A stretch of DNA of 64,000 nucleotides, taken from the NCBI GenBank assembly GCA_902810695.1, contig CADDYV010000015.1, forward strand, positions 1 to 64,000. The letters run 5' to 3'. Each line of letters begins with the position of its first letter. Positions within the stretch are counted from its first letter, which is position 1. Positions 1 through 64,000 of the stretch are shown here, one piece after another. Source of the DNA: Actinomycetota bacterium (lineage in GTDB: Bacteria; Actinomycetota; Rubrobacteria; Rubrobacterales; Rubrobacteraceae). The notes under the pieces were generated by a model. That model did no database searches. It was not told the DNA's origin and worked only from the letters and a program-made list of their open reading frames with translations. The translations under genes and the position numbers were made by a program.

Positions 1-223
1 TGGCATCCAATACCCCGATGGTAGCCCCGGTTTGCTTCTCGACCTCAGCCTTGCTCTTGCCCGAGCGGCGCATCCTGAGAGCTTCCTTAGCCCCACGCCC
101 GAAGACCTTCGTTAGCCTCTCCGCCCGAATGGTAGCTTCGCCGTTTTTGCCGCTGGTTTCCGTGACCTTCTCCTTTGCTAGCTTGCTACTACCAGTTGCG
201 CGGCCAGCATGCCGACAACACAC
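1..223 (-). CDS. Partial hypothetical protein, C-terminus outside window
   Basis: An open minus-strand frame begins at a GTG at 221-223, directly after an in-frame TGA, and runs off the left edge after 74 codons. The visible part is rich in Lys, Arg, Glu and Ala. It ends in a helix-turn-helix-like stretch (GKSKAEVEKQTGATIGVL) that could be a small DNA-binding domain. The DNA upstream is AT-rich, as expected of a promoter region. The overlapping plus-strand frame has an unnatural composition and is treated as its shadow. No family was recognised. Confidence 0.4.
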   Translation of the reverse strand, partial: MCCRHAGRATGSSKLAKEKVTETSGKNGEATIRAERLTKVFGRGAKEALRMRRSGKSKAEVEKQTGATIGVLDA

Positions 224-471
224 TCAGCCAAACAAAGGGATGCTTGCAGCCCGCCCTTATCCGACTGCGGATGTTAATAATATGCTCTGGTTTCCCCCAA
301 TTCAACTTGTTTTTAGTATTGTGGCAAATTATTTAATATTATTTGTTGCTATTTATGCATTATTAACTTTAGTTTAACACTGTTTGAAATGCTTTGCAAA
401 TGTATCTGGTTGTCAATATACTCGGATACATCTGCATGAGATTCGGTTCTCGGCTAAACTACGCTGTGCTC
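224..471. other. AT-rich spacer upstream of tRNA-Arg
   Basis: This 250-base stretch is strikingly AT-rich (especially 300-420) inside a GC-rich window and holds no convincing gene. A TAAACT hexamer at 455-460 lies 12 bases before the tRNA and is a reasonable -10 box for it. With the integrase remnant on the other side of the tRNA, the composition suggests foreign or decayed DNA, which is an inference. Confidence 0.45.
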
Positions 472-544
472 GCGCCTGTAGCTCAGGGGATAGAGCAGGG
501 GTTTCCTAAACCCCGTGTCGGAGGTTCGAATCCTTCCAGGCGCA
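472..544 (+). tRNA. tRNA-Arg (anticodon CCU)
   Basis: A complete cloverleaf can be folded. The acceptor stem GCGCCTG (472-478) pairs with CAGGCGC (537-543), with A544 as discriminator. The anticodon stem GGGGT/ACCCC encloses TTCCTAA, giving anticodon CCU for AGG codons. The T-arm is GGAGG TTCGAAT CCTTC. CCA is not encoded. Decayed integrase sequence lies just downstream, so this tRNA may have served as an attachment site. Confidence 0.97.
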
Positions 545-664
545 CTTCTTTTTTGCCTGCAAACGATCGGATTTCAGCGCCGGGCGTCGGGTAGTTGGGT
601 AGATAGTTACCACCACTACGTACCCTACCGGAATCAGAGGGTCGGAAGCTCTTGCCGAAGCGGT

Positions 665-790
665 CAACTGCCTCGGTCTGGGTGTACGGGGTTGGGCGTA
701 GATGTTGAGGGTGGTTTCTATGCGAGAGTGGCCCAGGGTCCCCATAGCCTCAGGCAGGGCGACTATCTGAGAGAGGTTTTCGAGATCTCC
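665..790 (-). pseudogene. Remnant of a tyrosine recombinase (integrase) C-terminus
   Basis: On the minus strand the frame reads MGTLGHSRIETTLNIYAQ. This matches the C-terminal active-site box of phage-type tyrosine recombinases: LGH followed ten residues after the His by the nucleophilic Tyr, here codons near 730 and 700. Nothing upstream in any frame encodes the Arg-containing catalytic core. The frame then runs on into the antisense of tRNA-Arg, so this is a fragment and not a gene. The position 120 bases from the tRNA is typical of an element integrated at a tRNA 3' end. The family assignment rests on this one motif. Confidence 0.5.
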
Positions 791-879
791 CCGTTCAAGA
801 TGCTCTCGCACCTTCCACAGTGGGCAATACCTCCCTGTACCTGTCACAGTTCGCCGATCCCGCAAGCGGGACAGACCAT
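766..879 (-). pseudogene. Interrupted zinc-ribbon protein remnant
   Basis: From the ATG at 877-879 the minus strand reads MVCPACGIGEL, meets TGA at 844-846, and continues in the same frame with a segment containing HCGRCESILNG. CPxCG followed by CGxC is the spacing of a classical zinc ribbon, so a single nonsense change appears to have interrupted a small zinc-ribbon gene. It overlaps the integrase remnant in another frame, which suggests frameshift decay. This could be coincidence in so short a stretch. Confidence 0.35.
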
Positions 880-1498
880 GATCCTGTTGGTAGACGCCGT
901 GCGACCTTTCTTTCCCATTTCCTGTAGCCTTCCTCTTCGGGGTCGTTCGCCCCCTGTAATCATGGTCTCCGCGCAGGATTTTGATCGGGCAAATGTACGG
1001 TTTTTACTGGTTCAAAGCGATGGTTTACCGCTAGTCCGTTTCTACTACCCTTCGTTCAAGGTAGGTACGAGGATCCCGGCGGGTTCGATGCGAAGTTTCA
1101 GCTACCTCCCTTTCTACCCGAGAAACCAGCACACCTGCAAAGCGCCGCCAAATTCCTGTAGAGTTTGGAGATTGGCATACTGGTATCTTGAGGTGTAGGA
1201 TTTTCTCCGCCCTCTACTATATGTTGTGTCCGTTGTTCTCTGTGCAATATAATGTGGGGTTGCCTTCTTTATACGAGAGGTTCGATGGTGAACTTCTCAT
1301 ATATTGAATCCAGCGGCATGCCACGGGAAAGGAGGGGCCAAACGAAGAATCTTTCGGTAGCTTCGAGGCTCCGAATCCTGGTGGTGGCCGAGATAAACCG
1401 GAAACTGAGCTTTTGGGGGATAGCTGCAACTATTGGATGAGAGGCCACTGGCCAAGAAAACGTCGAGGAGGTAGGGCTCTTTTGGGGGATGTTTCGAG
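880..1498. other. No convincing gene; promoter-like sequence inside
   Basis: No frame on either strand shows a recognisable domain or clean coding character. A consensus TATAAT stands at 1248-1253 with TTGTGT at 1224-1229 (18-base spacing), a plausible plus-strand promoter. A 51-codon frame from an ATG at 1285 to 1440 follows it, but nothing in it was recognised. Confidence 0.4.
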
Positions 1499-1693
1499 TT
1501 GATCATCGAGGGCTACGCGCTACTCGAAGAGAAACTACTGGGAAGTGTGGGAAAGGAAGAGGGAACTATAATCGAGCGAATCAAACACGAGGTTTGTAGT
1601 GGGGACGAGAAGGCGTCCTTGACCGGCTTTGAAATTCTCTACCGCTGTGGAGCTGATTACTACGGCAGGCAGCGGTGGGGGATCGTACAGTAA
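1499..1693 (+). CDS. Small hypothetical protein (64 aa)
   Basis: A TTG-started frame encodes 64 residues with an acidic, helical N-terminal half and two cysteines. Its stop codon overlaps the start of the next gene as TAATG, suggesting translational coupling. The purine-rich GGAGG lies more than 20 bases upstream of the TTG, so the start is uncertain. It could be an eroded copy of a longer gene. No family was recognised. Confidence 0.35.
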   Translation: MIIEGYALLEEKLLGSVGKEEGTIIERIKHEVCSGDEKASLTGFEILYRCGADYYGRQRWGIVQ

Positions 1694-2067
1694 TGGGGGA
1701 AAGAGCGGGTCGGGGAGAGGCGTCCTGGTCTTCTTCTGGATGCCAGACGTTCGTGCATTACCTGATCGCCCGGCGTGATGCCGCGAACTCTGGGCTACTC
1801 TACACCTTCTTTCATCTTGGTGAGGAAGTGTTGCCGGTATTCTGCTCTGGGGAAGCGGCAAAGAGGTTTCTGTCCTCCAGGGACCTTGATGATGGATGGT
1901 GCGTCAGAAAGTTCTCTGCAGAAGAATTGATCTCCCTTCTATTTATCACTTATAAAAGGGTGATGTGGGTCCTGCCCAATCCCTTGCCAGGACATATGCT
2001 GAGTGAGGATGCGCTCTCGCACCTGATAAGCCAGGATGAGTTTATAGGGTTCCTGGTCGCCCACTGA
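1693..2067 (+). CDS. Hypothetical protein (124 aa)
   Basis: The ATG at 1693-1695 overlaps the preceding stop codon. The protein looks like a small soluble alpha/beta protein, with FHLGEEVLPVFCSGEAAKRF near the middle, then a hydrophobic segment (ELISLLFITYKRVMWVLPNP) and a C-terminal helix. This layout (a read-out of a value, a cap, a leucine-rich helix, then LPNP) resembles small uncharacterised proteins I associate with Rubrobacter, but I cannot name the family. An in-frame ATG at 1675 is an alternative start. Confidence 0.6.
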   Translation: MGERAGRGEASWSSSGCQTFVHYLIARRDAANSGLLYTFFHLGEEVLPVFCSGEAAKRFLSSRDLDDGWCVRKFSAEELISLLFITYKRVMWVLPNPLPGHMLSEDALSHLISQDEFIGFLVAH

Positions 2068-2225
2068 GTCTGGTCTCTACTCTCCCAACTCTTCTCTTTT
2101 AGTGCCGCGCACCTGTCAAGGTGGTTGCGGTTCGCCCTGACCTGGGACCTCAGGAGCGCGTCCGCGAAAACAACTACGAAGCTCTGGTAGCTCCGCTCTC
2201 CGTATAGTAGCTCCAGGCAGATTCA

Positions 2226-3200
2226 TCAACACAGTTCCAGGTACTCGAATCCGGGATGACCGCGCCCGATAACTCGCCGCACCCGCTCGGCGGTGAGACC
2301 GCGCGCATAATCTCCCCGCTCGATCAGGATGAAGCGCCGGTTACCGCCATCTACCGCATTCTGGCTCAGTACCGCATGGGCAGTAGTGCCCGACCCGGCG
2401 AAGCAATCGAGGACGATATCTCCTCCCTGGCGCTCGGTTGCCATCTGCACGATGCGCCTGACGAGCAGGGTGGGCTTCGGGATCGCAAATATACCATCCA
2501 GTTCTGGAAAGAGCTTCCGAAGCTCTCGCCTCGCCATCTGACTGTCCCCGAACTTCTCTCGCGTCCACCACGTGGTGAGAGCGTTGTTCAGCCCGGTATT
2601 CTCTGAGTCTGGGCAGTTCCCTTTGTCTCTGACAGGAGCCACTTGACTGCTGTCTCTGGCGTAGATCAGGATGTAGTTGTGGACACTCGGGATGATATCC
2701 TTGCTGCTACCTGGTGAGGCGCCTTTCTCCCAGACCGCGCAGGCCAGAAAGTTTTGCTCCCCGAAGACCTCATCCATGAGCAGGCGCAGGTGATGAACCT
2801 CGGTATCGCCGATCGAGATGAAGATCGTTCCGTCGGGCCGGAGCAACTCGCGCAGAAGCGTGAGGCGCGGGTACATCATGCACAGCCATTTGTCGTGCCT
2901 GAGAACGTCCTCGCTGTTGACCTCTCCATTCCACCTCCGGGCATCGGGCGCTCCGATCGGATCTTCGTAGAGCCAGCTCTCACCCTCCATGTTGTAGGGC
3001 GGATCTATGAAGACCAGCTTCACGCGTCCCCTGTAGTCGGGCAGCAGGGCCTTGAGCGCGCGAAGGTTGTCGCCGTGAACGATCGCGTTCGGAGAACCTT
3101 CGCCGATGGATGCCTCCGGAACCCGCCGTAAAGTCATGACGGGAACCTTATCCGCCAGACCCAGAACGTATTCCTTCCCTGTCCAGACAAGCTCGGGCAT
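2226..3200 (-). CDS. Type III Mod-like DNA methyltransferase, orphan and short
   Basis: This is a beta-group amino-methyltransferase that transfers the methyl of S-adenosylmethionine to adenine N6 or cytosine N4. The catalytic motif DPPYN is at residues 66-70 and precedes the AdoMet-binding motif (DCFAGSGTT, about 265-273), the beta-group order. The sequence resembles Mod subunits of type III restriction systems (NALTTWW, then a conserved GDSQ/AKPTLL-like region). At 324 residues it lacks most of the central target-recognition region usually found there. No res helicase-nuclease gene is adjacent, so it may be a solitary methylase or a relic. A GAGG ribosome site precedes the ATG. Confidence 0.85.
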   Translation of the reverse strand: MPELVWTGKEYVLGLADKVPVMTLRRVPEASIGEGSPNAIVHGDNLRALKALLPDYRGRVKLVFIDPPYNMEGESWLYEDPIGAPDARRWNGEVNSEDVLRHDKWLCMMYPRLTLLRELLRPDGTIFISIGDTEVHHLRLLMDEVFGEQNFLACAVWEKGASPGSSKDIIPSVHNYILIYARDSSQVAPVRDKGNCPDSENTGLNNALTTWWTREKFGDSQMARRELRKLFPELDGIFAIPKPTLLVRRIVQMATERQGGDIVLDCFAGSGTTAHAVLSQNAVDGGNRRFILIERGDYARGLTAERVRRVIGRGHPGFEYLELC

Positions 3201-3311
3201 GCTTTCCTCTCAGAGAGCGCGAGTGTCTCAGACGACCAGTATAGTCCGGCTTATGTCATGCGAGGTGAAAGGAAGCCCGAAGAACATCTACCAAGCTGGT
3301 AAAGTAGCCGG

Positions 3312-4406
3312 ATGGAAACCAACTTCGGTGCAACACCGCCTTATACCGTCGGTGTCGAGGAGGAGTTCCAGATCGTGGACCCCTCGTCGCTCACCCTGAC
3401 CCCGGCGATTGACGCCATCCTCGCCGCCCGCGACGCTGCGGGGCTCCCTGCGGATACCCTGACCTCCGAGCTCTCCGCCTCCTGCCTCGAAGTGCGTTCG
3501 CCGGTCTGCGAAACGGTGCCGGATCTGGCGAAAGAAGTGCTCGACCTGCGGAGCAGGGTGAGAGAGCTGGTCGAGGGATGTGGAGCACGGCTTGCGGCGG
3601 CGGGCGCGCATCCGTTCAGCGACCCCGTCTCCCAGCCGATCACATCAGACGCTCGCTACCTGCAGGTGGAGGAGAGAATGGGATGGACGGCGCGCATGCA
3701 GACGATCTACGGGTTGCACGTGCATGTCTCGGTCCCGGACGCCGAACACGCCGTGCGGGCGGTCTCGGCACTCTCGAAGCACGTACCACTCTTCATCGCG
3801 CTCTCGGCAAATTCACCATTCTGGGGCAGCTCCGACACGCGCCTGGCCTCGACGCGCACCAAGGTTTTCGAACTCGTTCCGCGCTCGGGTTTGCCCCCGG
3901 CGTTCCGCAGATGGGAGGATTTCGAAGGTTACGTGGGGACCCTGGTCTCGACCGGCATCATCCCGGACTACTCGTGGTGCTGGTGGGACGCGCGACCTCA
4001 TCCCAGGTTCGGCACCGTCGAGCTCCGGGCGCTGGATGCCCAGACCGACGCTTCCCGCACCGCCTCTCTCGCGTCCCTCGTTCAGTGCATAGTCGCAACC
4101 GCCAACGACTATTCGCCCGAGTGTCCGCTCTACACCGAAGAGAATAAATGGAGCGCCACCCGTTACGGGCTGGACGCCAGCTTCCACGACTTTTCTGCGG
4201 GTAACAGCGCGCCTGCCCGCGAGGTGGTGAGGAATCTCGTGGAGGAGCTGGTTCCCGTCTCTCAAGACCTCGGATGCGAGGCGGAGCTACTGGGGACCCT
4301 GGAGATCGTGGAGAAAGGAAACGGCGCCGAAGAGCAGCGCCGCATACTGGGAAAACTAGGCTCGTTCGAAGACTTGATGAGACACCTCGTCGCGACAACC
4401 GCCTGA
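3312..4406 (+). CDS. Carboxylate-amine ligase, glutamate-cysteine ligase type 2 (YbdK/EgtA-like)
   Basis: This belongs to the GCS2 family of ATP-dependent carboxylate-amine ligases; members join glutamate to cysteine or another amine through an acyl phosphate. Family landmarks are GVEEEF (14-19), HVHVS (136-140), SANSPFW (165-171) and WDARPHPRFGTVE (225-237). The length of 364 is normal. There is no glutathione synthetase or ergothioneine gene nearby, so the product is open. The start has no clear Shine-Dalgarno, but TAAAGT lies six bases before the ATG, which suggests a leaderless transcript. It is divergent from the methyltransferase. Confidence 0.88.
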   Translation: METNFGATPPYTVGVEEEFQIVDPSSLTLTPAIDAILAARDAAGLPADTLTSELSASCLEVRSPVCETVPDLAKEVLDLRSRVRELVEGCGARLAAAGAHPFSDPVSQPITSDARYLQVEERMGWTARMQTIYGLHVHVSVPDAEHAVRAVSALSKHVPLFIALSANSPFWGSSDTRLASTRTKVFELVPRSGLPPAFRRWEDFEGYVGTLVSTGIIPDYSWCWWDARPHPRFGTVELRALDAQTDASRTASLASLVQCIVATANDYSPECPLYTEENKWSATRYGLDASFHDFSAGNSAPAREVVRNLVEELVPVSQDLGCEAELLGTLEIVEKGNGAEEQRRILGKLGSFEDLMRHLVATTA

Positions 4407-4421
4407 GCACTCACGTGCGGA

Positions 4422-5750
4422 TTACGCACCCCGGTTGTCTGCAACCGCTGACTCCGCCGCCACCCTTCCAAAGACGAGGGCCGCGGCGAGGCCGCTGGTG
4501 TAGCCTCCGACCGAGACGCCGCCGACCTCGACCCCGGCGGCGTACAATCCGGGTATCGGCTGTCCGCCCGCCTGGCGCAGCACCCGGCAACCGGCGTCCA
4601 CCGAGAGCCCGCCTATCGTGTGGGTTATGGACGGAGCGACCTCGACGGCAACGAAGGGCGGTACCCGTACAGCCGCCGCAGGCCCGCTACGGGGCGGGGA
4701 GAGTTTGCCTCCCTCTCCCCCGGCAAGCGCGGCGTTGTACCCCTCCAGAGTATGCAGCAGCTTCTCCGGCGGCACGCCGCGCCCAGCGAGCTTGTGTGCC
4801 AGTCCCTCCAGACTTCCAGCCCTCAGGACGGTTCCCCCGACGCGGCGGGCCGTCGCCACCATATCCTCCACGGACCGCTCGCGAACCTTCCTCTGAAGGG
4901 CCTGGCTATCCAGGATATACCAGGCGCGCAGCCCCGGCTGATGCGCGGTGGCGCGGGTGAGCGCCGTCTCGGACCAGTCAGCGCCCTCATCGGCGTAACG
5001 CTCGCCGTTTGCGTTGACCGCCACAGCGTATCGCCCGTAGAGTTGGGAGACCTCGACGAACTCTTCGGGGGGAAAGTCGGCGGGAGGAGCCGGCAGGTTG
5101 CGACCGTAGAACTCATCGAGTCCCGCACTCGGCCTGGCTCCCACCGCCAGCGCCGCGATGAAGCCATCCCCCGTATTCCAGGGGTTCGCCCGAACCCGCA
5201 TCTCTCCTGGCCCCCGGATTACGTAGCGCCTCACGAGCTCCGGGCTGGAGCCGAACCCGCCCGAAGCCAGTATCGTGGCATCCGCCGGTTCGAAGTCGCT
5301 ACCTCCGTCGGAACTTACCCGCACTCCGGCTACACCGCCGGAGCCTTCCACAAGACTCTCCAGCGCCGCACGCAGGTAAATCCTGGCACCGGAACTGGTG
5401 ATACGCCCGGCGAGCGTCTCGACGGTTCGCGCGGGATCTAAGCGAGCGCCGAAGGTGAGCGGATTTCCCGTCTCGTGCGTGAGCGCGGGTACGCTGCGCT
5501 CTTCGAGCCACCTAATGCTGCTCTCCAGTTGCTCGAAAACAAGCCTCTGCAAAGAGCTATCGCCACCAGGAGCCTCCCGCCGGAAAGTCTGCATGTCCCT
5601 GTAAGACCAGATATAACCGCTGGAGTAGAGAAAAGACCCTCCTGGACGGTCGCCCTTCTCCAGAAGGATGACCTCGTCGGCTCCGAGTTCCGTAGCGCGG
5701 AGGGACGCGGTCAGACCCGCGAGCCCTCCCCCCGCAACGACGACGCGCAA
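4422..5750 (-). CDS. FAD-dependent oxidoreductase, fumarate-reductase flavoprotein type
   Basis: The N-terminal dinucleotide-binding motif GGGLAGL (7-13) and a C-terminal GLYAAG segment place this in the FAD_binding_2 group (fumarate reductase, succinate dehydrogenase and 3-ketosteroid dehydrogenase flavoproteins). The SSGY segment after GG matches the flavin-contact region. No membrane anchor or secretion signal is seen, so it is probably cytosolic. The start is a TTG 11 bases after the VOC gene's stop, and it is the last gene of the regulator-VOC-flavoprotein operon. The substrate cannot be told. Confidence 0.85.
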   Translation of the reverse strand: MRVVVAGGGLAGLTASLRATELGADEVILLEKGDRPGGSFLYSSGYIWSYRDMQTFRREAPGGDSSLQRLVFEQLESSIRWLEERSVPALTHETGNPLTFGARLDPARTVETLAGRITSSGARIYLRAALESLVEGSGGVAGVRVSSDGGSDFEPADATILASGGFGSSPELVRRYVIRGPGEMRVRANPWNTGDGFIAALAVGARPSAGLDEFYGRNLPAPPADFPPEEFVEVSQLYGRYAVAVNANGERYADEGADWSETALTRATAHQPGLRAWYILDSQALQRKVRERSVEDMVATARRVGGTVLRAGSLEGLAHKLAGRGVPPEKLLHTLEGYNAALAGGEGGKLSPPRSGPAAAVRVPPFVAVEVAPSITHTIGGLSVDAGCRVLRQAGGQPIPGLYAAGVEVGGVSVGGYTSGLAAALVFGRVAAESAVADNRGA

Positions 5751-5761
5751 CTGGTAAGGCT

Positions 5762-6457
5762 CTAGGTCAGGGAGAAGGTGGGCTTGTGCTCCACGTACTC
5801 CACGCTCACGCCTTCAGGACCACGAACGAAGACGGCGAGGGTATTCGGTCCTTCGACGAAGTCCTGGATCTCAAAGCCCTGCTCTTCGGCCTCCCTGCGA
5901 TGGTCTTGCGCGGAGTCCACCAGGCATCCGATGTGGTAGAGCATGTCCTGCCCGTCCGCCTCTGGAGCCGCGCTGCTCAGGTGCAACCGGTACTCCCCGG
6001 TCTGCAATGTGGTTCCGTCCTCTCCAGGCGCAAAGCCCATCCGCAGGAAATCTTGCGCGGAGGACTCCGGGTTTCTGGAGCGCAGAACCAGCCCTTCAAG
6101 GTCGTACTCCACGAAGTCTCCTTCCCCGGCCACCAGCGCCAGCGGAAGCCCCTCGGGACCGGTGAAGAAGCGCGCACCGTCGCGCGACTCGACCTCTACC
6201 TCTTGTGGAAGCCTGGAAGCGGCAGAGTCGGGGTCCGTAACGCGGATGTTGATGCGCTCGATCACCCCCGGAGAAGGCTCGGTACCCTGCGGCGCATCGA
6301 AAAGAGTGAGCTTGCCGAGCTTGCCACCAGCCCCAACGAGGGTGTAGCGATCGGTGCGATCTACGACGTGAAAACCGAGGTGGGTGGTTAGAAATTCAGC
6401 GGCCCTATCCCGATCCTTCATATAGAGAGCTACGTGATCCAGCTTCTGCGCCTTCAT
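5762..6457 (-). CDS. Two-domain VOC family protein (extradiol dioxygenase/glyoxalase fold)
   Basis: Two vicinal-oxygen-chelate modules can be read. The first starts at LDHVALYMKD and the second at about residue 115; the C-terminal GVSVEYVEH supplies a typical metal-ligand Glu. The first module carries His8 and later acidic ligands. The family includes catechol 2,3-dioxygenases and glyoxalases. Its ATG overlaps the stop of the upstream regulator (ATGA), so the two are co-translated, which implies an aromatic or aldehyde substrate sensed by that regulator. The specificity is unknown. Confidence 0.82.
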   Translation of the reverse strand: MKAQKLDHVALYMKDRDRAAEFLTTHLGFHVVDRTDRYTLVGAGGKLGKLTLFDAPQGTEPSPGVIERINIRVTDPDSAASRLPQEVEVESRDGARFFTGPEGLPLALVAGEGDFVEYDLEGLVLRSRNPESSAQDFLRMGFAPGEDGTTLQTGEYRLHLSSAAPEADGQDMLYHIGCLVDSAQDHRREAEEQGFEIQDFVEGPNTLAVFVRGPEGVSVEYVEHKPTFSLT

Positions 6458-7119
6458 AGTGTCCTCCCGTTTGATGGCGGTTCCACTTCAAAACAACACC
6501 GGGGATTCTCGCCACGCTCGCAACGCGCGTGGACCGGCACACCCGCAACGGTAGAGATAAAGGTTTCGGCCAGGCGACACACCTCGGGGTGCTCCGGGAC
6601 CAGAGCCGATACCGGACAACCGTAGCTGCGGATAGCCAGTTTGCCGTCCCTTGTCTCAAGTTCCGCAGTCCCACCTAATTTACCAAACGCCGCAAGCGCC
6701 CCCTCCAGCCGTTCGCGAATATCGTCGGAATGGTCTCCCATCCCGGCGGCCATGCGCTCGCCAGCTTCCCTGAGCAGTGCTTCTGACTCCGCCGATCCAC
6801 CTCGTTCTTTCAAGACTTCCAGAAGCTGTCGGAGCACCGGCTCATACGCCTTCGGAAAGAGTCCCTCAGCTTCAGAAGTCAACTCGTAAACGTAGGCGGG
6901 CTTGCCGCCCCCGCTCCTGTGACGGACTACACCTCGCTGACGCACGAGGCCATCCCGCTCCAGCGTCGCCAGATGCGCCCGAATACCGTTGTTCGTGAGG
7001 GCAAGCTCCCGGGCAAGCTCGTCCACCGTGCGCCCCGACCGGCGCAATAGAGTAACGATCTGCCCGCGCGTGCTGCCAAAAAACTTCTCGTCCCAGTGCA
7101 ATGCTACTAAAACCTTCAT
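6454..7119 (-). CDS. Winged-helix regulator with cysteine cluster (SufR/ArsR-like)
   Basis: Residues 15-80 form a winged helix-turn-helix with a basic wing (HRSGGGKPAYVYEL), as in the SufR/DeoR-like group. The C-terminal half carries Cys168, Cys181, Cys200 and Cys208/209. This recalls the iron-sulfur-binding cysteine set of SufR, although the last spacing is shorter (x18 then x7, where SufR has about x13 and x14). It probably senses redox or Fe-S status and controls its own operon with the overlapping VOC and flavoprotein genes. AT-rich DNA at 7125-7195 contains the promoter region. Confidence 0.8.
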   Translation of the reverse strand: MKVLVALHWDEKFFGSTRGQIVTLLRRSGRTVDELARELALTNNGIRAHLATLERDGLVRQRGVVRHRSGGGKPAYVYELTSEAEGLFPKAYEPVLRQLLEVLKERGGSAESEALLREAGERMAAGMGDHSDDIRERLEGALAAFGKLGGTAELETRDGKLAIRSYGCPVSALVPEHPEVCRLAETFISTVAGVPVHARCERGENPRCCFEVEPPSNGRTL

Positions 7120-7209
7120 CTTCCAATACTGTCCCCACTGTACCAGATATTTCCCGTTTTCTCAAATAATTCAAATAAATACTTGTTTTATTGTTGGTGC
7201 CTGGGTAGC

Positions 7210-7971
7210 TCACTCTATCTCCCCTTCGAACAGCTCGAACACGCCGCTCTGGGTTTTGAGGATCAGGGCTCCCTCCGGGTTCAGGTCTGCGGCCTCGCCT
7301 TCCAGGATTTCGCCGAATCTCCGGATTCGCACGTGCCTTCCGAGGGTGCAGTTAAGTTTCCGCCAGTCGGCCAGTATCTTTTCAAAGTCGTCCAATCTTC
7401 CTAACTCGGCATCGAGGTTGCGCAGCAGGGCGTCGAGGAGTTTCAGGAGGTCCACCTCGCGCCCCAACTCGGAGGATAGGGTTGCGGCTTCGCGGTCCGC
7501 CAGCTTGAGATCGGAGGGCTTGAGGTTGGCGTTGAGTCCGATGCCGAGGATAACGAAATATCCCTGTTTATCGCCCCCGGCTATCGCCTGGGCGAGGACG
7601 CCGCAGATCTTACGCCCCCGGATGAGCAGGTCGTTGGGCCATTTGATCTCGACCTCGACCCCGAACTCTCGCAGGGTCTTGGCCACGCCGACCGCCGCGG
7701 CCTGGGTGATGCGAGCCGCATACCGGGCCGGCATCTCCGGTCGGAGCACGAGCGACATCCACAACCCGCCCGGCGGGGAGATCCAGCTTCGACCGAGCCG
7801 CCCCTTCCCCCCGACCTGGACCTTCGAGACAACCAGCGTCCCGTGCGGTGCTCCTTTTCGGGCCAGCTCCCTCGCCCGCTCCTGCGTCGAACCGATCTCC
7901 TCGTGAAACTCGACCCGCCGGGCCAGCGGGCTCTTCAGGTGTGCTATCCGCTCCCGGTCGAGGGCGCTCAT
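7210..7971 (-). CDS. birA: Biotin--[acetyl-CoA-carboxylase] ligase
   Basis: This enzyme activates biotin with ATP to biotinyl-AMP and attaches it to the lysine of biotin carboxyl-carrier proteins. GKGRLGRSW (55-63, the adenylate-binding loop) and KWPND (110-114) are the family signatures, and a small SH3-like C-terminal domain follows. The N-terminal DNA-binding domain of E. coli BirA is missing, so this is a class I, non-regulatory ligase. The ATG at 7971 was chosen because AAGGA stands five bases upstream. A longer frame to 8025 would run into the promoter of the divergent gene. Confidence 0.92.
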   Translation of the reverse strand: MSALDRERIAHLKSPLARRVEFHEEIGSTQERARELARKGAPHGTLVVSKVQVGGKGRLGRSWISPPGGLWMSLVLRPEMPARYAARITQAAAVGVAKTLREFGVEVEIKWPNDLLIRGRKICGVLAQAIAGGDKQGYFVILGIGLNANLKPSDLKLADREAATLSSELGREVDLLKLLDALLRNLDAELGRLDDFEKILADWRKLNCTLGRHVRIRRFGEILEGEAADLNPEGALILKTQSGVFELFEGEIE

Positions 7972-8007
7972 ATGTGTCCTTCCAGCCGCACGTTCAGCTA
8001 CGAATTC

Positions 8008-8013
8008 TATAAT
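8008..8013 (+). promoter_or_regulatory. -10 box TATAAT for the GNAT/DedA pair
   Basis: A perfect TATAAT lies 29 bases before the ATG at 8043, with a strong AGGAGGT ribosome site between. No clear -35 box is visible. It sits in the divergent birA-GNAT spacer. Confidence 0.5.
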
Positions 8014-8042
8014 CACCGTAGCCATGCTGGATGAGGAGGTAG

Positions 8043-8606
8043 ATGGAGATATTTCTGGAGACGGAGCGGCTGATCCTGCGCCGTTTCACCGAGGATGACG
8101 CGGACAACCTCTTCGAACTCGACTCGGACCCCGAGGTCGTGCGCTACGCCAACCCCGGCGGCAAGACCAGGACTTACGAGGAGATCACAGACGAAGTCCT
8201 GCCGCGTTTCCTCTTTGAGTACGAGAAGTACGGGCACTTCGGCCACTGGGCCGCCGTAGAGAAATCGAGCGGCGGGTTCATCGGCTGGTTCGAGTTCAGG
8301 CCCTTCGCCGAAGACCTGGAGGAGATAGAGCTCGGCTACCGCCTCAAGAAAAGCGCCTGGGGCAGAGGCTACGCCACGGAAGGCTCGCGGGCGCTGGTGA
8401 GGAAGGGCTTTGCGGAGTTGGGCGTAAGACGCATCGTCGCGATAGCCCTGGTGGTCAACACCGCCTCGGTGCGCGTCATGCAGAAAGCGGGGTTGAAGTT
8501 CGAGAAGAGAGGGATGTATCCGATGTACCCGGACCGGGACATGGAAGAAGTCTGGTACGGGCTGGAGAAGGATGACTTTCTCTGCGCCAGTACCCATCTT
8601 CCATGA
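8043..8606 (+). CDS. GNAT N-acetyltransferase, RimJ/RimL type
   Basis: The protein opens with ETERLILRRFTEDDA and has the acetyl-CoA pyrophosphate loop WGRGYATEG (about 106-114), followed by NTASVRVMQKAGL, which is typical of RimJ/RimL-like acetyltransferases. These acetylate protein N-termini, spermidine or antibiotics; the substrate here is unknown. Length 187 is normal. AGGAGGT lies four bases before the ATG. DedA follows 15 bases after its stop, so the two may be co-transcribed. Confidence 0.88.
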   Translation: MEIFLETERLILRRFTEDDADNLFELDSDPEVVRYANPGGKTRTYEEITDEVLPRFLFEYEKYGHFGHWAAVEKSSGGFIGWFEFRPFAEDLEEIELGYRLKKSAWGRGYATEGSRALVRKGFAELGVRRIVAIALVVNTASVRVMQKAGLKFEKRGMYPMYPDRDMEEVWYGLEKDDFLCASTHLP

Positions 8607-8621
8607 TATAACCAGCGTCCG

Positions 8622-9278
8622 ATGGCGCCGATCCTCAACCTCATCCAGTCCATCCCGGACTCACCTGAGAGTCTCCTGGATTTCATAACCAACTTGCTCC
8701 TGACCCACGGCTACCTGGTTGTGCTCATCGGGGCGGCGCTGGATAACTTCGGGCTGCCGGCCTCGGGAGATGTGGTCCTGTTCGCCGGAGGGTGGATATC
8801 GAACCAGGGCAAGCTCTCGCTGCCCGCAGTGATGTTCTCGGGGTTCGGCGGAGCCCTCATCTCGGATAACTCTGTCTACTGGATCGGCAGGATAGGCGGC
8901 AGGCCGCTAGTAAACCGCGTCTCCAAGATGCGCTTTCTCCGGTTCCTGATCAGCCAGAAAAACCTCGCCAAAGTCGAGAACTACTTCGACACCCACGGCG
9001 GCAAGACCGTTTTTCTGGGACGCTTCGGACCGGGCCTGAGGAGCATGACCCCGCTCTTCTCCGGCGTAACCCGGATGAGTTACCCCAGATTCCTGCCGTA
9101 TAACCTCGCGGCGGTGGTGCTCTGGGCGGTCGGGTACACCATGGTCGGCTACGTCTTCGGCCAGTACTGGAGCACGCTTCTCACGGTCGCCAAGTCCGCC
9201 GGCTACGGCTTTGTCGTTCTAGTCATCCTCATTGGCGGGTTCTACGCCTACCGCCGCAGAAGTAATCGGCAGGGCTAA
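8622..9278 (+). CDS. DedA family membrane protein
   Basis: This 218-residue polytopic protein has the DedA (VTT/SNARE-associated) signature: an early re-entrant segment with LDNFGLPASGDVVLFAGG, then GRFGPGLRSMTPLFSGV and a C-terminal pair of membrane helices. DedA proteins are membrane proteins linked to lipid scrambling or undecaprenyl-phosphate recycling and proton-motive-force maintenance. Its end overlaps the convergent LtrA gene by four bases. Confidence 0.9.
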   Translation: MAPILNLIQSIPDSPESLLDFITNLLLTHGYLVVLIGAALDNFGLPASGDVVLFAGGWISNQGKLSLPAVMFSGFGGALISDNSVYWIGRIGGRPLVNRVSKMRFLRFLISQKNLAKVENYFDTHGGKTVFLGRFGPGLRSMTPLFSGVTRMSYPRFLPYNLAAVVLWAVGYTMVGYVFGQYWSTLLTVAKSAGYGFVVLVILIGGFYAYRRRSNRQG

Positions 9279-10471
9279 TCCTCTTCCGGTTTAACGCCAG
9301 GATCAAAAGGCCGAAACCAAACGTACGCGCCATAAACCATCTGGATCAGCACGAGCAGGATCAGAACGACCAGAAGTACTTCTGGTCTCAGCACACCGCC
9401 AAAACCAAGCGCGAGAGCCAGTGCTCCGGCCCCGACTTTCAGCAGGAAGCTCACCGGCTGTTTCGTCGGTTCATCCGGGCCGGGCCGCAAGGTCAACTCG
9501 ATCAGACCCATAGAGATCAGGGCCACGGCCACCGCTCCCGCCATCAGCCACGAGACGTTCGCCTCCAGAACCTCATTTCTCGAAGCCAGTACGTTGAGAA
9601 CGCCGGCGCCCGTCGCCGCGATGCCCATGAGCAGGGGCAGGTGCAGGTAGTTCCAGCTAAACGACCACCAGATGCCGGCCTTTGGCTTCCGGCGCGCCAC
9701 GAAGTCGAAGTAGACCCACCACAGCCCGAACGCGAGCCCCATCCCTAAAGAGCCGTTCAGCCACGCTGCCGCCGAGAGGGGCCTCGCCTCCGCCATGCCC
9801 TGCACCACCTCCACGATCGTCTCGCCCAGGACGATGATAACGAACAGCCCGAAGCGCTCGGGTAGCCTGGTGGTGGAGAAGCGGGGCAGACGGCTCTGTA
9901 TCCTCAGGGTTACCACCGGCGTGAACAGGTCGCTGAACAGCCCGATCCCCCAGAGTACGAAGCGCCAGGGCGCGGGTATGAAGGCGGAGACAACAAAGAG
10001 CGCGATAGAGAGGCAGAAGCCTACGCCGAAGCGGTTCGCCACCGGACGGAACGCCCGGTCGTAGTAGCCGCCGCGCACCCACATGAACGTTATGAGAGCC
10101 CTCGCTGCCGCGTAGGAGAGCGCGAACCCTGCCGAGGTCTCGCCGAGTCCGCCACGGGCGAAGACGGCCATCGCCGCGATGGGCAGCATGTCCAGGAAGG
10201 TGAACGCCCGGTAGCTCAAATCCTGGGTCTCGAAGCGCTCGGTGTAGAATGTCCCCCCGATCCAGACCCACCACACCGCGATGAAGAGCAAGACGAAGCC
10301 GAGAACACCCCCTAGCGAGACATCGTGGGCCAGGTAACTCGTGAGCTCGGAGATGACCACGACGAAGACCAGGTCGTAGAAGAGCTCGAGCGAGGACACC
10401 CGGCGCTCCCGACCTTCCTCCTCGTCCGTACGCAGCCGTGGACGCTGCCACCATCGCCGAGCCTCCATCAC
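9275..10471 (-). CDS. Low temperature requirement A (LtrA) family membrane protein
   Basis: The signature ELFYDLVFVVVIS near residue 30 and RFGLFVIIVLGETIVEVV near 210 identify the LtrA family. About ten or eleven membrane helices are evident. The name comes from a Listeria locus needed for growth in the cold; the molecular function is unknown. The arginine-rich N-terminus before the first helix looks cytosolic. It stands alone, convergent with DedA. Confidence 0.88.
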   Translation of the reverse strand: MMEARRWWQRPRLRTDEEEGRERRVSSLELFYDLVFVVVISELTSYLAHDVSLGGVLGFVLLFIAVWWVWIGGTFYTERFETQDLSYRAFTFLDMLPIAAMAVFARGGLGETSAGFALSYAAARALITFMWVRGGYYDRAFRPVANRFGVGFCLSIALFVVSAFIPAPWRFVLWGIGLFSDLFTPVVTLRIQSRLPRFSTTRLPERFGLFVIIVLGETIVEVVQGMAEARPLSAAAWLNGSLGMGLAFGLWWVYFDFVARRKPKAGIWWSFSWNYLHLPLLMGIAATGAGVLNVLASRNEVLEANVSWLMAGAVAVALISMGLIELTLRPGPDEPTKQPVSFLLKVGAGALALALGFGGVLRPEVLLVVLILLVLIQMVYGAYVWFRPFDPGVKPEED

Positions 10472-10769
10472 GCCTCAGCCGGATACTCTCGAACAATGGA
10501 CGTTTTCACGGCGACCTCCGGGTTTTCTATCCTTCTGTAACGCACAGCACTTTACACCGCCCGCACGGTTCACACACCACCCAAACGGGCAGGAAAATAC
10601 CGCCTGAATGGTCAGGTTATCTGTAGAGCTGAATAAAGAACTTCGTGTAGCGTCTATGCTTTTACCGGAAATGCAGTGACGCCGCGAAATCCGCCGAATT
10701 CAAGGTTTCGCACTGCTAAACTTTCGCACAGAGGCAGAAACCAGGCTCCTGGAAGGGTTCATAACTACG

Positions 10770-11948
10770 ATGTCCGATCTTTCGGAAGGCAGCCAGAAAA
10801 CTGACAGTCTGGAGCGCCGCAACCGCGAGCTTTCGGTGCTGAACACCATCGCCCGCGAGCTGAACCGCTCGGTGAACCTGGGCGAGGCACTGGAGTTCAC
10901 ACTTTCGCAGGCTGCGGAGCTTCTGGGCCTGCACACCGGTTGGATCTGGCTGGTAAGCGAAGAATCTGGCGAGCCCTACCTGGCGGCCACGCAGAACCTT
11001 CCGCCCGGGCTGGCGAGCGACCCCCGCCGCATGGACGGTTCGGCCTACTGCTACTGCCTCGACACCTACAAGCGGGGCGTCCTCGAAGGCGCGGCGAACA
11101 TTAACGTCCTCACCTGCAGCCGCCTCTCGGATCTCGTGGGCGGGACCGGCGGGCTGCGCTACCACGCGAGCATCCCGCTCTACGCCGGAGACAAAAAGCT
11201 CGGCGTCATGAACGTTGCGAGTCCCGGCTGGCGCAGCCTCTCGAAGGAGGATCTGCAACTCCTCTACACCATAGGCGATCTCTTGAGCATTGCTGTCGAG
11301 CGAGCCAGGCTCTTCGACCGCAGCACCCGGTATGGGGCCATCGAGGAGCGCAACCGCCTGGCGCGTGAGATCCACGACACCCTGGCCCAGACCCTCTCGG
11401 CGACCGCGCTCCAGCTCGAATCCGCCGAAGCCCTGCTCGACTCGAAACCCGAAAAAGCCCACGACTCCCTGCGCCGTGCCCTCTCTTTAACCCGCTCCAA
11501 CCTCGAAGAAGCGCGACGCTCGGTGCAGGATCTCCGTGCCGCCCCGCTCGAAGGACGCCCGCTCGCCGCAGCCCTGAAGGTGCTCGCAGAGAGGTGGGAG
11601 GAAGAGACGGGCATCAACACGCGCTTCAAGGCGGTCAACGGCGCAAGTCCGCTTCCGCCGCGGGTCGAGGTCGCGCTGTACCGCATCTGCCAGGAGGCCC
11701 TGAACAACGTATCCCGCCACGCGAAGGCCACCCGCGCGACCATCCGGCTCGTCCTAAGCCCGGAGCGCGCCCGGCTCTCGGTAGAGGATGACGGCAGGGG
11801 CTTCGACCCGGCCGCCGCGCCGGAAGGCCGCTACGGACTCGTGGGAATGGAGGAACGGGTCGTCTCGGTAGGCGGCAGCCTGCACATCGAGAGCCATCCG
11901 GGGGGAGGAACCCGCGTCGAAGCAACCGTGCCGCTCAAGAAGACCTGA
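10770..11948 (+). CDS. GAF-domain sensor histidine kinase, NarX/DegS type
   Basis: Residues about 35-180 form a GAF sensor domain with Cys94, Cys96 and Cys116. A HisKA_3 dimerisation helix follows with phospho-acceptor His202 in REIHDTLAQTLS, then a HATPase domain (NNVSRHAKA, DDGRGFDP, GLVGMEERV). No membrane segment exists, so it is a cytosolic sensor; the cysteines may bind a metal, haem or Fe-S cluster, which is an inference. The response-regulator gene starts five bases after its stop, forming a two-component pair. Confidence 0.93.
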   Translation: MSDLSEGSQKTDSLERRNRELSVLNTIARELNRSVNLGEALEFTLSQAAELLGLHTGWIWLVSEESGEPYLAATQNLPPGLASDPRRMDGSAYCYCLDTYKRGVLEGAANINVLTCSRLSDLVGGTGGLRYHASIPLYAGDKKLGVMNVASPGWRSLSKEDLQLLYTIGDLLSIAVERARLFDRSTRYGAIEERNRLAREIHDTLAQTLSATALQLESAEALLDSKPEKAHDSLRRALSLTRSNLEEARRSVQDLRAAPLEGRPLAAALKVLAERWEEETGINTRFKAVNGASPLPPRVEVALYRICQEALNNVSRHAKATRATIRLVLSPERARLSVEDDGRGFDPAAAPEGRYGLVGMEERVVSVGGSLHIESHPGGGTRVEATVPLKKT

Positions 11949-11953
11949 GAAAT

Positions 11954-12604
11954 ATGGAAGAGAGAAAAATACACATACTCGTAGCCGATGATCACCCGAT
12001 GCTGCGCGAGGGATTGGTGACGGTCCTGGGAACGCAGCCGGACTTCGAGATCTCCGGCGAAGCCGAAGACGGAGAGCAGGTGCTGGTGCTTACCCGAGAG
12101 TTGAAGCCCGATGTGATCCTGCTGGACCTGGAGATGCCGAAGCTCGATGGCGTCGCCGTCCTGCGGAGGTTGCAGGAAGCAGGCTCCGAACCGCGGGCCA
12201 TCGTGTTCACCGCCTACGACACCGACGAGCGCGTTCTGGGAGCCCTGCGCGCCGGAGCTAAGGGCTACCTGCTCAAAGGAGCCTCGCGGGAGGAAATCTT
12301 CGACGCTATCCGCACCGTCCACGCGGGCGGCTCGCTCCTTGGCCCCGACGCGACGAGCCGTCTCCTGGAGCACATAGAGCGGGGCGACGAGAACGAGCAG
12401 CCCGACCAGCTCACGCCCCGCGAGCTCGAAGTCCTCGCGCTCGTGGCAAGCGGTAGGAGAAACGAGGAGATCGCCAGAAGGCTCTTCATCAGCGAGCGGA
12501 CCGTCAAGTTCCACGTCAGCTCCATCCTGGGCAAGCTCGGCGCCCGAAATCGCACCGAAGCCGCCCGGATCGCCGCCCGCCGGGGTCTGATCGAGCAGCA
12601 GTAA
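11954..12604 (+). CDS. LuxR/NarL-type response regulator
   Basis: The receiver domain has the acidic pair Asp12-Asp13, phospho-acceptor Asp58 (ILLDLEMPK) and the conserved Lys near 109 (YLLKGA). The C-terminal GerE/LuxR helix-turn-helix runs from LTPRELEVL to NRTEAARIA (about 153-205). It is the partner of the preceding GAF histidine kinase. The regulated genes are not evident; the perfect palindrome at 34402 is the sort of site such regulators bind, but that link is speculative. Confidence 0.94.
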   Translation: MEERKIHILVADDHPMLREGLVTVLGTQPDFEISGEAEDGEQVLVLTRELKPDVILLDLEMPKLDGVAVLRRLQEAGSEPRAIVFTAYDTDERVLGALRAGAKGYLLKGASREEIFDAIRTVHAGGSLLGPDATSRLLEHIERGDENEQPDQLTPRELEVLALVASGRRNEEIARRLFISERTVKFHVSSILGKLGARNRTEAARIAARRGLIEQQ

Positions 12605-12755
12605 CATCTCCGCCAATACCCTGATCCCGCTGAGCCTGCTCCAAGCCCAATAACCCCGCGCAAACTGTACTTTGGTACGGGTCAGATCCGGCCCTCCAGA
12701 CGATGTAGAAAGCCTCGCTTCGTCGCATCATCTACGCAGATAAAGGAGTTTAGAG

Positions 12756-12959
12756 ATGCGAGGACCGCTAAACCTGCAAATCTGGATGGAGCACCAGAAG
12801 GACCTGTTGCGGGAAGCCGAAGCAACCCGGATGGCAAGGAAGGCGCGTGGCACTCGCAAACAGCGCAGCCCATCTCTAATCTCGGCTCTGTGGTGGGAAC
12901 TGCAGAGATACGGTGGCCTGGCGATCAAGCTCCTCGTAACATTGAAACACCACAACTGA
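12756..12959 (+). CDS. Small basic protein (67 aa)
   Basis: A short frame with a good ribosome site (AAGGAG eight bases before the ATG) encodes a Lys/Arg-rich peptide: an amphipathic N-terminal helix (WMEHQKDLLREAEATRMARK) and a tryptophan- and leucine-containing tail. It stands between the response regulator and the SDR gene, ending 19 bases before the latter. No family was recognised. The composition and ribosome site favour a real gene. Confidence 0.6.
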   Translation: MRGPLNLQIWMEHQKDLLREAEATRMARKARGTRKQRSPSLISALWWELQRYGGLAIKLLVTLKHHN

Positions 12960-12978
12960 CCTGAAAGGAAACAGTACC

Positions 12979-13686
12979 ATGACCGAACATCTCTCCCGCA
13001 CGGCGCTCATCACCGGGGCCTCCCGCGGCCTCGGGCTGGCACTCGCCCGCGACCTGGCTTCGAGAGGATGGCACCTGATCCTGGACGCCCGCAGAAAAGA
13101 CGACCTCGAAGCCGCCCGCGCCGAACTCGCAAAGCTAACCCGCGTCGTTGCCATCGCGGGCGATGTCTCCGATGAGAGGCACCGCGAGGCGCTGGCGAAA
13201 TCTGCCCGCGATCTCGGCGGCCTGGACGTGCTCGTCAACAACGCGAGCATCCTCGGACCGAGCCCGCAGCCGCCGCTGCTCGATTACCCGCTCGCGACGC
13301 TGGAGGAGGTGTACCGCATAAACACCGTCTCTCCTCTCGCGCTCATCCAGGCCGTAAGAAACGAGCTGAAGCCCGGAGCGAGGATCATAAACATCACCAG
13401 CGACGCCGCCGTCGAGCCTTACCCTGGCTGGGGCGGATACGGCTCCAGCAAGGCCGCACTCGAACAGCTCTCCAACATCCTCGCCGCCGAGAACCCGGAC
13501 CTGCGCGTCTACCGGGTGGACCCTGGCGACATGCGGACCAGGATGCATCAGGAAGCCTTCCCTGGCGAGGATATAAGCGACCGCCCGCTCCCCGAGGAGA
13601 GCGTGCCCGGCCTGATCGAACTAATAGAGGGCGACCTGCCGAGCGGACGCTACGAAGCCCGCTCCCTGCACGCAAGCAAAGGATAA
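12979..13686 (+). CDS. SDR family NAD(P)-dependent oxidoreductase
   Basis: This is a classical short-chain dehydrogenase of 235 residues with TGASRGLG (12-19) for the cofactor, NNAS near 87-90, Ser141 and the YxxxK pair Tyr154/Lys158. All catalytic residues are present. The substrate is unknown. AAAGGAA stands just before the ATG. The next gene (QueA-like) starts five bases after its stop, so the SDR, QueA-like and VOC genes form an operon. Confidence 0.9.
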   Translation: MTEHLSRTALITGASRGLGLALARDLASRGWHLILDARRKDDLEAARAELAKLTRVVAIAGDVSDERHREALAKSARDLGGLDVLVNNASILGPSPQPPLLDYPLATLEEVYRINTVSPLALIQAVRNELKPGARIINITSDAAVEPYPGWGGYGSSKAALEQLSNILAAENPDLRVYRVDPGDMRTRMHQEAFPGEDISDRPLPEESVPGLIELIEGDLPSGRYEARSLHASKG

Positions 13687-13691
13687 CGAAA

Positions 13692-14768
13692 ATGGCTTTA
13701 CAACAAATCTCTATCGAAAACTTCTCATCCTTAGACTTCGAGTTACCCCGAAAGCTAGAGGCCGCCGAACCGCCTGAAGCGCGGGGCCTCGCCCGCGACG
13801 AGGTGCGTCTGATGGTCTCCTACCGGGATAGCAACCGCGTTGTTCACTCCAGGTTCCATGACCTGGGAAACTTTCTCGAAGCGGGAGACCTGCTCATTAT
13901 AAACACCAGCGGCACGATGAAGGCCGCGCTCGAAGCAACGCGCGAGAACGGTACCCCGCTGGAGCTTCATCTCTCCACTCGACTCCCCGCAAACCTCTGG
14001 GTCGTGGAGCTTCGCAAATCGGTCGGCGCCTCCACCGAGCCTTTTCGGGAAGCGAAGGCCGGAGAGACGATCCACCTACCCGAAGGAGCTTCTGCCAGGC
14101 TTCATGCACCCTACCGTCGCAGTTCCGGCGAGGCTTCGCGGCTGTGGGTCTCTACGTTGGATCTACCGCGTCCGCTGGATGAATATCTCGATCTTCACGG
14201 GTTCCCGATCCGCTACGGCTACGTCGAGGAGAGCTGGCCCGCCAGCTACTACCAGACCGTCTACGCCACGGAGCCGGGTAGCGCCGAGATGCCCTCGGCG
14301 GGAAGGGCGTTTACGCCGTGCCTGATCACTCGCCTCATCTCGAAGGGCGTCCAGCTCGCGCCGCTCATCTTGCACACCGGCGTTTCGAGCCTCGAAGACG
14401 ACGAGCCCCCCTACGAAGAGTTCTACCGCGTCCCGCCCGAGACAGCGCGTGCGGTAAACAACGCGCGGGCTGCCGGAAAGCGTGTGATCGGGGTCGGCAC
14501 CACCGTCGTGCGGGCGCTGGAGACCGTGGCCGAGCCGGACGGAACCGTTCACCCCGGCGAAGGCTGGACGGATGTGGTCGTAACCCCCGAACGCGGCGTC
14601 CACGCGATAGACGCCCTGCTCACCGGGCTGCACGAGCCCCGCTCCTCGCACCTGGCGATGCTCGAAGCCCTGGCGAGCCGATATCACCTCGAAACCGCCT
14701 ATGCAGAAGCTCTGCGCGAAGGTTACCTCTGGCACGAGTTCGGCGACCTGCACCTGATCCTGCCGTAA
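13692..14768 (+). CDS. QueA-like S-adenosylmethionine:tRNA ribosyltransferase-isomerase homolog
   Basis: The family hallmarks are present in order: LLIINTSGTMKAAL, YQTVYATEPGSAEMPSAGRAF, LHTGVSSL and VGTTVVRALE. QueA transfers and isomerises the ribosyl group of AdoMet onto preQ1 in tRNA to give epoxyqueuosine. Here the strongly conserved AAPTAGLHFT box is changed to AEMPSAGRAFT, and GTF after the LHTG box is changed to SSL. No tgt, queG or preQ1 gene is nearby. It may be a diverged paralogue acting on another substrate. Length 358 is slightly above the usual 340-350. Confidence 0.75.
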   Translation: MALQQISIENFSSLDFELPRKLEAAEPPEARGLARDEVRLMVSYRDSNRVVHSRFHDLGNFLEAGDLLIINTSGTMKAALEATRENGTPLELHLSTRLPANLWVVELRKSVGASTEPFREAKAGETIHLPEGASARLHAPYRRSSGEASRLWVSTLDLPRPLDEYLDLHGFPIRYGYVEESWPASYYQTVYATEPGSAEMPSAGRAFTPCLITRLISKGVQLAPLILHTGVSSLEDDEPPYEEFYRVPPETARAVNNARAAGKRVIGVGTTVVRALETVAEPDGTVHPGEGWTDVVVTPERGVHAIDALLTGLHEPRSSHLAMLEALASRYHLETAYAEALREGYLWHEFGDLHLILP

Positions 14769-14787
14769 TAAAGAAGAAAGGATACCT

Positions 14788-15183
14788 GTGAAAATAACCG
14801 GAGCAGATCACACCAACTGGCGGGTAAAGGACGTCGAGAGGTCCCTCCGTTTCTACCGCGATGTTCTGGGTCTGGAGCCCTTCGGTCTTGAGGAATATCG
14901 CCGCGGGGAGCGATCTCTCGTCTCGCTGCGGGTAACGCCAGATTTCATCTTGCATCTCAGGCCAGATCCCGACTACGAGCCTGCTACCACCGGCGGCTAC
15001 GACCACCTGGCGCTCGTGGTGGAAGGCATAGATCCCGATGCGCTCAAGGAACGCCTGGAAGATACGGGATTCAAGATCGAACACAGCTTCGAGAAATCTT
15101 TAGGAGCCCGAGGGGAAGGAAAGGCGTTTTACGTGAGGGACCCGGACGGATACCGCATAGAACTGAAGTTCTACAGCTCTTGA
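14788..15183 (+). CDS. VOC family protein (glyoxalase/bleomycin-resistance fold)
   Basis: A 131-residue single VOC module begins with ITGADHTNWRVKDVERSLRFY and ends with VRDPDGYRIELKFY, where the final Glu is a usual metal ligand. Family members are glyoxalase I-like or dioxygenase-like enzymes, or drug-binding proteins. The start is a GTG, with AAGGA seven bases upstream. It is the third gene of the SDR-QueA-like-VOC operon and overlaps the convergent LOG-like gene by 13 bases. Confidence 0.82.
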   Translation: MKITGADHTNWRVKDVERSLRFYRDVLGLEPFGLEEYRRGERSLVSLRVTPDFILHLRPDPDYEPATTGGYDHLALVVEGIDPDALKERLEDTGFKIEHSFEKSLGARGEGKAFYVRDPDGYRIELKFYSS

Positions 15184-15653
15184 GGGTCTCCGCTACCGCA
15201 AACGTCAAACGTGACTTCGACCGCCTCTTCCGGTGAGGAAACCGCGATCACGTGTCGCTCCCCGATCTCCCAGCTTCCTAAAGTAACCACCGGCCTTCCC
15301 ACCTTCCGGGCAAGCCCTATCTCCGAGAGCGTCCCGTACCCGCCACCGACGGCGATGACCGCATCCGCCGAGCAGACGACCGCCAAGTTCCGCGCCTGTC
15401 CCATACCGGTCGCCACAGAGTAAGAGAGGTACGGGTTCGCCCTCCCACGATCCTCGTCAGGCAAAATCCCGATGGCGGTCCCACCTGCCCCGGTCGCGCC
15501 GCGGGCCGCCGCTTCCATCACCCCGCCGAGCCCGCCGCACACGATGACCCCATTACGTTCGGCGACGAGGCGCCCGACCACTCGTGCCCGCTCGTAGATC
15601 TCGCCGGTCGCATCACCAGCGCCAGTAACGGCTATGTACGGGCCTTCGCTCAC
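15171..15653 (-). CDS. LOG-like Rossmann-fold nucleotide-binding protein (TIGR00725 type)
   Basis: A 160-residue SLOG-superfamily protein with CGGLGGVMEAAARGA and GGGYGTLSEIGLA, the variant of the PGGxGTxxE motif found in the TIGR00725 group. Relatives include LOG phosphoribohydrolases that release bases from nucleoside monophosphates; the activity here is untested. The GTG start overlaps the helicase stop as GTGA, and a longer frame to 15782 would lie inside the helicase C-terminus. It is the last gene of the dnaX-recR-helicase operon. Confidence 0.82.
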   Translation of the reverse strand: MSEGPYIAVTGAGDATGEIYERARVVGRLVAERNGVIVCGGLGGVMEAAARGATGAGGTAIGILPDEDRGRANPYLSYSVATGMGQARNLAVVCSADAVIAVGGGYGTLSEIGLARKVGRPVVTLGSWEIGERHVIAVSSPEEAVEVTFDVCGSGDPQEL

Positions 15654-17938
15654 AGGGTCGGGTAGCGGCTCACCTGTCCGAGCAGGTAGCGCAGGAGGCT
15701 CACCGCGCCGCCTTTGTTCAGGGGCTCGTTCCAGTTGCCGCACTTGGGGGATTGGATGCACGCCGGGCATCCGCGCTCGCACGGGCAGCGGACGATGGCA
15801 CCGAGCGTATCGCGAGCCAGGGAACCGAAGGTTTCGTAGCCGCGCTCGGAGATGCCCACGCCGCCGGGATAGCCGTCATAGACGAAGATGGTCGGAAGCC
15901 GCGTCTGGCGGTGCACGGGGATGGAGAGCCCTCCGATGTCCGAGCGGTCGCACATCGCAAACAGGGGTAGCAGCCCGATCACGCCGTGCTCGGCGGCGTG
16001 CAGAGCACCGCCGAAGCTCTCGAAGCTCGGCCTCGCCCCCTTCGGAAGCGGGGGCAGCGTGATCCAGAACGCCTGCGTCTCCAGGACCACATCGGGCAGG
16101 TCGAGCGGGAAGACACCCACCTCTCTATCATCGGCCACCTGGACTTTCTTGTAGTGCGTTACCGTGTCGGTCGTTCTGACCCGCCCCCAGCGCAGCATTG
16201 CTCCGTTCGCCAACTCGCGCTTCTTGACCTCTTCCATAATCTCCACGTCCGTCTCGATGCGCGGCCTTGTGTAGTAGCGGTTCGGGACGCGGCGGGCTAC
16301 CGCGCGGTGGGCCGCGAGGTCCAGATCCTCGATCTCGTAGGCGTTGCCACGGTGAAGGTAGGTCGCTCCGGGATGAAGCTCGCTCGGCGCCCGGGAAGCC
16401 TCCGCGGTCCCGATCAACTCTCCGTTGTTGTCCGCGATCATAACCGTCTCCGAAGAGGCCGAACGGAGAGAGATATCGCGCGCCGGATTGCCCCCGCCGG
16501 TGTAGATCATGCGTTCACCGCTTTCGAGAAGTTTCCCGCTCTCGGCCAGCTCCTCGACGACTTGTTGGTAAGCCGGACCGAAATATTCTTCGTCTCCATC
16601 GTCGAGCGGGGCTTCGTGGGCCGCAGCCACAAGATGCGGACCGAGGATGTAGGGGTTCTCCAGCGTAACGCGGGCGGCCTCGACGCGGCGCCCGAGGACT
16701 CTTTTAGGATTCTCGTAGAGGTACTGGTCCAGGGCATCGCGCCCGGCGATGTAGACGGCGAGCGAGGGCTCCTCTCCGCGACCGGCTCTACCCCACTGCT
16801 GCCAGATGGATGCGATGCTACCGGGGTAGCCGCAGCAAACCACCGCATCCAGCGCGCCCACGTCAACCCCGAGTTCCAGCGCGTTCGTCGAGACCGCGCC
16901 CAGAAGCTCTCCCCGGAAGAGCCTGCCCTCGATCTCACGCCGCTCGCGCGCCGTGTAACCCGCCCGGTACGGCGAGATGCGCCGCGCCAGGTTCACGCCG
17001 AGACGGTCGGCGGCGTAGCGATAGATAAGCTCCGCCCCCTTACGCGTCCTGGCGAAGGCGATGGTCCTCACCCCCCGCCGCACCAACTCCGCGAACACCA
17101 GTGCTCCCTCGGTGAGCAAACTCCTCCGCTCGCCTTTCTCTTTGTCCAGAAGCGGCGGGTTGCGAAACACCACGCGCCGCTCTCCCGAGGAAGCACCATC
17201 TTCATCCACGAGCGAGAACGGCAGCCCTGTCAAGCTCTCGGCAAGCTCCTGGGGGTTGGCGATGGTCGCGCTCGTCAGGACGAAGCGGGGGTCTGCGCCG
17301 TGCAGCGCCGCCACCCGCCGCAGCCGGCGCAACACCGTCGCCACGTGCGAGCCGAAGACGCCGCGCAAGACGTGCGCCTCGTCCACCGCCACCACCCGCA
17401 GGTTGCGGAAGAAATCGCCCCAGGCGTCGTGGTAGGGGAGGATGCCAACGTTGAGCATGTCGGGGTTGGTGAGCACGACGTTCGACTTCCGCCGCACGTC
17501 AGCCCGGAGCGCCCGCGGCGTGTCCCCGTCGTAGGTTGCGGCGTGTACGCCCCGGAGGTTGAAGGCTCGGATCTTGCCGAGCTGGTCCTGGGCCAGAGCT
17601 TTGGTCGGATACAGAAGCAAAGCGCGGTTCGCGGCGCTCTCCAGGGCGTTCTCGAAGGCGGGGATCTTGTAGCAGAGTGACTTCCCGCTCGCCGTGGCCG
17701 TAGCCACCACGGTATTCTCCCCACTCCTCAGCCGCTCGTAGGCTTCGAGCTGGTGGGAGTAGAGCCGCCGGACGCCTTGTCTGGAGAGGGCTTCCACAAG
17801 CTCCGGGTGAAGGCCGGGGATCTCGACCAGCTTCGCGCGCCTGGGCGGAACGGCGGCGACGATCCGACCCATCGCCTCCACCGATTCGAGGCTCATACCG
17901 GTGAGAGATCCGGGGCGCTTTTGGGTTCTAGATCTCAC
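15650..17938 (-). CDS. DEAD/DEAH-box helicase with DUF1998 zinc domain (MrfA/Hrq1-like)
   Basis: This superfamily 2 helicase carries the P-loop TATASGKS (Lys86), DEAH in VAVDEAHVLRG, SAT in LTSATIANP and the C-terminal helicase box with QQWGRAGRGEE. The last 50 residues hold CPCERGCPACIQSPKCGN (Cys718, 720, 724, 727, 733), the zinc-binding motif of the DUF1998 domain. B. subtilis MrfA repairs mitomycin-induced DNA adducts and yeast Hrq1 is a RecQ-like repair helicase. The GTG at 17938 overlaps recR; an ATG at 17896 is an alternative. The link to recR and dnaX supports a repair role. Confidence 0.9.
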   Translation of the reverse strand: MRSRTQKRPGSLTGMSLESVEAMGRIVAAVPPRRAKLVEIPGLHPELVEALSRQGVRRLYSHQLEAYERLRSGENTVVATATASGKSLCYKIPAFENALESAANRALLLYPTKALAQDQLGKIRAFNLRGVHAATYDGDTPRALRADVRRKSNVVLTNPDMLNVGILPYHDAWGDFFRNLRVVAVDEAHVLRGVFGSHVATVLRRLRRVAALHGADPRFVLTSATIANPQELAESLTGLPFSLVDEDGASSGERRVVFRNPPLLDKEKGERRSLLTEGALVFAELVRRGVRTIAFARTRKGAELIYRYAADRLGVNLARRISPYRAGYTARERREIEGRLFRGELLGAVSTNALELGVDVGALDAVVCCGYPGSIASIWQQWGRAGRGEEPSLAVYIAGRDALDQYLYENPKRVLGRRVEAARVTLENPYILGPHLVAAAHEAPLDDGDEEYFGPAYQQVVEELAESGKLLESGERMIYTGGGNPARDISLRSASSETVMIADNNGELIGTAEASRAPSELHPGATYLHRGNAYEIEDLDLAAHRAVARRVPNRYYTRPRIETDVEIMEEVKKRELANGAMLRWGRVRTTDTVTHYKKVQVADDREVGVFPLDLPDVVLETQAFWITLPPLPKGARPSFESFGGALHAAEHGVIGLLPLFAMCDRSDIGGLSIPVHRQTRLPTIFVYDGYPGGVGISERGYETFGSLARDTLGAIVRCPCERGCPACIQSPKCGNWNEPLNKGGAVSLLRYLLGQVSRYPTL

Positions 17939-18527
17939 GTCGCCCGGCGAACGCCCGGCCCAGGGTAACCTCGTCGGCGTACTCCAGATCCCCGCCGACG
18001 GGAAGCCCGCTCGCCAGCGCCGTTACCCGGACCGGCAGCCCTTCGACCTCCTGGGCGATGTAGAGTGCCGTCGCCTCGCCGGTCGTGTTCGGGTTGGTGG
18101 CGATGACGATTTCTTTCGTGCCCTCGCGCTTGACCCGCTCGATAAGCTCGGCTATGTGCAGATCCTCCGGCTCGATGCCGTCGAGCGGCGAGAGGGCTCC
18201 TCCCAGGACGTGGTAGAGCCCCCGGTACTCGCCGGTGCGCTCTATGGGACCGATGTCGTAGGGGTCCTCGACCGCGCAGATCACGGACGCATCCCGCCTG
18301 GGGTCGCGGCAGATGTCGCACTCCTCCTGTTCGGTCAGGTTGAAGCAGCGGCGGCAGGGCTTTATCCGCTCTTTAACCTCGCGCAAAGCCTCAGCGAGGC
18401 CGAGCGCGTCCTCCTTGCGGCCCCGGACGATGTGAAAGGCGATGCGCTGGGCGCTGCGGGGACCGATGGAAGGAAGTTTGGATAGCTCGGAGATCAGTCG
18501 CTCGACCGGCCGCGCGTAAGTCGCCAA
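17928..18527 (-). CDS. recR: Recombination protein RecR
   Basis: RecR works with RecO, and often RecF, to load RecA on gapped single-stranded DNA. Visible parts are an N-terminal helix-hairpin-helix (SKLPSIGPRSAQRIAFHI), a Cys4 zinc finger (Cys58, 61, 70, 73), and a Toprim domain starting at VICAVEDPYD and ending in the typical LASGLPVGGDLEYADEVTL. Length 199 is standard. It follows ybaB by 12 bases in the conserved dnaX-ybaB-recR order. Confidence 0.97.
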   Translation of the reverse strand: MATYARPVERLISELSKLPSIGPRSAQRIAFHIVRGRKEDALGLAEALREVKERIKPCRRCFNLTEQEECDICRDPRRDASVICAVEDPYDIGPIERTGEYRGLYHVLGGALSPLDGIEPEDLHIAELIERVKREGTKEIVIATNPNTTGEATALYIAQEVEGLPVRVTALASGLPVGGDLEYADEVTLGRAFAGRREI

Positions 18528-18539
18528 GAAGCTCCCCGA

Positions 18540-18875
18540 CTATATACCCAGGCCCGGCAGACCGAGATCTCCGAGCCCGCCGGTGATCCCGCCCAGACGC
18601 TGGGAAGCCATCTCCTGCGCGCTGTTTAGCGCCTCGTTGACCGCCGCCGTAACCATGTCCTGCAACATCTCCACGTCCTCCGGGTCTACGACATCCGGGT
18701 TGATCTCGATGGAGACCACTTCCAGCCCGCCGGTTACCGTGGCTTTTACGGCCCCACCACCCGCAGAAGCCGTAACGGTCTCTTTCTTCAGGTCCTCCTG
18801 CACCTGCTGCATCTCCTGCTGCATCTTCTGGACCTGCTGCATCATCTTGTTTACATTTTGTCTTTTGCGGCCCAT
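18540..18875 (-). CDS. ybaB: YbaB/EbfC family nucleoid-associated protein
   Basis: This is a small DNA-binding dimer, 111 residues. It has the Gln/Met-rich N-terminal coiled coil ([17 protein letters not shown]), the central beta sheet ([16 protein letters not shown]) and [20 protein letters not shown], all characteristic of the family. The glycine- and leucine-rich tail is common. It sits between dnaX (six bases upstream) and recR, the usual context. Confidence 0.95.
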
Positions 18876-18881
18876 AAAGCT

Positions 18882-20687
18882 CTAGCTCCCTCTGTGTTGC
18901 TCCTGCGTGCCGAACTTCTCCCGGAATATCTCGAAGACCTCGCGCTGGCTGCCGATTATACCATTGCTCCCGGCGCTCTCCGGGGATGGCTCCTCCGGCT
19001 CTTGCTCGCCTTCAGATTCCTCTTTGGTCTCGAATCTGGAGAACTCCGCCCCTTCTGGCTTTCTCTCTTCGGGGGCGATGTCCTCTACCGGTGCGGGGCT
19101 TTTTCTCTCTTGCTCTTCGGTGCCCTTGCCGAAGCGAAATTCCAGGCGCGGCTTCGTACCGAGGTGCTCCTCCAGCAACTCGCGCAGAGGCTCGGAGTGC
19201 TCGGGTTTTCTGGCCTGATCCACATAAAAAGCCTCGGGGAAGCTGAGTTCTAATACACCATCCACGAAGCCTTCCACCCTGGCCTCGTGGTACACCGCCG
19301 CCGTCAGAGCCTTGCGCCGCCCTTTCAGCTCCTGCATGATGTGCTCCCACCGCGCCGCCAGCATCCTGGTATCGGCAGCGCCATCCCGCTCTCCTTCGCC
19401 GGACGCATCATCCTCCGGCTCATCATCTGCCTCTGGCTCCCGGCTTCCGGCAGCAACCTCTTCTCCAGCTTCCGGCGTCTCTTCATCGGTAGCTTCAGCT
19501 TCGGGGGTTTCTTGGGAGGGTGCGGCGGCTCTGATCTCTCCGCTCTCGACGGCCCGCTCCAACTTCTCTAGTCGGCTCAGCAGGTTCTCTACGGAAGGCT
19601 CGGTGTAGTTGCGGGCGAGCTTGAGAAAGACCAGTTCGAGTTCCAGCTTGGGGTCTCCCCTGCGCCGGATCCGACCCCGCGCTTCGCCCAGAGCCTCGAT
19701 GAGCCTGACGACCTCGGCTGTAGGAATATTTTTCGCCTGCTCTTCGAGCGGACCTCGCTCCTCGGAGCCGATCTCGGAGAGCGCAACCTCCGGTGCGTTC
19801 TGCAAGAGCACCAGGGTACGCAGGTGGGCGATGAGCTCTCCCGCGAACTGTCCGAGATCCTTCCCTTCGTTCGAGAGCCGGTCCACTATCCGCAAAGCGT
19901 CCGTCGCCCGGCGCTCGAAGAGCGCGTTCGTGGTCTCCAGCAGCACCTCGGTGCCCACGCTTCCCAGAAGCTCGCGCACCAGCGCGGTCGTGATCGGACC
20001 TTCGGCGAAAGAGGAGAGCTGGTCCAGAAGCCCCTCGGCGTCCCGGAAGGATCCCTTGCCCTCGCGGGCGATGAGCGTCAGGGCCTCCGGCTCGGCCTCT
20101 ATGCCTTCGGCGTCGGAGATCTCCTTCAGCTTCTGTGCCACGACCGGCACTCCGGGCCTGCGGAAATCGAAGGTCTGGCAGCGGCTCACGATGGTCGGCA
20201 GGACCTTGTGCCGCTCGGTGGTCGCCAGGACAAAGACTACGTGCTCCGGCGGTTCTTCGAGCATCTTCAAAAGCGCGTTGAACGCCTCGGCGGTGAGCAT
20301 GTGGACCTCGTCTATGATGTAGACCTTCACACGCCCCTGCACGGGCGAGAGGTTCACCCGATCTCTGAGGTCCCGGATCTCATCTATCCCCCGGTTGGAG
20401 GCCGCGTCCATCTCCACCACATCGAGCGAGGAGTTGTTTATGATGGCCCGGCAGCTATCGCACGTCCCGTCGGGCTCAGGCGTCGGTCCCTGCACGCAGT
20501 TGAGGCCCATCGCCAGGACTTTGGCGGTGCTCGTCTTTCCCGTTCCGCGCGGTCCGGAGAAGAGGTAGGCGTGAGAGACGCGATCTGTTTCTATCGCCCG
20601 CCTCAGCGTGCGGACGACCGGCTCCTGGCCAGAGATCTCACTGAAACGTCGGGGCCGCCATCTGCGGTAGAGCGTTGCGTGCCTCAT
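18882..20687 (-). CDS. dnaX: DNA polymerase III subunit gamma/tau
   Basis: This is the clamp-loader ATPase. Its AAA+ domain opens LYRRWRPRRFSEISGQE, with P-loop GPRGTGKT near 45-52 and the sensor segment TTERHKVLPTIVSRCQ. The tau-like C-terminal half is highly acidic (Glu/Pro-rich, about 385-470) and ends in a polymerase-binding-like helix region. The zinc module has Cys63, Cys76 and Cys79, but the position of the fourth cysteine is Asp73. The start was set at 20687 because homology begins at MRHATLYRR and a TATACT -10 box abuts the more upstream ATG at 20720. First gene of the operon. Confidence 0.95.
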   Translation of the reverse strand: MRHATLYRRWRPRRFSEISGQEPVVRTLRRAIETDRVSHAYLFSGPRGTGKTSTAKVLAMGLNCVQGPTPEPDGTCDSCRAIINNSSLDVVEMDAASNRGIDEIRDLRDRVNLSPVQGRVKVYIIDEVHMLTAEAFNALLKMLEEPPEHVVFVLATTERHKVLPTIVSRCQTFDFRRPGVPVVAQKLKEISDAEGIEAEPEALTLIAREGKGSFRDAEGLLDQLSSFAEGPITTALVRELLGSVGTEVLLETTNALFERRATDALRIVDRLSNEGKDLGQFAGELIAHLRTLVLLQNAPEVALSEIGSEERGPLEEQAKNIPTAEVVRLIEALGEARGRIRRRGDPKLELELVFLKLARNYTEPSVENLLSRLEKLERAVESGEIRAAAPSQETPEAEATDEETPEAGEEVAAGSREPEADDEPEDDASGEGERDGAADTRMLAARWEHIMQELKGRRKALTAAVYHEARVEGFVDGVLELSFPEAFYVDQARKPEHSEPLRELLEEHLGTKPRLEFRFGKGTEEQERKSPAPVEDIAPEERKPEGAEFSRFETKEESEGEQEPEEPSPESAGSNGIIGSQREVFEIFREKFGTQEQHRGS

Positions 20688-20744
20688 GTGATGAGCGTCG
20701 GGATAGATGAACTCACACATCTAGTATAACGGACGAAACCTCTC

Positions 20745-21338
20745 CTAACGACGAGCAAGCAGTTGCTCTTTTAGCGCCCCGGCCAGCCAGGTTTCGTACT
20801 CATCCGGCGACCACCCCGACTCATCAACCAGCTCCCTATAGATCTCCGCACGGCAGAGGGCTGGCAGAATTGCGGCGGCTCGAGCTACGTCTAGCTCAGG
20901 GCGCAAAGCGTCCTTCATTCCCTCCACGACCTGGCCCAGCGTCTCTCTCCTGCCGCGCAACGCCTCTTCGAGTTCTGCGGCTGCTTCCTGATCTGCCGCC
21001 GCCGCGCCCTGGTAGATGGCAACCAGGCTCGCTCCCAACTCCCACTGGCGGCGGCTCGCATGCGCCACCATCTCCAATCTTTGCACGGGATCGGGCTGCC
21101 TCGCGGCATCCTGGTTTATCTCCCGCGCGTGTGTCCGTTCGTGCCAGGCCATTCTGATCTCTTTGAGGATGGCACGCTTGTTCCTGAAGATCGCATACAC
21201 AGTGCTTACCGCCACGCCTGCTTCCTCAGCTATGGCCTCCACGGTCGTAGCAGCATAACCCCTCTGTAAAAAGAGTTTCCTGGCAGCATCTACGATCAAA
21301 CGCCGCGTCTCAAGCGCCTGCCTCTGACGGTGTGTCAA
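20745..21338 (-). CDS. TetR family transcriptional regulator
   Basis: The N-terminal helix-turn-helix (AARKLFLQRGYAATTVEAIA through VAVSTVYAIFRNK) is a textbook TetR domain; the C-terminal ligand domain is alanine-rich and unassigned. A TTG at 21338 was chosen because AGGAGG lies about five bases upstream; a TTG at 21374 is possible but has no ribosome site. It is divergent from the flavin monooxygenase, and the intervening palindromes are its likely operator. Confidence 0.88.
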   Translation of the reverse strand: MTHRQRQALETRRLIVDAARKLFLQRGYAATTVEAIAEEAGVAVSTVYAIFRNKRAILKEIRMAWHERTHAREINQDAARQPDPVQRLEMVAHASRRQWELGASLVAIYQGAAAADQEAAAELEEALRGRRETLGQVVEGMKDALRPELDVARAAAILPALCRAEIYRELVDESGWSPDEYETWLAGALKEQLLARR

Positions 21339-21412
21339 TCCCGCCTCCTGGCGTATTCCTCCCGATCTCCTCAAACTTTCTCATTCCTCCCTTGACTTTG
21401 TTACAGAAGTTA

Positions 21413-21443
21413 TTGTAGTATCACTACATTGAATATACTACAA
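21413..21443. promoter_or_regulatory. Candidate TetR operator: nested palindromes
   Basis: TTGTAGTA (21413-21420) is perfectly repeated inverted as TACTACAA (21436-21443). Inside it lies a second perfect palindrome, GTAGTATCACTAC (21415-21427). The site is AT-rich, between the TetR gene and the flavin monooxygenase, and about 50 bases before the latter's start. Two overlapping dyads fit binding of one or two TetR dimers, with autoregulation and control of the monooxygenase. Confidence 0.7.
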
Positions 21444-21493
21444 CTTCAAACAAAGGAAATGATGAAGCCAACCAGGATCAGGAGGAGACAATA

Positions 21494-22633
21494 GTGAGCG
21501 TGCAGAGCGACGTTGAAGGGCGCAGCGAGCGTCCCTACGCTGGCCCGGAGCGTTTCGAGACGGTGATCATCGGTGGTGGTCAGGCCGGGCTCTCGGTCGG
21601 CTATCACTTGGCGAAGCGGGGCCGACCGTTCGTGATCCTGGAGGCCAACGAGCGGATCGGCGACTCCTGGCGAAAACGCTGGGACTCCTTGAGGCTTTTT
21701 ACCCCAGCCCGCTACGACGGACTGGCGGGCTGGCCCTTCCCGGCATCTGAATGGTCGTTTCCCACAAAGGACGAGATGGCCGACTACCTCGAGGCCTACG
21801 CGGCGCACTTCAAACTGCCGGTGCGAACGGGCGTCAGGGTGGAGGGGCTTTCCAGAAACGGGGAACGGTTCGTGGTGGTGGCGGACGGGAGGCTCTTTGA
21901 GGCCGAAAACGTGGTGGTGGCGATGGCGAACTTCCAGCGCCCCCAGAGGCCTACGTTCGCCGGGGAGCTGGATCCGGGCATCGTCCAGCTCCATTCCTGT
22001 GACTACCGCAACCCCTCGCAATTGCGGGACGGAGGCGTCCTCGTCGTGGGAGCGGGCAACTCGGGGGCTGAGATCTCCCGCGAAGTGTCCCGTACCCACC
22101 CCACGTGGTTGTCGGGGCGGGATGTTGGTCATATCCCGTTCCGTATCGAGGGCCTCGCCTCACGGCTTCTCCTCGCACCCTTGGCGTTCCGCTTTATCTT
22201 CCACCGCGTGCTGACCATGAACACGCCGATTGGCCGCAGGGCGCGTCCGAAGATCCTCTCTAACGGCGCTCCGCTCATCCGCGTCAAGCCCACTGACCTG
22301 ACCGCCGCCGGGATCGAACGCGTCCCCCGGGTGGCAGGCGTGCAGGACGGATTGCCCCTGCTGGAAGATGGTCGGGTACTCGAGGTGGCTAACGTCATCT
22401 GGTGCACGGGGTTCCATCCCGGCTTCTCGTGGATCGAGCTGCCCGTCTTCGGGGAGGACGGAGAACTGGTGCACGAGCGCGGGGTTGTCGGTGATGAGCC
22501 GGGACTGTACTTCGTGGGGCTGGAATTCCTCTACGCGATGTCGTCGGTTATGGTCCACGGCGTCGGCAGGGACGCCGAATACATCGCCAGGCACATTGCC
22601 TCACGTGTTCCGGCAGGGAGCGCGGTATCTTGA
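21494..22633 (+). CDS. NAD(P)/FAD-dependent flavin monooxygenase
   Basis: Two Rossmann motifs are visible: VIIGGGQAGLSVGYHLAKR (FAD, residues 24-42) and VVGAGNSGAEI (NADPH, about 180-190). WDSLRLFTPARYDGLAGWPF is typical of the flavin-containing or Baeyer-Villiger monooxygenase-like group. Such enzymes oxygenate N, S or carbonyl groups of small hydrophobic compounds. The start is a GTG with GGAGGA seven bases upstream. It is under the presumed control of the divergent TetR repressor. The substrate is unknown. Confidence 0.88.
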   Translation: MSVQSDVEGRSERPYAGPERFETVIIGGGQAGLSVGYHLAKRGRPFVILEANERIGDSWRKRWDSLRLFTPARYDGLAGWPFPASEWSFPTKDEMADYLEAYAAHFKLPVRTGVRVEGLSRNGERFVVVADGRLFEAENVVVAMANFQRPQRPTFAGELDPGIVQLHSCDYRNPSQLRDGGVLVVGAGNSGAEISREVSRTHPTWLSGRDVGHIPFRIEGLASRLLLAPLAFRFIFHRVLTMNTPIGRRARPKILSNGAPLIRVKPTDLTAAGIERVPRVAGVQDGLPLLEDGRVLEVANVIWCTGFHPGFSWIELPVFGEDGELVHERGVVGDEPGLYFVGLEFLYAMSSVMVHGVGRDAEYIARHIASRVPAGSAVS

Positions 22634-22750
22634 GAAGCGAACGTACTGCCGTACCCATGTGGCAGCCTGGAGGAGCGCCTCAACGAGCCCGAGCCTCGGC
22701 CTGAGAGCGAAACAAGGAAGTAAAATACAGCGTAGCCCACCTTCGATGAA

Positions 22751-22781
22751 GTAACCCGCTTAGTGCTGCCGCCTCCCGGCC
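22751..22781 (-). repeat. Stray copy of SRP RNA domain IV segment
   Basis: The minus strand contains GGCCGGGAGGCGGCAGCAC followed by TAAGCGGGTTAC. This matches the apical part of the SRP RNA at 23447-23479 with one substitution and one shifted T. The copy lies just 3' of the rpiB-like gene in the same orientation; sequence before and after it does not match. It looks like a partial duplication of the RNA gene. Confidence 0.7.
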
Positions 22782-22808
22782 ATCGGGAAAGCCAGCCTTT
22801 GAGTGCCT

Positions 22809-23285
22809 TTACAGGCTGCCGCGCTCTTCGTAATCAGTGATCAGGCTCACCTTGTGGGCCGAGGGGGACGAAGTGTCGAATTCGTAGCCGAGCCACTGCC
22901 CCACCACGCGGTCGGCGAGTTCCGGAGCTATTACACGCTCTCCCAAACACAACACCTGACAGTTGTTGGAGAGTATGGACCGCTCTATCGAGTAGGGGTC
23001 GGTGGCGACGGCGGCGCGCACTCCGCGAACCTTGTTGGCGGATATGGCCTCACCCAGTCCCGTACCACCGAAGAGCACAGCCCGGTCTATTTCGCCCCGG
23101 GCGACCGCCTCGGCGGCCTTTATGCACACGATCGGGTACTCGGTCTTGTCGCTCGCGTCCATCACACCGAAGTCGTGGACTTCCTTTACCCGGGGATCGT
23201 TCTGCAACTTCTCCTTTATGAAGTTCTTGAGATTTACTCCCGCATCATCGGAGCCAACCGCCATCACATACTGCTTGCTGCTCAT
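22809..23285 (-). CDS. RpiB/LacA/LacB family sugar-phosphate isomerase
   Basis: RpiB-type proteins interconvert ribose 5-phosphate and ribulose 5-phosphate, or related aldose and ketose phosphates. The protein starts with YVMAVGSDDAG and carries VLFGGTGLGEAISANKVRGVRAAV, the phosphate and anomer-binding region, and LSNNCQVLCLGERVI, all family hallmarks. The active-site base region GTGLGEAISANK lacks the usual Cys-rich CGTGIG form (here FGGTGLG), closer to LacA/LacB or erythrose-type isomerases. Length 158 is normal. AGAGGAG precedes the ATG. Confidence 0.88.
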   Translation of the reverse strand: MSSKQYVMAVGSDDAGVNLKNFIKEKLQNDPRVKEVHDFGVMDASDKTEYPIVCIKAAEAVARGEIDRAVLFGGTGLGEAISANKVRGVRAAVATDPYSIERSILSNNCQVLCLGERVIAPELADRVVGQWLGYEFDTSSPSAHKVSLITDYEERGSL

Positions 23286-23365
23286 CTGTCCACTCCTCTT
23301 ATTAAAAGGCAGAGCTTGCCGGAACCGCGGTCGTCGTGAACCCTTCCAGAAACGTCAATAAAAAT

Positions 23366-23634
23366 GCCGCGCACCCCGCCTTCGACGGACTCGGACCCGG
23401 CGAACTTCCGGCCGCCAGCTCCGGCCGGGCACCCCCGAAGCACATGAGGTTACCCGCTTAGTGCTGCTGCCTCCCGGCCCTGACACGGTTCACGGGGCCC
23501 CATTGCCCGGGACCCGGCCATCATCGCCGCAGTCACCGGCTTCCACCGAACCCGGGCCGCCTCGGGCGGGGATCTAGGCCCTGCTCAGGCGATCGCAGGT
23601 ACAGGGCATCGCCAACTCCCCGCTTAGCGCGGCG
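23366..23634 (-). ncRNA. ffs: Signal recognition particle RNA, large bacterial type
   Basis: The minus strand carries the invariant domain IV (GTCAGGGCCGGGAGGCAGC followed by AGCACTAAGCGG) with a GGGA tetraloop. The 5' part, GGGGAGTTGGCGATGCCCTGTACC, and the later GATGGCCGGGTCC match the Alu-like domain of large bacterial SRP RNAs. The ends pair: GCCGCGC at 23633-23627 with GCGCGGC at 23372-23366, followed by a run of T. The size of about 269 bases fits. The exact ends are estimated from this pairing. Confidence 0.93.
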
Positions 23635-23738
23635 CGGATAGTTTACCAAAGTAACTGCGGCAATAACCAGCAAAAGCGATTGCGCTAGAATGCCGAACGC
23701 ACGGGAGCGGGAAAACCTGGAGGGAACCAGAGGTTAGT

Positions 23739-24530
23739 ATGGATCTAGGACTCGAAAACAAGAGAGCACTGGTTGCGGCCTCGAGCAAGGGCCTCGGAAG
23801 AGCGATAGCCGAACAACTGGCTGCGGAAGGGGCCCGGATAATGCTCGCCAGCCGCAACGAGGCGACATTGAGACAAACCGCCACCGAAATACAGGAGAAG
23901 ATCCGAGCAGAAGCAGGCTACTGCGTAACAGACCTCAGCCGACCCGAAGACGTGCAGCATCTCGTGTCCCGCACGGTGGAAGAGTTTGGCGGGCTGGAGA
24001 TACTCATCACCAACTCCGGCGGTCCCCCGGCGGGCACTTTCGAGGAGTTCGATGATGCGGGCTGGCAGCGGGCCTTCGAGATGAACCTGCTGAGCGTGGT
24101 GCGGCTCATACGCGCCGCGCTCCCCCACCTGCAAGCGCAATCATCCAATGCCCGCATACTCAACATAGCCTCTTCATCGATCAAGGAGCCTATCGAGAAC
24201 CTGATCCTCTCCAACACCTTCCGCGCCGGGGTGGCCGGGCTCTCGAAGAGCCTCTCCTTTGAGCTGGCAAAAGACGGCATCCTCGTAAACACCCTTGGTC
24301 CGGGCAGGATCGCCACGGACCGCGTGCTCCAGATAGACGCGGCGCGGGCGGAAAGCCTCGGCGTGCCCGTCGAGGAAGTGCGCCAGCAATCCGAAGCGGC
24401 TATCCCTCTGGGCAGGTACGGCGAGCCAGAGGAGCTCGCGAGGGTGGCGACCTTCTTGGTCTCTCCGGCAAACACCTACGTCACCGGGCAGGCACTCCTG
24501 GTAGATGGAGGAATGGTAAAAGCCCTGTAA
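23739..24530 (+). CDS. SDR-like protein with degenerate catalytic residues
   Basis: The fold is that of a 3-oxoacyl-ACP-reductase-like SDR: AASSKGLGRAIAEQLAAEGA at the cofactor site and YVTGQALLVDGGM at the end. The NNAG motif is NSGG, and the YxxxK site is replaced (NLILSNTFRAGVAGLSKSL), so the catalytic Tyr and Lys are not in place. This matches the BKR_like_SDR_like subgroup, known to lack the normal tetrad. GGAGGGAACC lies upstream of the ATG, and TAGAAT (23686) is a possible -10 box. Confidence 0.85.
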   Translation: MDLGLENKRALVAASSKGLGRAIAEQLAAEGARIMLASRNEATLRQTATEIQEKIRAEAGYCVTDLSRPEDVQHLVSRTVEEFGGLEILITNSGGPPAGTFEEFDDAGWQRAFEMNLLSVVRLIRAALPHLQAQSSNARILNIASSSIKEPIENLILSNTFRAGVAGLSKSLSFELAKDGILVNTLGPGRIATDRVLQIDAARAESLGVPVEEVRQQSEAAIPLGRYGEPEELARVATFLVSPANTYVTGQALLVDGGMVKAL

Positions 24531-24541
24531 GCCGAAATTTG

Positions 24542-24580
24542 CCGGCAGGGGAGCGGCGCTGGTGTGCGCTCCCCTGCCGG
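24542..24580. terminator. Bidirectional hairpin between convergent genes
   Basis: A perfect 14-base-pair stem, CCGGCAGGGGAGCG (24542-24555) with CGCTCCCCTGCCGG (24567-24580), encloses an 11-base loop. It fills the space between the SDR gene and the EamA gene. There is no long T run, so it may act as a bidirectional or partial terminator or a transcript-end stabiliser. Confidence 0.75.
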
Positions 24581-24583
24581 AGA

Positions 24584-25573
24584 TTAATGCGCGGGCTGGG
24601 GCTCGTCCCTGACGGCCGCCTTGCCGGTTCTCATCAGCGTGATCGCCACCAGGACCAGCACGACTCCCAGAGCTTGCAGCGCCACCAGGGGCTGTCCAAG
24701 GACGATCCAGTTGAGCAGAACACCCGTCATCGGATACGCGAGCTCGGCAAGGGTCGCGTAGCTGGCGGGTGTCTCGCGCAACCCGCGGTAGTAGATCAGC
24801 AACCCTATAAGCCCCGGAAAGAGCGCCAGCAGGACGAGGTTTCTCGCAGCATCCGGCTGCACGATACCGTGGGCGAAAGCGCCCGGAAGATCGGGGACCG
24901 CGATTATCGCCCACACCAGCAGAAAGGGCAGCGCCACGAGGAACCTGGCGCCGGTCAGCGTGGGGAAAGAGAGCTTGTAGCTCACGAAACGTCCCAGAGA
25001 GGTCGAAGTGCCCCACAGGAACGCAGCGGAGATCCCGATGAGCGCGAACTTGAGGTGCGCCTGACCGACCTGGGTGAACGGCGTGAGGAGGTGCCAGCCC
25101 TGCTCACCGAACGCCAGGAGATACGCCCCCGTAACACCTGTAATGAAGATCGGCACGTACCGGGCGCTTGGTTTCTCGTGCAGGACGATTGCCGCGGCCA
25201 AGACGGCAAAAAGCGGCTGGGTCTGTTGCAGCAGGAATACGGTATTGACCGAGCTTCCCCCGCTCCTGTACGCCTCGAAGAGCCCGACCGTAAACAGCAC
25301 GGTCGCAGCCGCCGAGCCGCCCCACCCGACGAATCCCAGCGCCGCCCAGTCTCTGGCCCCGAGGCGGCGCAACTCCCGCCAGCGGCGGAAGATCGCGGGG
25401 ACAGAGTAGAAGGAGAGGATGACGTGCTCCCCCAGCACGACCAGCACCGGCGCAAGAGCTGCGTATAGCGGCGCTCTCAACACGGTGTCGGTGCCCCACG
25501 TGGCGGCTCCCAGGGCTACCAGCAGAACGCCGCCTCTGGCGAACCAGGTGTCTCTTGCTGCGAGGTTACTCAT
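24584..25573 (-). CDS. EamA family transporter (drug/metabolite exporter)
   Basis: Ten hydrophobic segments and two EamA repeats are visible. The first repeat ends in LQQTQPLFAVLAAAIVLHEKP; the second contains LAELAYPMTGVLLNWIVLGQ, with the conserved Glu or Gln at the end of the helix. Members export amino acids, nucleosides or metabolites. The LLM oxidoreductase gene lies 49 bases upstream on the same strand, so the two may form an operon. The substrate cannot be predicted. Confidence 0.88.
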   Translation of the reverse strand: MSNLAARDTWFARGGVLLVALGAATWGTDTVLRAPLYAALAPVLVVLGEHVILSFYSVPAIFRRWRELRRLGARDWAALGFVGWGGSAAATVLFTVGLFEAYRSGGSSVNTVFLLQQTQPLFAVLAAAIVLHEKPSARYVPIFITGVTGAYLLAFGEQGWHLLTPFTQVGQAHLKFALIGISAAFLWGTSTSLGRFVSYKLSFPTLTGARFLVALPFLLVWAIIAVPDLPGAFAHGIVQPDAARNLVLLALFPGLIGLLIYYRGLRETPASYATLAELAYPMTGVLLNWIVLGQPLVALQALGVVLVLVAITLMRTGKAAVRDEPQPAH

Positions 25574-25622
25574 CGTTCTAAGGTTCCTTCCGCTGTGCCT
25601 GCCCGAAGAATCATTCCGGCGT

Positions 25623-26543
25623 TCACCGGTTCGCGAATACCGGCGCCAGCCTGCGCAATTTCTGGAGGAGTTCCTGGGCAGGATTCTCCGTTATGACCTG
25701 TATGCAGACGTGGTCCGCCCCGGCAGCGAGGTGCTTTTCAACGCGGTTTTTGATCTCCTCTTCATCTCCCCACGCCACCAGCGCCTCGGCCAGCCGCTCG
25801 CTACCGCCACCGGCGAAGTCCTCCTCGCTGAAGCCCTGTCGCAACCAGCTATTGCGGTAGTTGGGCAGCCTCAAGTACCTCGACAGATGAGAGCGGGCCA
25901 GACGCAGGGCTTCTCCGCAGTCGGTGCTCAAGACCGCTGCCTGCTCGACGGCCAGAAGAGGTTCGCGGCCCAGGATCTCACGCGCCTTACGGGTGTGCTC
26001 GACGGTTACCAGGTAGGGGTGGGCGCCATCGGCCTTATCGCGTGAGAGCGCAAGCATCTTCGGACCCAGGGCGGCCAGAACCCTCGGCGGGGCATGCTCT
26101 GGTCCGGCAGCCGAGAACGGGGCTTCGTCCATCCGGTCCAGGTACTCGCTCATGGTCTTCAGAGGGGAGATATAGGAATGTCCGCGTTGCTCGACCACGG
26201 GGCCGTGGCTCACCCCCAATCCCAACACGAAACGGCCTGGATAGGCGCTCTCAAGCGTCATCGCCGCGGCCTTCGCGGCAGCCGCGTCACGGGCGTAGAT
26301 GCTGGCGATCCCGGTAGCCACCACGAGCCTGCGTGTCGCAGATAGCAGCAGGGCGGCATTGGTAAAAGCCTCCCTGCTACCCTGGGCCTCACCGAACCAC
26401 AACGCTCCGTAGCCGAGTTCTTCAACCTCGGAAGCAGCCTCCTGCGTCCGGGATATCTCCATGGCATTGAGGGCGGTGGTCCAGATTCCCACCTCTCCAC
26501 CCAGAATCGCGCTTCTTCTGCCTGCTCTGGAGGGCTCGCTCAA
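25623..26543 (-). CDS. LLM class oxidoreductase, probably F420-dependent
   Basis: This TIM-barrel luciferase-like protein contains ELGYGALWFGEAQGSREAF near the N-terminus, TGIASIYARDAAAAKAAAM and FVLGLGVSHGP, as in actinobacterial F420-dependent oxidoreductases (TIGR03620-like). Such enzymes transfer hydride between F420 or FMN and varied substrates. Length 306 is normal. The start is TTG with GAGGTG upstream. The cofactor choice is inferred from the family and not seen. Confidence 0.82.
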   Translation of the reverse strand: MSEPSRAGRRSAILGGEVGIWTTALNAMEISRTQEAASEVEELGYGALWFGEAQGSREAFTNAALLLSATRRLVVATGIASIYARDAAAAKAAAMTLESAYPGRFVLGLGVSHGPVVEQRGHSYISPLKTMSEYLDRMDEAPFSAAGPEHAPPRVLAALGPKMLALSRDKADGAHPYLVTVEHTRKAREILGREPLLAVEQAAVLSTDCGEALRLARSHLSRYLRLPNYRNSWLRQGFSEEDFAGGGSERLAEALVAWGDEEEIKNRVEKHLAAGADHVCIQVITENPAQELLQKLRRLAPVFANR

Positions 26544-26732
26544 CTTTGCACCTCACGTCCGTCAAAGCTCATCGCTACTCTTTCTACCTCGTTCTTTCCC
26601 GAGCGATACACCACGTGTGAGATAGTAAAGCACTTCGCCCAGCTTTAAAGTACGCGAGGGCAACGGTTTGCAGCAGCGTTGCATATGGCTTCAGTTAACT
26701 TCTGTAGCCACTGCTCCTTTAACCAGAAAAAG

Positions 26733-26823
26733 CGGAGAGGGTGGGATTCGAACCCACGAAACGGCTCTACACCGTTTACGCGATTTCCAATCGCGCTCCT
26801 TAGGCCAACTCGGACACCTCTCC
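26733..26823 (-). tRNA. tRNA-Ser (anticodon GGA)
   Basis: A class II tRNA with the 7-base acceptor stem GGAGAGG/CCTCTCC, G discriminator, anticodon arm CGCGA TTGGAAA TCGCG (anticodon GGA), a long variable arm (AACGGTGTAGAGCCGTT) and T-arm GTGGGTTCGAATCCCAC. It reads UCC and UCU. CCA is not encoded. A T-rich stretch follows at 26732-26726. Confidence 0.97.
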
Positions 26824-26919
26824 GTGCAGGAGTTTATCAAAACAGGCTCTGTCTATGTACCATCTGCGAAGCCACTCCCCAACTTTTCCTTGAAGAAAGT
26901 GGGCGCGGCCTCGAAGCCC

Positions 26920-27420
26920 TTATCCAGCAGAATGATTTTCCAGGGAAACCGTGATCTTGCCGCCAAACTGTTTGCTGGTCAGGAACGCGCGACCGATTTT
27001 CTCTCGATGATCGCCCGATCCTTTGACGAAGTCCACCACCGTAGTATCCACCCACACACCGCCAGAGTCCCGAATAATCTTCGCTATCCGGTACAGATCC
27101 TTCCTAGAGGTAGCTTCCGTCCTCACGGTTATGTCCTGGGATCTGATGCCGCCGCTGTCGGCGAAGTAGCAGTTCTTGAGTATCTCGAATCTGGATGCCG
27201 CGGACGTTTTCGTTTTTATAGAGGCCCCCTGCAAGCAGTGATGCCCTAGCGGGGAAGTCGAACCTTTGCCGGCAGTGGATCCCTGTCCGGCGGTGGACTG
27301 TTTGGTAGTCCGCGACGAAGTGCTCTGTCTCTCCTGAGCGCCACAAGCTGCGGCAGAGGAGAGCAAAAGGACTACTACTGCGACCAGGGAGATGCTCTTC
27401 GCAGATGTCCGCTCTGTCAA
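26920..27420 (-). CDS. Hypothetical lipoprotein
   Basis: The N-terminus is a lipoprotein signal: a hydrophobic stretch followed by LLSSAAACG with the lipidated Cys at about residue 26. A Ser/Thr/Gly-rich linker (about 30-58) leads to a compact C-terminal domain of about 100 residues with Cys62 and Cys83 and mixed alpha/beta character. It is exported and anchored to the outer face of the membrane. No family was recognised. AGGGG lies a few bases before the TTG start. Confidence 0.75.
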   Translation of the reverse strand: MTERTSAKSISLVAVVVLLLSSAAACGAQERQSTSSRTTKQSTAGQGSTAGKGSTSPLGHHCLQGASIKTKTSAASRFEILKNCYFADSGGIRSQDITVRTEATSRKDLYRIAKIIRDSGGVWVDTTVVDFVKGSGDHREKIGRAFLTSKQFGGKITVSLENHSAG

Positions 27421-27507
27421 TTCGACCCCTACGAGAGGATTGTAACGCTCGTGGAGATCCAGAGCTAACCGTGACGCTATTCAGTTTTCTCCGGGCTCGA
27501 TTTTCTG

Positions 27508-28179
27508 CTATTGAGCGTAGCTGATCGAGTCCACGTACAGGTTGGTGTCGCGGCGCGGCTTCTTACCACCGAGCCAGGTGGGATACCAGGAGTTGACCAT
27601 CAGGTGCATAGAGGTCTGCGGCAGACCGTCGTTCCAGGTTTTCATAAGCTGGCCGTCCACGTAGAAGTTGATGGAGTCGGGTGCGTAGTCGAAGCGGTAC
27701 TCGTGGAAGCCCTGGGTGGGATCGAACGGAAGCTGCATCGTTTGGGTGTGGGTCCGGGAGCCGTTCGCGTAGGTAGTGAACGTGATCTGGCGCGAGGAGT
27801 CGTTGTAGATCTCGACGTCTATCTCGCTCTGGTAGTCCGGGCTCTTGTAGAGGAAGAAGCCCGTGATCGAGGTCGGCGCGTAGGGGAGCTTCATCCTCGC
27901 CGCGTAGGAGCCGTACCCGTAGAGGTCGTTCGTGGAGATTTCGCCGCCGTTCAGAGTACGCGCGGGCATCTTTACGGTGAGGTTGTTGCCGTCTACGCTT
28001 ACGTTGTTTGGGTCGAGATAGCCTCGTCCGAGCGTGTGATCCTGCACGCTCCAGAGGTTAGTGTCGAGATATGTGAAGTCATCGAGGAAGCTCGTTCCCT
28101 CGGCTTTAGCAAGTCCCGCGAACAAGAATACCTGGATAGCACCCAGCAAGAGGATCAAAGATATGCGCGACATTTTCAT
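27508..28179 (-). CDS. Secreted glycoside hydrolase family 16 protein
   Basis: A signal peptide (residues 1-26, cleavage after AKA) precedes a GH16 beta-jelly-roll. The catalytic motif EIDVE (119-123) supplies the nucleophile Glu119 and acid/base Glu123. FHEYRFDYAPDSINFYVDG is the typical second signature. GH16 enzymes cut beta-1,3, beta-1,4 or related glucans and galactans, or act as transglycosylases. At 223 residues it is a bare catalytic domain. Its leader contains a cyclic-di-GMP riboswitch ending eight bases before the ATG, linking secretion of this glycanase to the biofilm second messenger. Confidence 0.9.
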   Translation of the reverse strand: MKMSRISLILLLGAIQVFLFAGLAKAEGTSFLDDFTYLDTNLWSVQDHTLGRGYLDPNNVSVDGNNLTVKMPARTLNGGEISTNDLYGYGSYAARMKLPYAPTSITGFFLYKSPDYQSEIDVEIYNDSSRQITFTTYANGSRTHTQTMQLPFDPTQGFHEYRFDYAPDSINFYVDGQLMKTWNDGLPQTSMHLMVNSWYPTWLGGKKPRRDTNLYVDSISYAQ

Positions 28180-28187
28180 GCTCCTTT

Positions 28188-28257
28188 CGGCGGCCCGGCG
28201 GCCTGCGAGAGGCCCGTGGCTTTGCGTCCCCGCCTCGCGGCGGGTTTGCCGTTTTCG
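28188..28257 (-). ncRNA. Class I cyclic-di-GMP riboswitch (GEMM-I)
   Basis: On the minus strand the leader reads AACGGCAAACC, a CCGCCGCGAGGCGG hairpin, GGACGCAAAGCCACGGG, a second short hairpin, and finally GCCGGGCCGCCG. These are the conserved elements of the GEMM-I aptamer: GGCAAACC, the GNRA-capped first helix (GCGA loop), GGACGCAAAGCC, the second helix with its receptor side, and the closing strand. CGGC near 28251 pairs with GCCG at 28191-28188 as P1. AAAGGAGC and the ATG of the GH16 gene follow at once, so ligand-controlled P1 would affect the ribosome site directly. Confidence 0.88.
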
Positions 28258-28310
28258 TGGTCGAAAGGATTATCGGGTGGAGGGAGCGAAAACTTTAGCG
28301 CCGGAAGCCT

Positions 28311-28814
28311 TTATTTTCCGGGCAGCTCTACCCTGTCTCCTACCCTGATGCCGTGCCGCCTGAAAAATCCCTTGTTGGTTTCCAGAGCGTACTGGGCGGG
28401 CTTTGCGGAGATGTGTTTGGTCTCGGTCCGGGGTTTCATGTTCTGGATGTCTACGATCCGTCCCTTCGAGTCCATGAAGGCCACAGAGAGCGGAATCAGG
28501 GTGTTCTTCATCCAGAAAGTGAGCGTCGTCTCTCGATCGAAGACGAAGAGCATCCCGTGGTCTTCTGGCATGGAGGTGCGGTACATGAGGCCGCGCTCCT
28601 GCTCGGGCCAGGTGTCGGCGATCTCCACGCTCATCCCGACCTTCTTTCCGCCGGAGGCGTCTATGGTCAGGGGTCTGGTCTTGAGGTGCTGTGCGGCGGT
28701 GGTGGCCTCAGTGGAGGCGGTAGAAGTTGCGCTTCTGGAGGAGGTTGAAGGCTGTGTTCCGCAGCCGGTCCCCAGGAGAGCAAGCATGACGAGTAAGATC
28801 CCTACCTTCCTCAT
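28311..28814 (-). CDS. DUF192 lipoprotein
   Basis: The lipobox LLGTGC puts the lipidated Cys at residue 18, followed by a Ser/Thr/Ala-rich linker. The DUF192 domain contains ERGLMYRTSMPEDHGMLFVF and TLTFWMKNTLIPLSVAFMD, its signature. The family is extracytoplasmic, of unknown function, and found across bacteria and archaea. The ATG overlaps the AlaX stop (ATGA), so it is the last gene of the PHP-AlaX-DUF192 operon. Confidence 0.88.
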   Translation of the reverse strand: MRKVGILLVMLALLGTGCGTQPSTSSRSATSTASTEATTAAQHLKTRPLTIDASGGKKVGMSVEIADTWPEQERGLMYRTSMPEDHGMLFVFDRETTLTFWMKNTLIPLSVAFMDSKGRIVDIQNMKPRTETKHISAKPAQYALETNKGFFRRHGIRVGDRVELPGK

Positions 28815-29521
28815 CTCAACACGAACTCTACCCGTTTGTTCTGACGGCCCTTGCTCTTGTGGTTCGTGATCTCGATCTTGCCTACCTCGCGGGTGTTAGA
28901 TACATGGGTGCCGCCATCGGCCTGGGTGTCTATCCCCTCGACCTCGACGATGCGGATTGCCTCCACCCGCTCTGGGACGAGGTTGGTCTGGGTGCGGATC
29001 AGGTCCGGGTTTGCCAGAACCTCCTCGCGGGAAAGCTCGTAGACCTTCACCGGACGCTCCTCTGCGAGCGCCTCGTTGGTGAGGCGTTCGATCTCGCCGA
29101 CCACCTCCGCCGTCCACTCGCCGGGGAAGGAGAAGTCCATCCGGGCGCGATCAGCGTGCATCCTTCCCCCCGTAACCTTCGCTCCGAAGTTCTTCCAGAT
29201 GACGCCGGAGAGGACGTGCAGCGCGGTGTGATGCCGCATGTGGGCGTAGCGCCGTTCCCAGTCGAGGGTACCGCGCAGCGTGCGGACGGTTCCGGGGATG
29301 GCTGCGTCGAGGACGTGGACGATATCACCTCCCTCGCGCCTCACGTCCACCACGTTCGCACTGATCGGGCCTATCCCCAGAGTCCCTTTGTCCGGCGGCT
29401 GGCCTCCCCCGCCAGGGTAGAACGCGGTCTCGTCCAGGACAACCTCGCGCCCATTGAGATTAACGACTTCAGCCTCGAACTCCCGCAGATAGGCGTCGCG
29501 CAAGAAAAGCTCTTTAGTCAC
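28811..29521 (-). CDS. alaX: Alanyl-tRNA editing protein (AlaX type)
   Basis: A free-standing editing domain that hydrolyses Ser- or Gly-tRNA(Ala). The domain starts with the tRNA-synthetase-associated region (LDETAFYPGGGGQPPDKGTL). The zinc site is HHTALH (His98, His102) and GGTHV (His206). The usual Cys before GGTH is Asp202 here, as in some AlaX-M proteins. Length 236 fits the AlaX-M class. Its start overlaps the PHP gene stop as ATGA. Confidence 0.9.
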   Translation of the reverse strand: MTKELFLRDAYLREFEAEVVNLNGREVVLDETAFYPGGGGQPPDKGTLGIGPISANVVDVRREGGDIVHVLDAAIPGTVRTLRGTLDWERRYAHMRHHTALHVLSGVIWKNFGAKVTGGRMHADRARMDFSFPGEWTAEVVGEIERLTNEALAEERPVKVYELSREEVLANPDLIRTQTNLVPERVEAIRIVEVEGIDTQADGGTHVSNTREVGKIEITNHKSKGRQNKRVEFVLR

Positions 29522-30276
29522 AGCGGGAGTGTGTCGCGCTCGCGGTTTTTGAAGGTCGTAACCTCCCGGTAGCCGACCTCGTGGACGAGCTTGAGGCTCT
29601 TGTCGTAGCCGGCGGCAACCTCTTCGGGAGCGTGGGCGTCAGAGGAGAGGATTATCGGGACGCTGCGCCGGTGGAACATCTCCAGAAATTTTCTGGAAGG
29701 GTAGATCTCACCCACCGGCTTCCGCAAACCCGCAGAATTCACGTCAACCACAACCCCAGACTCCGCCACGGCGTCGGCAGTCTCTTCCAGCATCGGCGTG
29801 ATGTCTTGGGCGGGAAAGCGCTTGAAGATCTTCACGAGGTCGGGGTGTCCGATCACATCGAAGCGCCCCGAGAGCGCCGCCTCGCGCACGTTTTGGAAGT
29901 ACGTCTCATACAACTCGTAGGTATCCCACTTCTCGTAGACGCTCAAATCGCCCGGCACGTCTACGTCCTCCCCCGCGACCTTGTGCACGCTGCCGATGAT
30001 GTAGTCGTAGGGCAGGGCTCCGGCAAAGCGGTCCATCTCCGCCTCGCTGCCGGGCACGAAATCTATCTCTATGCCCAGGCGCAGCTCCACGTCCTGCGAC
30101 TTCTCACGGGCTTCCTGGAAGGCGGCGAGGTCTATATCCTCCAGGTAGCGGTCGTGCTCGGTTATGCCCATCTGCCGGATGCCCCTCGAGTGGGCGACCT
30201 CACAGTAGGTAAGGATGTTCTCCACCGTCATCGGACGGTCCCCGTGAGCCACGACGTGAAGATGGTAGTCGATCAC
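29518..30276 (-). CDS. PHP-domain phosphatase, histidinol-phosphatase-like
   Basis: The protein opens with YHLH (His5, His7) and has ITEHD near 38-42, GIEIDF, GSVHK and a C-terminal SSDAH. These are the metal ligands of a PHP TIM barrel as in HisJ/HisK histidinol-phosphatases. Length 252 fits. No histidine genes are near, so another phosphomonoester is possible. The start is a GTG preceded by GGAGAG. First gene of the operon with alaX and the DUF192 gene. Confidence 0.85.
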   Translation of the reverse strand: MIDYHLHVVAHGDRPMTVENILTYCEVAHSRGIRQMGITEHDRYLEDIDLAAFQEAREKSQDVELRLGIEIDFVPGSEAEMDRFAGALPYDYIIGSVHKVAGEDVDVPGDLSVYEKWDTYELYETYFQNVREAALSGRFDVIGHPDLVKIFKRFPAQDITPMLEETADAVAESGVVVDVNSAGLRKPVGEIYPSRKFLEMFHRRSVPIILSSDAHAPEEVAAGYDKSLKLVHEVGYREVTTFKNRERDTLPL

Positions 30277-30325
30277 TCTACAAAGCTCTCCAACCGCTTA
30301 AAGATCCACAGCGCACCTATCTTAT

Positions 30326-31414
30326 ATGATTAATCGTCAGAGTCTACGCCGACGGGAGGACGCCTTCTTGGACAAAATATTCTACGGGGCCACAGCGTTT
30401 CTTACCGTAGCAGCCGTCGTTGTGGAGTTTTTGCATGCGCCGGTCCTGATCATCTTCGTGCTCGCAGCACTGGCGCTCATCGGGCTCGCGTGGGTACTGG
30501 GCCAGGCGACCGAAGCTCTCGGCAGCCACACCGGACCCAGGATCGGGGGCATCCTCAACGCCACCTTCGGCAACGCCGCCGAACTCATCATCACCATCTT
30601 CGCCCTCTCTGCGGGGCTGACGACGGTGGTGAAGGCCGCGATCATCGGGTCGGTGATCGGCAACGTGCTCCTGGTTCTGGGCGCGAGCATCCTGGTCGGG
30701 GGCATAAAGAACGGGACCCAGAAGTTCTCCCAGCCCATCGCGAGCGCCAACAGTTCCATGCTCGCCATCGTCGCCATCAGCCTCGCGCTGCCGACAATAT
30801 TTTCCGCCACGGCCCCGAAGGAAAGCGCGCAGGCCGCCCAGCATCTGAGCATCGGCGTCGCCCTGATCCTGGTCATCCTCTACATCTTGAGCCTCGTCTT
30901 CTACTTCAGGAACCCGGAGTCACCCGCAGGCTCCGAAGAAGAGGAAGCGCCTGCCTTTGGCGCCAAAGCCTCGCTCGGGCTGCTCGTGATATCGACCGTC
31001 GCCGTCTCGTACGTCTCGGAGATCTTCGTCGGAGCGATAGAGCCGCTGGTGAAGGAGGTGGGCATCTCGGAGCTTTTCATCGGGGTGATACTCGTGCCCA
31101 TCGTCGGCAACATCGCCGAGCACGTCGTGGGCGTCCGGCTAGCTTACAAGAACAAGATAGAGTTCTCGATATTCACCTCGGTGGGCTCCTCGCTGCAGGT
31201 GGCGCTCCTGGTAACGCCGGTACTGGTCTTCCTGGGCCCGTTTCTGGGACACCCGCTGGTTCTGACCTTCAGCACGCTGGAGCTCGGAGCACTGGGCGCG
31301 GCGGTGATAGTGGCGGCGATCATCTCCCTCGACGGCGAGTCCAACTGGCTCGAAGGTGTCATGCTCTGCAGCGTCTACGCCATCGCCGCGCTCGCCTTCT
31401 TCTTCTCTCCCTGA
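30326..31414 (+). CDS. Calcium/proton exchanger (CaxA)
   Basis: This member of the Ca2+/cation antiporter superfamily has eleven hydrophobic helices in two repeats split by an acidic loop (SPAGSEEEEAPAF). The two alpha-repeat ion-binding motifs are GNAAELI (82-88) and GNIAEHVVG near 260. It exports Ca2+ in exchange for protons across the cytoplasmic membrane. Length 362 matches bacterial and fungal CAX proteins. It is divergent from the PHP gene, with 49 bases between them. Confidence 0.92.
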   Translation: MINRQSLRRREDAFLDKIFYGATAFLTVAAVVVEFLHAPVLIIFVLAALALIGLAWVLGQATEALGSHTGPRIGGILNATFGNAAELIITIFALSAGLTTVVKAAIIGSVIGNVLLVLGASILVGGIKNGTQKFSQPIASANSSMLAIVAISLALPTIFSATAPKESAQAAQHLSIGVALILVILYILSLVFYFRNPESPAGSEEEEAPAFGAKASLGLLVISTVAVSYVSEIFVGAIEPLVKEVGISELFIGVILVPIVGNIAEHVVGVRLAYKNKIEFSIFTSVGSSLQVALLVTPVLVFLGPFLGHPLVLTFSTLELGALGAAVIVAAIISLDGESNWLEGVMLCSVYAIAALAFFFSP

Positions 31415-31493
31415 AATCTACGCCTTCCCCTGGAAGTAATATAAATATAGAAGTATTAGTGTCCCGCACCGTCAGTTGAGACAACCCACAGTA

Positions 31494-31763
31494 TCAGGCG
31501 TCGAGCACCACGTCAGAGAGTGGGCTGCCGATGCAGATGAGACGGTAGCCTTTCTCCAGCTCTTCGTCGGAGATGGCGAAAGCCAGATCTTGATCCACCT
31601 CTCCTTCGAGGCACATCTGCATGCAGGTGGTGCAGGTCCCGCTGCGGCAGTCGTAGGGGAGGTTCAGACCCGCCGCCTCGGCTTCTTCGAGGATGTACTC
31701 GTCCTCGGAGCACTCGATGGTTACACCGCTTTTTTTGAAAGTTACTTTGTGGGTTTTGGCCAT
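31494..31763 (-). CDS. 2Fe-2S ferredoxin, plant type
   Basis: An 89-residue beta-grasp electron carrier with cluster ligands Cys39, Cys44, Cys47 (DCRSGTCTTC) and Cys77 (LICIGSP), the spacing of plant-type [2Fe-2S] ferredoxins. It follows the Usp/PCP_red/rubredoxin fusion on the same strand after an inverted repeat, and probably serves as its electron partner, which is an inference. No Shine-Dalgarno is seen before the ATG, where the inverted repeat lies. Confidence 0.92.
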   Translation of the reverse strand: MAKTHKVTFKKSGVTIECSEDEYILEEAEAAGLNLPYDCRSGTCTTCMQMCLEGEVDQDLAFAISDEELEKGYRLICIGSPLSDVVLDA

Positions 31764-31769
31764 CAGCGA

Positions 31770-31814
31770 TCAGCTATCAGCCGTCAGCTTTGCCATTCTC
31801 CGGCTGATAGCTGA
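31770..31814. repeat. Inverted repeat between the Usp fusion and ferredoxin genes
   Basis: TCAGCTATCAGCCG (31770-31783) is perfectly repeated inverted as CGGCTGATAGCTGA (31801-31814), with extra copies of ATCAGC and GCTGAT on the flanks allowing alternative pairings. The hairpin starts seven bases before the ferredoxin ATG. It may be a transcript-processing or attenuation signal within the operon, or a REP-like element. Confidence 0.7.
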
Positions 31815-31832
31815 CGGCTGATACCTAAGTGC

Positions 31833-34139
31833 TCAAAGTTCCTTTGCTTCGAAGTCTTCGGGTGGTGCTCCGCAGACGGGGCATTCCTCGGGCGGAGCGG
31901 TGCCTTCGAGCTCCTCGCCGCAGACGGTGCAGACCATAATTACGGTCGCTACCGGATGCGGGGCGCCACCATCCGGGGATTCGATCTTCTCGCCGGTATC
32001 TCTGGCGAGGTCGGCGATGGAGATCTTGCCCGTGATCACGTCCTCCATCGTGTTGCGCGCGCCCGCGAGCGAGTCCTCGACCAGCGCGAGGTCTATCTGC
32101 TCGACGCCGCGCTCGCGCGCGAGCTTCTCGGTCATGTTGCGCGAGATGTTGCGCATGAACCCCTTGGGCGCACGCTCCAGGCGCTCGATGGCGTCATCGG
32201 TCCAGGTGAACTCCTTCGAGCCGCCCTCGGGGATCTTCGCGCCGACCTCTTTGAACGCCTTGTGGTCTATCGGGCACTTGCCGCCGCTCTCGCTTTCGAC
32301 CTTCTCCTTAGCGTGGCTTACGGGACAGCCACCTGACTTCACCTCTGGAGCCTCGCGGCCCGTCTCCTCGCGGTAGCACTGCTCGGCGTACTCGCGGGTT
32401 ACGGTGGTGTAGCCCTTCTTGAGCGCGCTCTTCTCCACCCTGGCCTTGACCCGGCGCTGCTCCTGCCACTCCTCTAAAGAGTCGAGGAAGGCTTTGGCGT
32501 CGTCGGTCCAGTGCAGCTCGCGCCCGTCGTAGACGCCGGAGCGGTTGAGGTTCTCGTCCTCGGAGACCTGCGTGATATCGGTGTCCACCGGGTGGAAGTG
32601 CGTCGGGCCAGCGCCGCAGACCGGGCAACGGGCGGGCATGCCCTTCGCCACGTAGCGGCAGTTGTCGCACTCGTAGCGGTCCTTGCCCTGGGCGGCGCGC
32701 CGGATCTCCTGCTGCACCTCCTCGGAGACGCCGATGATGTTGCCCTGGAACTCCGACTTGCCGAAGCCGCCCGCGCCGGAGGAGATGATCTCCTCCTTCT
32801 CCGAGCCGTTCTTCTTGTGGCCGTTGCCGCCCGAGGAGCCCTTCTTGCTCCGCTCGTCGAAGTCCTGGAAGAGAGAGTCTATCGGGGCCTCCTCGCCCGC
32901 GGCCTCGTTCTCGCGGATCTGGTCCCCGATGGCGTGCATGCTCTCCATCGCGCCGGGGGGCAGGATGTTCTCGATCACCTCGTCAATTACGCCCGCCGTA
33001 ATGACCGTGTAGCCCTTCTCGATGGCGTAGCGCAGGATGGCTCCCGTCGCCATCCCGACCACGAAGCCCGGAACCCGGTCCATCCGGGCGAGTGCCTCCT
33101 TGGTCCAGGTCATGTGCTCGGCGGCGGTGTAGAGGTCCGGGGCCTGGTACTCGTAGTTGCCGACCAGCACGTTCGTCGGCAGGTAGCGCATCATGTTCTC
33201 CGAGTTGGAGCCGATGTCCATGTCCTCGTCGGAGTGGTAGCCGATGCGCCCCATCACCACGAGCGTCGGATTTACTTCCTTGATGTACTTCAAAGTCTGC
33301 TCGAAGGGCTTTCCGGCGAGCAGGGTTGTCTTGAGGTCCACTCCCTCGTCGGCGGCAATCTTCCTGGCGACCTCCAGGTGGGCCGTGTAGATCTTGGCGA
33401 GCCCGGAGTCTATGATCTCCTCATGCAGCTTCTCCTGCTCCTTGAAGCGGAAGACCTTCTGCGCCTTGGTTGACAATACGCCCGCTATGGAGTGGAACAT
33501 CGCGTAGTGGAAGTACGGGTCGAAGACGCTTATCGCCTCGACCGTCCCGCCGAACTCGCGCGCGAGATCTATCGCCCTCTTGAGCCCGCCGAGCGACTTG
33601 GCGCTCCCGTCAACCGTGACGACGATGTGCTCGAAGGGGTTGCGGTCCAGGTCCTTGACGATCAGGCAGTCGGCCTTCTTGAGCCGCCTGACGACCCGCT
33701 CGGTAACAGAGCCGAGCACGGTGTCCTTGACGGCGGCCATGCCCATCGCGCCCATCACCACCAGGTCATAGTCCCCGGCGTTGACGTCCTCGGCGATGAC
33801 CTTGAAGTTCTTACCTTCGAGCGAGCGGCGGACCAGCTCGACGCCGTACTTCTCGCAGAGGGGCTCCAGCACGTCAATGTAGGAGTCGGTGATGATCTCC
33901 AGCCCCTTGGTGATGAGCTGGTCGTGGATCTTGCGCTGACGCTTCATCTCGTCCTCGTCGCGGAACTCTTCGGGGAGCCCGCTCTCCATCTGCCGGAAGC
34001 GTACGTCGTGCATCCTCGCGGCGTAGGCGTGGCAGCCGGCTACCTTCCCGCCGAACCTGCGCGCCACCTCGGCCCCGATGACGCACGCCTGGTTGGAGTA
34101 GTCCGAGTTGTCTACTGGGACGTAGATCTCTTTGTACAT
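31833..34139 (-). CDS. Tandem UspA - PCP_red - rubredoxin fusion protein
   Basis: This is a 768-residue soluble multidomain protein. Two UspA domains (about 1-163 and 170-327) carry the nucleotide-binding end motifs VVMGAMGMAAVKDTVLGSV and VVMGRIG. Three copies of a PCP_red-like helical module follow, each starting WTxxA: about 344-395, 543-590 and 645-700. Rubredoxin-like CxxC pairs are at Cys491/494 with 505/508 and at Cys737/740 with 753/756. Two CPxxH motifs occur at 605 and 622. The linker 430-465 is Gly/Lys-rich. PCP_red is named from the protochlorophyllide reductase B subunit C-terminus. With the neighbouring ferredoxin and divergent di-iron protein, a redox or gas-stress role is inferred. 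Confidence 0.85.
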   Translation of the reverse strand: MYKEIYVPVDNSDYSNQACVIGAEVARRFGGKVAGCHAYAARMHDVRFRQMESGLPEEFRDEDEMKRQRKIHDQLITKGLEIITDSYIDVLEPLCEKYGVELVRRSLEGKNFKVIAEDVNAGDYDLVVMGAMGMAAVKDTVLGSVTERVVRRLKKADCLIVKDLDRNPFEHIVVTVDGSAKSLGGLKRAIDLAREFGGTVEAISVFDPYFHYAMFHSIAGVLSTKAQKVFRFKEQEKLHEEIIDSGLAKIYTAHLEVARKIAADEGVDLKTTLLAGKPFEQTLKYIKEVNPTLVVMGRIGYHSDEDMDIGSNSENMMRYLPTNVLVGNYEYQAPDLYTAAEHMTWTKEALARMDRVPGFVVGMATGAILRYAIEKGYTVITAGVIDEVIENILPPGAMESMHAIGDQIRENEAAGEEAPIDSLFQDFDERSKKGSSGGNGHKKNGSEKEEIISSGAGGFGKSEFQGNIIGVSEEVQQEIRRAAQGKDRYECDNCRYVAKGMPARCPVCGAGPTHFHPVDTDITQVSEDENLNRSGVYDGRELHWTDDAKAFLDSLEEWQEQRRVKARVEKSALKKGYTTVTREYAEQCYREETGREAPEVKSGGCPVSHAKEKVESESGGKCPIDHKAFKEVGAKIPEGGSKEFTWTDDAIERLERAPKGFMRNISRNMTEKLARERGVEQIDLALVEDSLAGARNTMEDVITGKISIADLARDTGEKIESPDGGAPHPVATVIMVCTVCGEELEGTAPPEECPVCGAPPEDFEAKEL

Positions 34140-34483
34140 AAAACCCCTGCTCCCTAGCTTTCCAGGACGCTAAAGCTACTGTTCGCCGTCATTGCAGAAG
34201 ACTTTCTCAACCACCTGCGTAATCTACTCTCTGCTTCGTTATACCGCAAATAAAAGGATTCACACGAATCGTGCATTACATACGGTGATTTCGAAGTCTC
34301 CCCGGGAATGAGGGGTTAGACCCCTCCCGGGTTCCGCGCAGGGCGTCAGGGAAGAATCAAATGAGCGTTTTCACGGTCTCTCCGTTTGGCTGCGGGAGAA
34401 AATCACCCAAATGGGTGATGTGTCCTGATGTCCCCGGATGACATAATTCGTCATGACGAAGGGTTTGCGAAAGGAGGCACGTG
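34140..34483. promoter_or_regulatory. Divergent control region with palindromes
   Basis: The spacer between the Usp fusion and the di-iron protein holds three dyads. ATCACCCAAATGGGTGAT (34402-34419) is a perfect 8-base inverted repeat around AA, in layout like LuxR/NarL-family or DevR-like sites. ATGACATAATTCGTCAT (34438-34454) has perfect 5-base arms. A strong hairpin, CCCGGG-AATG-AGGGGT with ACCCCT-CCCGGG, lies at about 34301-34332. A strong ribosome site (AAAGGAGG, 34470-34477) serves the di-iron gene. Co-regulation of both directions is likely. Confidence 0.65.
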
Positions 34484-35221
34484 ATGGCACGGGTTGACGA
34501 GGTGGCTGCTGGGATCTACCGGATCTGCACCACCGTGCAGTTGGGGGAAGAAGCGTTCCAGTTCAACCAGTTCTTGATCGACGATGAACGCCCCGCCCTG
34601 GTTCACACCGGCATGTTCCCGATGTACGATGACGTGCGTAAAGCCGTGGCCGAAGTCCTTGACCCCAAACGCCTCGCGTACGTCGTCTGCCCGCACTTCG
34701 AGGCGGACGAGTGCGGCGGCATGGGACGTTTCGTCGAGGAAGCACCCGAGGCGGTTTTGGCGTGTAGCGAAGCAGGAGCGTTCCTCAACCTGATGCAGTG
34801 GGACTACACCGGTCCCGTGCAGGGCTTCAAGGACGGCGAGAGTATAGACCTCGGGGAGCACAGGCTGCGCTTCATCGAAACCCCTCACGTCCACCACTGG
34901 GACTCGATGATGGTCTTCGAGGAGACGACAGGCAGCCTCTTTCCTGCGGATCTCTATATGCAGTGGGGAGATCAGCCACCGATCGTGCGCGAGAACCTGG
35001 GCGGGGAGATGTGCCAGGGCTACCGTGAAGTCGGCATTTTCGCCGCCGAAGAACCCGTGCGTAGGGTCGTGGACCGCCTCGAAAAACTCGACCCTCGATG
35101 GATTCATCCGATGCACGGGGGGAGCCTGTCTAAAGAGGTGGTGCCCGACTACACCCGTGCGCTCAGAGAAGAGGAGTTCGCCTTCGAAGGAAAGATATTC
35201 GGACGCGCGATCCCCGACTGA
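34484..35221 (+). CDS. Metallo-beta-lactamase-fold di-iron protein (ODP/flavodiiron-like)
   Basis: A 245-residue stand-alone version of the di-iron domain of flavodiiron proteins. Ligands match: His71, Glu73, Asp75 (HFEADECGG), a His in THVHH-type segment PHVHHWDS near 135-138, Asp156 and His208 or His211 (IHPMHGG). The Glu76 in place of a second His follows the oxygen-binding di-iron protein (ODP) subgroup. It probably binds or reduces O2 or NO, with electrons from rubredoxin or ferredoxin, both encoded divergently. The start at 34484 was chosen because AAAGGAGG is six bases upstream; a GTG precedes it directly. Confidence 0.87.
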   Translation: MARVDEVAAGIYRICTTVQLGEEAFQFNQFLIDDERPALVHTGMFPMYDDVRKAVAEVLDPKRLAYVVCPHFEADECGGMGRFVEEAPEAVLACSEAGAFLNLMQWDYTGPVQGFKDGESIDLGEHRLRFIETPHVHHWDSMMVFEETTGSLFPADLYMQWGDQPPIVRENLGGEMCQGYREVGIFAAEEPVRRVVDRLEKLDPRWIHPMHGGSLSKEVVPDYTRALREEEFAFEGKIFGRAIPD

Positions 35222-35302
35222 GTGCGGGAGGATTGGTCTCTTTACCTCCGCCGTGGTGCCACGCTCCAGGATCCGGTACAGAGAAATGCTTCGCCAAACG
35301 TT

Positions 35303-36529
35303 TCAATCCTTGATATGAACCGGCCAGATACCGTAGGCCACGACGCGGGCCGGAATATCGCGAACGACCGGCAACTGGAGCAACAGCCTGAAGAGAGCTG
35401 GCGGTGCAAACGGCCCGCCGGACGCCAGTGCGGGGGTCACGAGCTGCCGCTGGGCCATCGCCTGGGCAGCCTGGATGATCCGGGTGGGAACTTCGCGGCG
35501 GAGCTGCACGGAACGCAGGTCTCTCTCGTTCACCCTCCCATCGAGCAGCGGCTTTGCCAGCACGTTCGACGCTACTACTGCGTCCTGGATGGCGTAGTTG
35601 ATCCCAACCCCGCCGACCGGGCTCATCACGTGCGCCGCATCACCGATGAGCAGAAGCCCCGGCTTGTACCAACGTGGGCAGCGGCTCGACTCGACAGAGA
35701 GCAGCGAAGCCTGCTTCCAATCCTTGAACTCCTTTACACGGTCGGCGAACATCGGCACGAGTCTGGCGATGGCTTCGTGCAGGGTCTCGACGCCGGAGGC
35801 GCGCAGCTTCGAGTAAGAGCCTTTGGGGATAACGTAGCCGACCTGCCAGTAATCGAAGCGGTTGATAACGATCAGAACCTCCCCTGCCCCGAAGCGGCCC
35901 GTCGTCTCCTCGGGATCTCCCTCGTACCGGGGCAGCCGGAACCAGAGCACGTCCATCGGTGGTGAGGTCTTTCGGGGTTCGAGGCCGGCGAGCTTCCTCA
36001 CGTGGCTGCCCCGCCCATCCGCACCCACGGTCAAAAGCGCCCGCACCTCACGCCAGCCATCCTCCCCCCTGTATCGGACGCCCCGGACGATCCCATCATG
36101 CCTGATAAGCTCCCGCACCCGCGCATTCATGACGAGGCGGAAGTTTGGGTAGCGCCGCGCCTCTGCGGTAACGAACTCCAGAAAGCTCTTCTGGGGCATC
36201 ATCGTGATGTAGGGGAACTTCGTTTTGAGGCGGCGGAAATCTATCGGGGTAAAGGGACCGGCGGCACTCTGGAAGGTTAGATCCCGTACCCTGCTGTGAC
36301 GAAGCTCCAGCAGCCTCTCGGCCAATCCCAACTCATCCATAAGCTCCATGACCGAGGGATGGATGGTGTCGCCGCGGAACTCCCGGTCGAAGTCCGGGTG
36401 CGCCTCGAGCAGCGTAACGGGTACGCCTTTGCGCGCCAGCAGCAGTGCGAGCATCGCCCCCGCAGGCCCTCCGCCCACGACGCAGCAGACCGTCTCCTTC
36501 ACCTCAACGCTCGTTTGCTCCGCTGTCAT
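35303..36529 (-). CDS. FAD-dependent aromatic-hydroxylase-like monooxygenase
   Basis: The N-terminal GGGPAGAMLALLLARKG, the central DGRGSHVR and the C-terminal LIGDAAHVMSPVGGVGINYA are the three landmark motifs of class A flavoprotein monooxygenases (PheA/UbiH/Rox type). Length 408. The ATG at 36529 has GAGGAG six bases upstream; the longer frame overlaps the permease gene. It is co-transcribed with the ABC exporter and TetR gene, so it may modify the same toxic compound that the pump expels, by analogy with rifampicin or tetracycline monooxygenases. Confidence 0.87.
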   Translation of the reverse strand: MTAEQTSVEVKETVCCVVGGGPAGAMLALLLARKGVPVTLLEAHPDFDREFRGDTIHPSVMELMDELGLAERLLELRHSRVRDLTFQSAAGPFTPIDFRRLKTKFPYITMMPQKSFLEFVTAEARRYPNFRLVMNARVRELIRHDGIVRGVRYRGEDGWREVRALLTVGADGRGSHVRKLAGLEPRKTSPPMDVLWFRLPRYEGDPEETTGRFGAGEVLIVINRFDYWQVGYVIPKGSYSKLRASGVETLHEAIARLVPMFADRVKEFKDWKQASLLSVESSRCPRWYKPGLLLIGDAAHVMSPVGGVGINYAIQDAVVASNVLAKPLLDGRVNERDLRSVQLRREVPTRIIQAAQAMAQRQLVTPALASGGPFAPPALFRLLLQLPVVRDIPARVVAYGIWPVHIKD

Positions 36530-36539
36530 CCGAAACTCC

Positions 36540-37274
36540 TCACTCGACTTCCCGGAGCGTGCGCGAGGCGAGAAGCAGCAGGGCCACGCCGTATCCCACG
36601 AGCACGGCGAGACTTCCCCAGGCATTATTCAAGGAACCGTTCGGCTTTATGACTTCCTGGATGACGTTGTTGGCGTAGTAGAGTGGGAAAGCGTGCCCCA
36701 GCCATTGCGCCCACTCCGGCAGAAGATCTGCGTCCATGAGCAATCCAGAGAGGAAGACCGAGGGAAGTATGATCAAGGGCACGAACGGAAATACCTGGCT
36801 CTCGCGGCGGGCGAAGGTCGAGACGAAGATTCCGAGCATCACCGAGGCTATCGCCAGGATCCAAACGACCACAAACAGCGCCGCGAGCGTCTTTGTGTCG
36901 TAGTCGAGCTTGAAGAGCCAGATCGCTTCAGCTAAAGCGACGGCGGCCTGGAATGTCGCAAGCCCCAGGTATCCGAGCATGTAGCCGCCGATGATCTCGG
37001 TTCGCCTAAAGCCGTTTACGAACATGCGCTCCAGCGTGCCGGCTGTGCGCTCCTGCACCAGCGCGATGGCACACAGCAGGAAGGCCAGGAAGTGAACCAG
37101 AAACGCTGCGACCGGAATCGCATAGCGGCCTACGTCGAGGGTGGGAGGGAGGGTGTCGAAGAACACCTTGAGAAAGTACACGATCACGAGCGGAGCAACG
37201 ATCGAGAGCACCAGAAATCGCGGGTTGCGCAAGAGCTGACTGATAACCCGCCGGGCGATGATGGGGGTGCGCAT
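36540..37274 (-). CDS. ABC-2 type transporter permease
   Basis: Six membrane helices in ABC-2 arrangement are visible, with ALVQERTAGTLERMFVNGFRR after the second helix and LIILPSVFLSGLLMDADLLP near the fifth, both diagnostic of drug or polysaccharide exporters of the DrrB/NodJ group. Its ATG shares bases with the ATPase stop (TGATG). Together with the ATPase it forms a half-size exporter, probably for a hydrophobic drug-like substrate. Confidence 0.9.
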   Translation of the reverse strand: MRTPIIARRVISQLLRNPRFLVLSIVAPLVIVYFLKVFFDTLPPTLDVGRYAIPVAAFLVHFLAFLLCAIALVQERTAGTLERMFVNGFRRTEIIGGYMLGYLGLATFQAAVALAEAIWLFKLDYDTKTLAALFVVVWILAIASVMLGIFVSTFARRESQVFPFVPLIILPSVFLSGLLMDADLLPEWAQWLGHAFPLYYANNVIQEVIKPNGSLNNAWGSLAVLVGYGVALLLLASRTLREVE

Positions 37275-38122
37275 CAGGCGACCTCCTCCTCGATAAGAGA
37301 CAGGATCACACTCTCCAACGAGTCAGCCTCCACGCTTACGGCGGTTACATCCGCGGAGAGGCCGTAGAGCCGGAGCGCGGCGGCAAAATCCTCGGGACGT
37401 CCGCTGATGATCCGCTCCTCTTCCTTCCCGTCTTTACCGATAAGCAGGCGAGTCTTTCCTCTTTGCAGAATCTGGCGGGGTGCATCGGAGGTGATGATGC
37501 GTCCCTGGCGGAGGATCGCGATGCGATCGCACAGCATCGCTTCGTCCATCAGGTGCGTGCTGATAAACAGCGTCGCACCATCTGCGGCCAGCTTCCTGAA
37601 GGTCTCCCAGAGCCGGCTCCTGAGCTGCGGGTCCACCGCAGCTGTCGGCTCATCGAGAAACAGGATCTCCGGCCTGTGGACGAGCGCGCAGGCCAGGGAG
37701 ACGCGGCGCTTCATGCCGCCGGAGAAGGTGTAGAGAGGGTCTCTGGCCCGATCCGTGAGATCGGTGAGCCTAAGTACCTCTTCCACCCTCTTCCCCAGAT
37801 CGGGCACTCGATGGGCCGATCCGAAGAACTCGATGTTGGCCCGCGCCGGAAGGTCGTCGTAGAGCGCGGGGACCTGGGGCATGTAGCCGATCCGCTGCCG
37901 CAGTTCCGCTCGATCTTTGAGCGGATCTTTCCCTATCACCCGGACCTTGCCTTCCGTAAAACGCAGAGCGCCGACCAGCGCCTTGATGAGCGTAGTCTTT
38001 CCCGCCCCGTTGGGTCCGACGAGCCCGAAGACCGCCCCTCCAGGCACCCGCAGATCCACGCCTCTCAGCGCCTCGACCCTGCCGTATCGTTTGGACAACC
38101 CGCTAACTTCTATGGCATCCAT
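37274..38122 (-). CDS. ABC transporter ATP-binding protein
   Basis: Walker A GPNGAGKTT (about 36-44), the signature FSGGMKRRVSLA, Walker B ILFLDEPTAAVD and the H-loop STH are all present. The C-terminal extension of about 70 residues resembles DrrA-type drug exporters. Its first 20 bases overlap the end of the TetR gene and its last base starts the permease ATG, so the four genes are one operon. Confidence 0.93.
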   Translation of the reverse strand: MDAIEVSGLSKRYGRVEALRGVDLRVPGGAVFGLVGPNGAGKTTLIKALVGALRFTEGKVRVIGKDPLKDRAELRQRIGYMPQVPALYDDLPARANIEFFGSAHRVPDLGKRVEEVLRLTDLTDRARDPLYTFSGGMKRRVSLACALVHRPEILFLDEPTAAVDPQLRSRLWETFRKLAADGATLFISTHLMDEAMLCDRIAILRQGRIITSDAPRQILQRGKTRLLIGKDGKEEERIISGRPEDFAAALRLYGLSADVTAVSVEADSLESVILSLIEEEVA

Positions 38123-38735
38123 CGCCCTGTTCCTCTCCGGGCTCCAGGCCCTCCAGAAAAATTTTGACCGCTGTCTCTATGTGCTCTTCGTCGGTCAGCC
38201 CGTCTTCTCTTATGACCGGAAAGAGCAGCTTGCCACCGGCCTGGGGAAGAAGCATCCCTATGAAGGCGCGGGCGCTGGATCTGGTATCGTGCGGGCGGAG
38301 CCTGCCGAGTTCGATCTGACGTGCCATGTACTGCTTCAGGAACCCCAGCATCCTCTTCACCACCGCGTTACCGAATATCTCCGCGATCTCGCGCCGCCTC
38401 ATGGCCTCGCCCATCATCAGCCGCGCCATCCGCTGGGCAGAGGTATTGTCGAAGGTCGAAAGGTAACCCCTGGCAATCGTCGGCAACACCTTCTCCGGCG
38501 GTGACTCCAGGAGCCCCGTAGGATCCCGCACCGCGCGCAACACCGGAATCCTGGACTCCAGAACCTCCCGGAAAAGCGCCTCCTTGTCCGGGAAATACCA
38601 GTAGATCAAAGCCGGAGACTGCAACCCGGCCGCCTCCGCGATGCTCTTGATCGTAGCCCCCTTGAACCCCTTCGCCGCAAACTCCCCAAACGCCGCCTCC
38701 AGAATCTGCTCCCGCCGATCAAAATCCTCAGCCAA
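38103..38735 (-). CDS. TetR family regulator of the ABC/monooxygenase operon
   Basis: A TetR helix-turn-helix spans about 12-55 (ILEAAFGEFAAKGFKGATI, then SPALIYWYFPDKEALF). The C-terminal domain is helical and would bind the inducer. The TTG at 38735 was selected because AAGGAGAGG lies six bases upstream; the longer frame to 38762 begins inside the palindrome. It is the first gene of its operon, and the dyads upstream suggest autoregulation by a drug-responsive repressor. Confidence 0.88.
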   Translation of the reverse strand: MAEDFDRREQILEAAFGEFAAKGFKGATIKSIAEAAGLQSPALIYWYFPDKEALFREVLESRIPVLRAVRDPTGLLESPPEKVLPTIARGYLSTFDNTSAQRMARLMMGEAMRRREIAEIFGNAVVKRMLGFLKQYMARQIELGRLRPHDTRSSARAFIGMLLPQAGGKLLFPVIREDGLTDEEHIETAVKIFLEGLEPGEEQGDGCHRS

Positions 38736-38749
38736 AGAACCTCTCCTTG

Positions 38750-38798
38750 ATTGACTATTCAATAAGCACGATATACTTGATTGAATATTCTGTCAAGT
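38750..38798. promoter_or_regulatory. Candidate operator: repeated palindromic motif upstream of TetR gene
   Basis: ATTGACTATTCAAT (38750-38763) is a dyad with perfect ATTGA/TCAAT arms. A second, similar copy, TTGATTGAATATTC (38777-38790), lies 28 bases away, so CTTGATTGA(A/C)TATTC occurs twice as a direct repeat. The sequence is AT-rich and sits just upstream of the TetR start, which suggests two TetR dimers binding over the promoter. Confidence 0.6.
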
Positions 38799-38926
38799 AA
38801 AAGCAGCAGGGATCTATCCAGAGGGAAGCGTGGAAAGCGAAAACGTCTGACCTTGCGGCGCAACCTGAGGTCCGGTTCTGCGTACAAACAGTCAATAACG
38901 CCTATTGGATCAAGAGGTGAACGGTT

Positions 38927-39154
38927 ATGAAAAATGCGGGTGTTGCGGCGGTTTTGAGCTTCTTCATCTCGGGGCTGGGTCAGATCTACAATGGCCAGAT
39001 CATCAAGGGGTTGCTCTTCGTGGCCGCTTACGCGATCAGCGTGGCGCTGATGCACGTGCTGATCGGGTTCCTCATCTTCCCCATTGTCTGGATCTGGGGC
39101 ATCTTCGACGCCTACCGGACGGCGGAGCGCATCAACGCGCGCAGGAGTTACTGA
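38927..39154 (+). CDS. TM2-domain small membrane protein
   Basis: The 75-residue protein has two membrane helices with the TM2 signature: VLSFFISGLGQIYNGQIIKG at the start and GIFDAYRTAERIN after the second helix. TM2 proteins are widespread small membrane proteins of unknown function. AGAGGTGA precedes the ATG. A small coiled-coil gene follows 16 bases later. Confidence 0.85.
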   Translation: MKNAGVAAVLSFFISGLGQIYNGQIIKGLLFVAAYAISVALMHVLIGFLIFPIVWIWGIFDAYRTAERINARRSY

Positions 39155-39170
39155 TAACATTTTCGGCACT

Positions 39171-39362
39171 ATGGCCGAGCAAGACCTTCTGCTGCTGGAG
39201 AGTGCAGTAACCGCGATAGAGGAGGCGGTAGCAGCCGTCTCTCAGGAAGTCGAACGCGACCGGCTAGGTGACGCTTCGCTGGCCCGGCTCTCGAGGGTCG
39301 AGGCGGAGCTAAACCGCAGCCGGCTGACCCTGGAGAAGATCATCCAGGAAGAGTCGGGCTGA
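39171..39362 (+). CDS. Small acidic coiled-coil protein (63 aa)
   Basis: From the ATG at 39171 the frame encodes a Glu/Leu/Ala-rich, almost entirely helical peptide (LLLLESAVTAIEEAVAAVSQ, then LSRVEAELNRSRLTL) with a heptad-like pattern. It lies just after the TM2 gene and ends ten bases before the convergent marP-like gene's stop. No ribosome site is obvious. It was not recognised; the coding character is good but evidence is limited. Confidence 0.5.
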   Translation: MAEQDLLLLESAVTAIEEAVAAVSQEVERDRLGDASLARLSRVEAELNRSRLTLEKIIQEESG

Positions 39363-39371
39363 GCCAGCGGT

Positions 39372-40520
39372 TTACTTGGTGCAGGGACCGGTGTTGGCCG
39401 GAGATATGCGATTTGCGGCGATGTCGAGATACCTCTGCACCACCTGCGAGGGTATGCCGTAACCGGAGTGATTCGAGTCCGCGCGGCTGGCGAAGATGGT
39501 GGAGACGACCCTTCCCGCGTCATCCACCGCCGGACCGCCGGAGTTTCCGGGCCGGACGTAGACCCGGAAGCTCGTTACCGCGCGCTCCACGGGCCCCCGG
39601 TTGTAGGCGTCGGTGGAGATCACACGCTGCGTCGCCCCGGTGCGGCCGGGCTGGATGTCGAGCGGGCCGTCGCCGGGAAAGCCGATCACGGCCACCGGAC
39701 CGCCGGATACAGGCTCTGTCATCGGCAGAGGACGCAGGCCGAGGTGGTGCACCCGCAAAATAGCTACGTCGTTTCTCGGGTTGAAGAAGACCACCCTGGC
39801 GCTCTTGGTAGGCCCTACGCCGCCCGCCTGCACCCTCGTGAAAGTCTCTCCGGCCACCACGTGGGCGTTGGTTACGACGAGGTTGGGAGCGGCGACCCAC
39901 CCGGAGCCTTCCACTCCGTAGCCGCAGGCAACGCCGGTGATGCGGACCACGCTCGACCGCGCTGAGAGCACCTGCGGGTCCCTGGTAATATCCCTGTTCG
40001 GACCGGCCACGTCGGCGCTCGGTCCCTGTATCTGAGGCAGGGGATCTAGCCGGGCGACGGCCTGGGTAATGAGCCCGGAGGGCATCCGCTGGTCGAGGAC
40101 CTGCACTATCCGGGAGCCCTTGACGGCTGTCCCGAGGCCCATAAAAGACGGCGCCTTGGCCGCGAACGCGCCAACCACCCACACCAGCGTCAGAGAGAGC
40201 GCAAGCCCCAGAGCCGCCCCGCCCATCCAGTCTAGCGCGCCGGGAACACTTCCCCGCAGTCGCGAGCGCAGCGATCCCCCGATGGCGCGGGCGATCACAT
40301 CCCCCAGAACCGCAAACGCCACGATGCTGGCGAGCGTGATCACCGCTCCGAAGACCGGGTTTCCCTTATCCGGGAGCAGAAACGGAGCCAGCCTCGAACC
40401 CAGGGACGCTCCCACGACCATCCCGACGAGCGAAAAAATCCCCGCGAGGAATCCCGTGCGCGCTCCGCGGAGAGCGGTCAGGACTATAAAAATCACGATA
40501 AGTACGTCGAGCGCGTTCAT
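39372..40520 (-). CDS. MarP-like membrane serine protease (CvpA plus trypsin-like)
   Basis: Four N-terminal helices (about 5-120) form a CvpA/colicin-V-production-like membrane domain. A chymotrypsin-fold periplasmic protease follows, with the triad His220 (TNAHVV), Asp251 (NDVAIL) and Ser327 (PGNSGGP). Cys199 and Cys380 are placed like the redox-sensitive disulfide of M. tuberculosis MarP (Rv3671c). MarP acts in acid and oxidative stress on cell-wall hydrolases. Length 382 matches. It is divergent from rlmN. Confidence 0.9.
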   Translation of the reverse strand: MNALDVLIVIFIVLTALRGARTGFLAGIFSLVGMVVGASLGSRLAPFLLPDKGNPVFGAVITLASIVAFAVLGDVIARAIGGSLRSRLRGSVPGALDWMGGAALGLALSLTLVWVVGAFAAKAPSFMGLGTAVKGSRIVQVLDQRMPSGLITQAVARLDPLPQIQGPSADVAGPNRDITRDPQVLSARSSVVRITGVACGYGVEGSGWVAAPNLVVTNAHVVAGETFTRVQAGGVGPTKSARVVFFNPRNDVAILRVHHLGLRPLPMTEPVSGGPVAVIGFPGDGPLDIQPGRTGATQRVISTDAYNRGPVERAVTSFRVYVRPGNSGGPAVDDAGRVVSTIFASRADSNHSGYGIPSQVVQRYLDIAANRISPANTGPCTK

Positions 40521-40591
40521 CTGGTCGGCTAATTCTACAGCCGCAGCCTCATTTTTACCTCTCTTAATTCGCCGGTATAATCCGAAAAGCC

Positions 40592-41635
40592 ATGAGGATC
40601 GAGGAATTTCTGCCGGATGTACAAAAGGTTCTGGCCGAAGAAGGAGAACCAGCCTACCGGCTAAAGCAGGCCTACAAGGCCCTCTCGGTCTCCCTGATCC
40701 GGGACTGGGAGGAGAGCACGGCCCTGCCCAAGCGCCTGCGAACCGCGCTCTCCCGCGAAGCTCCCGCCGCGACGCTGGAGCTTCTGCGTGTCTCCCAGGC
40801 GACCGACGGCACGCGCAAGTACCTCTTCGAAACCCGCGATGGGCACCGCATAGAGACGGTCATGATCCCGGAGAAAGAACGCCGCACGGTCTGCATCTCC
40901 ACCCAGGTCGGCTGCCCGATGGCCTGCAAGTTCTGCGCGACCGGTCTCCTGGGCATCAAGCGCAACCTCAAGGCACGCGAGATCGCCGAGCAGGTCTTCG
41001 TCGTGGCCCGCGATATCTTCCCCGATCGCGTCTCGAACGTCGTGGTCATGGGCATGGGCGAACCCTTCCTGAACTACCGCGAGACGCTTCTCGCTCTCAA
41101 AACGCTGAACGACCCGCAGGGATTTAACCTCGCCGCACGGCACATTGCGGCCTCGACCAGCGGGTTGGTGGACAGGATACGCCGCTTCGCCGACGAACCG
41201 GAGCAGTTCCACCTGGCGATATCGCTGCACAACCCCTTCGAGGACGAGCGCCGGAAGCTGATGCCCGTAGCATCGCGGCACTCGATCCCGGAGCTCATGT
41301 CAGCCGCCCGCTACTACGTCGAGACAACCCGCCGCAAGCTCTTCTTCGAGTACACCCTGCTCGCCGGCGTAAACGACCAGCCCCGCCACGCCGAAGCCCT
41401 CGCAGAGCTTTTGGATCACCCCCTTTATTTTCTCAATCTTCTTCGCTTCAACTGGACCGACACAGGATTCGAAGCCACCAGCAAGCGCGATGCGAAGGAA
41501 TTCCTCCACCACGCCCGGAAGCTCGGCCTCTCGGCGACCCTCCGGCCCAGCCGCGGCGAGGACATAGACGCCGCCTGCGGCCAGCTCGCCGCCAAAGACC
41601 TGCGGGGCCGCCCCACCATCCCGGCAAGCCGGTAA
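40592..41635 (+). CDS. rlmN: 23S rRNA (adenine(2503)-C(2))-methyltransferase RlmN
   Basis: A radical-SAM enzyme that methylates A2503 of 23S rRNA and A37 of some tRNAs. The [4Fe-4S] motif is CPMACKFC (Cys108, 112, 115). The methyl-carrying resolving cysteine is Cys329 in the terminal IDAACGQL box. Length 347 is normal. TATAAT at 40576-40581 lies only ten bases before the ATG, so the leader is very short or absent. Confidence 0.95.
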
Positions 41636-41774
41636 AAACGAACACAAAATCCGCAGAGTTTTCCCTCAAACGGCTTTGACGCATCACAACTAGTATGTAA
41701 ACTGCATATAGAGTGGGTTTGCAGCTAGAGGAACTGTCCTCCCTGCTCCCTTGGACGAAGAAGGAGGTAGACGG

Positions 41775-41948
41775 GTGCCAAGGTTGGTGCGTTTTGCGAA
41801 CTGGGTATGGAGCCGGGTGGACACCGGTCCGAGTCTTACGATGAGCGAGCGGGAGTGGCTCAGGGTCCTCGGTCACGAGGATGTCGTGGAGCGGCTCGAC
41901 GCGCGGCGGCGCGAGAAGCTGGCGCTCCGCTCCCGACGCCAGACTTGA
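41775..41948 (+). CDS. Small hypothetical protein (57 aa)
   Basis: A GTG at 41775 is preceded by AAGGAGG at a good spacing. The product begins PRLVRFANWVWSRVDTG and continues with an Arg/Glu-rich helix (SEREWLRVLGHEDVVERLD). It is basic and probably helical, with one amphipathic N-terminal segment. It ends four bases before the convergent sbcC stop. The family is unknown; the ribosome site makes it credible. Confidence 0.55.
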   Translation: MPRLVRFANWVWSRVDTGPSLTMSEREWLRVLGHEDVVERLDARRREKLALRSRRQT

Positions 41949-41952
41949 CCGG

Positions 41953-44808
41953 TCAGACCCGGACTTCCACCGGTTCTATCAGGCTCCGTTCCGCCTTGCG
42001 GACGGAGCTTTTTCCTTCTTCGTCCTCTTCTATCATCCAGATCTCATCTATAAGAGCCGACTCCTGCACCTCTCCGACGTGGGAGATGATGAAGATCTGG
42101 CCGAAAGACCTCTTGAGGCGCTCCAGCGCCAGGAGCACGTTGGCGCGCCGCTCGGCGTCGAGGCTGCCGAAGACTTCGTCCAGGATGAGAAAGCCCAGGG
42201 TCTCGTTGCCCCTGGCGGCGATGATCTTGGAGAGGGCGACGCGGGCGCAGAGGCTCGCCACGTCGGCTTCACCGCCGGAAAATCTGTCTATCGCGTAGGA
42301 GTCGTCGAAGCGGTCCACGAGCTTCACCCGGTAGTTCTCGTCGAACTCCATCCGCTCGTAGCGTCCGTCGGTGAGGGTTCGCACCAGATCCGAGGCTTCC
42401 GCTTCGAGCATCGGCCTCACCCTCGACGTCAGGCTCCGGAAGAACTCGGTAAACAGGCTGTCCATCTCGTCCATCCGGGATGCGCCGGTGGCCTTCTCGT
42501 TGGCGAGCTTTCTGTCAGCGTCCAGGCGCTTCAGTTCGCTCGCCGCCCGTTCGATGCGGTGGTCGGCGTCCTTCCACTCCCCTCCGAGATGCTCCCGGAT
42601 GTCCCGCAGTCTCTCTAAGTTTTCCCTGGCGGTTGCCTCCCGTTCTCCTGCGGCTTCGTACTCCGCCTCGTCGAAGCCGAGAGCAGTTATCTCCTGCCGG
42701 ATCTCCTTCGCAGCCCTCGCCACTTCTCGCTCCCTGCGGCGGGCTCTCTCAAGGTTTTTCTCGATCTCGGAGCGGGTCTCAAGCCGCTTTTCCAGTTCCC
42801 CGATCCTGCCCAGCATCTGATCCAGTCGGGCCTTCTCCTTGCCCTTCTCGCGGTGGGTCTGCGCGTCGTAGGAGACGCTGGCGAGCGCATCCAGGGTTTT
42901 CGCAAGCTCTTTGAGACGCTCGCAAAGATCCGAGTGCTCGCGGGCAAGACCTTTCACCACCGGGTAGGTGTCCCTCAAGCTCCGCAGGACATCGCACTGG
43001 GCGCGCGCTTCTTCCAGGACGCCCTCACTCGGGCGCTCCACGCCATCTAGCTTCGCACCCAGTTCCCGGCAGCGTTCATCGAGACGTTTCAGCCTCTCCA
43101 GACGTTCGTGAGCCCGGTCTTCAGTCCGGGCAAGTTCCTCTTTCAACCGCCGCCACTGCTGCAGCCGTTCCAGGACTTCCTGTAACTTCTCTGCAGAAGC
43201 GCGTGCCGAGTCGTTGAACTCCTCGGCCTCGGCCTCCTCTTGCGCGGCCCGGCAGCGGATAGAGGCAGCCTGGCGCTCCAGGGTATCCGATATCTCGTAC
43301 TGCTCCTCCTCGTCGAAAGTGCGGTGGCATGTTGGGCAGCGGTCCTCGTCCCCGCTCTCGATGGCCTCGCGAGCCTTGTCCAGATTCTTGGCCTCGCGGG
43401 TTATGGTCTGCGCCGAACTGCGCCGGGCTGCGGCAAGCTCCTTGAACCTGTTTACCTCCTCCCGAAGCTCGCGCTCCCTGGCCTCCAGATCCTCGCCACC
43501 GGAGATTTCTTGCAGTTCCTCGCCGAGCCTTTCGGATTCCTCGCGCGCCTCTTCGTACCGCTCGCGGGCGTCCTCTGCCTCCTTTGCGGCCTGCTGGTAC
43601 GCTTCGTGCGCATCCTGCAGTTCTCCAAGTTCTTGCAGGCGGCGCTCGGCCAGCTTCAGCGCGCCGTCTGCGCTTTCCAGCACCGCCGCCGACTGCTCCA
43701 GAAGCTCCTGTCCCTCCAGCTCGAAGAGTTCATCCCATCCCGGAAGCGGCTCGCCGTCGCCGCGCCCATCCAGTTCCTCCAGGGTTTCCGCAAGCTCGGA
43801 CTCGATGGTGGCGAGGCGGGTCTGCGTCCGGAGCCGCTCCTGGCGGGCTCTCTCGCGCTCCTCGGAGCGACTCCGGCCTTCTTCCAGGCTCTCCAGCTCC
43901 GCTTCGAGTTGCGGCAGCCGGGATGTCTGGGGCCTGAGACGCTTTAGTTCCTCTTCCGCCGCGCCGATATCGGCCAGGTCTTTCTCGGCTTCCTCTGCCC
44001 GATCTGCGGCGCGGCTCTTCTCGCTCTCGGCCTCCTGGAGCCCGCTGAGGAGCCCCGTATGCTTGCGGTACGCGGCGTCCAGAGCAGCGCGGGCCTGCCG
44101 GGCGTTCGCCAGCTCCGTCTCGACTGTCTCATAGTCCGAAGAGACCTTCTGTAGCTCGTCCTCGATGCGTCGGCACTCGGCGCGTGCTCCTTCGAGTTCG
44201 TTTTGCAGAGATTCGAGGTCGGCTTCGGCGAGCCGGGATTCGAGCATCCGGGCCTCGGAGCGAAGCTCGTTGCGGTCGGAGCGCAGTAGCTTCTGTGCGT
44301 CTTCGATCACATCTATGCCGAGCATCCGGGAAACTTTGCGCACCCGGCTTATGCCGTCATCGTGGGCAAAGAACCGCAGCTCGTTCTGCTTGGCGTAGAA
44401 GGTTGCCTCGAACGCGGTGCGGTCCATGCCGAGCAGGTTTTCCTCGGCCCACCGGCTCACGTCGCCCGCTCCCGTAACGATCACACCGCCATCCGGCCCG
44501 CGGGCCTCGGCGATTGTGGAGCCGCTCTTGAGCTGGCGCCGGACGGTGTAGGGACTGCCCCCGATCGCCAGGGTTACCTCCACCACGGTTGGGTCCTTGG
44601 TAGAGCCGCCGCTCCAGGGGATCAGGTCGTTCGAGAAGCGCATGCCGCCGCCCCTGGACCCGAAGAAAGCCCACAGGATGCTCTCGAAGAGAGTAGACTT
44701 TCCCGCCCCGTTGCGCCCGACGACCCCGATGGCCCCTTCGGGCGGCAAAAGCTCGACCGGCTCGCGGAGCTGCTTGTAGTTCTCTATGTAGAGCCGCTCC
44801 AGATTCAC
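41953..44808 (-). CDS. sbcC: SbcC/Rad50-type ATPase
   Basis: The structural ATPase of the SbcCD/Mre11-Rad50 nuclease, which processes DNA ends, hairpins and protein-blocked breaks. The N-terminal P-loop VGRNGAGKSTLF (Lys37) and C-terminal signature FSGGEADVASLCARVALSK with LDEVFGSLD flank two long coiled coils. The zinc hook between them is CPTC (Cys491, Cys494). Length 951 is typical. The GTG start overlaps the sbcD stop (GTGA), with GGAGG nine bases upstream; the longer open frame upstream is just overlap with sbcD. Confidence 0.95.
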   Translation of the reverse strand: MNLERLYIENYKQLREPVELLPPEGAIGVVGRNGAGKSTLFESILWAFFGSRGGGMRFSNDLIPWSGGSTKDPTVVEVTLAIGGSPYTVRRQLKSGSTIAEARGPDGGVIVTGAGDVSRWAEENLLGMDRTAFEATFYAKQNELRFFAHDDGISRVRKVSRMLGIDVIEDAQKLLRSDRNELRSEARMLESRLAEADLESLQNELEGARAECRRIEDELQKVSSDYETVETELANARQARAALDAAYRKHTGLLSGLQEAESEKSRAADRAEEAEKDLADIGAAEEELKRLRPQTSRLPQLEAELESLEEGRSRSEERERARQERLRTQTRLATIESELAETLEELDGRGDGEPLPGWDELFELEGQELLEQSAAVLESADGALKLAERRLQELGELQDAHEAYQQAAKEAEDARERYEEAREESERLGEELQEISGGEDLEARERELREEVNRFKELAAARRSSAQTITREAKNLDKAREAIESGDEDRCPTCHRTFDEEEQYEISDTLERQAASIRCRAAQEEAEAEEFNDSARASAEKLQEVLERLQQWRRLKEELARTEDRAHERLERLKRLDERCRELGAKLDGVERPSEGVLEEARAQCDVLRSLRDTYPVVKGLAREHSDLCERLKELAKTLDALASVSYDAQTHREKGKEKARLDQMLGRIGELEKRLETRSEIEKNLERARRREREVARAAKEIRQEITALGFDEAEYEAAGEREATARENLERLRDIREHLGGEWKDADHRIERAASELKRLDADRKLANEKATGASRMDEMDSLFTEFFRSLTSRVRPMLEAEASDLVRTLTDGRYERMEFDENYRVKLVDRFDDSYAIDRFSGGEADVASLCARVALSKIIAARGNETLGFLILDEVFGSLDAERRANVLLALERLKRSFGQIFIISHVGEVQESALIDEIWMIEEDEEGKSSVRKAERSLIEPVEVRV

Positions 44809-45959
44809 GAAGAGACCTCCTCGCTCGCGGCACGAGTCAGGTACGCTTTCCCCTTCTCCAGAAACTCTTCGGCAAACTTCTCTTCTATCTCGCCGTGCTC
44901 CCTCCTGGCCTTGACGAACGCCTCCAGCTCCTCCTCCAGCGAACCGAACACGGCGGTAACCGGTCCTTCGCGCTCCTCTGCGGCGCTTTCCTCCTCGGCA
45001 TGGACCTCCAGACTGAAGTGGAGACACCTGCGCTGCAGGTCCCTCAGAAGCTCCCGGTCAACGCCGCTCGTCACTCCGCGCCGCGCATCGTAGACCCGCA
45101 GGCGGACAATAGCGCCGTCGAGGTCAGCATCAGAAACCCGCTCCCGCACCGCCTCCGCAAGCTCCGAAGCGTCCATCTCGCGGGCGCTTATCTTGGGCAG
45201 GTCTATCATCGGCCTGGTCTCTATGGGTACGTGCTCGACCTCCGGCTCTCCGTCGCTTAGCTCGACGATGGCGAACCCCGGCTCGAACCCAACTTCTCCG
45301 AAACCGAAGCGTTCGGTAGCCCCGGCGTAGTAGGCGTTCTGACGGTGCCGGTGGAATTCGTGGTAGTGGCCCAGGGCCACGTAGTCGAAGCCGCCCTCGA
45401 TCAGACCGGACTTCAGGTTCGCCTCGCCCATCTCGTACGAACGCGCCTCCAGCCCCGGCACCATCCCGTGCGTCACCAGGATGTTGATGTCGGCGTCTTT
45501 ATCGGGGGTGGCAGCCCCGGTCCCCAGAACCGCCCCGTGCGGCGCGAGCGTAACCCCGACCCCGACTCCTCCGATCTCCACCAGCTCGTAGTCCAGCTCG
45601 TATCCGTGCGCGGAGACGACGTTTACGAGGTTGGCGTACTCCAGCGCCGCGGTCGTGGTTCTGAGGCGCGGCGTCTCGTGGTTTCCGGCTGCGACCAGGT
45701 ACGGGATGCCCGAGAGGGCCGTGATCCGGGCCGTCTGCTTCAGAAACCCGATGATGACGTGCGTCGCCGGGCGCACCGAGTCGAAGACATCGCCGGAGTG
45801 AATCACCAGATCCACATCCCGCTCCAGGATGGCGTCAACAGCCCTCCCGTACGCCTCCTGAACGTCAACCTCCCGCTGGTTGCGGCTGGTCCTGGGACAC
45901 AGCTTGTTGTAGCGGCTGTATCCCAGATGCGTGTCCGATATGTGGGCTATGCGAACGAT
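44805..45959 (-). CDS. sbcD: SbcD/Mre11-type nuclease, apparent non-standard start codon
   Basis: A calcineurin-like metallophosphoesterase: motif I (HISDTHLG) lies in the first 15 codons, then HSGDVFD, AAGNHE, THG and GHYHEFHR follow. The conserved N-terminus is encoded from about 45959, yet no ATG, GTG or TTG occurs between the in-frame TAA at 45963-45965 and a GTG at 45815, which lies beyond motif I. ATC at 45957-45959, with GAGG eight to nine bases upstream, is the best start. Starting at 45815 would remove the metal-binding Asp and His. Pairs with sbcC through a GTGA overlap. Confidence 0.9.
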   Translation of the reverse strand: MVRIAHISDTHLGYSRYNKLCPRTSRNQREVDVQEAYGRAVDAILERDVDLVIHSGDVFDSVRPATHVIIGFLKQTARITALSGIPYLVAAGNHETPRLRTTTAALEYANLVNVVSAHGYELDYELVEIGGVGVGVTLAPHGAVLGTGAATPDKDADINILVTHGMVPGLEARSYEMGEANLKSGLIEGGFDYVALGHYHEFHRHRQNAYYAGATERFGFGEVGFEPGFAIVELSDGEPEVEHVPIETRPMIDLPKISAREMDASELAEAVRERVSDADLDGAIVRLRVYDARRGVTSGVDRELLRDLQRRCLHFSLEVHAEEESAAEEREGPVTAVFGSLEEELEAFVKARREHGEIEEKFAEEFLEKGKAYLTRAASEEVSS

Positions 45960-46046
45960 TCTTTAATCCTCGTCTAGTCCAAAGTTACCCAACTAGAATA
46001 CCAGGCTTAAAGACAACCTCAGCGTTGTTTTCGCTATGTGCAAGGG

Positions 46047-46514
46047 TTATTTGTGGATCACCCGGAACCTTTCGCACACCAGCGGCATATCCGGCGCAGG
46101 CTCCCTGCCTATGTTCGGCAACGTGCGCGAGAAAAAGTTCCAGTGCGCCTCCCGCCAGTATTTCAGCGAGCGATCCCCTTCTCCTTCCTCATAAGCAAAT
46201 CTGTCGTCAACTTCATCGTATGGTCGTACTTCAACCTCAATGGTCTCGATGATGCAGAGCGGATTGTCGTCACCGTCCAGAACGATGAGTTTCTTGCCGA
46301 CTTTGGGTAGAGACGATCCCTCGGCTTCGTACTCCCACAGCGCGGAGCAGGTCGCCGTCTTGGTCTCGTTTGCAACCAAGGTCCCAAGTTCATTCGCGAG
46401 TTGGGTTGAGTCGCCAAATCTCTCCGCCTCGTACTTCTCTTCGTGTATCGGAGAATTAACCGGGAGCGTATTCAGATAACTTTGCCAGTAAGCCTCGATT
46501 CGGTCAACGCTCAC
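46047..46514 (-). CDS. ASCH domain protein
   Basis: A 155-residue PUA-like ASCH protein containing KTATCSALWEYEAEG, LIVLDGDDNPLCIIETIEVE and FAYEEGEGDRSLKYWREAHW, the family landmarks (Lys and Asp residues of the proposed active cleft included). ASCH proteins bind RNA or hydrolyse modified nucleosides such as N4-acetylcytidine. It lies between the HerA-like gene (16 bases upstream) and sbcD, so it is probably in the same operon, although its role in DNA repair is unclear. Confidence 0.85.
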   Translation of the reverse strand: MSVDRIEAYWQSYLNTLPVNSPIHEEKYEAERFGDSTQLANELGTLVANETKTATCSALWEYEAEGSSLPKVGKKLIVLDGDDNPLCIIETIEVEVRPYDEVDDRFAYEEGEGDRSLKYWREAHWNFFSRTLPNIGREPAPDMPLVCERFRVIHK

Positions 46515-46529
46515 GTCTAGTTTCCTGCG

Positions 46530-48575
46530 CTAATCCCTCATCCGGTCCAGCCCGGAGAGTATGCTAGACGTTTCGCGCCTGTCTCTCCTCTGAGCTCCTC
46601 GCTTGACGTTCCAGAGGAAGTTCTTGAATGGGTCGGCGGCGACGTTGCCGCTGCGGGCCATCGCCTGCACCGCGTCCAGTGCCTCGAAGACGCGCTCCTC
46701 GGGTACGCCGTCTATTTCCGACCGGATCCGGGCTGGAGTGGGCGGCTTGCTCATCAGGGTCCGCATCACGGAGAGGACGGAAGCGGCGGCGTCCACCTTC
46801 TCCTGGCGGAAGATGCGCTGGCCCACGGCTCCTGGCAGGACCGGCGGCAGCGGGAACGTCCCGAATATCGGGACCGCGTAGTGGGCGTGGCGGCAGAGCA
46901 GGCGCCCCTTCTCTAGCTGCAGAAGCTCCTCGCGGGTCGTCTGGGAGAACGAGCGGTAGCTCGAAGCGGTAAGCTCTTCGTCGCCGATGCGCCCGTAGAG
47001 GCTCGTGGCGGCGTTGCCGATCACCTCGTCGTCCACCTTGCTGCGGAACTGCTGGGCTCCGAAGAGGACCAGGTTGAGGTGCCTGCCGCGCGCGGAGATG
47101 TCCACCAGCGTGTCCTTCAGGCTGCTCGTCTTCGAGCCCGCCGGGGCGTACTTGTTCAACTCGTCCACGAAGATGATCAGGCGGTCCACCCCCAGGTCCC
47201 CGTTCTCCGCGAGGTCCCAGATGCGCTCGATGGCGCTGGTGACGATGAGGTCCTGCGGTATCCCCGTAAGCTGGGAGATGTCCACCACCCGGACTTCGCG
47301 GTCCTCGAACGGCCCGTCCACGCTCGGGAGATCCCCGTGCTCGACCCGTCCGTGCGCGAGAAGCCCCCCGCATTTGCTCGGCAGAATCTTGAAGCGGTTG
47401 CGGACCTTGGCGATAGTCGAGCGGTGGTGGCCGTTCCAGCTCTGCTTCTCGCTCTCCTCGAAGTACTCGTCTATCTCGTCCATGAGGTTCTGGAACTCGG
47501 ACTGGGTCCGTATCTCCTGCGCCCTCAACTCCTCGATAAACCCCCGGAACTTGTCGTCCATGTCCGAAGGGTCGAAGACCGAACCTGCGTAGGGCAAAAC
47601 GTCTCCCAACTCCCATACGATCGGGTAGACGCACCCGTCCTCGCCCCGCGCGTTCCGCAGCGTGTTCAGCTTTCTGGCCGGGATACCAGCGAGGTCCAAA
47701 ACTCTCTCTCCGGAGTCCATGCCGTATCGCAGCGGCGCGAAGATCCGCAGGTTCTCGAAAGGTTTCGTCTCCAGCCCCAGGGCCTCGTACATCATCCGGT
47801 GCTCTTCGGGAAGCCCGGTGTAGCCTTCTTTAGCGTATCGTTCGGCGAGGTCTGGGTCCTCGTCTTTGCTCACCTCTACCGGCTTGTCCAGAAACAGCAG
47901 GTCCGCACCCTTGACGTTGAACATCAGCGCGGCGACTTTTTTGTCTCTGGCGGTCTGGAAGATGCTGGAGATGGTGAACAGCGCGTGGCTGGTCTTGGTC
48001 GAGAGCCCGCTCATGCCGGTGATGTTCAGGTGCCCGGCCTCGGGACCCAGCAGGTAGTCGGCGTCCACGTAGAGCGGGGTACGCTGGGGAGCGCCGTCCT
48101 CTTCATTTCCGTTCTCGTGCAGGAGAAGCGGGATCGGGGTCCCCGAAAACTCTTCCGCTCCGAGGGCGAACTCTATCGCCTTGCGGGTGGCGAAGTAGAC
48201 GGGTCCGCTCTTGACCGGGCGGCGGCTCTTCTTGCGCTCCTCGCGGTGCCTGCTGTCCAGGACGCGGGCGCACCAGACCAGGATCTCGACCCTCTCGCTC
48301 AGGGCTTCGAGCGAGGGATCTCCGTCATAGGCGTAGAAGTCGTCCAGAAAGCTCTGCAGATCGGAGTAGCGTCTGGGATCGTCGAGGACGGCGACAACCG
48401 TGGCGTCCTCGCTCTCGGCGGCGACGATGTGGCCGATGTCGAGCCTCTGGGCGGCCTCGGACTCGGCGGTCCAGAAATAGAACTCGTGGGCCGTGGCCGG
48501 GTACTCCTCGCTGGTAACGACCCTGCCGACGGGTCCGGAGTCTGTATCGAGAAATTCCGGGTGCAGCAACTTCAT
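46530..48575 (-). CDS. HerA-like hexameric ATPase / DNA translocase
   Basis: The N-terminal beta-barrel-like region (HAS-barrel position, 1-110) precedes a P-loop ATPase domain with the variant Walker A GMSGLSTKTS (Lys194) and Walker B RLIIFVDELNKYAP near 468-480. ARGRHLNLVLFGAQQFRSKV follows, as in HerA/FtsK-type motors. Long inserted helices (about 200-420) and a C-terminal arm complete the 681 residues. HerA drives the NurA nuclease in 5' end resection. Its start overlaps the NurA-like gene's stop by four bases, supporting a two-component machine. Confidence 0.82.
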   Translation of the reverse strand: MKLLHPEFLDTDSGPVGRVVTSEEYPATAHEFYFWTAESEAAQRLDIGHIVAAESEDATVVAVLDDPRRYSDLQSFLDDFYAYDGDPSLEALSERVEILVWCARVLDSRHREERKKSRRPVKSGPVYFATRKAIEFALGAEEFSGTPIPLLLHENGNEEDGAPQRTPLYVDADYLLGPEAGHLNITGMSGLSTKTSHALFTISSIFQTARDKKVAALMFNVKGADLLFLDKPVEVSKDEDPDLAERYAKEGYTGLPEEHRMMYEALGLETKPFENLRIFAPLRYGMDSGERVLDLAGIPARKLNTLRNARGEDGCVYPIVWELGDVLPYAGSVFDPSDMDDKFRGFIEELRAQEIRTQSEFQNLMDEIDEYFEESEKQSWNGHHRSTIAKVRNRFKILPSKCGGLLAHGRVEHGDLPSVDGPFEDREVRVVDISQLTGIPQDLIVTSAIERIWDLAENGDLGVDRLIIFVDELNKYAPAGSKTSSLKDTLVDISARGRHLNLVLFGAQQFRSKVDDEVIGNAATSLYGRIGDEELTASSYRSFSQTTREELLQLEKGRLLCRHAHYAVPIFGTFPLPPVLPGAVGQRIFRQEKVDAAASVLSVMRTLMSKPPTPARIRSEIDGVPEERVFEALDAVQAMARSGNVAADPFKNFLWNVKRGAQRRDRRETSSILSGLDRMRD

Positions 48576-49735
48576 CCTCCCTGTAGAGTCGCTATCTCGC
48601 GTTCGAGACGCAAACGGGCGCGCCGGCCCTCGTGGATGAGGGGACGCAGGATCTTCTCGACGTGCGCTATGGGGTAGATCATGGACGGCCAGCGCGGGTC
48701 GGGCTTGGCGAGCGGAGCCCTCTCCGCCAGAATCCAGCGGCTGACCTCATCGAATATCCGCGTGTGTTCCGCCTCTGAAGGGCTCGGCACTATGGTCTCT
48801 ACCCTCACGAGCCCCGAGGTCGCGTCGGTCCCCTCTCTCGAAGCGTCCGCGGGCCAGAGCCGGACGTACCACGAGGCACGCTCTTCCTCGGTTCTCCCGG
48901 CGGCGCGTCTCTCCGCCCGCCACGGCGGCACGAAGGCGGTCGTCCTCTTGCCGGGTTCGAGGTCGAGGAGCATCCGGGCTTCCTCGCCGCCGAAGAAGAG
49001 GCGCCGGGAGTTCTTGACCAGCCCGGCGGCCCGTCTCACTGGAGCCGGAAGCTGGCCGTCTACTGCGATCCAATCCTCCCCGGTGTCCATCTCGTCCCAG
49101 CGCCGCAGAAGCTCGACCTCCAGAGCTTCCCTGAGCGCCCTGGCCCGGTTGTAGGCCCTGGCCTTGAGCCCCGAGTAATCCGCGGGGTCCACGTAGGGCT
49201 CGTAGCGGGTGGAGTCCACGAGTAGCTCCGTATACCCCGAGGAGATCCCCTCCGCATCCGAGACGACCAGCGGCATCCCTGCTTCCTGTACGGCCTCGAA
49301 CAGCGCCCGCGCCGCACCGTCTTCGGCATTCCCCGGCAGGATGAGCGCCCGCAGTACGGTAGGAACTCCCTCTACGGGGAAGCTCCGCACGCGCCGCTCT
49401 TCTCTGCGGGCAATGGCGGCGGCGACGGTGGTGATGACGACCGGCACGGTCCCGACGCGCCCGATCTCCTCGGTCGTCTGCACGCCGTCCAGGAAGTACG
49501 CGAACCCGCTCTCGCCGTCCGGCTCTCCGGGATGGCGGTCCACCACGGGGTCATGCTCGAAGGCATCCAGGGCGTCTCTGCGCCCGCTCTCCTCTTCCTC
49601 GAACGGGTTCTGGCGGAATCGCTCCCACTCCAGGTCCGAACCCCCGGCGGTGAAGCGCACCCCGCTCTCCGAAGCCTTCCGGAATGCCTGCTCCAGCGTC
49701 CCGACAAAACTGCTTGCCGTGCTCCCCTCCTGCAT
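48572..49735 (-). CDS. NurA-like 5'-3' nuclease
   Basis: The protein has acidic motifs YFLDGVQTTEE and WIAVDGQLPAPV separated by about 150 residues, the pattern of the two metal-binding aspartates of the NurA/RNase H-like nuclease fold, and lies directly before a HerA-like motor. Length 387 exceeds archaeal NurA (about 330). It was identified partly by context. An ATG at 49735 was chosen because TATACT stands seven bases upstream, the layout of a leaderless promoter; a TTG at 49765 is in frame. Confidence 0.72.
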   Translation of the reverse strand: MQEGSTASSFVGTLEQAFRKASESGVRFTAGGSDLEWERFRQNPFEEEESGRRDALDAFEHDPVVDRHPGEPDGESGFAYFLDGVQTTEEIGRVGTVPVVITTVAAAIARREERRVRSFPVEGVPTVLRALILPGNAEDGAARALFEAVQEAGMPLVVSDAEGISSGYTELLVDSTRYEPYVDPADYSGLKARAYNRARALREALEVELLRRWDEMDTGEDWIAVDGQLPAPVRRAAGLVKNSRRLFFGGEEARMLLDLEPGKRTTAFVPPWRAERRAAGRTEEERASWYVRLWPADASREGTDATSGLVRVETIVPSPSEAEHTRIFDEVSRWILAERAPLAKPDPRWPSMIYPIAHVEKILRPLIHEGRRARLRLEREIATLQGG

Positions 49736-49774
49736 ACCTGTCAGTATACGCGGGCTTTTTGCCAAAGACTATCC

Positions 49775-50353
49775 CTACTTGTCAGGTTCAGGGACAGGCA
49801 GCTCGAACTGCCGCTCGGCCAGAGACACGGCCCGGCGGAAGCTCCGGCGGTCGTCAGGGGTTTCGGTATAGGTATCGCGGGCCATCTTGAGCACTTTTTT
49901 GGCTTCCTGGCGCTGTTCGAGGACGTTGGGGATCTCCTTGGAGAAGGCGTACTCCAGATCACCACCTTCTACCACGTAGAAGTGCAGGTAGATATTCTTC
50001 TGCCGGCCGAGCCCCGAAAGCGCGGCGTCGCCGCTGACCTGGGAGACGTTGAGGACGGTTCCGGCGGAGAGGGGCTCGCCTTCCTCCGGGTAGACGGTGA
50101 AGGCCAGCCGGACGACGGGTCCGTAGGGAGTCTTGTAGAACTCCAGGCGGCGCACGACGCGTGAGGGGCCGCGGACGCCTTCGATCTCCTCCCTCGACGC
50201 GGCGACGACGAGGTGCCCCTGAGGGGGACGCATGGAGCTGCGTGCCTGGGTGGAGATCACACGCGCCTGCGCGCCCCTCTCCGCAACCGCTGAAGCCAGG
50301 CTCCGGCGGATGCGTTCCGGGAGGTCGAGACCCTTGCTCTCTTCCTCGGTCAA
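49775..50353 (-). CDS. Hypothetical protein upstream of the NurA/HerA genes
   Basis: This 192-residue soluble protein was not recognised. The N-terminal helix (LPERIRRSLASAVAERGAQ) is followed by a beta-rich core (GHLVVAASREEIEGVRGPSR, YGPVVRLAFTVYPEEGEPL) and a C-terminal acidic/basic helical segment. The start ATG overlaps the M20 peptidase stop (ATGA), and NurA-like starts 39 bases after its end with its own -10 box. It could belong to either neighbour. Confidence 0.65.
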   Translation of the reverse strand: MTEEESKGLDLPERIRRSLASAVAERGAQARVISTQARSSMRPPQGHLVVAASREEIEGVRGPSRVVRRLEFYKTPYGPVVRLAFTVYPEEGEPLSAGTVLNVSQVSGDAALSGLGRQKNIYLHFYVVEGGDLEYAFSKEIPNVLEQRQEAKKVLKMARDTYTETPDDRRSFRRAVSLAERQFELPVPEPDK

Positions 50354-51702
50354 TCGGCAAACCTTCTGAAGAACCGGGCGAAGTATCCTACGGACTCGAA
50401 GTAGTCCGCGAGCCGGACCGACTCGTTGGGGGAGTGGATGCGGCTTGCGGCGTTTGCGACGTTCCCGGTCATGATGGTCGGTATCCCGAGGTCGGTGGCA
50501 ACCAGTGAGGTCGGTCCGCTCCCGCCGATGGTCGGGTAGACCACGGCATCCTCGCTCCCGAGATCCTCCCAGGCCGCAACCGCCGTTCTTACGACCGGCG
50601 AGTCAACCGGGGTCTTGGCGGGCTCCAGACCGTGCATGTCGACCACTTCGATGTCGTCGAAACCGCGCTTCTTGAGGTGCTCGCGCACGAGCTCGACCAC
50701 CCGTTTGTGATCCTGGCCCACGACCAGTCGGAAGTCCATCTTCACGAAAGCCTCGGAAGGCACGATGGTCTTCGAGCCGGGACCGGTGTACCCGGACTGC
50801 ATGCCGGCTATGTTCGCCGTGGGCCGCAGCAAGTACTCTTTGAGGGCCTCTTCGCCGGTCAGGTTGCGGTCGAAGGCTTCGACATCCCAGGAAGCTTTCA
50901 GGGCCGCTTCGTCGAAGGGAATGCGGCTTATCGCTTCGAGATCTTTTTCGGTGGGTGGGTCTGCCATCTCCATGAAGCCGTCCAGCGTGATATCGCCGTT
51001 CTCATCCTTGATGGTCCTCAGAGCCTGCACGAGCCGCCAGGCCGGGTTGGGTGCGATGCCGCCGTACATGCTGTGCAGGTCGTGGGAGGGGCCTTTCGCG
51101 CGAAGCTCGACGTAGGCCATGCCCTTGGTGCCACAGAAGATCACGGGCCGGTTCGCCTCGTCCTTGATCGAACCCTCCCAGATGCAGGCGTCGGCGGAGA
51201 GAAGCTCCGCGTTCTCGCGCACGAACGCCGGGAGGCTAGGGCTCCCGACCTCTTCTTCGCCCTCGATCAGGAACTTCAGCTTGAAGGGCAGCGGCCCAAA
51301 CTCCTCCTGGTAGAGTCTGAGAGCCTGGATGCGTGCCAGCACATCTCCCTTGTCGTCGGCAACGCCACGTGCGTAGAGGCTTCCGTCACGGACGGCGGGT
51401 TCGAACGGCTTGCTCTCCCACAACTCCAGCGGTTCTGGCGGCTGCACGTCGTAGTGGCCGTAAGAGAGAAGAGTCTTGTCTCCCTCTCCGATCTCGGCGT
51501 AGACCACCGGGTGCCCTTCGGTCTCCATGATCTTCGCCTGCGCACCCGCGGATTCGAGGCGGGATCTCACCCATTCGGCGCACTCGCGAAAGCCCTCTGC
51601 TCCCTCTTCGCGGGCCGATATCGAGGGCATCCGCAAGAACTCTTTGAGCTCTTCGAGAAGCTCGTCCTTAGAACCTTCTACACGCTCGTCCAGATTCCCC
51701 AT
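50350..51702 (-). CDS. M20 family metallopeptidase (dipeptidase)
   Basis: A di-zinc peptidase with SYGHYDVQPPEPLELWESKPF and GVADDKGD (metal-bridging Asp), then LIEGEEEVGSPSLPAF (catalytic Glu pair), a dimerisation domain, and a C-terminal IHSPNESV metal ligand. This is the carnosinase/CNDP-like dipeptidase subgroup that trims small peptides. Length 450 is typical. The ATG at 51702 has GGAGG seven bases upstream; the longer frame starts inside the intergenic region. Confidence 0.92.
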   Translation of the reverse strand: MGNLDERVEGSKDELLEELKEFLRMPSISAREEGAEGFRECAEWVRSRLESAGAQAKIMETEGHPVVYAEIGEGDKTLLSYGHYDVQPPEPLELWESKPFEPAVRDGSLYARGVADDKGDVLARIQALRLYQEEFGPLPFKLKFLIEGEEEVGSPSLPAFVRENAELLSADACIWEGSIKDEANRPVIFCGTKGMAYVELRAKGPSHDLHSMYGGIAPNPAWRLVQALRTIKDENGDITLDGFMEMADPPTEKDLEAISRIPFDEAALKASWDVEAFDRNLTGEEALKEYLLRPTANIAGMQSGYTGPGSKTIVPSEAFVKMDFRLVVGQDHKRVVELVREHLKKRGFDDIEVVDMHGLEPAKTPVDSPVVRTAVAAWEDLGSEDAVVYPTIGGSGPTSLVATDLGIPTIMTGNVANAASRIHSPNESVRLADYFESVGYFARFFRRFAD

Positions 51703-51807
51703 AAAACCTCCGTTTCTGACCTGTGGAGAGGTTAGCACTTTTCCTGCGGTCCGAGAGTAAATTTGCGTTGGCCTGGGTATGTAGTTGCTGTTATATTAGG
51801 AGCAGTT

Positions 51808-52341
51808 ATGTCCAGAGAACACAGACTCAGCAAGCGCGACCCTGAAGGCAGCATAAAGCACCGCCGAGATCACCATGACTGGGACTCCGACGACTTCTTC
51901 GGTCTGGACATAGAGAGCATGAGCCCGAGGGCCCAAACCGTCACGGGGCTGGTGGTCGGAGGAGGGATACTCGCGGGCGTAGCTATTTTACTGGTACTTG
52001 TGCCGCACCTCTGGTGGCTCATCTTCGTCTTCGGCTGGATCATCTTCCCGGCGTTGAGGCTCTTTGCGCGAGGTATCGCGGGGCTTGCAGAGCCCCGCTC
52101 GGGATCGCTTCCGAAAAACAACAAGGAGCGGGAGCTATTGCAGGCATTGAAAACCCATGGCGAGCTCACCCCGGCTCAGGCTGCGATGGAGACCTCGCTA
52201 TCGGTCTCTGAAGCGGACAAGATGCTCAAGGAACTGGCCGAGGGCGGGCACTTGGAGGTTCGGGTGCGCGGTGGGGGACTTTTCTACTCCCTCTGGGAAC
52301 CGAGCGATGGTAATCCACAGGAGATCAGAGACCAAAAGTAG
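51808..52341 (+). CDS. Membrane protein with C-terminal winged-helix-like domain
   Basis: The first 55 residues are highly charged (Arg, Asp, His), followed by two membrane helices (GLVVGGGILAGVAILLVLVP and LWWLIFVFGWIIFPALRLF). A C-terminal 70-residue segment (ELLQALKTHGELTPAQAAME, then VSEADKMLKELAEGGHLEVR) looks like a winged helix. It could sense a membrane signal or be a small regulator. The ATG at 51808 follows TTAGGAGC. No exact family was recognised. Confidence 0.7.
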   Translation: MSREHRLSKRDPEGSIKHRRDHHDWDSDDFFGLDIESMSPRAQTVTGLVVGGGILAGVAILLVLVPHLWWLIFVFGWIIFPALRLFARGIAGLAEPRSGSLPKNNKERELLQALKTHGELTPAQAAMETSLSVSEADKMLKELAEGGHLEVRVRGGGLFYSLWEPSDGNPQEIRDQK

Positions 52342-52432
52342 GTTTTTGGCTTGGTTCTCGTGGTATCATTTAAAAAGGGTTGAGAAAGGCTTTTAAGACA
52401 AGAGAGCGGGGATTTCGGACAGGCCACACTCT

Positions 52433-53167
52433 ATGGACGACAGGAAGATCCCGGAGACTCTAGAAGAAGCATACAGGTTGCGAGACGAGGCCGAAGACCT
52501 CGAAACACGCGACTTTTATCAGGAGCAGGTCTACCGGCTGAGGCGCGAGGAGTATCGCGCGCGGGGTATACGGACGGAGATATCCTCCCGCCGCCGCGAG
52601 CGCCAGAGCGCCATCGAATTCTCCCGCGAGATGTTTTTTCTTGAGGTCTCCGAGATAGCGCGGGGCCACGAGGATATAGAGAGCCAGGCTGTCCAGCAGG
52701 AAGCCCGCCGTTACGCCGCACGGCTCGACACCCACGCCTTCCTGAAGCAACTGGCCTCCCCGAGCTCACGAGCCGTAGATCTCTACAGGCGCAACTATCT
52801 GGAACTTCTGAGGATGGGCAAGGAACCATCCGACGCCTACTACCTCTCGCGGGTCATCGGTCTCGTGAACGACGAGGAGTTCTGGCAAGCCATCGATGCT
52901 ATCAGGCAAACCGGCTACCCCAAAGGCCGTCTGCCCTACGCTGTGGAACGGGCCGCCATCCAGATCCGGGACCTCCCCGGCGGCATGATCCTGATCCTTC
53001 TCACCTTCTTCGCCTCGCTTTTCGCCTTCGTGTGGGCTACCGGGGCATGGGGAGAAGCGAGCCCAGGCACCATCTTCTTCGTCTCTCTGGGTCTCATCGC
53101 CGCCGGAGCTTTGATGTTAATCTCCGCTGTCTTTATCGTTACTTTCATCCGCTCCATAAACAAGTAG
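52433..53167 (+). CDS. Hypothetical membrane protein with long helical N-terminus
   Basis: The N-terminal 140 residues are charged and almost entirely helical (EEAYRLRDEAEDLETRDFYQ, then an Arg/Glu-rich stretch), including HEDIESQAVQQEARRYAARL. Two membrane helices near the C-terminus (LPGGMILILLTFFASLFAFV and TIFFVSLGLIAAGALMLISA) end in a short basic tail, so the large domain faces the cytoplasm. No family was recognised. It is the first gene after the short upstream membrane protein and may be co-transcribed. Confidence 0.7.
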   Translation: MDDRKIPETLEEAYRLRDEAEDLETRDFYQEQVYRLRREEYRARGIRTEISSRRRERQSAIEFSREMFFLEVSEIARGHEDIESQAVQQEARRYAARLDTHAFLKQLASPSSRAVDLYRRNYLELLRMGKEPSDAYYLSRVIGLVNDEEFWQAIDAIRQTGYPKGRLPYAVERAAIQIRDLPGGMILILLTFFASLFAFVWATGAWGEASPGTIFFVSLGLIAAGALMLISAVFIVTFIRSINK

Positions 53168-53345
53168 CTCACCGGCGGTACTCCCCGCTCACCCGTTGCG
53201 CCCTGACCGCTATCAGGAACAAATTGGCGTCTTAACTTCTGCCACCAAGACCAGTTCGGGTAGAAACCCCAGAGCTGATTAAAGTTTTCCGCCTCCCGAT
53301 CCGATAACATGAATAAGGCAAGCAATCTGGAGGGGGAATTCAGCC

Positions 53346-53900
53346 ATGAGGTATCTAGCGACCCTGCTCGCCTCGTTCTTTGTAGCAGCGGTAGTCGCCG
53401 CCGGAGTCTCCGCCACAGAATCCGCCGTCTCCAAGGCCGCCACACCCAACGGCGGATACGTACACAAGTGCGGTGGCGGCAGGATCTTTCTGAACTCCAA
53501 AGAGAAGCGCGCATTCATCTTGCACAACAGGATCCGCCGCAGGCATCATCTCAGAACGTTCTGCCTGAATCCCAAGCTCGAACGTGCCGCCCGCGCCCAC
53601 TCCAGGAGTATGATCCGGAGAGATTATTTCTCCCACAACTCTTATGATGGCGCACCGTTCTACAGGCGAATATCGCACTTCCACTACCGCTACCACTTCG
53701 TCGGCGAGAACATCGCCTGGGGAAACGGCCGCTACGCCACTCCCGACAATACGATGCATCGCTGGATGCACAGCCCCGAGCACAAACACAACATCCTTAA
53801 CGGAAAGTTTCACCAGATCGGGATCGGCACCCATACCGGCAACTTCAAGGGTTACAGAGGCGCAGCCATGTATACAGCAGACTTCGGAACCCCGCGTTAG
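53346..53900 (+). CDS. Secreted CAP-domain (SCP/PR1-like) protein
   Basis: A signal peptide (about 1-24, AGVSA) is followed by a CAP domain: FILHNRIRRRHHLRTF, LERAARAHSRSM, YFSHNS, GENIAWG and HSPEHKHNILNGKFHQIGIG, the CAP1/CAP2-type signature residues (His, Glu, His). Bacterial CAP proteins are secreted and of uncertain function, with lipid- or cell-wall-binding roles proposed. GGAGGGGGAA lies upstream of the ATG. It ends in a good terminator. Confidence 0.88.
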   Translation: MRYLATLLASFFVAAVVAAGVSATESAVSKAATPNGGYVHKCGGGRIFLNSKEKRAFILHNRIRRRHHLRTFCLNPKLERAARAHSRSMIRRDYFSHNSYDGAPFYRRISHFHYRYHFVGENIAWGNGRYATPDNTMHRWMHSPEHKHNILNGKFHQIGIGTHTGNFKGYRGAAMYTADFGTPR

Positions 53901-53922
53901 ATAAACCCCAACACCACACCAC

Positions 53923-53953
53923 AAGGGGAGCCTCTCTAGATCAGGCTCCCCTT
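53923..53953 (+). terminator. Rho-independent terminator after the CAP gene
   Basis: AAGGGGAGCCT (53923-53933) pairs with AGGCTCCCCTT (53943-53953) around a nine-base loop, followed by a short T stretch. It ends the transcript of the CAP-domain gene. Confidence 0.88.
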
Positions 53954-54084
53954 TATACCCCAGAATAATGTTAAGAAAATTTAAGAAAATCCGAAAAATT
54001 ATGACGCTAAGTGTTGACATGAGGAGATAGAGGTGGAAAAATGCAGCCTGCAAGTAGATCCTCAAAAGCAAGGAGGTTACGGAT

Positions 54085-54576
54085 TTGAGGAAGTTGATGT
54101 TGTTGGCAGCGATGCTGGCCATGGTGTTGGCCGCTGCGGCTCCTGCTCTCGCGCAGGCAACCGCCGGTAACATCAGTGCCCAGTATGTAGACTGCTCCCA
54201 GGTGCAGGCCGCTGCGAATGGTCAGTACGGCACTGCGGCTGGGGGCACCGGCAATGCTAATGGGGCGGCTTCGGCTGTGGACAACTCTGCGGCTATCGCC
54301 CAGAAGCTCGGCATCAGCCAGCAGCAGGTCAACGGTTGCCTGGGTGGTGTGAACGTCTCTTCTGGCGGTTCCAGCAGCTCCACGACCAGCAGCACCACGA
54401 CCACCAGTGGTAGTGTCAGTGCTAGCAGCGTGAGCTCCGGCAGTGCTGCGGCTTCTGCTGCGTCTGCTTCCGGTGCTGCGGTTCTGCCGAACACCGGTGG
54501 TGCCTCGCTGTTCGCGATCGGCGCTGGAGTTCTTCTGGTTGGTGGTGGCCTGCTCGCCCGCAGGATCATCCGCTAA
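54085..54576 (+). CDS. Secreted LPNTG-anchored repeat protein, first of a tandem pair
   Basis: The signal peptide (LAAMLAMVLAAAAPALA) leads to an N-terminal module with two cysteines (DCSQVQ and NGCLGG). A Ser/Thr/Gly-rich low-complexity linker follows (about 95-130). The C-terminus is a sortase signal: LPNTGGA, a hydrophobic helix (FAIGAGVLLVGGGLL) and ARRIIR. It is predicted to be covalently anchored to the cell wall. The start is TTG with AAGGAGG at 54071. A TTGACA box lies near 54014. The second copy follows at 54671. Confidence 0.82.
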   Translation: MRKLMLLAAMLAMVLAAAAPALAQATAGNISAQYVDCSQVQAAANGQYGTAAGGTGNANGAASAVDNSAAIAQKLGISQQQVNGCLGGVNVSSGGSSSSTTSSTTTTSGSVSASSVSSGSAAASAASASGAAVLPNTGGASLFAIGAGVLLVGGGLLARRIIR

Positions 54577-54594
54577 CTAGCGGTAGAGCTTTTG

Positions 54595-54622
54595 AAGGGT
54601 GGGCCTGAAAGGGCTCACCCTT
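54595..54622 (+). terminator. Hairpin between the two LPNTG genes
   Basis: AAGGGTGGGCC (54595-54605) pairs with GGCTCACCCTT (54612-54622), with one G-T pair, around a short loop; a pyrimidine-rich stretch follows. It could be an intergenic attenuator or a terminator that lowers expression of the second copy. Confidence 0.6.
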
Positions 54623-54670
54623 TCCCTTTCAAGTCGTAAGGGGAGTCAACTTTAAGAAGGAGGTAACGGC

Positions 54671-55144
54671 TTGAAGAAGTTGATGTTGTTGGCAGCGATG
54701 CTGGCCATGGTGTTGGCCGCTGCGGCTCCTGCTCTCGCGCAGGCAACCGCCGGTAACATCAGTGCCCAGTACGTGAACTGCTCCCAGGTGCAGAGCGCGC
54801 TCAGCGCCCAGAGTGGTACGGCTGCTGGTGGTTCTGGCAGTGCCTCTGGTGCTGCTTCGGCTGTGGATAACACCGCGAAGGTTGCCCAGAAGCTCGGCAT
54901 CAGCCAGAGCCAGGTCAACGGCTGCCTGGGCGGCGTGAATACTTCCAGCGCTTCTTCCAGCAGCATGAGCAGCTCTAGCAGCATGACCAGCACTGCCTCG
55001 AGCAGTGCGGCTGCAACTTCGGCGGCTTCGACCAGCAGTGCTGCTGCGGCGCTCCCGAACACCGGTGGTGCTTCGCTGCTTGCGATCGGCGCTGGGGTTC
55101 TTCTGGTTGGTGGTGGCCTGCTCGCCCGCAGGATCATCCGGTAA
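54671..55144 (+). CDS. Secreted LPNTG-anchored repeat protein, second of a tandem pair
   Basis: Nearly the same architecture as the protein encoded 100 bases upstream. The first 100 bases are almost identical to it (start, signal peptide, ATAGNISAQYV). The linker is Ser/Ala-rich, containing SSSMSSSSSMTSTASSS, and the anchor LPNTGGASLLAIGAGVLL is conserved. Cys positions in NCSQVQ and NGCLGG agree. A good RBS (AAGGAGG) precedes the TTG start. It arose by recent tandem duplication; the linker diverges by repeat slippage. Confidence 0.82.
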   Translation: MKKLMLLAAMLAMVLAAAAPALAQATAGNISAQYVNCSQVQSALSAQSGTAAGGSGSASGAASAVDNTAKVAQKLGISQSQVNGCLGGVNTSSASSSSMSSSSSMTSTASSSAAATSAASTSSAAAALPNTGGASLLAIGAGVLLVGGGLLARRIIR

Positions 55145-55170
55145 CCAGCCGACCGCATAGGATGTAGAGA

Positions 55171-55200
55171 AAAGGCGGGTTCTTCGGGGCCCGCCTTTTT
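55171..55200 (+). terminator. Rho-independent terminator after the LPNTG genes
   Basis: AAAGGCGGG (55171-55179) pairs with CCCGCCTTT (55190-55198) around a ten-base loop, directly followed by T residues. It separates the surface-protein genes from the exopolysaccharide cluster. Confidence 0.92.
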
Positions 55201-55272
55201 CGTGCACCTTCATCCGGCTTCCAGCTTGTATTCGGTGTACGTTCTGGATATCCTCTTGGCGGTGAACAAGCT

Positions 55273-56082
55273 TTGAACCGCACGATCTTCAAAATCTCCG
55301 TAGGGTTTCTGGCGGGGGCGCTGGTACTGTTCGCGGTGGCGCTACGTCTCTCGGATCATTACATAAGCGAGGAGCAGCGTCTGGTTGCCGCCGGAGACAA
55401 CAAGGGGGCCATGAAGAGCATCAAGCTTGCAGCGCGCCTGGATCCATTCAGCTCCGAGCCTCTGGAGCTCCAGTCCTTCCTCCTGCAGAGCCAAAACCGC
55501 AACCAGGAGGCGGAGAAGGCCATGGAAGCGGCGGCAAACCGGGACCCCAACAACTTCGTGCCATACCTGCTGCTAGGCAATCTCCAGATGAGCAGGCTCG
55601 ACAACCTCGATGCGGCAGCCGAGAGTTACAGAAAAGCGCTGAAGTTGAACCCTCACGCAACCGTCGCGAGCAACTCGCTGGCCCAGGCATTACTCAGGGC
55701 AAATAAATTCAAGCAGGCCGCTCGGGTGTACCAGAAGTTAGAAGACAACCACCAGATCACCATTCTGGGACTCTATAACCTGGGCAGGATCTACGTCCGC
55801 ACCGGCAAGCCCAAAGAAGGTCTCAAAGACATAACGGATGCCCGGAAGAAAGTAATGGCCCTTCAGAAAAAAGCCAAGGGCTCGCAACAGCAACAGCTCG
55901 AAAGCCTCTCGAAATCCATGCAGCTCGCCATCGCCGACGCCCTGGTGGTCGAAAAAAGGTATGGCAAAGCCGAACAAGTCCTGCAGTACAGCAACGCCGA
56001 CCAAGCATCTGCCATACTCCAGCTCCTGGAAACCAACCCGGCAGAATACCGGCACCGGGTGATGCACAGTGCGATCTACTAG
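55273..56082 (+). CDS. Membrane-anchored TPR protein, first gene of EPS cluster
   Basis: An N-terminal membrane anchor (ISVGFLAGALVLFAVALRL) is followed by about five tetratricopeptide helix pairs (AAESYRKALKLNPHATVASN is a clear example) over 35-240. TPR proteins in polysaccharide loci scaffold the assembly or export machinery. The start is TTG with only a weak upstream purine stretch, so it may be elsewhere. Its stop lies 14 bases inside the next gene. Confidence 0.8.
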   Translation: MNRTIFKISVGFLAGALVLFAVALRLSDHYISEEQRLVAAGDNKGAMKSIKLAARLDPFSSEPLELQSFLLQSQNRNQEAEKAMEAAANRDPNNFVPYLLLGNLQMSRLDNLDAAAESYRKALKLNPHATVASNSLAQALLRANKFKQAARVYQKLEDNHQITILGLYNLGRIYVRTGKPKEGLKDITDARKKVMALQKKAKGSQQQQLESLSKSMQLAIADALVVEKRYGKAEQVLQYSNADQASAILQLLETNPAEYRHRVMHSAIY

Positions 56083-56791
56083 CCTACAAAACCGGTGGGA
56101 TGCGCCGGAATTCTCCGAGATAATGTACGTTATCCGGAAGCGGCGCCTTCTGGTAGCGGGAATCTCGTGTTTTCTGGCGCTCTGCTCGATGGTTTTCAGC
56201 CTTACGCAGAGGACGGATCACACGGCAGAAGCCACCATCAGCCTGTCTCCCAAAGACAAACTGAGCGCGGACGGAAACCGACAAGCCTTCTTGAACACGG
56301 TCATGAGCACGGTTGACACGAACAAACTCTCGCGGAAAGCGATGCGAGAAGCGGGCTGGAATGCTGGAGCCGAAGAATTCAACAGACATCTCGATGTGGA
56401 GACGATTGCTACCAGAGATGGAACACCCGGTGATTTGCGGGTACGCTTCTCCGATTCCAGAGCCAAAGAGGCATCGCGGGTAGCCAATATATACGCGACC
56501 TTATTCGTCAACAGAGTCGAGCAGCTTGGCAAAGATCGGCTGGTGGGAGCATCTCTCAACGCCAAAGCCCACATACAAAAGAAGGCAAAGCCGCCAGTAG
56601 AAGAAGGGCTCCGCGTTCCGATATACACGGCGGCAGCAGCAGTCGCAGGTTTGCTGATCGGGGTTATGGTGGCAATGCTGCTCGAAGGACGGGTTCGAAG
56701 CTGGCGCGGTGTCCGCGACGCGGAAGTAACCCTGCACGTTCCCGTGCTAGGCTCCATACCAGAATATCCCGAAACCAGGGAGGAGGTTTGA
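56069..56791 (+). CDS. Wzz-like polysaccharide chain-length/copolymerase protein
   Basis: Two membrane helices, at about 25-48 and 185-210, bracket a periplasmic domain of about 140 residues containing TAEATISLSPKD, as in Wzz/CpsC copolymerase subunits that set chain length. A short cytosolic tail (PVLGSIPEYPE) follows, typical of proteins that partner a BY-kinase. The GTG start overlaps the TPR gene; the CpsD-like ATPase follows. Confidence 0.8.
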   Translation: MRSTSLQNRWDAPEFSEIMYVIRKRRLLVAGISCFLALCSMVFSLTQRTDHTAEATISLSPKDKLSADGNRQAFLNTVMSTVDTNKLSRKAMREAGWNAGAEEFNRHLDVETIATRDGTPGDLRVRFSDSRAKEASRVANIYATLFVNRVEQLGKDRLVGASLNAKAHIQKKAKPPVEEGLRVPIYTAAAAVAGLLIGVMVAMLLEGRVRSWRGVRDAEVTLHVPVLGSIPEYPETREEV

Positions 56792-56822
56792 TCTGAGTCC
56801 GGGAGTCCTACAAGACGCCGGG

Positions 56823-57446
56823 ATGGGAAGGTTTCTGGATCCAGACTCTCCCCTGCGGCAGCACTACGAGGCGGTGGCAAAAAACCTCTTCTCTTCGCTC
56901 GATGGGCGTTCGGGTAGCGTAGTCGTAACCGCTCCGGAGCAAGGCACCGGACGCTCCAGCGTATGCTTCGGAATCGCCGGAGCCGCAGCCGGTATGGGCC
57001 GTCGGGTCGCGATCGTGGACTGCAACCTGCGCCGTCCTCATCTGCATAACCTGCTCGGAGAACCCAACTTCATAGGGCTCACAAGCGCCCTGGAAGGAGA
57101 AAAACCCCTGGAGCATTACGGGCACGAGATTCTGCCGGGGCTCCTTACGGTCCCCACCGGCCCCACACCCGCCGGTTCTGACAGTCTCCTGGAATCTGAT
57201 AAATTCATCGAGGTCATACACAGGCTGCAGAAGGAGCGGGACCTGGTACTCCTGGATGCTCCGGTGGTAGACAAGCTACTGGATTCTTGGGCGCTAGCGG
57301 GGGCTTTCGATGGGATCCTTCTCATCGTACACGCCTCCCACACGCCCAAGAACCTCGCCCGCGAAGCTACCGAAAACCTGGCCGAGATCGGAGCTAACCT
57401 GCTCGGCGTAGTGCTCAACGGATATACCGAAAACCCAGAGTCTTGA
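56823..57446 (+). CDS. CpsD/BY-kinase-like ATPase with altered P-loop
   Basis: The layout is of a bacterial tyrosine-kinase ATPase: Walker A region TAPEQGTGRSS (41-46), Walker A' IVDCNLRRP (64-72) and Walker B LVLLDAPVVD (about 143). The P-loop lysine of GxGKS is Arg44, and no tyrosine-rich C-terminal tail exists, so autophosphorylation is doubtful. It probably acts as a regulatory ATPase partner of the Wzz-like protein. Length 207 is near the CpsD norm of 230. Confidence 0.78.
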   Translation: MGRFLDPDSPLRQHYEAVAKNLFSSLDGRSGSVVVTAPEQGTGRSSVCFGIAGAAAGMGRRVAIVDCNLRRPHLHNLLGEPNFIGLTSALEGEKPLEHYGHEILPGLLTVPTGPTPAGSDSLLESDKFIEVIHRLQKERDLVLLDAPVVDKLLDSWALAGAFDGILLIVHASHTPKNLAREATENLAEIGANLLGVVLNGYTENPES

Positions 57447-57453
57447 GCATAAG

Positions 57454-59040
57454 ATGAACGATAAGCTAGCGCAGACAAACACCGAAGAGACACCTCCGCA
57501 GCAGAAAGAATCGCGCCCGAGAAGGCGACTCATGATCTTCAAGTCTATCGTGCTGCTCGCGCTCCTGAGCGCAACCGGTTACGGGATGGTGGATCAGGGT
57601 CTCTATAACGAGCAGCTCTGGCTGCCGGTCGCCGCCGTGATACTGGGGCTCCTGGTCATTACGCTGTTTGTCTCCGATTACTTCCGCGACACCCCCACGG
57701 CGGGATGGGTGCTGGTCGGCCTCATGTCGGCGCTCGTCGCGATCAAAGGTCTCTCCATGACCTGGACTCTGAGCAACATCCTCACCATCGAGGAGCTGAT
57801 ACGTTCGGCGATGTATCTGACGACTTTCCTTCTGGTGCTGGGGGCTCTTTCCGCCAGATGGCAGGCAGGACCGCTCATGGATCTCGCCGCACTTACGGTC
57901 GTCCCGGTCTGCGGCTATGGGCTGTTGCAGAAAGTGAGTCCCATTAAACACCCGGTAACTTCCTTCGGCGGCGTGCGGGTGGACTCCACGCTGGGGTACG
58001 CCAATACTACGGCCGTGGTGCTCGGAATGGGGGCACTCCTGCTGCTGGCGCGGATGACTCAGGTAAGAAACGCCGTTGTGCGGGGGGTATACGCGGTACT
58101 TACTCTGGCTTTTCTTACCACACTCTACCTGACGGTCTCCCGCGGCGGACTCGCCTCCACGGTCATAGGGATCGTGGTTCTCTTCATCCTGACCGGAAAG
58201 AGGTTGCAGACGCTGGCTAATCTGGTCCTCCTCGCTATACCGGGATTCTGGCTCCTCTGGCAGATACAGAACACCAGGGGATTGCTGGAGTCCGTGCCGG
58301 ATCAGCAGAAACTCCAGGCTGGGGCAACCTTCCGCACCGACCTCCTGATAGCCCTGGCAGCGGCCTTCGTGCTGCAGGCCGGATATGCCCTCCTCGCCAA
58401 CCGCCACGAACTCACGCCCAAAGCCCGCCGGACGGTTGGCATTATAGCCGCAGCCTGCGTGGTACTGCTCTTCGCCGCAGGCGCAGGAGCGGCGGCAGTC
58501 AAATACGGGGGAATAGGGCAGTTATACAGCGCAGCCGCCAATAACCCGGACAACACGGCCAACGTAACGCAGAGGCTCACCTCGGCGAGCATAGGTTTCA
58601 GGAAAGACTACTGGAAGGTTGCCTGGGAAGAGTGGCAGCGGCGGCCCCTGCGAGGTACCGGAGCCGGAACCTTCCAGCTTACCTGGCTCAAGTACCGCCC
58701 GACCTACACCGGCGTCAAACAGGTCCACAACGTCTACCTGGAGCAGGGAACGGAGACCGGCGTCTTCGCGTTTCTGGCCCTTACCGGTTTCGCTGTGCTC
58801 CTCGTCGCCTACACCGCGAGGGCCGCGTGGCGAGCAAGCCCCCAGGGAGACAGAAGGCTTTTTCTGGCGGGGCTGGTCGCAGTGGCGGTAACCTACCTCA
58901 TCTCTTCGATCTTCGAGTGGCACTGGTATCTGCCGCCCTCTACCCTGCTCTTTTTTATCCTTGCTGGCGCAGCCGCAAAGCTCGCCTCCAAAACCGCGTG
59001 GGACCCCACCGCCGAAGAGGCCCATCAAAAGCCGGAGTAG
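57454..59040 (+). CDS. O-antigen ligase/polymerase-like membrane protein
   Basis: A 528-residue protein with about eleven or twelve hydrophobic helices. It has a Wzy_C-type region: TVSRGGLAS and, after a large extracellular loop with GTGAGTFQLTW and VHNVYLEQGTETGVFAFL, the conserved His of the family. Such proteins ligate or polymerise lipid-linked polysaccharide at the outer membrane face. The N-terminal Lys/Arg/Gln-rich stretch is cytosolic. It belongs to the EPS operon, with seven bases between it and the ATPase gene. Confidence 0.86.
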   Translation: MNDKLAQTNTEETPPQQKESRPRRRLMIFKSIVLLALLSATGYGMVDQGLYNEQLWLPVAAVILGLLVITLFVSDYFRDTPTAGWVLVGLMSALVAIKGLSMTWTLSNILTIEELIRSAMYLTTFLLVLGALSARWQAGPLMDLAALTVVPVCGYGLLQKVSPIKHPVTSFGGVRVDSTLGYANTTAVVLGMGALLLLARMTQVRNAVVRGVYAVLTLAFLTTLYLTVSRGGLASTVIGIVVLFILTGKRLQTLANLVLLAIPGFWLLWQIQNTRGLLESVPDQQKLQAGATFRTDLLIALAAAFVLQAGYALLANRHELTPKARRTVGIIAAACVVLLFAAGAGAAAVKYGGIGQLYSAAANNPDNTANVTQRLTSASIGFRKDYWKVAWEEWQRRPLRGTGAGTFQLTWLKYRPTYTGVKQVHNVYLEQGTETGVFAFLALTGFAVLLVAYTARAAWRASPQGDRRLFLAGLVAVAVTYLISSIFEWHWYLPPSTLLFFILAGAAAKLASKTAWDPTAEEAHQKPE

Positions 59041-59059
59041 CTTTCGGCCTGTAAACGAG

Positions 59060-60037
59060 ATGCGGCATTCCCGTAGATCTCCGCAGGCAGCACGCATCAC
59101 CAGAGAGCGGCTTATGGGCGGCCTCTACCTGGACATAAACCGGGATCACAGAAACACCGTTTTTCTCGCGGGAAGCGGGCGCAGTGGGACCACCTGGGTC
59201 TCGGATGTTATCAACTACAAAAACGACTACCGGCTCATCTTCGAACCGTTCAACCCGAACAAGGTGCAAACCTGTAAGGACTTCAAGTCCAAGCAGTACC
59301 TGAGAGCGGACGACCGCCGAAAAGAGTTTCTCGAACCGGCAAAGAAGATCGTCTCTGGTGCTATAAGGAATCGCTGGACCGACCGCTTCCACAAGACGTT
59401 TCTGGCGCGGCGGCGTTTGATCAAGGACATAAGGGCCAACCTTCTGCTGCGCTGGCTACACGCCAACTTCCCGGAGATGCCGATCGTACTCCTGCTCAGG
59501 CATCCATACCCCGTCGTCGAATCCAGGCTCAGAATGGACTGGCGCGACAACCTGGCGGAGACGATGTCCCAAAAAGAGCTGATAGAAGACTTCCTGCTGC
59601 CGTTCGAAGAAGAAATCCGACGAGCCAGAACACCCTTCGAGCGGCACGTGTTCCTCTGGTGCATAGACAACTACGTCCCCTTGAGGCAGTTCGGGCCCGG
59701 CGAGATCCAGCCAGTCTTCTACGAAAATCTGCTCGCTCACCCCGAAGACGAACTCGACCGCCTGTTCTCGTTTCTGGGCGCGGACTTCGACGAGCGCGTA
59801 TACCGCAAGATGCAACAACCTTCCGTCCTGAGCAACAAGGTCTCCGGTAACAGGACACCGGACGACTGGCGGCGCTCGGCAGGCATCCCGCGACTCAAGA
59901 GAACCATCGAGATCCTCAGCCTCTTCGGGCTCGACGCCATCTACGGCGAAGGTCCCATGCCCAACGCCGGAGCCGTGTGGAATCTGGCAAAAGCGGGGGA
60001 GCGGAAAGACGGAGTTTCGGACGATGGCAACCGGTAG
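59060..60037 (+). CDS. Sulfotransferase family protein
   Basis: The 5'-PAPS-binding loop FLAGSGRSGTTWVS (about 35-48) and the 3'-phosphate-binding segment LLLRHPYPVVESRL (about 140) are characteristic of sulfotransferases. Length 325 from the chosen ATG at 59060. In this context it probably sulfates a sugar of the exopolysaccharide. ATG at 59114 is a later alternative. It overlaps the following glycosyltransferase gene by 14 bases. Confidence 0.86.
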   Translation: MRHSRRSPQAARITRERLMGGLYLDINRDHRNTVFLAGSGRSGTTWVSDVINYKNDYRLIFEPFNPNKVQTCKDFKSKQYLRADDRRKEFLEPAKKIVSGAIRNRWTDRFHKTFLARRRLIKDIRANLLLRWLHANFPEMPIVLLLRHPYPVVESRLRMDWRDNLAETMSQKELIEDFLLPFEEEIRRARTPFERHVFLWCIDNYVPLRQFGPGEIQPVFYENLLAHPEDELDRLFSFLGADFDERVYRKMQQPSVLSNKVSGNRTPDDWRRSAGIPRLKRTIEILSLFGLDAIYGEGPMPNAGAVWNLAKAGERKDGVSDDGNR

Positions 60038-61163
60038 TTCCCGGCGTCCGGCGGTGATAATGCTCTCCGGAGTACGGTGGGATTTCCTCTGGCAGCGGCA
60101 CCAGAGCCTCGCCACCTGCTTCGCGCACGCCGGTTACCCCACGGTCTTCGTCGAGACCACCGGCCTCTCCAACCCAAATCTGGATGCAGCCACGCTTCGC
60201 AAGATCGCCCGCAGAGTTCGCCACAGGAACCAGAGCAGAGAAGCGCAACAAGCACCGAACCTCACCGTGTACTCGCCCCTCACGCTCCCGCCCACGTACG
60301 AATTCTCCCGGCGGTTGAACGAGGCGGTCTTTATACCGCGGATGGTCCGGGATCTCCTGAAGATAACCGGGCCTGAACCGGTGGTCGTTGCCTACCCGCC
60401 AACCCGGACGACGCTGGATGTGATATCCAGCCTCCGCCCCCGGCTCGTGCTCTACGACTGCTCTGATGACTACGAAAGCTTTCCGGGAGTACCGCGAGAC
60501 ATAGCCAGGACCGAGCGCGAGCTCCTCGATCGGGCAGATCTGGTCTGCTGCACCTCCACGTCTCTGCTGGAAAAGCTGAAAACCACAAGACCAGATGCCT
60601 TTCTGAGCGGGCCGGGTGTTGATTACGAAAGCTTTGCCCCTTTGCAGCGTGAACCTGCCGGCAAAGTCCGCACCGTCTGTTTTTTCGGGGATTTGAGCGA
60701 AGAGCGCCTGGACTTCAGGATCATAAGAGCCGTCGCCGCAGCAGGCTTCGCGGTACGGCTCATAGGTAGCGTAGGCCGGTCCGGCAGGCGCTTGCTGAAA
60801 ACGCCCGGCATGGATTACCGGGGAGAGGTTTCTCACGCCGATCTACCCTCCGCCCTCAAGGGTGTAGACGCCCTCACACTCCCCTACCGGCTGAACAAGC
60901 TCACCCGCAGCATCTCGCCCGCCAAGACCTACGAGTGTCTGGCTACGGGCAAACCCGTTGTGGCATCTCCGCTTCCCGCGATGGTCGAGCTACGTGAGCA
61001 CGTATATCTTGCGGAGAAGCCGGAAGATTTCGTGAATATCCTGCGAAATCTCCAGGAGTTTGAAACCAGGGAGAAGATGCGCGCCCGGGTCGAGCTCGCC
61101 CGCCAGAATTCCTGGGCGGAGCGTTTCAGGGAGCTGGAGGAGGCGTTGTGGCGCAAGATGTAG
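60024..61163 (+). CDS. Glycosyltransferase (GT-B, family 1/4-like)
   Basis: A 379-residue GT-B protein. The N-terminal half has VRWDFLWQRHQSLATCFA and LVLYDCSDDYESFPG, typical of the TuaH-like or epsilon-type group of glycosyltransferases. The C-terminal half has the family-1 motif SISPAKTYECLATGKPVVAS with the nucleotide-sugar-binding Glu. It transfers a sugar to the growing EPS repeat. It overlaps its neighbours at both ends, showing strict co-translation. Confidence 0.88.
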   Translation: MATGSSRRPAVIMLSGVRWDFLWQRHQSLATCFAHAGYPTVFVETTGLSNPNLDAATLRKIARRVRHRNQSREAQQAPNLTVYSPLTLPPTYEFSRRLNEAVFIPRMVRDLLKITGPEPVVVAYPPTRTTLDVISSLRPRLVLYDCSDDYESFPGVPRDIARTERELLDRADLVCCTSTSLLEKLKTTRPDAFLSGPGVDYESFAPLQREPAGKVRTVCFFGDLSEERLDFRIIRAVAAAGFAVRLIGSVGRSGRRLLKTPGMDYRGEVSHADLPSALKGVDALTLPYRLNKLTRSISPAKTYECLATGKPVVASPLPAMVELREHVYLAEKPEDFVNILRNLQEFETREKMRARVELARQNSWAERFRELEEALWRKM

Positions 61164-61915
61164 GCAGGGTCAACGTGCTCGGGGTCGGCGTGGACCCGGT
61201 AACGAGAGAGGATCTCCACGAGAGGATCAGAAATTTCGTCCGCGCGGGCGAACACGCTCTCGTGCTCAACGTCAACGTCCATTGCCTCAACCTCTGCCAT
61301 CGGGACCCGGTGTTGCGGAATTTCTTTAACAGCGCCGATGTAGTCTTCTGCGATGGAGCGGGGGTGATGCTCGCGGCCAGGCTCCTGGGAAGGCGGATAC
61401 CGGAGAGGATAACCTACGCCGATTGGATCTGGCAGCTCTCGGACTTCGTCGCGAGGGAGGGTTTGTCCTTCTACTTCCTCGGTGCCCGGCCTGGCGTCGC
61501 CGAGGAAGCCGCGCGCAGGCTCAAGATCAGATTCCCGAATCTCAAAGTCGCGGGCATTCACCACGGCTACTTCGACCACAGCCCAGGAAGTCCAGAGAAC
61601 GAGGCCATCATAAAGGAGATCAACGCTGCCTCCCCCAACATTCTCCTACTCGGCTTCGGGATGCCCCTCCAGGAGCGCTGGTTGATGGAGAACTGGACCA
61701 GGATAGACGCCCGCGTCGCCCTGACCGGTGGTGCCGTCTTCGACTACGCCTCCGGGACCACGCGCCGGGGTCCGCGCCTGCTCACGGAGAACGGCTTCGA
61801 GTGGCTGGCGCGTCTTGCCATCGAACCATGCCGTCTCTGGAGACGATACCTCATGGGCAACCCACTTTTTCTGGCGCGCGTCCTCAAGCAGTGTGTAAAA
61901 ACAAAAGTCAGGTAG
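61148..61915 (+). CDS. WecG/TagA/CpsF family glycosyltransferase
   Basis: The GT26 signature is present: VLNVNVHCLNLCHRDPVLRN near the N-terminus, ADVVFCDGAGVMLAARLLG (catalytic Asp), and FGMPLQERWLMEN. These enzymes add N-acetylmannosamine or similar sugar to undecaprenyl-linked GlcNAc or another lipid intermediate. The GTG start overlaps the upstream gene by 16 bases. Length 255 is normal. Confidence 0.92.
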   Translation: MAQDVGRVNVLGVGVDPVTREDLHERIRNFVRAGEHALVLNVNVHCLNLCHRDPVLRNFFNSADVVFCDGAGVMLAARLLGRRIPERITYADWIWQLSDFVAREGLSFYFLGARPGVAEEAARRLKIRFPNLKVAGIHHGYFDHSPGSPENEAIIKEINAASPNILLLGFGMPLQERWLMENWTRIDARVALTGGAVFDYASGTTRRGPRLLTENGFEWLARLAIEPCRLWRRYLMGNPLFLARVLKQCVKTKVR

Positions 61916-61963
61916 ACAAGGGAACAAGCAGTGGGGTACACTTCTTATTATGAGGGGGAGTTC

Positions 61964-63205
61964 TTGTTGATCTGGTCGAGAAAAGCTCTATGCGGAGGAT
62001 TATTGCTGGTAGCCTGCCTGCTGGTTTCCGCCTCCGGCGCGTCCGCCGCTGCGAGCAAGGATCATCCGTACATAGCTTTCAAACGCGTTGAAACCTACAA
62101 GGCCTTCTCCGCTGGCGAGAAAGACGCCGTAACCGTCGGACGAAACCAGCAAGGGCCGGTGGTAAAGCTCGGCTCGTCTCCGCACCAGGGTACGGACAAC
62201 AGCGGTAAATATAACGGCGGTCGGTACTACTGGGGCAGCCTCACCTCGCCGGTCTACCGACCCAATGTCGCTTTCGACACCCTCAACCCTTCGTGGAACG
62301 CCGCAACGCCGGACGGAACGTGGCTGCAGATGCAGGTCCGTGTAAGATCCCACGGAAAGTGGACCCGGTGGTTCAACCTCGGGATCTGGGCGAAAGGAAC
62401 GACGGCCATAAAGCGCCACAGCGTGAACGGCCAGAAAGAGAGCGGCTGGCAGGTTGCAACCGACACCCTGCAGAGCGGGGGAAACGCATCAGCCAGGGCC
62501 TACCAGTACCGACTCACGCTCTTCACCGAGAAAAAGGGACTCTCTCCCGGAGTGCGGGCGCTGTTCTTCACCGCCTCGAACTCCCACCGCAACGGGGATT
62601 CCCTGGGAGTTAAAGCAGACAAAGCGCTGTGGGGAGAGGACCTCGCCGTCCCGAGGCGTTCGCAGATGATCTACCCCAACGGAGGCGAGGTGTGGTGCAG
62701 CCCGACCTCGCTCTCGATGGTCATGGCCTACTGGGCCCAGAAAACCGGAGATAACAGCCTGGACCAGCCTGTGCCCAAGGTCGCCCACGGAACCTACGAC
62801 TACGTTTACCAGGGAAATGGCAACTGGCCTTTCAACACCGGCTATGCAGCATCATACGGGCTCAAGGCCTCGGTCAACAAGTTCAGTTCGATCAGCCAGG
62901 TGGAGCGTTGGGTCCACGCCGGCGTCCCGGTTGTCGCAAGCGTGGCCTGGAACAAGGGCGAACTCGACAACGCGCCTATCCCGTACACCGCGGGACACCT
63001 GCTCGTGATCCGGGGCTTCACCAAATCAGGGGATGTGATCGTCAACGACCCGGCGGCCAAGAATGACTCCGGGGTGAGGCGGGTATACAAGCGGGATCAG
63101 TTCCACAAAGTCTGGTTCAAGACCGGCTCCGGCGGCATCGCCTATCTCGTCTACCCGCAGAACTGGCGCATCCCCAGCCACACCTACGCCCACGGAAGCT
63201 GGTAG
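61964..63205 (+). CDS. Secreted C39-like cysteine peptidase family protein
   Basis: After a signal peptide (LLLVACLLVSASGASA) comes a beta-rich N-terminal domain with tryptophan-rich repeats (about 40-220). The C-terminal domain holds GEVWCSPTSLSMVMAYW (catalytic Cys near residue 245), TAGHLLVIRGF (His near 353) and VNDPAA, the triad of peptidase_C39_2-like proteins. It may trim a peptide or sugar-bearing protein at the surface. TATTAT near 61947 and GGGGGAG just before the TTG at 61964 support this start; a GTG at 61931 is possible. Confidence 0.82.
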   Translation: MLIWSRKALCGGLLLVACLLVSASGASAAASKDHPYIAFKRVETYKAFSAGEKDAVTVGRNQQGPVVKLGSSPHQGTDNSGKYNGGRYYWGSLTSPVYRPNVAFDTLNPSWNAATPDGTWLQMQVRVRSHGKWTRWFNLGIWAKGTTAIKRHSVNGQKESGWQVATDTLQSGGNASARAYQYRLTLFTEKKGLSPGVRALFFTASNSHRNGDSLGVKADKALWGEDLAVPRRSQMIYPNGGEVWCSPTSLSMVMAYWAQKTGDNSLDQPVPKVAHGTYDYVYQGNGNWPFNTGYAASYGLKASVNKFSSISQVERWVHAGVPVVASVAWNKGELDNAPIPYTAGHLLVIRGFTKSGDVIVNDPAAKNDSGVRRVYKRDQFHKVWFKTGSGGIAYLVYPQNWRIPSHTYAHGSW

Positions 63206-63261
63206 GACCACTTCTCTTCGCGCAAGCGGTATACTGCATTCCGGAAGGAATCGCGGGCGCC

Positions 63262-64000
63262 ATGAGAGAAGTATTCAAAAGCTTCGTAAACGCTGGAACC
63301 TTGCGCCGCTCGGCGAGCATCGCGGTGCTGCTGGGCATAGACGCATCGGCGATGGTCGCGGGACTCCTGGGTGCGGAGTACCTCTCGAACGGAGGGCACC
63401 TCGGCGACCCATTACACCTGGTGCCTGTTCTGCTCGCGATCTGGGTTCTCATCTTCGCCGCCCGTCATCTCTACGACAAGGCTAGGTCCAGGAGAAATCC
63501 CGGCGCGCTGCTCGGAGCCGCGTTTCTCTGGGCGATACTTGCTGTAGCGGGGTCAGAGATCTACCCCGGAAGCGGACTGTCGCCGGTTGAGGCCGCGGTT
63601 GCCGCCGTGTTCGCCACGATCATCTGCGGCGCTCTGCGGTTCCTCTATGAGCGAGGCGTAGACTTCGTCTACCGCAAGGGCATAGGACTCGTCCCGACTA
63701 TCATAGTCGGCGACGAGGAGAAGCGGGAGCGGGTACGACGGATGATGGAGTTTGCTCCCGGAGCGTACGTCGCCGTTGGCGAGGTGAATGTAAGCGGCGA
63801 CGGCGTTGACCTGGCCGCACTCAGAAAAACGCTGGACGAGACCGCCGCCAGCAGGGTTATTCTCGCCGGTGCCGGACAATTCTCGGATGAGAAGCTGCTG
63901 GAGCTTCTCGAATCCGTGCGGTTGCGGGGGGTGCAGATGCGCGTGGTGCCGGATGCCCTCAGCCTGATGCGGGGACACCCGGTCATCTCCGATAGTATGG
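63262..64000 (+). CDS. Priming sugar transferase, N-terminal part (cut at window edge)
   Basis: An open frame from ATG 63262 runs off the right edge after 246 codons without a stop. It has four or five membrane helices at about 15-125, followed by a Rossmann-like domain (VPTIIVGDEEKRERVRR, then VPDALSLM), the CoA_binding_3/Wbap-type N-terminal domain. Its missing C-terminus should be the bacterial sugar transferase that loads the first sugar on undecaprenyl phosphate. It is the last visible gene of the EPS cluster. Confidence 0.85.
   Translation, partial: MREVFKSFVNAGTLRRSASIAVLLGIDASAMVAGLLGAEYLSNGGHLGDPLHLVPVLLAIWVLIFAARHLYDKARSRRNPGALLGAAFLWAILAVAGSEIYPGSGLSPVEAAVAAVFATIICGALRFLYERGVDFVYRKGIGLVPTIIVGDEEKRERVRRMMEFAPGAYVAVGEVNVSGDGVDLAALRKTLDETAASRVILAGAGQFSDEKLLELLESVRLRGVQMRVVPDALSLMRGHPVISDSM

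Follow-up and report, generated by a model that had tools for sequence, protein, structure and literature searches.

A Usp-PCP_red-rubredoxin fusion of Rubrobacteraceae and the co-inheritance of its predicted tandem Usp family with bd-like subunits

The fusion gene and its surroundings

The window, a 64,000-nucleotide stretch of a Rubrobacteraceae contig, carries a gene for a 768-residue fusion protein, with a ferredoxin gene downstream on the same strand and a divergent gene for an ODP-family di-iron protein upstream (Table 1). Pfam confirmed the composition proposed in the initial annotation, namely two UspA domains, three PCP_red-like modules and two rubredoxin-like knots, with the middle PCP_red copy weak. 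Usp matched in two stretches (E = 5.1e-37, 128 bits against a cut-off of 24), PCP_red in three (E = 9.4e-29, above the curated cut-off) and RUBY_RBDX in two (E = 3.2e-13, above the curated cut-off). Three PCP_red stretches are found at E ≤ 1 and two at E ≤ 0.01; a whole-genome scan listed copies 1 and 3 above the cut-off and did not list the middle copy, whose scores in several relatives range from 6e-8 to 8e-4. Both four-Cys knots are complete, with eight of eight Cys invariant in an alignment of 16 Rubrobacteraceae fusions. The two CPxxH motifs that had also been annotated are present as well: the second is kept in 16/16 of these proteins, and the first has its C and P in 16/16 and its His in 14/16. 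The protein is not a full-length BchB, since it scores 55 bits against that profile (cut-off, 509; best stretch, residues 331 to 387), and it fails the equivalog scores for rubrerythrin (22.6 bits versus 200) and rubredoxin (9.8 versus 90). The fusion was found in 23 of 25 genomes of the same family, its own included, and the best piece is 76 to 91% identical in the others.

Table 1. Features at the fusion locus, in window positions
Feature	Position	Strand	Basis or remark
Plant-type 2Fe-2S ferredoxin, 89 aa, downstream of fusion	31494..31763	(-)	Fer2 / fdx_plant
Usp-Usp-PCP_red-rubredoxin-PCP_red-PCP_red-rubredoxin fusion, 768 aa	31833..34139	(-)	ORF list and Pfam
Rubredoxin-like knot 2 (Cys 737, 740, 753, 756; aa 736-764)	31848..31934	(-)	Pfam and alignment
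PCP_red module 3	32073..32204	(-)	48.3 bits, above cut-off
CPxxH motif 2 (CPIDH)	32262..32276	(-)	Alignment
CPxxH motif 1 (CPVSH)	32313..32327	(-)	Sequence
PCP_red module 2, degenerate (~aa 544-586; approximate borders)	32382..32510	(-)	Weak third Pfam stretch
Rubredoxin-like knot 1 (Cys 491, 494, 505, 508)	32604..32678	(-)	Pfam and alignment
PCP_red module 1 (aa 345-387)	32979..33107	(-)	48.8 bits, above cut-off
Usp domain 2 (~aa 168-330), G297-x2-G300-x9-G310, FRFKEQEKLHEE, His 211, 239, 254	33150..33638	(-)	
Usp domain 1 (aa 1-162), G130-x2-G133-x9-G143, His 37, 44, 72	33654..34139	(-)	Pfam and alignment
-10-like hexamer TAGATT past conserved element	34221..34226	(-)	Putative promoter role
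Conserved upstream element, ~TGTGAA-N3-TTTTATTTGC	34246..34264	(-)	Relaxed pattern
Palindrome ATCACCCAAATGGGTGAT, ODP side	34402..34419	(.)	Longest; not in relatives
Palindrome TTCGTCATGACGAA, ODP side	34447..34460	(.)	
ODP-family di-iron protein, 246 aa, divergent, not a conserved partner	34481..35221	(+)	Pfam

The ferredoxin reading of the 89-aa ORF, also annotated initially, agrees with its profile matches, although TIGR02008 is only barely over its cut-off (81.8 versus 81.15). Nineteen Rubrobacteraceae loci extend downstream of the fusion: 18 have a ferredoxin gene on the same strand, 73 to 148 bases past it, and one has the gene at a distance of 4.2 kb. At a 20th locus the contig stops inside the fusion. 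No ferredoxin match was seen beside the family gene in 57 non-Rubrobacteraceae loci (the members of that kind among the best 80 of 324 confirmed stretches kept from our family search), within each locus's reach.

The divergent 246-aa ORF is likewise what it had been called, a PF19583 ODP protein (71 bits; cut-off, 27.2) without a flavodoxin domain. Its sequence has HxExD followed by later H, D and H residues, which we take to be ligands as in di-iron ODPs. No ODP homologue occurs in 20 related Rubrobacteraceae loci, 16 of which have at least 1.5 kb upstream of the fusion, or in the 57 loci of other lineages (among the best 80 of 324), within each locus's reach. The 350 bases upstream of the fusion contain 7 perfect inverted repeats (arm of at least 6, loop of at most 8, overlaps included), where shuffled sequence averages 0.9. 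Among 14 relatives, two reach 6 such repeats, of different sequence, and ATCACCCAAATGGGTGAT is missing from all 14 of these upstream regions. A relaxed pattern of the element TGTGAA-N3-TTTTATTTGC is found upstream of the fusion in 15 of 15 Rubrobacteraceae regions.

The initial annotation had taken the three genes for a complete electron path from ferredoxin or rubredoxin to a di-iron O2/NO site, with a shared, palindrome-rich promoter. The promoter region is indeed rich in palindromes, but these are private to the window's genome, and we rejected them as a shared fusion promoter. Neighbor conservation, by which the initial annotation proposed to judge its reading, holds for the ferredoxin, in Rubrobacteraceae only, and does not hold for the ODP protein, which was rejected as the fusion's partner because it is absent from all 16 related loci reaching upstream. 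With the ODP gene absent in relatives and the palindromes private, that interpretation mostly fails.

A tandem Usp core with variable appendages

On sequence grounds, the fusion is the Rubrobacteraceae version of a widespread, uncharacterized, multi-phylum tandem Usp family with a His signature. The tandem Usp, which carries ATP-type glycines and six His, stays constant across the family; the PCP_red, rubredoxin and CPxxH parts vary. Every glycine of the G-x2-G-x9-G motif is present in both Usp domains of 63/63 aligned members, consistent with the nucleotide sensing by UspA that was suggested initially, and the residue following the third glycine is variable in domain 2. The six His are likewise kept in 63/63. 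Among 24 further members spanning the His sites, all have five and 17 have six; this check covered 25 of 26 fetched loci, L227 being left out as a partly masked fragment with 3/6 His visible. The only controls, two generic tandem Usps, retain 2 and 1 of these six residues. The predicted fold of the fusion (mean pLDDT 72, with the linkers and some of the Usp2 insert poorly modelled) resembles those of Rv2623 and ATP-bound TTHA0350, with 16 to 18% identity in structural alignment. From these motifs, the tandem Usp core probably binds ATP.

Each part of the fusion has known counterparts. Rv2623 (3CIS), TTHA0350 (3AB8) and UspE share its tandem Usp fold and ATP-type motifs; unlike the fusion, they are not known to carry PCP_red or rubredoxin. 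The PCP_red module is common to the BchB C-terminal domain (the profile matches BchB C-termini in solved DPOR structures) and to the single-domain 2KRU and Asr4154 (2L09), but the fusion lacks the nitrogenase-like catalytic part of BchB and has its PCP_red repeated and joined to Usp. The four-Cys knot is shared with the rubrerythrin rubredoxin domain (1NNQ, 3MPS), whose ferritin-like di-iron partner domain the fusion lacks.

The appendages differ from member to member. Knot 2 is present in 20/63 aligned rows, and anammox-type and several other members lack rubredoxin modules altogether (no CxxC; Pfam), yet still track bd-like genes. PCP_red cannot be what is essential to the family, because a divergent 355-aa member (L224) gives no match to it. 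CPxxH occurs in 2 of the 57 non-Rubrobacteraceae proteins (among the best 80 of 324) and was ruled out as a family-wide heme motif. A plasmid search with the fusion returned 76 records that all fall short of 80% query coverage, and the best 20 of the 76 are haloarchaeal Usps with 26 to 29% identity. A scan of viral contigs found no relative of the fusion.

Co-inheritance and clustering with bd-like subunits

The family is linked with bd-like (CydA-related) subunits. As raw genome counts that ignore the relatedness of genomes, 105 of 245 Nitrospirota genomes have both, 3 have the family gene only, 5 the bd-like gene only and 132 neither, with the family set read at two score steps (97 strong plus 11 intermediate); strong family scores alone give 95, 2, 15 and 133, respectively. 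The 343 Planctomycetota genomes comprise 26 with both, 2 with one alone and 315 with neither, for a total of 10 exceptions to co-occurrence in the two phyla together. Weak bd-like matches (E of 1e-25 to 1e-50; G333, G364, G421 and G498) are negative in the main counts, and G356, whose two family pieces score 88 bits apiece, is treated as family negative. The Actinomycetota survey covered 296 genomes (27 Rubrobacteraceae and 269 others), with the fusion called from a frame that holds at least two PCP_red modules. Among the 27 Rubrobacteraceae, 25 have the fusion and 26 a bd-like gene, the exceptions being G005 (98% complete) and G284, which have bd-like without fusion, and G274, which has fusion without bd-like. 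In the 269 others, no frame holds more than a single PCP_red module, and bd-like scores peak at 68.5 bits, versus 88 to 750 in Rubrobacteraceae. When 32 fusion carriers drawn from the 57 non-Rubrobacteraceae loci (among the best 80 of 324) were searched whole, 30 had a bd-like match of at least 178 bits, one had a match of 70 bits and one had none.

The genes are also often neighbors. In 21 of the 26 Planctomycetota pairs they lie on one contig and the same strand, 4.7 to 8.5 kb apart, with the bd-like gene upstream in 21/21. Same-strand clustering recurs in four Nitrospirota loci and one Betaproteobacterium-labelled contig, and the linked loci include L140, L146, L212, L213 and L224. In the fusion's own genome, bd-like genes occur at two loci, which score 750 and 729 bits and lie on contigs C38 and C47; neither is adjacent to the fusion, which is on C15. 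A single profile matches the short CydA-like pairs of both Rubrobacter and Nitrospirota, and in three Rubrobacter bd-like loci Rieske-like and cytochrome-b-like genes lie next to the pair.

In parts of the family, the gene clusters with bd-like, cytochrome c, radical-SAM and protoporphyrinogen-oxidase-like genes. A NirJ2/AhbD-like radical-SAM gene lies directly 3' of it in 38 of 49 eligible non-Rubrobacteraceae loci (among the best 80 of 324). The three such neighbors examined have NirJ2, AhbD and TIGR04053 as best matches, all below equivalog cut-offs, and the two scanned with Pfam both have a PCP_red of their own. A protoporphyrinogen-oxidase relative follows in L146 (TIGR00562 above the cut-off) and, judged by similarity, also in L212, L214 and L222. 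Rubrobacteraceae gave no strong NirJ2 match (best, 162 bits versus a cut-off of 500), and PCP_red is confined there to the fusion, BchB-size frames and short ORFs, so there is no radical-SAM/PCP_red partner. Such a partner is also absent around the Usp gene in four anammox-type loci, and the heme link is thus not universal. Rubrobacter carries a BchB-like gene, and the accessible part of one report gives the B and N subunits as its sole bacteriochlorophyll genes (PMC7901476). With DPOR looked at in Rubrobacter only, a protochlorophyllide reductase link was rejected as a general explanation. Separately, CopD-like neighbors in Nitrospirota suggest copper, at a weak CopD match (28.7 bits versus 195).

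Possible roles of the fusion

Because the family is co-inherited and frequently co-encoded with bd-like complexes, the fusion is more likely a helper of such a complex than part of an O2/NO stress pathway. Specifically, we tentatively favor a His-signature tandem Usp working for bd-like (not canonical bd) membrane oxidoreductases as a cytoplasmic, ATP-binding cofactor-handling or assembly factor, given the co-inheritance, the same-strand clustering, the radical-SAM and protoporphyrinogen-oxidase neighbors, and the ATP glycines with the six His. The tandem Usp core would bind a nucleotide, and its conserved His would hold a metal or heme. The PCP_red modules and rubredoxin knots might take up, hold or reduce the cofactor, or serve to dock a partner, which would be a NirJ2/AhbD-like radical-SAM protein in most other loci and the ferredoxin in Rubrobacter. 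The chemistry we infer is thus handling of heme or a metal, and presumably maturation rather than regulation. Conceivable, if doubtful, is a broader scheme in which a dedicated and so far undescribed system that matures the bd-like cofactor (a modified tetrapyrrole, or a heme/copper site) has the family at its core and is common to nitrite oxidizers, anammox-type bacteria, Methylomirabilota and Rubrobacteraceae. Here the Usp would be an ATP-gated heme/metal chaperone acting through its His, with PCP_red common to several parts (the chaperone, the radical-SAM enzyme and small accessory proteins).

If the fusion were instead an energy or redox sensor, no cofactor would be handled: Usp would read ATP/ADP and the knots redox state, tuning bd-like flow or expression. 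ATP/ADP reading by tandem Usp has reportedly been proposed for Rv2623-type proteins, and the fold, the ATP motifs and the upstream element conserved in Rubrobacteraceae all fit. The accessible part of one study describes four UspA of Nitrospira marina, which may or may not be of this family, as up at low O2 beside induced operons (PMC8115632). We nonetheless doubt a sensor, which leaves unexplained the conserved His (largely missing from the two generic controls), PCP_red, and the radical-SAM and protoporphyrinogen-oxidase-like neighbors. A soluble carrier or reductase that uses its rubredoxin knots to relay electrons from ferredoxin to an acceptor in the cytoplasm or membrane would account for the two complete knots and the adjoining ferredoxin of Rubrobacteraceae. 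It is unlikely, given the members that track bd-like genes without rubredoxin, the patchy knot 2, the lack of a ferredoxin match in other lineages and the fact that either Zn or Fe could occupy the knots. An indirect link, with both genes spread by shared ancestry or transfer as markers of a lithotrophic lifestyle, would suit the clade-structured distributions in Actinomycetota; same-strand clustering in Planctomycetota, Nitrospirota and the Betaproteobacterium-labelled contig and co-occurrence in Rubrobacteraceae, far from those lineages, make it improbable. An O2/NO stress cluster in which fusion and ferredoxin feed the ODP protein has adjacent genes and the correct domains in the window and is very unlikely, with neither ODP gene nor palindromes conserved.

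A helper of bd-like complexes would matter beyond Rubrobacter. The presumed partners are the bd-like oxidases of Nitrospira, Nitrospina and anammox bacteria, although by sequence the fusion is not one of their subunits. The accessible parts of two reports propose that such complexes serve as a terminal oxidase or as quinone-linked complexes in Nitrospira and its relatives, which are central to nitrogen cycling, and call the Nitrospina/anammox complex enigmatic in function (PMC6606698, PMC3578206). The open-licence literature, incomplete and available in part, yielded no description of their cofactor supply. A soluble partner that is co-inherited and often co-encoded, and whose signature resembles a ligand-binding one, is a testable handle on bd-like cofactors, and since Rubrobacter, an aerobe outside the nitrifiers, is tied to the same machinery, the question could be studied there.

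That same incomplete literature held nothing on the fusion's domain combination, so the initial claim that no characterized system has it stands within these sources; PCP_red listings were unrelated, and PF08369 is named once, in one trait survey. Nothing was found there on an nxr cluster together with a stress protein and Kuenenia, or on bd-like together with radical SAM. An uncharacterized relative by gene order is kustd1706. The accessible part of one paper gives the Kuenenia stuttgartiensis nxr cluster kustd1700-1712 as nxrA, nxrB, c556, uspA (kustd1706), mono-, tetra-, di-, mono- and diheme genes, and a cydA-like gene (PMC6423088). This order matches L242 and L249, and also L240 and L241 except for c556, and the Usp gene of all four loci is a family member (Pfam for L240). 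The likeness of kustd1706 is by gene order alone, and the anammox-type forms have 414 to 448 aa and no rubredoxin knots, versus 768 aa for the Rubrobacter protein.

The fusion and its surroundings in Rubrobacteraceae

Pfam recovered two Usp, three PCP_red and two rubredoxin-like stretches in the fusion, bearing out the architecture given in the initial annotation; of the PCP_red copies, the middle one is weak in this protein yet scores in relatives. The ferredoxin and ODP-type genes said to lie beside it are also present, the ferredoxin clearing the NCBIfam cut-off by a small margin.

Features located in the window
Feature	Positions	Strand	Evidence
Usp/PCP_red/rubredoxin fusion, 768 residues	31833-34139	-	ORF call
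Ferredoxin, 89 residues	31494-31763	-	ORF call; Pfam Fer2; NCBIfam fdx_plant
ODP-type gene, 246 residues	34481-35221	+	ORF call; Pfam ODP
Conserved upstream element, about TGTGAA-N3-TTTTATTTGC	34246-34264		Relaxed pattern, 15/15 Rubrobacteraceae upstream regions

Named records assign the fusion group to Rubrobacteraceae, and we found it in 23 of 25 genomes of that family, the window's own included; the best piece per genome, sometimes a contig-end fragment, was 76-91% identical to the window's protein. Its Usp core is almost frozen: 78% of Usp1 and 74% of Usp2 positions were identical across all 17 sequences compared, with linkers and knots more variable. All eight knot cysteines and the second CPxxH motif were invariant in 16 of 16 Rubrobacteraceae, and the first motif lacked its histidine in 2 of the 16.

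We compared neighbours at 20 Rubrobacteraceae loci, 16 of which extend at least 1.5 kb upstream of the fusion, where ODP would be. The ferredoxin gene lay 73-148 bases 3' of the fusion in 18 loci, 4.2 kb off in one and past the contig end in one. ODP was found in none of the 20, which makes the proposed electron path to a di-iron O2/NO site unlikely. The palindromes that had been taken as a shared promoter feature are on the ODP side, and relatives do not share them. What is conserved is the tabulated element, 114-169 bases ahead of the fusion start codon in the 15 regions and followed in most by a TAnATT-type hexamer. A search of both strands of the window matched an exact form of it once, and element and hexamer together could be a sigma-70-like promoter with a putative operator.

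A wider family with a constant Usp core

To collect relatives, two short patterns (FKEQEKLH and one adjoining it) were run against genome_contigs (84,980 species), giving 376 matches, 324 of them confirmed. Among the best 80 of the 324, 23 were labelled Rubrobacter, Rubrobacteraceae or Actinobacteria/Actinomycetota and 57 came from other lineages (Nitrospirota and subgroups, Methylomirabilota, Nitrospinota, Planctomycetota, Acidobacteria and Betaproteobacteria). Alignment of the complete members among these, 49 in number, gave 39-48% identity with the window's protein.

All 63 members scanned had Usp and PCP_red, and 60 had a rubredoxin-like match. Rubredoxin number varies: a Nitrospirota form (L123) has one knot and a Manganitrophus form (L135) two or more; a CxxC pair was not found in L140, L146 or L161, nor in the anammox-type forms, a label that rests on Kuenenia-like gene order. 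The constant part of the family is the Usp core, not PCP_red; a divergent form (L224) gave no PCP_red match in Pfam.

This core combines nucleotide-type motifs with a family-specific histidine set. Histidines 37, 44, 72, 211, 239 and 254 and six Usp glycines were invariant in 63 of 63 members. In 25 further members the first five histidines were kept wherever covered, and in seven of them Y, V or I stood in the place of H254; of the six histidines, two generic tandem Usp controls had two and one. In the predicted model H37 lies at a strand end and the other five in the long helices of both Usp domains.

Co-inheritance with bd-like complexes

The family is co-inherited with bd-like complexes: tests that ignore shared ancestry were positive in three phyla, backed by clustering in several lineages. 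Searches with A3, a profile for the bd-like type, matched 26 of 27 Rubrobacteraceae genomes, two as fragments only (88 and 109 bits), and other Actinomycetota reached at most 68.5 bits. Of the 27, 24 had both fusion and bd-like genes, G005 and G284 had bd-like genes without the fusion, and G274 had the fusion alone. Across 32 fusion-bearing genomes, 30 had bd-like matches of at least 178 bits, G320 had one of 70 bits and G302 none. Nitrospirota genomes held both in 105 cases, neither in 132, the family only in three (G333, G339, G554) and bd-like only in five (G356, G443, G491, G512, G556). The corresponding Planctomycetota counts were 26, 315, one (G867) and one (G814), and 21 of the 26 pairs lay on one contig and strand, bd-like upstream, 4.7-8.5 kb apart.

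At L140 and L146 a short CydA-like protein is encoded on the same strand as the family gene. Besides canonical CydA, Rubrobacteraceae have tandem ~450-aa proteins with a similar match pattern. In the three Rubrobacter loci read (L174, L175, L178) Rieske-like and two cytochrome-b-like pieces lie between the two short CydA-like proteins, all under NCBIfam equivalog cut-offs in L174. These sets (L174:7721-12566, L175:5939-10693) possibly encode a complex III/bd-like supercomplex; that of L175 adjoins a molybdopterin oxidoreductase set which by eye resembles formate dehydrogenase.

In four anammox-type loci (L240, L241, L242, L249) the Usp gene sits between bd-like/cytochrome c genes and another gene group, which in L240 matches type-II DMSO-reductase beta subunit and chaperone models under cut-off. 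The order is that of the Kuenenia nxr cluster, including kustd1706 'uspA' (PMC6423088). At L212, a 749-aa protein (5628-7877) that combines three cytochrome c stretches with an ethylbenzene-dehydrogenase-like domain lies between bd-like/cytochrome c genes and the Usp gene.

According to published work, taken jointly (PMC6606698, PMC8115632, PMC3578206, PMC7901476, PMC6423088), canonical haem-copper oxidases are absent from the Nitrospira genomes analysed by 2019, with N. marina having a cbb3-type; N. moscoviensis has four bd-like oxidases and N. marina seven, and in N. moscoviensis some of them cluster with complex III; and Rubrobacteria have no cytochrome c oxidase and depend on bd oxidase. 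What the bd-like protein of Nitrospina and anammox bacteria does is called enigmatic (PMC6606698, PMC3578206).

Partner genes and a candidate role

Outside Rubrobacter, the family is frequently coupled to haem-synthesis-like enzymes, and PCP_red is common to several partners. Of the 49 loci that extend 400 bases or more past the family gene, 38 have a radical-SAM/SPASM-type protein directly 3' of it. Among the other 11, L146 also has one (ORF start extended); in L105, L108 and L150 its place is taken by an Mrp-like ATPase and a small PCP_red protein; L145, L148, L149 and L159 have only a CopD-like membrane protein; and none of these genes was found in L106, L107 or L161. The radical-SAM proteins of L123, L140 and L146 best matched NirJ2, AhbD and TIGR04053, all under cut-off; NirJ2 and AhbD belong to haem d1 and haem b synthesis. 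The two scanned with Pfam (L123, L146) carry their own PCP_red, and a protoporphyrinogen-oxidase relative lies 3' in L146, L212, L214 and L222.

We propose that the conserved histidines hold haem or a metal, that ATP would gate the held ligand, and that the PCP_red and rubredoxin modules may aid in docking or in transferring or reducing it. The C-terminal region of BchB is close to the substrate pocket of DPOR, a position that would suit a tetrapyrrole role for PCP_red by analogy. The radical-SAM partner is absent from Rubrobacteraceae and the anammox-type loci, and a metal or regulatory role is therefore also possible. The component domains, and a positional relative annotated uspA, are known already; the literature searches made gave no description of the family signature, of its link with bd-like complexes or of the PCP_red-sharing gene set.

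Near the fusion in L105 (3391-4838), L108, L146 and L150, the Mrp/ApbC-like ATPase accompanies a small protein whose PCP_red is C-terminal (Pfam, L105 and L146). At L135 a 328-aa protein with four PCP_red stretches (9568-10554) adjoins the radical-SAM protein.

A search of 296 Actinomycetota placed PCP_red in 27 Rubrobacteraceae and three others, in the latter as single modules within 294-509 aa frames. Gupta and Khadka (2016) reportedly dealt with Rubrobacter DPOR proteins. A gene resembling protochlorophyllide reductase subunit B (BchB) at L001:91-1641 (G000:C45) scored 436 bits to NF002789 (cut-off 509) and adjoins genes resembling nucleoside metabolism by eye; long frames with PCP_red matches point to similar genes elsewhere in the Rubrobacteraceae. 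At L002:1402-1665 / L177:6314-6577 (G000:C48), a free-standing PCP_red protein of ~87 aa follows a 120-aa ORF lacking an NCBIfam match. Many Rubrobacteraceae have similar short PCP_red ORFs, and two genomes have them ~2 kb from the fusion.

Follow-up and report, generated by a model that had tools for sequence, protein, structure and literature searches.

The closest described counterpart of the locus reported here is the NurA–HerA pair of Deinococcus radiodurans (PDB 7f6d, 7wrw and 7wrx; PMC9960219), whose genes are adjacent. Bacterial NurA–HerA has been described as restricted to few bacteria, e.g., Deinococcus-Thermus, with an uncertain role and no known connection to SbcCD (PMC9960219, PMC4663267). 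In archaea such as Sulfolobus and Thermococcus, the corresponding functions are clustered in a rad50–mre11–herA–nurA operon, in which Mre11 was reported to interact with HerA and all four genes to be transcribed together (PMC2288612). A HerA hexamer joined to a nuclease or effector is also seen in the SIR2–HerA and DUF4297–HerA complexes, and SbcCD of E. coli and T. maritima combines the Mre11/Rad50 architecture with a zinc hook.

We analyzed a 64,000-nucleotide stretch of a Rubrobacteraceae contig, hereafter the window. A preliminary description of it had claimed a five-gene end-resection set on the minus strand, and all five genes were indeed found at 41953–49765 in the claimed order, nurA–herA–(ASCH)–sbcD–sbcC. 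The features of the locus are as follows.

40592–41635, plus strand: rlmN (TIGR00048), a convergent neighbor kept in many Rubrobacteraceae.
41953–44808, minus strand: sbcC, encoding a Rad50-like ATPase whose zinc hook reads CPTC (Pfam SMC_N, Rad50_zn_hook and SbcC_Walker_B; NCBIfam Rad50, 161 bits).
44805–45959, minus strand: sbcD, Mre11-like nuclease (Metallophos; NCBIfam Mre11_Halo, 91.8 bits; start analysis).
45960–46529, minus strand: herA–sbcD junction, the cargo slot (junction survey of Rubrobacteraceae genomes).
46047–46514, minus strand: ASCH-domain protein, located in the variable slot between herA and sbcD (PF04266, E 6e-23; slot survey).
46530–48575, minus strand: herA, Deinococcus-type HerA hexameric translocase (phmmer, profile and Foldseek against D. 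radiodurans HerA).
48572–49765, minus strand: nurA, Deinococcus-type NurA nuclease (structure and family profile).
49775–50353, minus strand: orf192, a conserved 192-aa gene of unknown family, 5' of nurA in Rubrobacteraceae, between the M20 gene and nurA; no Pfam or NCBIfam match.
50350–51738, minus strand: M20-family peptidase (PF01546), by synteny a conserved upstream neighbor in Rubrobacteraceae.

The nurA and herA genes overlap by 4 nt, and the GTG start of sbcC at 44808 overlaps the sbcD stop (GTGA). These overlaps only suggest that the cluster is co-transcribed.

The 681-aa HerA and 387-aa NurA proteins have no Pfam or NCBIfam match at E≤0.05. Profile searches of the kind proposed earlier therefore fail to place them, and it is structure and family-profile searches that identify both, overturning the reading that they are not HerA and NurA at all. 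For HerA, matches to the D. radiodurans protein (drHerA) by sequence (phmmer E 5.5e-33), profile (E 1.7e-160) and structure (Foldseek 1.4e-28; predicted model with pLDDT 81 and pTM 0.81) bear out the initial assignment. The two proteins share the P-loop GxSGxxTKTS, the Walker B motif DELNKYAP and the catalytic D, and the Rubrobacteraceae HerA differs in its longer C-terminal extension. In the window protein, the P-loop reads GMSGLSTKTS (K194, T195), followed by D225 and the Walker B DEL (D471, E472); K194, D225, D471 and E472 are invariant and T195 nearly so in 11 HerA members. Alignment equates K194/T195, D225 and D471/E472 with K175/T176, D220 and D487/E488 of drHerA. The Walker A motif that had been called unusual is thus normal for the family, and a degenerate, inactive motif can be dismissed, as it occurs family-wide and its K and T bind phosphate and Mg in drHerA. 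By analogy with drHerA, hexamer formation, DNA translocation and NurA binding are putative properties of this protein.

The nurA product comprises 387 aa from ATG 49735, or 397 aa from TTG 49765. Given that Pfam NurA (PF09376) does not match it, its membership was based on fold and family profile. With its AF2 model (pLDDT 82, pTM 0.84), Foldseek at E < 0.001 against the PDB returned only 1zup (T. maritima NurA, TM1739; 1.1e-8 and 3.3e-8) and the NurA of 7f6d (2.5e-8), and the NurA family profile matched D. radiodurans NurA (7f6d) with an E value of 1.8e-26. A fold other than RNase H-like had been named as grounds for rejecting the NurA assignment; as NurA structures are the sole matches, the assignment stands, and the model predicts an RNase H-like NurA fold. 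Residues D93 and D236 (A2 numbering), invariant across 12 diverse NurA members, are candidate acidic metal ligands.

Although the four functions are clustered as in the archaeal operon, the window NurA and HerA are of bacterial type and much nearer to relatives of that type, with D. radiodurans or T. maritima proteins as top structural matches and with matches to neither Pfam NurA nor DUF87. The suspicion that the pair forms a lineage separate from the archaeal one was well founded, whereas the "archaeal-style" label does not describe a special import: the pair is of the D. radiodurans type and widespread in Actinomycetota. It departs from the D. radiodurans system in being clustered with sbcD–sbcC, a connection not known there (PMC4663267).

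The sbcC gene is the sole copy found in the genome and shows the Rad50 ATPase and zinc hook features; a 1024-aa version of the reading frame carries about 75 spurious extra residues. Both SbcC and SbcD score best with archaeal Rad50/Mre11 models. Compared with SbcCD of E. coli and T. maritima, they fall under the SbcD and SbcC model cut-offs, lie in a four-gene cluster and have an unusual sbcD start. Since the plasmid-borne relatives carry bacterial-type SbcCD, the pairing with NurA–HerA may have been assembled repeatedly, or SbcCD may have been replaced. The sbcD start given by the ORF finder (GTG 45815) was rejected, as it would remove metallophosphoesterase motif I, RIAHISDTHLG; with the corrected start, the Mre11 phosphoesterase motifs are present by motif reading. 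No in-frame ATG, GTG or TTG lies 5' of the conserved motif. The frame is open upstream to a TAA stop, followed by AGA ATC GTT and the conserved R, an arrangement from which we take the start to be probably ATC at about 45959. Unexpectedly, a start of ATG, GTG or TTG is absent from 21 of the 29 Rubrobacteraceae sbcD genes, which marks them as candidates for conserved non-canonical initiation that can easily be tested. A sequencing error was rejected, given the recurrence at 21 loci, and so was a truncated gene or pseudogene, given the open upstream frame and an N-terminus conserved at 29 loci.

Among 269 sampled actinobacteria outside Rubrobacteraceae, 64 show a strong presence of the HerA family, which also occurs on plasmids and proviruses. 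At 30 of the 34 non-Rubrobacteraceae actinobacterial loci examined, the four genes are linked, in two gene orders and with mostly tight junctions. This linkage exceeds chance. It upholds the proposed association with Mre11–Rad50 homologs, for which lack of conserved linkage in relatives had been named as the refuting outcome. Pairwise distances of the four proteins also correlate (r 0.83–0.93), indicating co-divergence. Within Rubrobacteraceae, 36 of 40 genomes have HerA, most of them only one copy, and the M20–orf192 pair lies upstream of the operon wherever the contig reaches that far; a resident core operon is therefore favored. NurA–HerA is thus frequent in Actinomycetota and, at the loci examined, almost always lies next to sbcD–sbcC, so that a joint function is directly testable in cultivable strains.

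The ASCH gene had been regarded as an extra member of the cluster. Its GC3 is 0.65, against 0.79–0.86 in the four core genes, and the slot survey rules it out as a conserved subunit: it is one of the slot's varying occupants. The herA–sbcD junction is filled (> 200 bp) in 20 of 29 Rubrobacteraceae genomes, compared with 3 of 115 for the other junctions. A 1084-bp sbcD–sbcC gap in G308 was discarded as an insertion, being most likely a frame break in sbcC. Occupants vary by species and include, besides ASCH, an ApaLI restriction enzyme with its methylase, another DNA methylase, AbiV, MrcB-HNH, RelA/SpoT with a HEPN-like gene, and toxin-like genes such as ParE-like, PIN and DUF433/DUF5615. They are unrelated, often defense-type, and nearly always oriented as the operon. 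This cargo slot hints that end processing and phage defense are linked.

The preliminary description had also set the cluster against AddAB or RecBCD as the usual bacterial companions of sbcCD. The genome, however, additionally encodes two adjacent PDDEXK_1 proteins (AddAB/AdnAB-like) and a second NurA–HerA pair of DUF87 type, whose NurA, unlike the window protein, is detected by the Pfam NurA model.

Taken together, we favor, with moderate confidence, a coupled end-processing machine with a core role in chromosomal end processing and repair and a probable secondary role against invading DNA, its slot receiving cargo genes that are co-expressed. The four proteins belong to the respective families and keep their ATPase and metal motifs intact. 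As judged from SbcCD biochemistry, SbcC–SbcD would recognize double-strand ends, including hairpin or protein-blocked ones, and cut them open. The HerA hexamer would then load on the opened end and pump DNA in an ATP-driven manner into the NurA dimer, which would digest the 5' strand when translocating freely, as suggested by biochemistry and structures of D. radiodurans NurA–HerA. The product might be a 3' tail for RecA, or destroyed DNA if digestion is complete. Repair is not the obvious role, because mutation of nurA or herA does not make D. radiodurans radiosensitive (PMC9960219, PMC4663267) and the T. kodakarensis pair was judged an unlikely end resector (PMC12977600). Nor is the supposed fit to radiation or desiccation resistance supported: we found no link of the cluster to radiation resistance, and deletion of nurA or herA in D. 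radiodurans does not lower damage tolerance and can even raise it (PMC9960219). That NurA–HerA and SbcCD are mere neighbors, acting separately under a promoter shared for general maintenance, would accord with the activity of D. radiodurans NurA–HerA without SbcCD (PMC9960219) and with loci L078 and L108, which have herA without nearby sbcCD. The 30/34 linkage, the overlapping gene ends, the intact set in both orders and the correlated divergence make it very improbable.

A primarily antiviral or anti-plasmid system, in which SbcCD exposes ends, NurA–HerA destroys the DNA and the slot supplies swappable effectors from a shared promoter, deserves more weight, though we regard it as unlikely. 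The restriction, methylase, AbiV, MrcB-HNH and toxin-like cargo fits it, and known defense systems pair HerA with SIR2 or DUF4297 (structural similarity to the window HerA at E about 1e-12 to 1e-16); an antiviral HerA–NurA has already been proposed. Plasmid modules have ImmA/IrrE neighbors, one adjoins Wadjet JetA2/JetB2, and NurA–HerA occurs in proviruses; these copies point to defense. Against this, the core operon is near-universal and vertically placed in Rubrobacteraceae, roughly one genome in three has no insert in the slot, and many variable loci commonly carry toxin–antitoxin and restriction genes. The window HerA is partnered by NurA and SbcCD, unlike in the SIR2 and DUF4297 complexes, and PADLOC called no defense system specific to the four proteins, giving only weak or general matches (mad8 at 34 bits for HerA; LmuB, mad3, PbeC and others for SbcC). 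A defense hub is a rather doubtful proposition; it would join a resident SbcCD–NurA–HerA core to a slot exchanging restriction, abortive-infection and toxin genes, with Mre11 kept low via an AUA, AUC or CUG start. In such a hub, Mre11 levels would be sensitive to initiation factors through the conserved non-AUG start, and the slot genes would be under the common promoter.

The preliminary description had placed five genes in an archaeal-style end-resection cluster on the minus strand of the window. The gene cluster itself was confirmed, since both the gene order and the minus-strand layout were found as described, with the starts of sbcD and sbcC corrected. In transcription order, the layout is as follows.

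Minus strand: NurA, 387–397 residues; nurA overlaps herA by 4 nt
Minus strand: HerA, 681 residues; herA ends about 15 nt before the ASCH gene
Minus strand: ASCH protein, in the herA–sbcD junction at 45960–46529; about 87 nt before sbcD
Minus strand: SbcD, revised start about 45959, candidate start region 45954–45959; overlaps sbcC at GTGA
Minus strand: SbcC, revised start 44808

Close matches of the window genome are Rubrobacter and Rubrobacteraceae, indicating a genome of Rubrobacteraceae type.

Neither the 387–397-residue nor the 681-residue protein has a meaningful match in Pfam or NCBIfam; Pfam is nearly blind to the wider HerA family, giving a weak DUF87 match for one of 11 members. Direct sequence search (E 5.5e-33), profile search (E 1.7e-160) and fold comparison (E 1.4e-28) all link HerA to Deinococcus radiodurans HerA (drHerA), which ranks above archaeal HerA and above the SIR2- and DUF4297-linked HerA proteins. 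The Walker A motif GMSGLSTKTS, at first regarded as unusual, is the normal form of this family. Its Lys and Thr align with Lys175 and Thr176 of drHerA, which contact the nucleotide and Mg (PMC9960219), and Asp225, Asp471 and Glu472 align with Asp220, Asp487 and Glu488. The AlphaFold model of NurA (pLDDT 82, pTM 0.84) matches only Thermotoga maritima TM1739 and D. radiodurans NurA in the PDB at E < 0.001, and the NurA family profile matches the latter with an E of 1.8e-26.

For SbcD and SbcC of the window, the top-scoring models are archaeal Mre11 and Rad50, with scores far below the equivalog cut-offs, and for the plasmid-borne relatives they are bacterial SbcCD. No second SbcC was matched in the source genome. 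A separate contig encodes a second NurA beside a DUF87-type HerA, at G000:C3:100546-102505 (locus L109) and without SbcCD, and the genome also encodes two adjacent large PDDEXK_1 proteins, read as AddAB/AdnAB type. Given these two pairs, the cluster is probably not a replacement for the usual bacterial machinery, and the contrast with AddAB/RecBCD drawn initially is not supported.

Comparison of the window sbcD with 28 other Rubrobacteraceae loci revealed that, in 21 of the 29, the reading frame running from the upstream stop to the conserved motif R/K-I/V-A-H-I/V-S-D-T-H contains no ATG, GTG or TTG. The codon at –2 from this motif is ATA in 12 loci, CTG in six, ATC in five, GCG and AGC in two each, and GTG and TTG in one each, with a Shine–Dalgarno match 6 nt upstream in eight loci; the codon at –1 usually encodes Val with a free third base. 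A standard start is absent from none of the Rubrobacteraceae herA (0/27) and sbcC (0/15) genes, nor from any of 33 sbcD genes of other actinobacteria and other phyla; all but one of the 33 relatives from outside Rubrobacteraceae have ATG or GTG immediately ahead of the motif. The sbcD start is thus predicted to be non-standard whether initiation occurs at –2 or –1, and its likely position is the ATA, ATC, CTG or other codon. An sbcD without a standard start codon is new as far as the literature searched shows.

The order M20–orf192–nurA–herA–sbcD–sbcC is invariant across Rubrobacteraceae wherever the contig reaches, and rlmN lies downstream in many of them. M20 denotes a peptidase gene, and orf192 (49775–50353 in the window) encodes a 192-residue protein of no assigned family, which was not found near the module at actinobacterial loci outside Rubrobacteraceae. 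More than 200 bp separate herA from sbcD in 20 of 29 loci, whereas the other junctions are this long in only 0/27, 2/29, 0/31 and 1/28 (Fisher p 9e-15, nominal as the genomes are related). The cargo of this junction varies from genome to genome: ASCH in five genomes, and elsewhere an ApaLI restriction enzyme together with its methylase, a different DNA methylase accompanied by DUF433/DUF5615, AbiV, MrcB_N-HNH, RelA/SpoT paired with a HEPN-like protein, DUF5677, and ParE-like and PIN proteins. ASCH is accordingly one of several cargoes, not the extra cluster member it was taken for. Recognized cargo is oriented with the operon in nearly all cases, and much of it has a GC3 of 0.44–0.63 versus 0.77–0.91 for the core genes; part is not obviously defensive. 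Such a cargo slot has no precedent in the literature searched.

In a survey of 297 Actinomycetota genomes, strong members of this HerA family occur in 36 of 40 Rubrobacteraceae genomes and in 64 of 269 genomes outside Rubrobacteraceae, the latter spanning about 21 families by our own count. At 30 of 34 actinobacterial loci outside Rubrobacteraceae, the four genes lie together within about 19 kb, ordered nurA–herA–sbcD–sbcC in 17 and herA–sbcD–sbcC–nurA in 13; of the remaining four, two are truncated where the contig stops and the other two have no sbcCD. Pairwise distances among the four proteins correlate (r 0.83–0.93), to which shared genome ancestry contributes. Bacterial NurA–HerA and SbcCD are each already known; their frequent linkage across Actinomycetota appears to be new, judging from the literature searched. 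Plasmid copies of the module were found in one Chloroflexota member, two cyanobacteria and one Streptomyces, the last adjoining Wadjet genes, and three of these four have ImmA/IrrE-type neighbors.

Family biochemistry and the interaction of archaeal Mre11 with HerA (PMC2288612) make a machine that processes DNA ends in two steps the best-supported reading: SbcCD would open or trim the ends, and HerA would then thread the DNA for digestion by NurA. As to whether such a machine would serve repair or defense, the stable core position in Rubrobacteraceae favors a housekeeping role, and the mobile copies and slot cargo favor defense. D. radiodurans deletion mutants keep their radiation resistance undiminished (PMC9960219), and for the archaeal complex, work from 2026 favors antiviral degradation (PMC12977600).

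Several further loci have distinct surroundings. The plasmid-borne modules L041, L043 and L047 adjoin ImmA/IrrE-type proteins; one of them also adjoins Wadjet JetA2/JetB2, and another has a TIR protein and a kinase in its vicinity. The provirus or phage contigs L120, L121, L123 and L045 hold another gene set, in which an HSP90-like (HATPase_c_3) ATPase and then a radical SAM protein of the B12 type come after NurA–HerA; an integrase adjoins the set in L120. In Marinitoga camini virus 1 (L044), NurA–HerA without SbcCD sits amid hypothetical and regulator genes. At another NurA–HerA locus, L122, the flanking genes encode an Eco57I-type methylase (1127 residues) and a second DNA methylase, possibly a restriction-type partner set.
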